Positions 1 through 10,008 of a DNA stretch of 10,008 nt are shown in pieces; positions within the stretch are counted from its first letter, which is position 1; each line of letters begins with the position of its first letter. The stretch spans positions 1-10,008 of the forward strand of contig JALOMU010000021.1 of NCBI GenBank assembly GCA_025455285.1. Direction: 5' to 3'. Both the position numbers and the translations under genes were made by a program. Origin of the DNA: Flavihumibacter sp. (GTDB taxonomy: Bacteria > Bacteroidota > Bacteroidia > Chitinophagales > Chitinophagaceae). The notes below the pieces were generated by a model. That model saw only the letters and a program-made list of their open reading frames with translations, made no database searches and was not told the DNA's origin.

Positions 1-1
1 C

Positions 2-484
2 GGTTCCTGGTTTGCATTTGCGCAACACAAGGTTCGATACAACAATCTCGAATATACCATTTACCTGAAGCCAGATAAAGAGCAGGGTTTTGGAAGAGAA
101 GGAGGCGTTCGCAATTTTACCTGGGTGCTGACAGGCACTATGCCTCAACCACTGTCGGGTACATTTGGCGGACTGGTTACTTTTGATAACTTCCCTGGAG
201 AGTTTGTAGAAAATGAGCGGGAAATTGTTTGGAGGTTTGAACCGGTTGGTAATTTGATTGATGGCTCTACAGGTCCCACTATAACCACCAAATCTCCTGA
301 CGGCGATACGGTAAAAGATCTTCCTATTGGCAGGTACAGGGTATCTGCTTCCTATGAAGGACAACCTTTGAAATTAAGACGATGGAACACCGATGAGCCC
401 TTTGCAAATAGTTATGTTTTCGATTTTCAGCCGGTAATTGATGCACAATGTTTTAACTGTTTTAAGCTGGAATATCGGAAGTAA
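2..484 (+). CDS. C-terminal part of an unrecognised, probably extracytoplasmic protein (5' end outside window)
   Basis: The frame is open from the first bases of the window to a TAA at 482-484, giving 160 residues of C-terminal sequence. A GTG at 125 lies in this frame, but the open sequence upstream (for example the stretch ending in NFTWVLTG) reads as real protein, so the gene very probably begins left of the window. The visible part is rich in alternating polar/hydrophobic and aromatic residues with many Gly, Pro and Thr, suggesting beta-sandwich structure. The segment around IGRYRVSASYEG resembles Ig-like or carboxypeptidase-regulatory-like folds of secreted Bacteroidota proteins. It ends with two close cysteines (CFNCF). 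No catalytic motif is visible and I do not recognise the family. A strong hairpin terminator follows 33 bases downstream, so it is not co-transcribed with the peptide cluster. Real coding: confident. Function: unknown. Confidence 0.7.
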   Translation, partial: GSWFAFAQHKVRYNNLEYTIYLKPDKEQGFGREGGVRNFTWVLTGTMPQPLSGTFGGLVTFDNFPGEFVENEREIVWRFEPVGNLIDGSTGPTITTKSPDGDTVKDLPIGRYRVSASYEGQPLKLRRWNTDEPFANSYVFDFQPVIDAQCFNCFKLEYRK

Positions 485-516
485 GGGGTAGCGCTCATCT
501 TTACGTCTATGATGAC

Positions 517-568
517 AATGCGGCATTAGATTTCCGAGCAGGAAATTTAATGCCGCATTACTTTTTAC
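517..568 (+). terminator. Strong intrinsic terminator after the first gene
   Basis: A 12-bp perfect inverted repeat (517-528 with 548-559) continues inward for 7 more pairs (529-535 with 541-547, one of them a G-U pair in RNA) around a 5-base loop, GAGCA. The 19-pair stem is followed by ACTTTTTAC. The T-run lies only on the plus-strand side, so it ends transcription coming from the left and insulates the peptide cluster. The rest of the gap up to 736 holds no gene I can support, and I see no convincing Bacteroidota promoter (TTTG / TAnnTTTG) in it, although a promoter for the cluster must lie there. Confidence 0.85.
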
Positions 569-736
569 AACAGGTGGTCAAATCACCATTGCTAAATACC
601 GTGTTTATACGGGTTGCCTTTTTGATAAGGATATTTTAGTTTAGTAAAATCATTCAGTAGCTACGAATTGCGGGATATTTTTCCTCGATTGACCCAAAGA
701 AAAATAAAGTAGAGGATCAAAAACAAACATCCAAGT

Positions 737-925
737 ATGCAGAAGTTAGAGTTAGTGCAGATGGGACTTGAATCCTTAGAGGATCAGGAGCTGCAGGAAA
801 TTGAAGGAGGAGCCTGGCCAAAATGGCTCAAAGGCGTAACATGGGTATCCATTGGCAATGAGATCATTGAAAATTGGACAGATGTCAAGAAGGGATTTAT
901 CGATGGATGGAATTCAATCAATTAA
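737..925 (+). CDS. Double-glycine-leader peptide precursor 1 (bacteriocin-like)
   Basis: This is a 62-residue protein with an acidic leader ending in LQEIEGG (residues 19-25), the classic recognition site for C39-type leader peptidases. Cleavage after Gly25 would release a 37-residue core starting AWPKW. The core has five tryptophans (27, 30, 36, 47, 58), no cysteine, four Lys balanced by four Asp/Glu, and a GFIDG (GxxxG) motif at residues 53-57 of the kind used for helix-helix contact in two-peptide bacteriocins. The absence of Cys rules out disulfide- or lanthionine-based maturation. It lies 12 bases upstream of a second leader peptide and in the same direction as a membrane fusion protein and a C39 ABC exporter. 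Known: such leaders mark class II bacteriocins and related secreted signals. Inferred: antibacterial activity; a signalling peptide is the alternative. There is no clear Shine-Dalgarno sequence. Confidence 0.85.
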   Translation: MQKLELVQMGLESLEDQELQEIEGGAWPKWLKGVTWVSIGNEIIENWTDVKKGFIDGWNSIN

Positions 926-937
926 AAAACAAGTTTT

Positions 938-1153
938 ATGAAACAGACAGCAATTGATGTGTCAAGATTTGAGGGAATGAGTGAGTTGTCTATAGAGCAA
1001 CTGCAGTGTATTGAAGGTGGTGGGCCATCTCCGGAAACCAGCTTTTGGTATGATTTGCCTTATTTGGCAGGTGCAACGCTAAAGGCAGCCTGGACCTTTG
1101 CTAAGAGTGCAGTGGAATATCAGCATTCCTTACCGGCAAATCTGAAAAAGTAA
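938..1153 (+). CDS. Double-glycine-leader peptide precursor 2 (bacteriocin-like)
   Basis: This 71-residue protein has a leader matching precursor 1 in its last residues (EQLQCIEGG, 20-28), with Cys24 where the partner has Glu. Cleavage after Gly28 would release a 43-residue core starting GPSPETSFWYDLP. The core contains an alanine-rich helix-like stretch (about 43-59) with AxxxA motifs at 46-50 and 51-55, and a basic C-terminus (Lys70, Lys71). It has no Cys or obvious modification site. The core shares little sequence with precursor 1, as is usual for the two halves of a class IIb bacteriocin. The 12-base spacing from precursor 1 implies one transcript. A GC-rich hairpin follows directly. Partnership with precursor 1 is inferred from adjacency, shared leader and complementary GxxxG/AxxxA motifs. 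Two independent peptides remain possible. Confidence 0.82.
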   Translation: MKQTAIDVSRFEGMSELSIEQLQCIEGGGPSPETSFWYDLPYLAGATLKAAWTFAKSAVEYQHSLPANLKK

Positions 1154-1156
1154 ATC

Positions 1157-1190
1157 AAAGGACCGGGTGCAATCAAGCCCGGTCCTTTCA
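1157..1190 (+). terminator. GC-rich hairpin after the two precursor genes (attenuator or 3' stabiliser)
   Basis: An 11-bp perfect stem (1157-1167 with 1178-1188, core GGACCGGG/CCCGGTCC) with a 10-base loop starts four bases after the stop of precursor 2. The only T-run (TTT) is inside the stem and the following bases are CAATAAATC, so it is a weaker intrinsic terminator than the one at 517-568. It may end only part of the transcription, or protect the 3' end of a short precursor mRNA. Either would make the peptides more abundant than the downstream membrane proteins. Confidence 0.65.
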
Positions 1191-1200
1191 ATAAATCAAT

Positions 1201-1293
1201 ATGAAAGAGGAACTATCAAAACTGACCACCTTTCAATGGGTGGTTTTAATAGGAGCTATTTTTTTATTACTTAAATCTATACTGAAATGTTAA
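1201..1293 (+). CDS. 30-residue single-span membrane peptide overlapping the CPBP gene
   Basis: An ATG at 1201 opens a 30-codon frame ending at TAA 1291-1293. The product has a charged N-terminus (MKEELSK), a 17-residue hydrophobic stretch from Leu8 to Leu24 (with Trp13 near one interface), and a basic tail ending KSILKC. This is the layout of a small single-span inner membrane protein with both ends charged. Its last seven bases, ATGTTAA, contain the start codon of the next gene (1287), which suggests translational coupling. It fills the space between the hairpin and the CPBP gene almost exactly. By position it could be an immunity peptide or a partner of the CPBP protein. No double-glycine leader is present, so it is not another precursor. 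I do not recognise a family. The overlap and the TM-like composition argue for real coding, but the ORF is very short. Confidence 0.55.
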   Translation: MKEELSKLTTFQWVVLIGAIFLLLKSILKC

Positions 1294-1784
1294 TAGCAAG
1301 TCTTAAAAGCATAGGCAACGGATATGCTCAGCTTACAAAGCAGTTTGCTAATTGGCAGGTTGTATTCCTGGTATTGCTGGCTATAGTTGTGAACTTGCTG
1401 ATTACAGCTCTTTTTTCAATTGTCTTATTCCCTGGTCATAAAGCTGTTCCTGCGACTGAACAATCGATCTATTTTTTTCTGACAGTTTTTATTATTGGAC
1501 CTTTTCTTGAAACCTATTTTGTTCAAAGAGGTATTATCAATTATATACTTAAAAAGTGGCCAACTGAATTTTTAATGGCATGTTTGATTTCTTCCCTTGT
1601 ATTTGCAGCCTTTCACTATTATTCGATCCCATATATTCTAAAAACCTTTTTATCCGGATTTATATATGGTACTCTTTACATATCAGTAAAACAAAAGGAT
1701 CAAAATGCCTTCCTCGCTACCCTGATTGCACATGCAGTTTTTAATGGCCTGGGTTTCTGCATTACCCTACTGCTGCGCTCTTGA
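1287..1784 (+). CDS. CPBP/Abi-family intramembrane protein, putative bacteriocin immunity or accessory protease
   Basis: This 165-residue polytopic membrane protein has hydrophobic spans at about 24-48, 60-75, 95-110, 114-134 and 141-163. It carries the three motifs of the CPBP (CAAX protease / bacteriocin-processing) family in order. The first is ETYFVQ at 75-80, where the usual EExxxR has become ETxxxQ. The second is FxxxH at 106-110. The third is HxxxN at 149-153. Glu75, His110 and His149 are the expected catalytic or metal-binding residues and are all kept. Family members in lactic acid bacterial bacteriocin loci (the Abi immunity proteins) protect the producer. Here the gene sits between the precursors and the export genes, starts inside the preceding tiny ORF, and is separated from the HlyD gene by only 3 bases. 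Immunity is the best guess. Help in peptide maturation is the alternative. Confidence 0.82.
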   Translation: MLIASLKSIGNGYAQLTKQFANWQVVFLVLLAIVVNLLITALFSIVLFPGHKAVPATEQSIYFFLTVFIIGPFLETYFVQRGIINYILKKWPTEFLMACLISSLVFAAFHYYSIPYILKTFLSGFIYGTLYISVKQKDQNAFLATLIAHAVFNGLGFCITLLLRS

Positions 1785-1787
1785 ATA

Positions 1788-2993
1788 ATGTACATAACAT
1801 CAAAACTGACCGGCATGAATACATCCGGAATGAATTTCTATACTCCACTTGCTGGTTCCGCCATGTATCGGTTGATCCTGCTGCTTGTAATTCTTTCTAT
1901 TGGAGTATTACCTTTTATAAAAACAACCGTGTCTGTTACAGCCAGGGGAATTATAAGACCGGTAGATGAACGCACGGAAGTGAAGCCTGTGCTCTCTGGA
2001 ACGATCGACTCTTTGCTTGTTAAAGAAGGGGATAGTGTAGGCAAAGGACAGTTGATTGCCGTCCTGAGAAATGAAATCACCCAGCCTAAACAAGTTCAGC
2101 AGGATTTTGAATTCAGCCAGCGAATGCTGTTTATACGTGATCTGGAAAGATTGACTTCCTCACCGGATCTGAAAACCCTTTCCTTGCAATCTCCCCTCTA
2201 CCGGCAACAGTTAAACAAGGTAGTATTTGAATTAGAAAGATTGGAAGCAGCCATCCGAAAAGTCAACCGCGAACAGGAAATCAATCAGCAGCTGATAAAA
2301 GACAAGATTATTGCTCCTAAAGAACAGTTCGATAAAGAGATCGAAGCAGAAACCCTGTCCGCCACCTATAATGCGTATAAAAATGAACAACTGAGCAACT
2401 GGCAATTAGAACTACAAAGATACAGGCAAGAGAATTCGCAATATGCTGTTCATAAGAAACAACTGGAAACAGAAACTAAAAATCATTTTATTTATGCGCC
2501 TGTTTCCGGAGTGGTTCAAAACATCAATACCCGTTACAAGGGCGGATTCATTTCAAGCGGTGAAACCATTTGTTTACTTTCTCCAATAGGAGGGTTAGTT
2601 GGTGAATGTTATGTTTCTGCAAAGGATGTCGGATTGCTGAAAGTCGGTTTGACTGCCCGCTTTCAGATAGATGCATTTCACTACAACTATTTTGGTATGC
2701 TGACTGGTAAGGTAGTTTACATTGAAGATGATTTTTCCATTATTGAAAATCGTCCGGTGTTTAAAGTAAGGTGCAGTTTTGATACTACCCGCCTGTTTCT
2801 TAAAAATGGATACAGCGGAGAACTTAAAAAAGGACTCAGCTTCCAGTCCAGGTTTGTGGTGGCAGAGCGCACCTTATGGCAATTGTTATTTGATAAAGTC
2901 GACGACTGGCTCAATCCAACTGCGCCGGTTTTGTCAAAAAGTGAGACAGGATATGAAGAGAAGGGTAAAAATAAAACAGCGGGATATCAGTGA
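1788..2993 (+). CDS. HlyD-type membrane fusion (periplasmic adaptor) protein of peptide exporter
   Basis: This 401-residue protein has a short cytoplasmic N-terminus, one transmembrane helix at about 28-44, and the HlyD layout. There is a first lipoyl half at about 63-94 (LSGTIDSLLVKEGDSVGKGQ), a Gln/Glu/Lys-rich coiled coil at about 96-230, a second lipoyl half at about 233-266 (IYAPVSGVVQ), and a C-terminal beta-barrel/proximal region to about 375. It would link the ABC exporter in the inner membrane to a TolC-like outer membrane channel, which is not in this window. The ATG at 1788 follows the CPBP stop by 3 bases. Met10, Met15 and Met26 are other possible starts. The last 41 bases, coding for a polar tail, overlap the start of the C39 ABC gene, so the two are probably translated together. 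The family assignment is secure. The substrate (the two leader peptides) is inferred from the neighbourhood. Confidence 0.92.
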   Translation: MYITSKLTGMNTSGMNFYTPLAGSAMYRLILLLVILSIGVLPFIKTTVSVTARGIIRPVDERTEVKPVLSGTIDSLLVKEGDSVGKGQLIAVLRNEITQPKQVQQDFEFSQRMLFIRDLERLTSSPDLKTLSLQSPLYRQQLNKVVFELERLEAAIRKVNREQEINQQLIKDKIIAPKEQFDKEIEAETLSATYNAYKNEQLSNWQLELQRYRQENSQYAVHKKQLETETKNHFIYAPVSGVVQNINTRYKGGFISSGETICLLSPIGGLVGECYVSAKDVGLLKVGLTARFQIDAFHYNYFGMLTGKVVYIEDDFSIIENRPVFKVRCSFDTTRLFLKNGYSGELKKGLSFQSRFVVAERTLWQLLFDKVDDWLNPTAPVLSKSETGYEEKGKNKTAGYQ

Positions 2994-5121
2994 TTGCGGA
3001 GCAGCCTGCCTGGCGTCGATTTCCATGCACTACAAATTGCAGTTTCCCATTAGCAGAATCCGGCAATATGCAGGAACAGATAAACGCGGCACCAATGTGC
3101 TGGGATTGATTGAAGCTGCAGAACGCCTCGGTTTCCAGGCTAAAGGCGCGAAAGGCCAGCTGAACAATCTTTCCGGCATACCTCTTCCTGCTATCGCTCA
3201 TATTATTCTGAAGAGTGGTTTGCATCACTATGTAGTCATCTATAAGGTATCAAAAAATACAGTTGTCTACCTGGATCCCGGCGATGGTGATTTTCACAAA
3301 CTGGACTTGGATAAATTTAAAGATATCTGGTCCGGTGTGCTAGTACTGCTTTTGCCCGGGACCAATTTTGTTGCAGGCAAACACAAGATCAGTAATGTGC
3401 AGCGATTCTGGAACCTGATAAATCCGCACCTTAGTATCATGCTGCAGGCATTGATTGGTGCAGTTATTTACACCTTCCTTGGTTTATCTACTTCCATTTA
3501 CCTGCAGAAAATCATTGATTTTGTCTTGGTGGAAGGTAATATCCGCTTGCTCAATCTACTGAGTATTGGCATGATTGCGATTCTATTGTTCCAACTAATA
3601 ATTGGTGGATATAAAACCGTATTTGGATTGCAAACGGGGCAACTGATTGATATCCGCCTGATAATGGGGTACTATAAACATTTGCTGAACCTTCCTCAAC
3701 GATTTTTCGATACCATGCGGGTAGGTGAAATTATCAGTAGGGTAAACGATGCTGTCAAAATAAGAGAGTTTATCAACAGCGTTGCTCTCAGTTTTATTGT
3801 GAATGGATTGATTGTTGTTTTCAGTATCCTGCTCATGTTTTTCTACTACTGGAAACTGGCTCTGCTTATGTTGGCGATTATCCCCTTTTACCTGCTTATC
3901 TATTGGATCACCAACAAGGTCAACAAGAAGTGGCAAAGACGATTAATGGAAGAAAGCGCTGAGCTGGAAAGCCAGATGGTGGAAAGTCTGAATTCAGTGG
4001 GCACCATCAAACGATTTGGCCTGGAAGGATTTTTCAATGAAAAAACCGAGGATAGGTTTCTGACACTGCTGCAAACCATCTATAAAATGAGTATGTACTC
4101 GTTGTATATAGGATCAGGGTCTGAATTCATCACCCGCTTCTTTACCATTCTTCTTTTGTGGGCGGGTAGTTTTTTCGTAATCAGCAATGAATTGTCGACA
4201 GGCGAACTGCTTTCCTTTTATGCATTGATCGGTTATTTTACTGGTCCGGCCAGCTCCCTGATCACCGCCAACAGGAGTATCCAGGATGCCTTGATTGCAG
4301 CGGATCGATTGTTTGAAATTATTGATCTGGAAACAGAAGCGATCAATGAAAACAAAGTTGAACTGACTCGCGATCAAATAGGAGATATTGAATGTAATGA
4401 GCTCAGTTTTCGATATGGTAACCGGACTTCTGTATTTAGTGACCTAAACCTACAAATTAAAAAAGGTTCCACCACTGCCATCGTTGGAGAAAGTGGCAGC
4501 GGAAAATCAACCCTGCTTTCCTTACTGCAGAACTTATATCCTTTGCATGGTGGAACAATTACTATAGGAGGACTTGATCTGCAATACATCAGTAACAGGA
4601 GCCTTCGACAACTGGTAGCCGTGGTGCCTCAGCACATAGATCTATTCAGTGGAACAATCATAGAGAATATTGCGTTAGGAGACCCGGAACCTGACCTGGG
4701 CCGTATTTTATTCCTGGCAAAAAAATTAGGAATAGATGAATTTATTGAAAAGCTACCCAGTACCTATAACAGTATAGTGGTTGAACAGGGTACCAATTTT
4801 TCAGGCGGACAAAAACAGCGGTTGGCCATCGCCCGGGCACTTTATCGAAATCCGGAGATTTTAATCCTGGATGAAGCAACCAGCAGCCTGGATCCGGCAA
4901 GTGAGCAAAAAGTACAGGAAACCCTGAGCTGGTTTAAAGCCCAGGGTAAAACCATCATTCTCATTGCGCACCGGCTGAGCACCATCAGGAATTGTGATCA
5001 GATACTGGTGCTGAATAAGGGCAAATTAGTTGAACAGGGAAAGCATTTTGAATTGCTGGAAAAAGAAGGACACTATGCCCGATTATGGGACTATCACTCT
5101 GCCAGCACCCTTCAGCATTAG
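2953..5121 (+). CDS. Peptidase-containing ABC exporter (C39 domain, TM domain, ATPase) for double-glycine peptides
   Basis: The 722-residue product has three parts. The N-terminal C39 cysteine protease domain (about 8-130) has the motif QRDISDCGAACL, with Gln9 and catalytic Cys15, and a His motif HYVV with His92 and Asp108 (LDP). The transmembrane domain covers about 160-440. The C-terminal ATPase has Walker A GESGSGKST (512-520), Q-loop Gln560, signature FSGGQ (616-620), Walker B LILDE (Asp640, Glu641) and H-loop His673. All catalytic residues are intact, so both leader cleavage after Gly-Gly and ATP-driven export are expected at the inner membrane. The start at 2953 (MKRRVKIKQRD) is chosen because it places the protease motif near the N-terminus as in the family. 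The open frame upstream to 2779 is merely the shadow of the HlyD gene. The gene overlaps HlyD by 41 bases and its stop overlaps the convergent zinc-ribbon gene. No terminator is visible. Confidence 0.95.
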   Translation: MKRRVKIKQRDISDCGAACLASISMHYKLQFPISRIRQYAGTDKRGTNVLGLIEAAERLGFQAKGAKGQLNNLSGIPLPAIAHIILKSGLHHYVVIYKVSKNTVVYLDPGDGDFHKLDLDKFKDIWSGVLVLLLPGTNFVAGKHKISNVQRFWNLINPHLSIMLQALIGAVIYTFLGLSTSIYLQKIIDFVLVEGNIRLLNLLSIGMIAILLFQLIIGGYKTVFGLQTGQLIDIRLIMGYYKHLLNLPQRFFDTMRVGEIISRVNDAVKIREFINSVALSFIVNGLIVVFSILLMFFYYWKLALLMLAIIPFYLLIYWITNKVNKKWQRRLMEESAELESQMVESLNSVGTIKRFGLEGFFNEKTEDRFLTLLQTIYKMSMYSLYIGSGSEFITRFFTILLLWAGSFFVISNELSTGELLSFYALIGYFTGPASSLITANRSIQDALIAADRLFEIIDLETEAINENKVELTRDQIGDIECNELSFRYGNRTSVFSDLNLQIKKGSTTAIVGESGSGKSTLLSLLQNLYPLHGGTITIGGLDLQYISNRSLRQLVAVVPQHIDLFSGTIIENIALGDPEPDLGRILFLAKKLGIDEFIEKLPSTYNSIVVEQGTNFSGGQKQRLAIARALYRNPEILILDEATSSLDPASEQKVQETLSWFKAQGKTIILIAHRLSTIRNCDQILVLNKGKLVEQGKHFELLEKEGHYARLWDYHSASTLQH

Positions 5122-5372
5122 AAATCAAATAAATCGTCCCAAATGCCTTTTTTCTTTTTGTATGGATAGTCTTTATCTGACTTATAGTGCTGCTTGGGCG
5201 GATACTGCTCCTGCTGCCGGGTAGTTGCAGATTGTGATTGCGAAGAACGTTCAATGATTTTATCCAATTCTCCCCGATCGAGCCATACCCCACGACAGTC
5301 CGGGCAATAGTCAATTTCAATCCCACTTCGCTCTGTCATAACCAGGCTTACGTTACAAGATGGACACTTCAT
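5118..5372 (-). CDS. Small TFIIB-type zinc-ribbon protein
   Basis: This is an 84-residue protein if begun at the ATG at 5372 (MKCPSC). An in-frame ATG four codons earlier, at 5384, is also possible. Residues 3-37 form a zf-TFIIB zinc ribbon: CPSC at 3-6 and CPDC at 23-26 supply four zinc ligands, followed by the hallmark RGVWLDRGELD. The remainder is a low-complexity polar and basic linker (Ser/Gln, then Lys/Tyr) ending in an acidic-aromatic tail, IWDDLFDF. The family is widespread and of unknown function; the name reflects fold similarity only and does not imply a transcription factor. I prefer the shorter start because the CPxC pair normally follows the initiator Met directly. Its TAA overlaps the TAG of the ABC gene by four bases on the opposite strand, so the two transcripts converge without a spacer. 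It seems unrelated to peptide secretion. Confidence 0.85.
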   Translation of the reverse strand: MKCPSCNVSLVMTERSGIEIDYCPDCRGVWLDRGELDKIIERSSQSQSATTRQQEQYPPKQHYKSDKDYPYKKKKGIWDDLFDF

Positions 5373-5434
5373 ATGATATACCATTAATAGCTTCTAAGTT
5401 CGGTAATTGCGTCTGCTTTACTAAGTACAATTTG

Positions 5435-5449
5435 TTATAATTATTATAA
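5435..5449. repeat. Small AT-only inverted repeat between zinc-ribbon and EthD-like genes
   Basis: TTATAAT and ATTATAA form a perfect 7-bp inverted repeat around a single T. It lies upstream of the minus-strand zinc-ribbon gene and downstream of the EthD-like gene's stop. It could be an operator or promoter element for the zinc-ribbon gene. As a terminator it would be weak because it has no GC pairs. In such AT-rich sequence it may also be chance. Confidence 0.3.
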
Positions 5450-5459
5450 GTTGAATTAA

Positions 5460-5876
5460 TTACCTACTCAAAAATTCTATTTCACTGATCTGTACAATAG
5501 GCTGAATATTGGTGTATTTAGGAATATCATTCACAATGGCGGTTATGTTTTTCGCGATCGCTTCATTGTATTCAGTCAACTTGTAGCAATAAAAATAACC
5601 AATCGCAACGAAAGGAATTTTATCTGTTGGTGTTCTTCCGGCTACTCCTTTGTCGATTTCATAAAACTTCAGGTTCTTTCCCAGAAAATTGGCCATCATG
5701 GGCATATGTGTTTTTTCATAGTAGTCCATATCAAAGGTTTTTCCTTCTTCGTTGGGATAAAGAATCGAAACCTTAATCATTCCAATTTTGGGACTGGCAG
5801 ACTGCTGTAGCTGGTTGGTTTTACAACTGATCAGGATAGTAAAACTCAACAGAAGAAAAAGAGTGGTCAGGCGCAT
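5460..5876 (-). CDS. EthD-like dimeric alpha/beta-barrel lipoprotein
   Basis: This 138-residue protein begins with a lipoprotein signal peptide: a basic start, a hydrophobic stretch at 5-16, and the lipobox LISC with Cys18 as the acylation site. From residue 33 it reads as a small EthD-like domain (IKVSILYPN, then FDMDYYEKTHMP at 48-59, including His57), which forms dimeric ferredoxin-like barrels. EthD-type proteins are normally cytoplasmic and about 100 residues long; here the domain appears to be exported and lipid-anchored. An internal ATG (codon 33, at 5780) would give a normal-length cytoplasmic form, but the signal peptide and lipobox are too well formed to be accidental. The DUF1801 gene lies 32 bases upstream on the same strand, so they may share a transcript. 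The substrate is unknown; 'reductase' in database names has little support. Confidence 0.85.
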   Translation of the reverse strand: MRLTTLFLLLSFTILISCKTNQLQQSASPKIGMIKVSILYPNEEGKTFDMDYYEKTHMPMMANFLGKNLKFYEIDKGVAGRTPTDKIPFVAIGYFYCYKLTEYNEAIAKNITAIVNDIPKYTNIQPIVQISEIEFLSR

Positions 5877-5908
5877 AGTAGTTGGTTTATAGAAAATTAC
5901 AAAATGTA

Positions 5909-6265
5909 TCAGGTGAATTTTTTATCAATTTCATCGATTCGGGCCAATACCAGCTTTTCAATAATGGCCGGATCCAGCGGCTTCTCCGGTTGAAACCTGA
6001 TTACCGTATTGGAGTTATCATAGGCCGCGAATAATTCCCTATGGCTGTCCAACACAGTACCTTCCATGATAAAGAAAGACAGATGGGTTTTGCTCGACCG
6101 AAACCCCACAGCTCTTTTCCCTTTGTAAAAAAAGAAAGGCACCCCCCTGCTAAGCTTTAAATCCGCAGCAGGCATCAGTTGTTGAATTTGTTGGCTGATG
6201 GCTTGCAGGGCATTTCGCTCCGCTTCCGGAAGCTTCAGGAAATAAGCACGAACTTCAGTTGACAT
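5909..6265 (-). CDS. DUF1801 (YdhG-like) domain protein
   Basis: This is a 118-residue cytoplasmic protein with no signal peptide or membrane span. The opening MSTEVRAYFLKLPEAER, the central SRGVPFFFYKGKRAVGF, and THLSFFIM match the DUF1801 family, whose members begin in the same way (short helix, then a 'G-P-F-Y-x-G' strand pair and a K/S-x-H-x-S-F strand). The open frame extends 30 codons upstream to an ATG at 6355, but that extension has no family-like features, so the ATG at 6265 is preferred. Function is unestablished; the fold is SHS2/YdhG-like. It is the first gene of a possible two-gene minus-strand unit with the EthD-like lipoprotein. The 224-base gap upstream (6266-6489) must hold its promoter as well as that of the divergent sigma factor gene. 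I found no decisive promoter for it. Confidence 0.8.
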   Translation of the reverse strand: MSTEVRAYFLKLPEAERNALQAISQQIQQLMPAADLKLSRGVPFFFYKGKRAVGFRSSKTHLSFFIMEGTVLDSHRELFAAYDNSNTVIRFQPEKPLDPAIIEKLVLARIDEIDKKFT

Positions 6266-6440
6266 ATAGCTATAGCTCGGGTTATGCAATTGTACTCCAT
6301 TTATTCTACCAGGAACCAGCCTAAAAGCGACAGGTTTACATGTCGATTCCGACAAAATTGAGTTGACCCTACCTGTTTACCTTTAACCCAATCCGGTGAT
6401 ATAAGTTAAATAAGACGATGAAAAACATGAAAATTTGATA

Positions 6441-6466
6441 GGAACGAAGGTGCTAAAAGCTGTATC
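6441..6466 (+). promoter_or_regulatory. Possible ECF-type promoter upstream of the sigma factor gene
   Basis: GGAAC at 6441-6445 followed 16 bases later by GTATC at 6462-6466 resembles the -35/-10 layout of ECF-sigma promoters (GGAAC is the common -35 core). It sits 24 bases before the putative TTG start. If real, it would let the sigma factor drive its own operon, a usual arrangement. A transcript from it would leave a very short leader. The match is short and could be chance. No other striking structure is seen in 6266-6489. Confidence 0.25.
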
Positions 6467-6489
6467 TTCCTGAAAAGTTAGTATTCGAA

Positions 6490-7044
6490 TTGGAACTCCT
6501 AAATGACTGGTTTACAGATAGTCCTGATAAAGTATTGAATAAACTCTATGCAGATAATCTTCCCTGGCTGGAACAATATGTTCTGCAGAATTCAGGATCA
6601 GGAACCGATGCGCACGACCTTTTTCAGGAAACCATTACCGCCGCATGGGTCAACCTGCATACCGGCCGCTTCTCAGGATCACGCGAACAATTCAATGCCT
6701 ACCTCAGGCAGATTGCCAAACACAAATGGCTGAATGAACTTCGCAGCCGTTCCAGAAAGAAAACAACAGTAACAGACCAGCTCCCGGAACAGGAAGCCCC
6801 TATTTTCCACCTTACTGAAAACGAAAACACAGAGCAATCAACACTGCTTCGGCAAAGCTTTCAGGAACTCGGTGATAAATGCCGTACCATTCTCGGACTT
6901 TATTACTACCGGAAAAAATCACTGAACAAAATTGCTCTTGAACTGAACAATACCGAAAACAGTATTAAAACGATAAAATATCGTTGCATGATGCAACTAC
7001 GCCAATTATTCCTGGAAAAATCCCGCCAACATGGAGGACTATAA
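6490..7044 (+). CDS. ECF-family RNA polymerase sigma factor (TTG start)
   Basis: This 184-residue protein has the two-domain ECF layout. Sigma region 2 covers about 20-91, with the DAHDLFQETITAAW core at 40-53 and the FNAYLRQIAKHKWLNELR helix. Region 4 covers about 121-175, with a helix-turn-helix around SLNKIALELNNTENSIKTIKYR. The linker between them is acidic. There is no ATG in frame between an upstream stop at 6454 and the conserved region, so TTG at 6490 is the most likely start, unusual for this group of bacteria. The gene's last 14 bases overlap the start of the membrane TPR protein, and that gene in turn overlaps the TPR-CHAT gene, so the three are one operon. The cognate regulator is presumably the next gene. 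Target genes are not evident, apart from a possible GGAAC promoter of its own. Confidence 0.92.
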   Translation: MELLNDWFTDSPDKVLNKLYADNLPWLEQYVLQNSGSGTDAHDLFQETITAAWVNLHTGRFSGSREQFNAYLRQIAKHKWLNELRSRSRKKTTVTDQLPEQEAPIFHLTENENTEQSTLLRQSFQELGDKCRTILGLYYYRKKSLNKIALELNNTENSIKTIKYRCMMQLRQLFLEKSRQHGGL

Positions 7045-7783
7045 AGACCATATTGATCAAGAACTTTTTGAACAGATCGAAGCCTATTTGTTGCATTCAA
7101 TGACATCTGAGCAACGATCCCGTTTCGAAACACAACTGGCAGCTGACCCTTCCCTTCAAAAGGAATTGGAACTGCAACGCCAACTGCTCGCTATTACAAC
7201 CATCGAATCATTTAAGGCAGAACAATCCACCATAGAAAATTCATCCGCAGCATCCAAACCTTCTGCTATTGTGAAACCCATCAGCAAATGGTGGTGGGCA
7301 GCCGCAGCCCTTCTGATTTTTTTCTGCGGATTCTGGTTCTTCCAAAACCAAACTGCAACTCCGCAAAAACTGGCCAATCAGTTTTTTAGTCCCGACCCGG
7401 GATTACCAGTTACCATGAGCAGTTCCTCCCAATACCAGTTTTACGATGGCATGGTTAGTTATAAAGAAGCCGATTATGAAAAAGCCATTGCCATCTGGAA
7501 AGCCATTCCCTCTTCCAACCGCCAATCCGATACCCTTCACTATTTTATAGGGGTGGCTTACCTGAACAGGGATCAATACAATGATGCCCTGCAACAATTG
7601 CTTCCGCTGGCTGAAGGAAACAGCAAATGGAAAGAAAAAGCCAGCTGGTACCTTTCGCTTACCTATCTTAAACTCAACCAGCCGCAGAAAGCACAAAAAT
7701 GGTTGCAAACAATCCCCACTTATCCTGAAGCTCCCGAATTACTGAAAGCTATTAACCAACTAATTGGAGATGAAAGCCTATGA
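7031..7783 (+). CDS. Single-pass membrane protein: anti-sigma-like cytoplasmic domain plus periplasmic TPRs
   Basis: The product has 250 residues. Residues 8-55 (IEAYLLHSMTSEQRSRFETQLAADPSLQKELE) match the short helical N-terminus of many Bacteroidota anti-sigma factors ('Y-L-x-G-x-L-s-x-e-E-x-x-x-F-E-x-x-L-x-x-D-P'). It lacks the HxxxCxxC zinc motif of ZAS-type anti-sigma factors. A low-complexity linker leads to a transmembrane helix at 87-104, preceded by Lys86 and three tryptophans. Residues about 135-245 form three TPR-like helical pairs (YDGMVSYKEADYEKAI; YFIGVAYLNRDQYNDAL; WYLSLTYLKLNQPQKA) that would face the periplasm. The gene overlaps the sigma gene by 14 bases and the TPR-CHAT gene by four (ATGA). 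The likely role is to hold the sigma factor at the membrane and release it on a periplasmic cue. Sigma binding is inferred from context and not shown. Confidence 0.82.
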   Translation: MEDYKDHIDQELFEQIEAYLLHSMTSEQRSRFETQLAADPSLQKELELQRQLLAITTIESFKAEQSTIENSSAASKPSAIVKPISKWWWAAAALLIFFCGFWFFQNQTATPQKLANQFFSPDPGLPVTMSSSSQYQFYDGMVSYKEADYEKAIAIWKAIPSSNRQSDTLHYFIGVAYLNRDQYNDALQQLLPLAEGNSKWKEKASWYLSLTYLKLNQPQKAQKWLQTIPTYPEAPELLKAINQLIGDESL

Positions 7784-10008
7784 AAAAAGGCCTGCTATTT
7801 TTACTCTTTTGCTGTACCAAACAGCTTTGCGCTCAAACTGATTTTGATAAATCAGTGACTGCCTATAAAGCGCTTAAATATGACAGCGCGATGATTTATA
7901 TCGATAAGGCTGTTGCTAACTATCAAAAGCGTCAACAAACAGATAGCCTCGTTTTTGCTCAGGTACAAAAAGCAGATATGATCTGGAGCCTGAAGGGTAT
8001 TCCACCCGGACTGGCAGCCATTGAATCAGCTATTCAACTCTCAGCCAGCCTTCCATTTTATAGTCCCGCCCGTGTTGCCGCACTTGATAAAAAAGCCCAG
8101 ATCCTTGTTCACAATGAAGAACCTGAAAAAGGAAAAAAGATTTTCTTTCAGGCACTGGAACACGTCGATAAAACAGCCAAACCCAATTCTATTTACGCAA
8201 GCTTGTATAAGAATCTTGCCTGGTTGTTAATGACTCAGCAGGATTTTGAACCTGCTCTTCGCTATGCGCTGGATGCCCGGCAAATCAATGAAGCCCTCTT
8301 TGGGAAAGATGCACGTGAACTTATTGGGATTTATCAGGTCCTGCTCTTTATTACCAGTGATGCCGGTAAATATGGGGAAGCAGAAACCTATGGACTGGAA
8401 CTACTTCGACTGGCCAATCTTAATCTGAGTGCCTATCATCCCAATAAGGGATTGGTGCACAACGATCTTGGTATTCTCTATGAAACCATGCATCGCTATG
8501 ATGAAGCGCTTTACCATAAACAGGAAATGGTGCGAATCATTCAGATGGATTATGCCAAGCATAAAAACCCGCAACTGATGGCCATTGCCTATAATAATAT
8601 GGGCAGTTTTTATCAGGGTATTGGTGAAGCACAATTATCACTCGACTATTACGATAAGGCTAAAAAATTGCATGAAATCAACTTTGGTACGGAAGGTGCC
8701 GGAATTGTTCGTCCGCTTACGCATCTCGCTAATATGAAAGCTGCAGTGGGAGCTTTTCAGGAGGCAGACAGTCTTTATTCAAGAGCCTACCGCATTCAGC
8801 AACAGGTGGCACCGAACGACTGGCGAAACCTGGCCTATGTGGAAACCCAGTACGGTGATCTTTTTTATGAAACGAAAGACTACAAGCGGGCTGAAACCCT
8901 GTATCTGAAATCATTGGAGAACAGCAAAAGAGCGGGGATTAAAAATACTTCCACTGTTCCTCAAACACGCACCACCCTTGCAGAAACCTATGCACAACAG
9001 GGACGTATAAACGAAGCCTTACCCATCCTGCAAGAGGTGTTGCAACTGTATCGGACCAATTATCCTGCCGGAGACATTGTAATAGCCGGACAATTTAATA
9101 AAATCAGCAAAGCCTATCTCCTTCAAAAGCAATGGGAGAATGCCCTGGAATATTCCGACAGTACCTTTATGGAATTGCTGCAGTTGCCGGCCCTACCGAA
9201 AGAAAACTGGGTTGAAAAACTGCCCTATAACCAGTTTATCATACAATACATCCGGAATCGTGCGGCCATTCTGGAAGGAATTTATCAGCAACGAAAGGAT
9301 TCCGTCATTCTGCGCCAACTGATACAACTGGCTGGTGAGTATGGTAGTTTTCTCTCGAACAGCTTACCGGCTCTTCGCACACAGGCTTCGGTCATGCAGC
9401 TTTCCTCCAACCATAAAGCCATCTATAATTCGGCTATAGAAGCCTGTTGGTCTTTATACAAACGTTCGAACCAGTTCAGCCATCTCCATAAGGCATTTGA
9501 ATTTGCTGAGAGAAGCAAAGCCCTGCTCCTTCGCCTCTCCGCTAATAATATGATGGCGGATGCCAGCCACAAAAAAGAAGACTCCGAACTTACTTCAGAT
9601 TTGAACTGGCGCAAACGCATCGGCGCTCTCAATGCCCAATACCTCGATGCCAACAGAAACAGCGATTCCCTGCTTACCCTGCTCACAGCAGCAATGGAAG
9701 GATATCGAAATTTTCAGGATAGCCTGGTAAGGATAGGCAGCCCTTCCAGTCAGCTCAAATACAATCTCAATCCCACTACCATTCCGGAATTGCAGCGTTT
9801 TCTGAAAAAACAGAATCAGTCACTTCTTCAATATGTTCTTACTGATCGGAACATCTTCCTTTTCGCGGTTAATGGTTCACAGTTTCATGTTCATCGCCTT
9901 CCCAACAACATAAGAAAAGATGTGGATGCGCTCCGCGAATTATACAATCTCAATGCCCCATCTTTCAAAACACCTGCGTTTCGTTTATACAAGAAGCTTA
10001 TACAACCG
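7780..10008 (+). CDS. Exported TPR-repeat protein entering a CHAT (caspase-like) domain, 3' end beyond window
   Basis: ATG at 7780 overlaps the previous stop (ATGA), and the frame stays open for 743 codons to the window edge. Residues 1-18 are a signal peptide (MKKGLLFLLF, cleavage expected after CA at 17-18, before Gln19), so the protein is exported. Residues about 25-560 are TPR-like helical pairs, for example NDLGILYETMHRYDEAL (228-244), YNNMGSFYQGIGEAQLSLDYY (from 271), YGDLFYETKDYKRAETLY (from about 349) and LAETYAQQGRINEALPIL (from about 400). AFEFAERSKALLLRLSA (572-588), a coiled linker, and the strands SLLQYVLTDRNIFLFAV (681-697) and FHVHRLP form the usual entry to CHAT domains. The catalytic His and Cys would lie past the right edge, so protease activity cannot be judged here. 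Operonic with an ECF sigma factor and its presumed membrane regulator. Confidence 0.88.
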   Translation, partial: MKKGLLFLLFCCTKQLCAQTDFDKSVTAYKALKYDSAMIYIDKAVANYQKRQQTDSLVFAQVQKADMIWSLKGIPPGLAAIESAIQLSASLPFYSPARVAALDKKAQILVHNEEPEKGKKIFFQALEHVDKTAKPNSIYASLYKNLAWLLMTQQDFEPALRYALDARQINEALFGKDARELIGIYQVLLFITSDAGKYGEAETYGLELLRLANLNLSAYHPNKGLVHNDLGILYETMHRYDEALYHKQEMVRIIQMDYAKHKNPQLMAIAYNNMGSFYQGIGEAQLSLDYYDKAKKLHEINFGTEGAGIVRPLTHLANMKAAVGAFQEADSLYSRAYRIQQQVAPNDWRNLAYVETQYGDLFYETKDYKRAETLYLKSLENSKRAGIKNTSTVPQTRTTLAETYAQQGRINEALPILQEVLQLYRTNYPAGDIVIAGQFNKISKAYLLQKQWENALEYSDSTFMELLQLPALPKENWVEKLPYNQFIIQYIRNRAAILEGIYQQRKDSVILRQLIQLAGEYGSFLSNSLPALRTQASVMQLSSNHKAIYNSAIEACWSLYKRSNQFSHLHKAFEFAERSKALLLRLSANNMMADASHKKEDSELTSDLNWRKRIGALNAQYLDANRNSDSLLTLLTAAMEGYRNFQDSLVRIGSPSSQLKYNLNPTTIPELQRFLKKQNQSLLQYVLTDRNIFLFAVNGSQFHVHRLPNNIRKDVDALRELYNLNAPSFKTPAFRLYKKLIQP

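Follow-up and report, generated by a model that had tools for sequence, protein, structure and literature searches.

Two adjacent double-glycine peptide genes conserved in Chitinophagaceae as a candidate two-peptide bacteriocin of Bacteroidota

Two-peptide bacteriocins are known mainly in Gram-positive bacteria and have rarely been described among Bacteroidota. The window analyzed here, one whole contig of 10,008 bases from a Flavihumibacter assembly (2.6 Mb, 492 contigs, 56% complete), carries near its start two short adjacent genes whose products had been proposed to act together on membranes, which raises the question whether they encode such a bacteriocin in a Gram-negative host. Relatives of the window within the same genus include Flavihumibacter fluminis RY-1 (L032) and F. 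cheonanensis WS16 (L033).

The plus strand encodes, in this order, peptide A, peptide B, a hairpin, a 30-codon gene, a CPBP protein, an HlyD protein, and a C39-ABC exporter. The original prediction described two short open reading frames 12 bases apart, with leaders ending in LQEIEGG (A) and LQCIEGG (B), Cys-free cores of 37 and 43 residues and a C39 exporter beside them, and all of this was confirmed. The precursor of peptide A (737..925, plus strand) has 62 residues, comprising a leader (1-25) and a core (26-62) with the family motif NWxDxKKGxxxGWN, and the precursor of peptide B (938..1153, plus strand) has 71 residues (leader 1-28, core 29-71), with FWYD early in the core and a YQxSLPxNLKK tail. 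The exporter belongs to the same operon (2953..5121, plus strand; Pfam Peptidase_C39, 1.2e-31), and its score against TIGR01193 for peptidase-containing ABC exporters (537.8 bits) exceeds the cut-off of 523.85. Directly 3' of peptide B lies a strong hairpin (1157..1188, plus strand), an inverted repeat of -22.1 kcal/mol (z -7.46; none of 200 shuffles folded as well), which is perhaps a partial terminator or an mRNA end setting peptide expression above exporter expression. It is followed by the gene for a 30-residue peptide with a single membrane span in its translation (1201..1293, plus strand; maximum 19-residue hydropathy 2.01), a CPBP (Rce1-like) membrane protease (1287..1784, plus strand; Pfam Rce1-like, 3.9e-12), and an HlyD-type periplasmic adaptor (1788..2993, plus strand; Pfam HlyD_3, 1e-12; TIGR01843, 1.2e-34, below the cut-off of that model). 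The 30-codon gene, like a conserved element upstream of peptide A, had been left out of the original prediction. Located 3' of the exporter are a Zn-ribbon protein, an EthD-type protein and an opposite-strand DUF1801 protein, then a sigma-70-type factor and a TPR protein. A search of an anti-phage library returned no match for peptide A, peptide B or CPBP.

Peptides A and B look like genuine genes because of their dN/dS values and their homologs in other genera. When the window, F. fluminis and F. cheonanensis were compared with one another, dN/dS was 0.08-0.23 for peptide A, 0.09-0.15 for the 30-residue peptide, and 0.13 for CPBP; for peptide B it was 0.29-0.31 between the window and each of the other two, and between F. 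fluminis and F. cheonanensis zero synonymous change gave no ratio. All four thus look like real genes under purifying selection. Protein searches at E<=1 returned four relatives of A and 12 of B (the latter count including the window's own protein), and a profile of A found 52 relatives at E<=0.01; one B homolog already carries the name 'Bacteriocin-like protein' in one database source. Between F. fluminis and F. cheonanensis, the peptide B gene has changed at one base, with dS values of 0.26 for A and 0.16 for the 30-codon gene. Because B is near-identical while A and the 30-codon gene differ far more, the sequences suggest that the B gene was exchanged by recombination between these two lineages.

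Within the Chitinophagaceae, intact A and B genes were found together at 17 loci (the window, L032-L040, L056, L061, L064, L066, L070, L071, and L072), separated by 150 bases in L064. CPBP is present at 16 of the 17 pairs, the exception being L056, and HlyD plus exporter at 15, the exceptions being L061, which stops at a contig end, and L064, with no HlyD or exporter within the 16 kb taken; in L071, HlyD is split and the exporter extends to the contig end. A scan of genome contigs for B confirmed nine loci from 21 stretches, with A immediately upstream in all nine; its pattern, YQ[SHN]SLP[AP]NL, detects this tail alone, and some B-only loci were missed. In a draw of 394 family genomes, A and strong B matches co-occurred in 10 genomes, with B only in three and A only in three (Fisher P=3.6e-15), at cut-offs of E<=0.01 for A (13 genomes, three of them partial) and E<1e-9 for B (13 of the 28 genomes with E<=0.01); the test treats the A and B scans as the same genome draw, and is partly circular since the profiles derive partly from loci already seen and the B cut-off was set post hoc. 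None of the 15 weaker B matches in this draw was accompanied by an A match. Whether the two always occur as a pair had been put forward as a check of the original prediction: A and B are inherited as an ordered pair, as seen at the 17 family loci, and strict pairing is contradicted by five family loci where B lacks an intact A. The original prediction had given homologous loci with one peptide alone as an observation that would speak against it, and these five are loci of that kind.

Beyond the family, the A profile matched 25 of 395 genomes drawn from the phylum at E<=0.01 (the window's genome included), many of the matches covering the leader only. From 14 of the other 24 genomes we took 14 loci (L130-L143), 11 of which contain 13 A-B-like pairs with the gene order conserved, weak scores underlying some of the assignments. 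These 11 loci include eight with a full exporter match and four with CPBP. L132 and L135 have kept A and have B interrupted, and L143 could not be assigned. Inspection by eye found G or A at both motif places in 10 of the 13 A peptides, the remaining three being those of the first pair of L139, of L141, and of L142, and the FWxD-like start of B was often recognizable, with tails that differ (SLPANLKK, KQPPELIGVK, FYK, and others). A short helix-turn-helix-like frame, possibly a regulator, was seen by eye upstream of the peptide genes in L134, L138, L140, and L144.

The proposal of joint action had rested on a GxxxG motif at residues 53-57 of A and on two 'complementary' AxxxA motifs at residues 46-50 and 51-55 of B, all of which are present. 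Shuffled cores gave at least one GxxxG in A with P=0.27 and two AxxxA in B with P=0.22, and since such single-sequence counts are not above chance, the motif argument has to be made from conservation, and for A only. An alignment of 20 A precursors has G53 in all 20, G57 in 19, and W58 in 18. Among 27 aligned B precursors, a small residue (G, A or S) occupies position 45 in 25, position 46 in 15, position 50 in 20, position 51 in three and position 55 in 20, and position 58 in 25 of 26. Judged from these alignments, the GxxxG of peptide A is a family feature and the two AxxxA motifs of B as such are not, the first being partly conserved and the second not; their proposed complementarity is not supported. 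The description of the cores as Trp-rich suits A (five Trp in 37 residues) and less so B (two in 43). Counting K, R, D, and E, the net charge is 0 for the A core and +1 for the B core, which is not clearly cationic. Comparison of eight B proteins that are close relatives gave 0.47 differences per site for the middle of the peptide (29-52), 0.18 for the leader, and 0.20 for the tail, a pattern that a specificity region would produce.

Structure models were obtained with AlphaFold for two pairs, each entered as an in-frame A-B read-through chain with the intergenic stop read as Gln, and reached a mean pLDDT of 60 and 56 and a pTM of 0.40 and 0.46. In these models, the tail of A is helical from residue 47 and the core of B forms one helix of about 29 residues (block pLDDT 67-77). 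Helices in both peptides are thus plausible as modeled, whereas the heterodimer is too weakly modeled for reliance, and the heterodimer prediction proposed as a check yielded no reliable dimer. Among solved structures, none was similar by sequence, the matches being to unrelated proteins alone (E 0.38-0.62).

The operon resembles class IIb bacteriocins such as lactococcin G/enterocin 1071 and plantaricin EF in its adjacent double-glycine precursors, C39 exporter, membrane immunity candidate, and GxxxG in one peptide. The two peptides are different, keep their gene order, and appear unmodified, with no modification enzyme among the Pfam matches of the ten window proteins scanned; double-glycine leaders and the C39 ABC exporter are found in one operon; and of the GxxxG-like motifs that class IIb has in both peptides, that of A is held in 20 of 20 and 19 of 20 sequences at its two glycines, whereas in B 46-50 is partly conserved and 51-55 is not. 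In contrast to class IIb, none of eight cores matches NCBIfam, the host is Gram-negative and has HlyD, and the AxxxA of partner peptide B is poorly conserved. Class IIb peptides are typically cationic, a usual and not a strict feature, unlike the near-neutral cores found here. Lactococcin G-beta/enterocin 1071B (NF038034) was considered as a true relative and rejected: the precursor scored 21.9 of 37 bits, below the cut-off, its core alone gave no match, the eight cores scanned alone gave no NCBIfam match, and no sequence-similar solved structure turned up.

A membrane protein that could confer immunity, CPBP, accompanies nearly all family pairs and, as given above, a minority of the pair loci in the wider phylum, and an immunity role of CPBP proteins has been discussed for Gram-positive loci in the available part of one report (PMC10059821). 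We consider CPBP most likely to be the self-immunity protein. Conservation of the 30-residue peptide extends to F. fluminis and F. cheonanensis and, less strongly, to L034. For two-peptide bacteriocins, immunity proteins of one to four membrane spans are described according to the part of the source at hand (PMC6957408), and since single-span immunity proteins thus exist, the 30-residue peptide becomes a second immunity candidate, as a putative accessory factor. In L066 (6804-6920, minus strand) and L069 (7792-7923, minus strand), leaderless single-span peptides are encoded immediately upstream of HlyD, and their tails copy the C-terminal motif of peptide A (DWEDAKQGFLDGYN, NWGEIKRGFKNGWN); judging by this likeness, they possibly provide immunity by mimicry of peptide A.

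A Gram-negative precedent for a two-peptide system is Cdz of Caulobacter crescentus (CdzC/CdzD/CdzI), which, in the excerpt available, resembles the operon described here in its type I export and has a small transmembrane immunity protein, a role for which the present operon has its candidates, and in which a nearby CaaX gene is not needed (PMC5380434). The Cdz proteins carry extended hydrophobic GxxxGxxxG zippers and remain on the cell (PMC5380434, same excerpt), whereas here a single GxxxG lies in the Trp-containing tail of A and none in B; membership of the contact-dependent Cdz group was rejected, as extended glycine zippers do not occur in both peptides. Bacteroidetocins likewise come from Bacteroidota and combine a small peptide with a transporter bearing a double-glycine peptidase domain, and the accessible part of their description gives a single class IIa-related peptide whose locus also encodes a thiol oxidoreductase and a five-span protein (PMC6671954). 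In contrast, the present operon has two Cys-free cores and CPBP, and a Pfam scan of ten window proteins found no thiol oxidoreductase; assignment to the bacteroidetocins was therefore rejected.

Taken with its leaders, the C39 exporter, the conserved pairing and order, the conserved G53 and G57, and the variable middle of B, the operon probably encodes a class IIb-like two-peptide bacteriocin without modifications, made by a Gram-negative member of the Bacteroidota, with CPBP (or the 30-residue peptide) as immunity protein. Against this reading stand the five B-only loci, the absence of CPBP from L056 and its presence at just four of the 11 pair loci of the wider phylum, the near-neutral cores, the AxxxA motifs that are not conserved as such, and the weak dimer models. 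The genes, leaders, exporter domains, pairing, order, and purifying selection are directly established, and from them we infer how cleavage, joint action, target, and immunity may be arranged. Both precursors would be cut after Gly-Gly by the C39 domain of the operon's own exporter, and exported via this C39 ABC exporter, HlyD, and a TolC-type outer-membrane channel encoded elsewhere. The mature peptides of 37 and 43 residues would be mostly helical, with the C-terminal GxxxG helix of A packing against the long helix of B, and A and B would jointly damage the envelope of related bacteria. The variable middle of B would set specificity, and CPBP, possibly together with the 30-residue membrane peptide, would protect the producer.

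The five family loci with intact B and without intact A (L059, L060, L063, L145, and L144) have all kept exporter and HlyD along with B. In L059 the A frame is truncated by a stop right after the first G of its motif. L144 has CPBP, HlyD, and exporter although an intact A is absent. In the other four CPBP is not intact, L059 (E 0.01) and L060 (E 0.12) showing faint traces of it. These four and L056 share a common site beside a similar-looking gene, confirmed as a deoxynucleoside kinase in L063, and an intact CPBP is found in none of the five; the three exporters checked (L056, L059, and L063) have kept their C39 domain. Such persistence of B would be expected if B were the active peptide or toxin by itself and A a dispensable enhancer or a second independent bacteriocin, and in line with this every full-length A match in the family came with B, while three partial A matches (G230, G297, and G328) lacked a B match. 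However, 17 other family loci and 11 of the 14 taken from the wider phylum have A upstream of B. That four of the five loci without intact A have no intact CPBP either points to B perhaps needing no immunity when it is alone, and outside the family L132 and L135 retained A with B interrupted. We consider it rather unlikely that B acts by itself; the joint loss of A and CPBP at one site would make sense if A were required for toxicity, although this is no proof. L146 contains a B-like frame alone, without Gly-Gly. In L062 (7575-8681, G008), a shortened exporter frame is overlapped by a remnant of the B tail, and a relative of the first gene of the window lies upstream, indicating a decayed locus, apparently in the same place.

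Double-glycine peptides serve also as pheromones, and instead of being toxins the peptides could accordingly be secreted as signals or placed on the cell surface, a reading for which the weak matches of several members to ComC or BlpC models and the kinase-linked loci without an intact CPBP might be cited. However, the eight cores scanned alone match no NCBIfam model, which places the ComC and BlpC matches in the leader. Neither a histidine kinase nor a response regulator was found among the ten window proteins scanned with Pfam, which come from about the first 8 kb, and both the frequency of CPBP at family pairs and the variable middle of B argue against a signal, making this reading distinctly improbable. 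The Nap island of Neisseria provides a Gram-negative precedent of a different kind, in which C39-processed helical double-glycine peptides with a LagC-like protein are proposed to cause autolysis, and peptides acting on the producer's own population by programmed lysis would be its counterpart here. As far as the part of the report at hand extends, that island has three cationic peptides, a separate C39 peptidase, and a FapF-related channel (PMC11798529), whereas the present cores are near-neutral and accompanied by C39-ABC and HlyD; we regard programmed lysis as very improbable, and retain the two-peptide bacteriocin as the preferred reading.

The conserved element upstream of peptide A (653..717, plus strand) could form an H-type pseudoknot with an A-rich loop, pairing GGG 672-674 with CCC 693-695 and CCTC 683-686 with GAGG 712-715. 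The F. fluminis and F. cheonanensis copies are near-identical to it, and it can still be recognized in Sediminibacterium (L034) and Hydrotalea (L040). A pattern for it occurred 10 times in nine of 394 family genomes, against zero for the reversed pattern. By eye, four occurrences precede A-B pairs (the window, G003, G004, and one in G237), five precede other double-glycine-type frames (L164, with a very short leader, L170, L171, L172, and L173), and that of L169 precedes a protein with C39 and VKOR domains, with no peptide seen there; one further copy, in G857, precedes a double-glycine frame (L162). The element is also present at L160, alongside L162, L164, and L169-L173, and a similar arrangement was seen by eye in L131. 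A model of the element matched strongly at six of the 17 intact pair loci (the window, L032, L033, L034, L040, and L064), weakly at L071 (E 0.0013), and at none of the rest. In an order-level draw, scanned with filters under which weak matches drop out, three of 198 genomes matched, two of these with strong scores, and the element is thus not order-wide. Upstream of A, seven loci (L034, L035, L036, L037, L040, L071, and L072) have another non-coding stretch that is conserved (GAGTTCACGGTAGCGGGA...GCGTGACGC), looks by eye like a hairpin, and is absent from the window; L035-L037 and L072 carry it in place of an element match.

Stem 1 (GGG/CCC) is invariant, and the fourth pair of stem 2 is CG, TA, TG or GC in a comparison anchored by hand, with L034 having no anchor and L064 three pairs. 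Stem 2 reached a single-sequence significance of p 0.05 or less in two of 13 sequences, and RNAalifold returned only the invariant GGG/CCC pairing, without covariation; its consistent place and the changes at the fourth pair are what would argue for this stem. Rfam gave no match in the window at gathering scores, and in 16 loci around the upstream elements four sub-gathering matches, none convincing. Just upstream lies a candidate Bacteroidota-type promoter (614..644, plus strand), with TTG (614-616), 20 nt, and TAGTTTAG (637-644), boxes named by what we take to be the Bacteroidota consensus. Boxes and spacing are the same in L032 and L033 although the intervening sequence has diverged; the score was reached by 3-6% of shuffles, and the boxes hold in the three Flavihumibacter and not in all 13 element sequences. 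Given these promoter-like boxes, the element may be the 5' end of the mRNA, and possibly a pseudoknotted leader RNA, a lead still unproven. A broader reading, in which a phylum-wide two-peptide bacteriocin superfamily (a GxxxG-helix A, an FWxD-helix B, and tails swapped between lineages) goes with a shared unnamed pseudoknotted leader RNA governing some double-glycine operons of Chitinophagaceae, is possible and, to our judgment, somewhat doubtful.

The original prediction held a Trp-rich unmodified pair from a Gram-negative Bacteroidota to be largely uncharted, which agrees with the literature as far as it was covered: among the matches listed, by titles and abstract beginnings and with subscription papers outside the scope, we found no unmodified two-peptide bacteriocin of Bacteroidota. 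The Hungate1000 study reports 21 two-component clusters, with no Bacteroidota producer named in the part seen (PMC13289728), and a 2015 survey, in its available part, lists one 'unmodified' cluster in a Bacteroides strain, not stated to be two-peptide (PMC4573289). If true, a conserved pair family in this major Gram-negative phylum would offer candidate narrow-spectrum antibacterials, and would raise the question of how the two peptides get through the outer membrane or make use of it. Loci without A, most of them also without CPBP, form a natural test of which peptide is toxic, and with a shared leader element more peptide operons could be located and their regulation approached.
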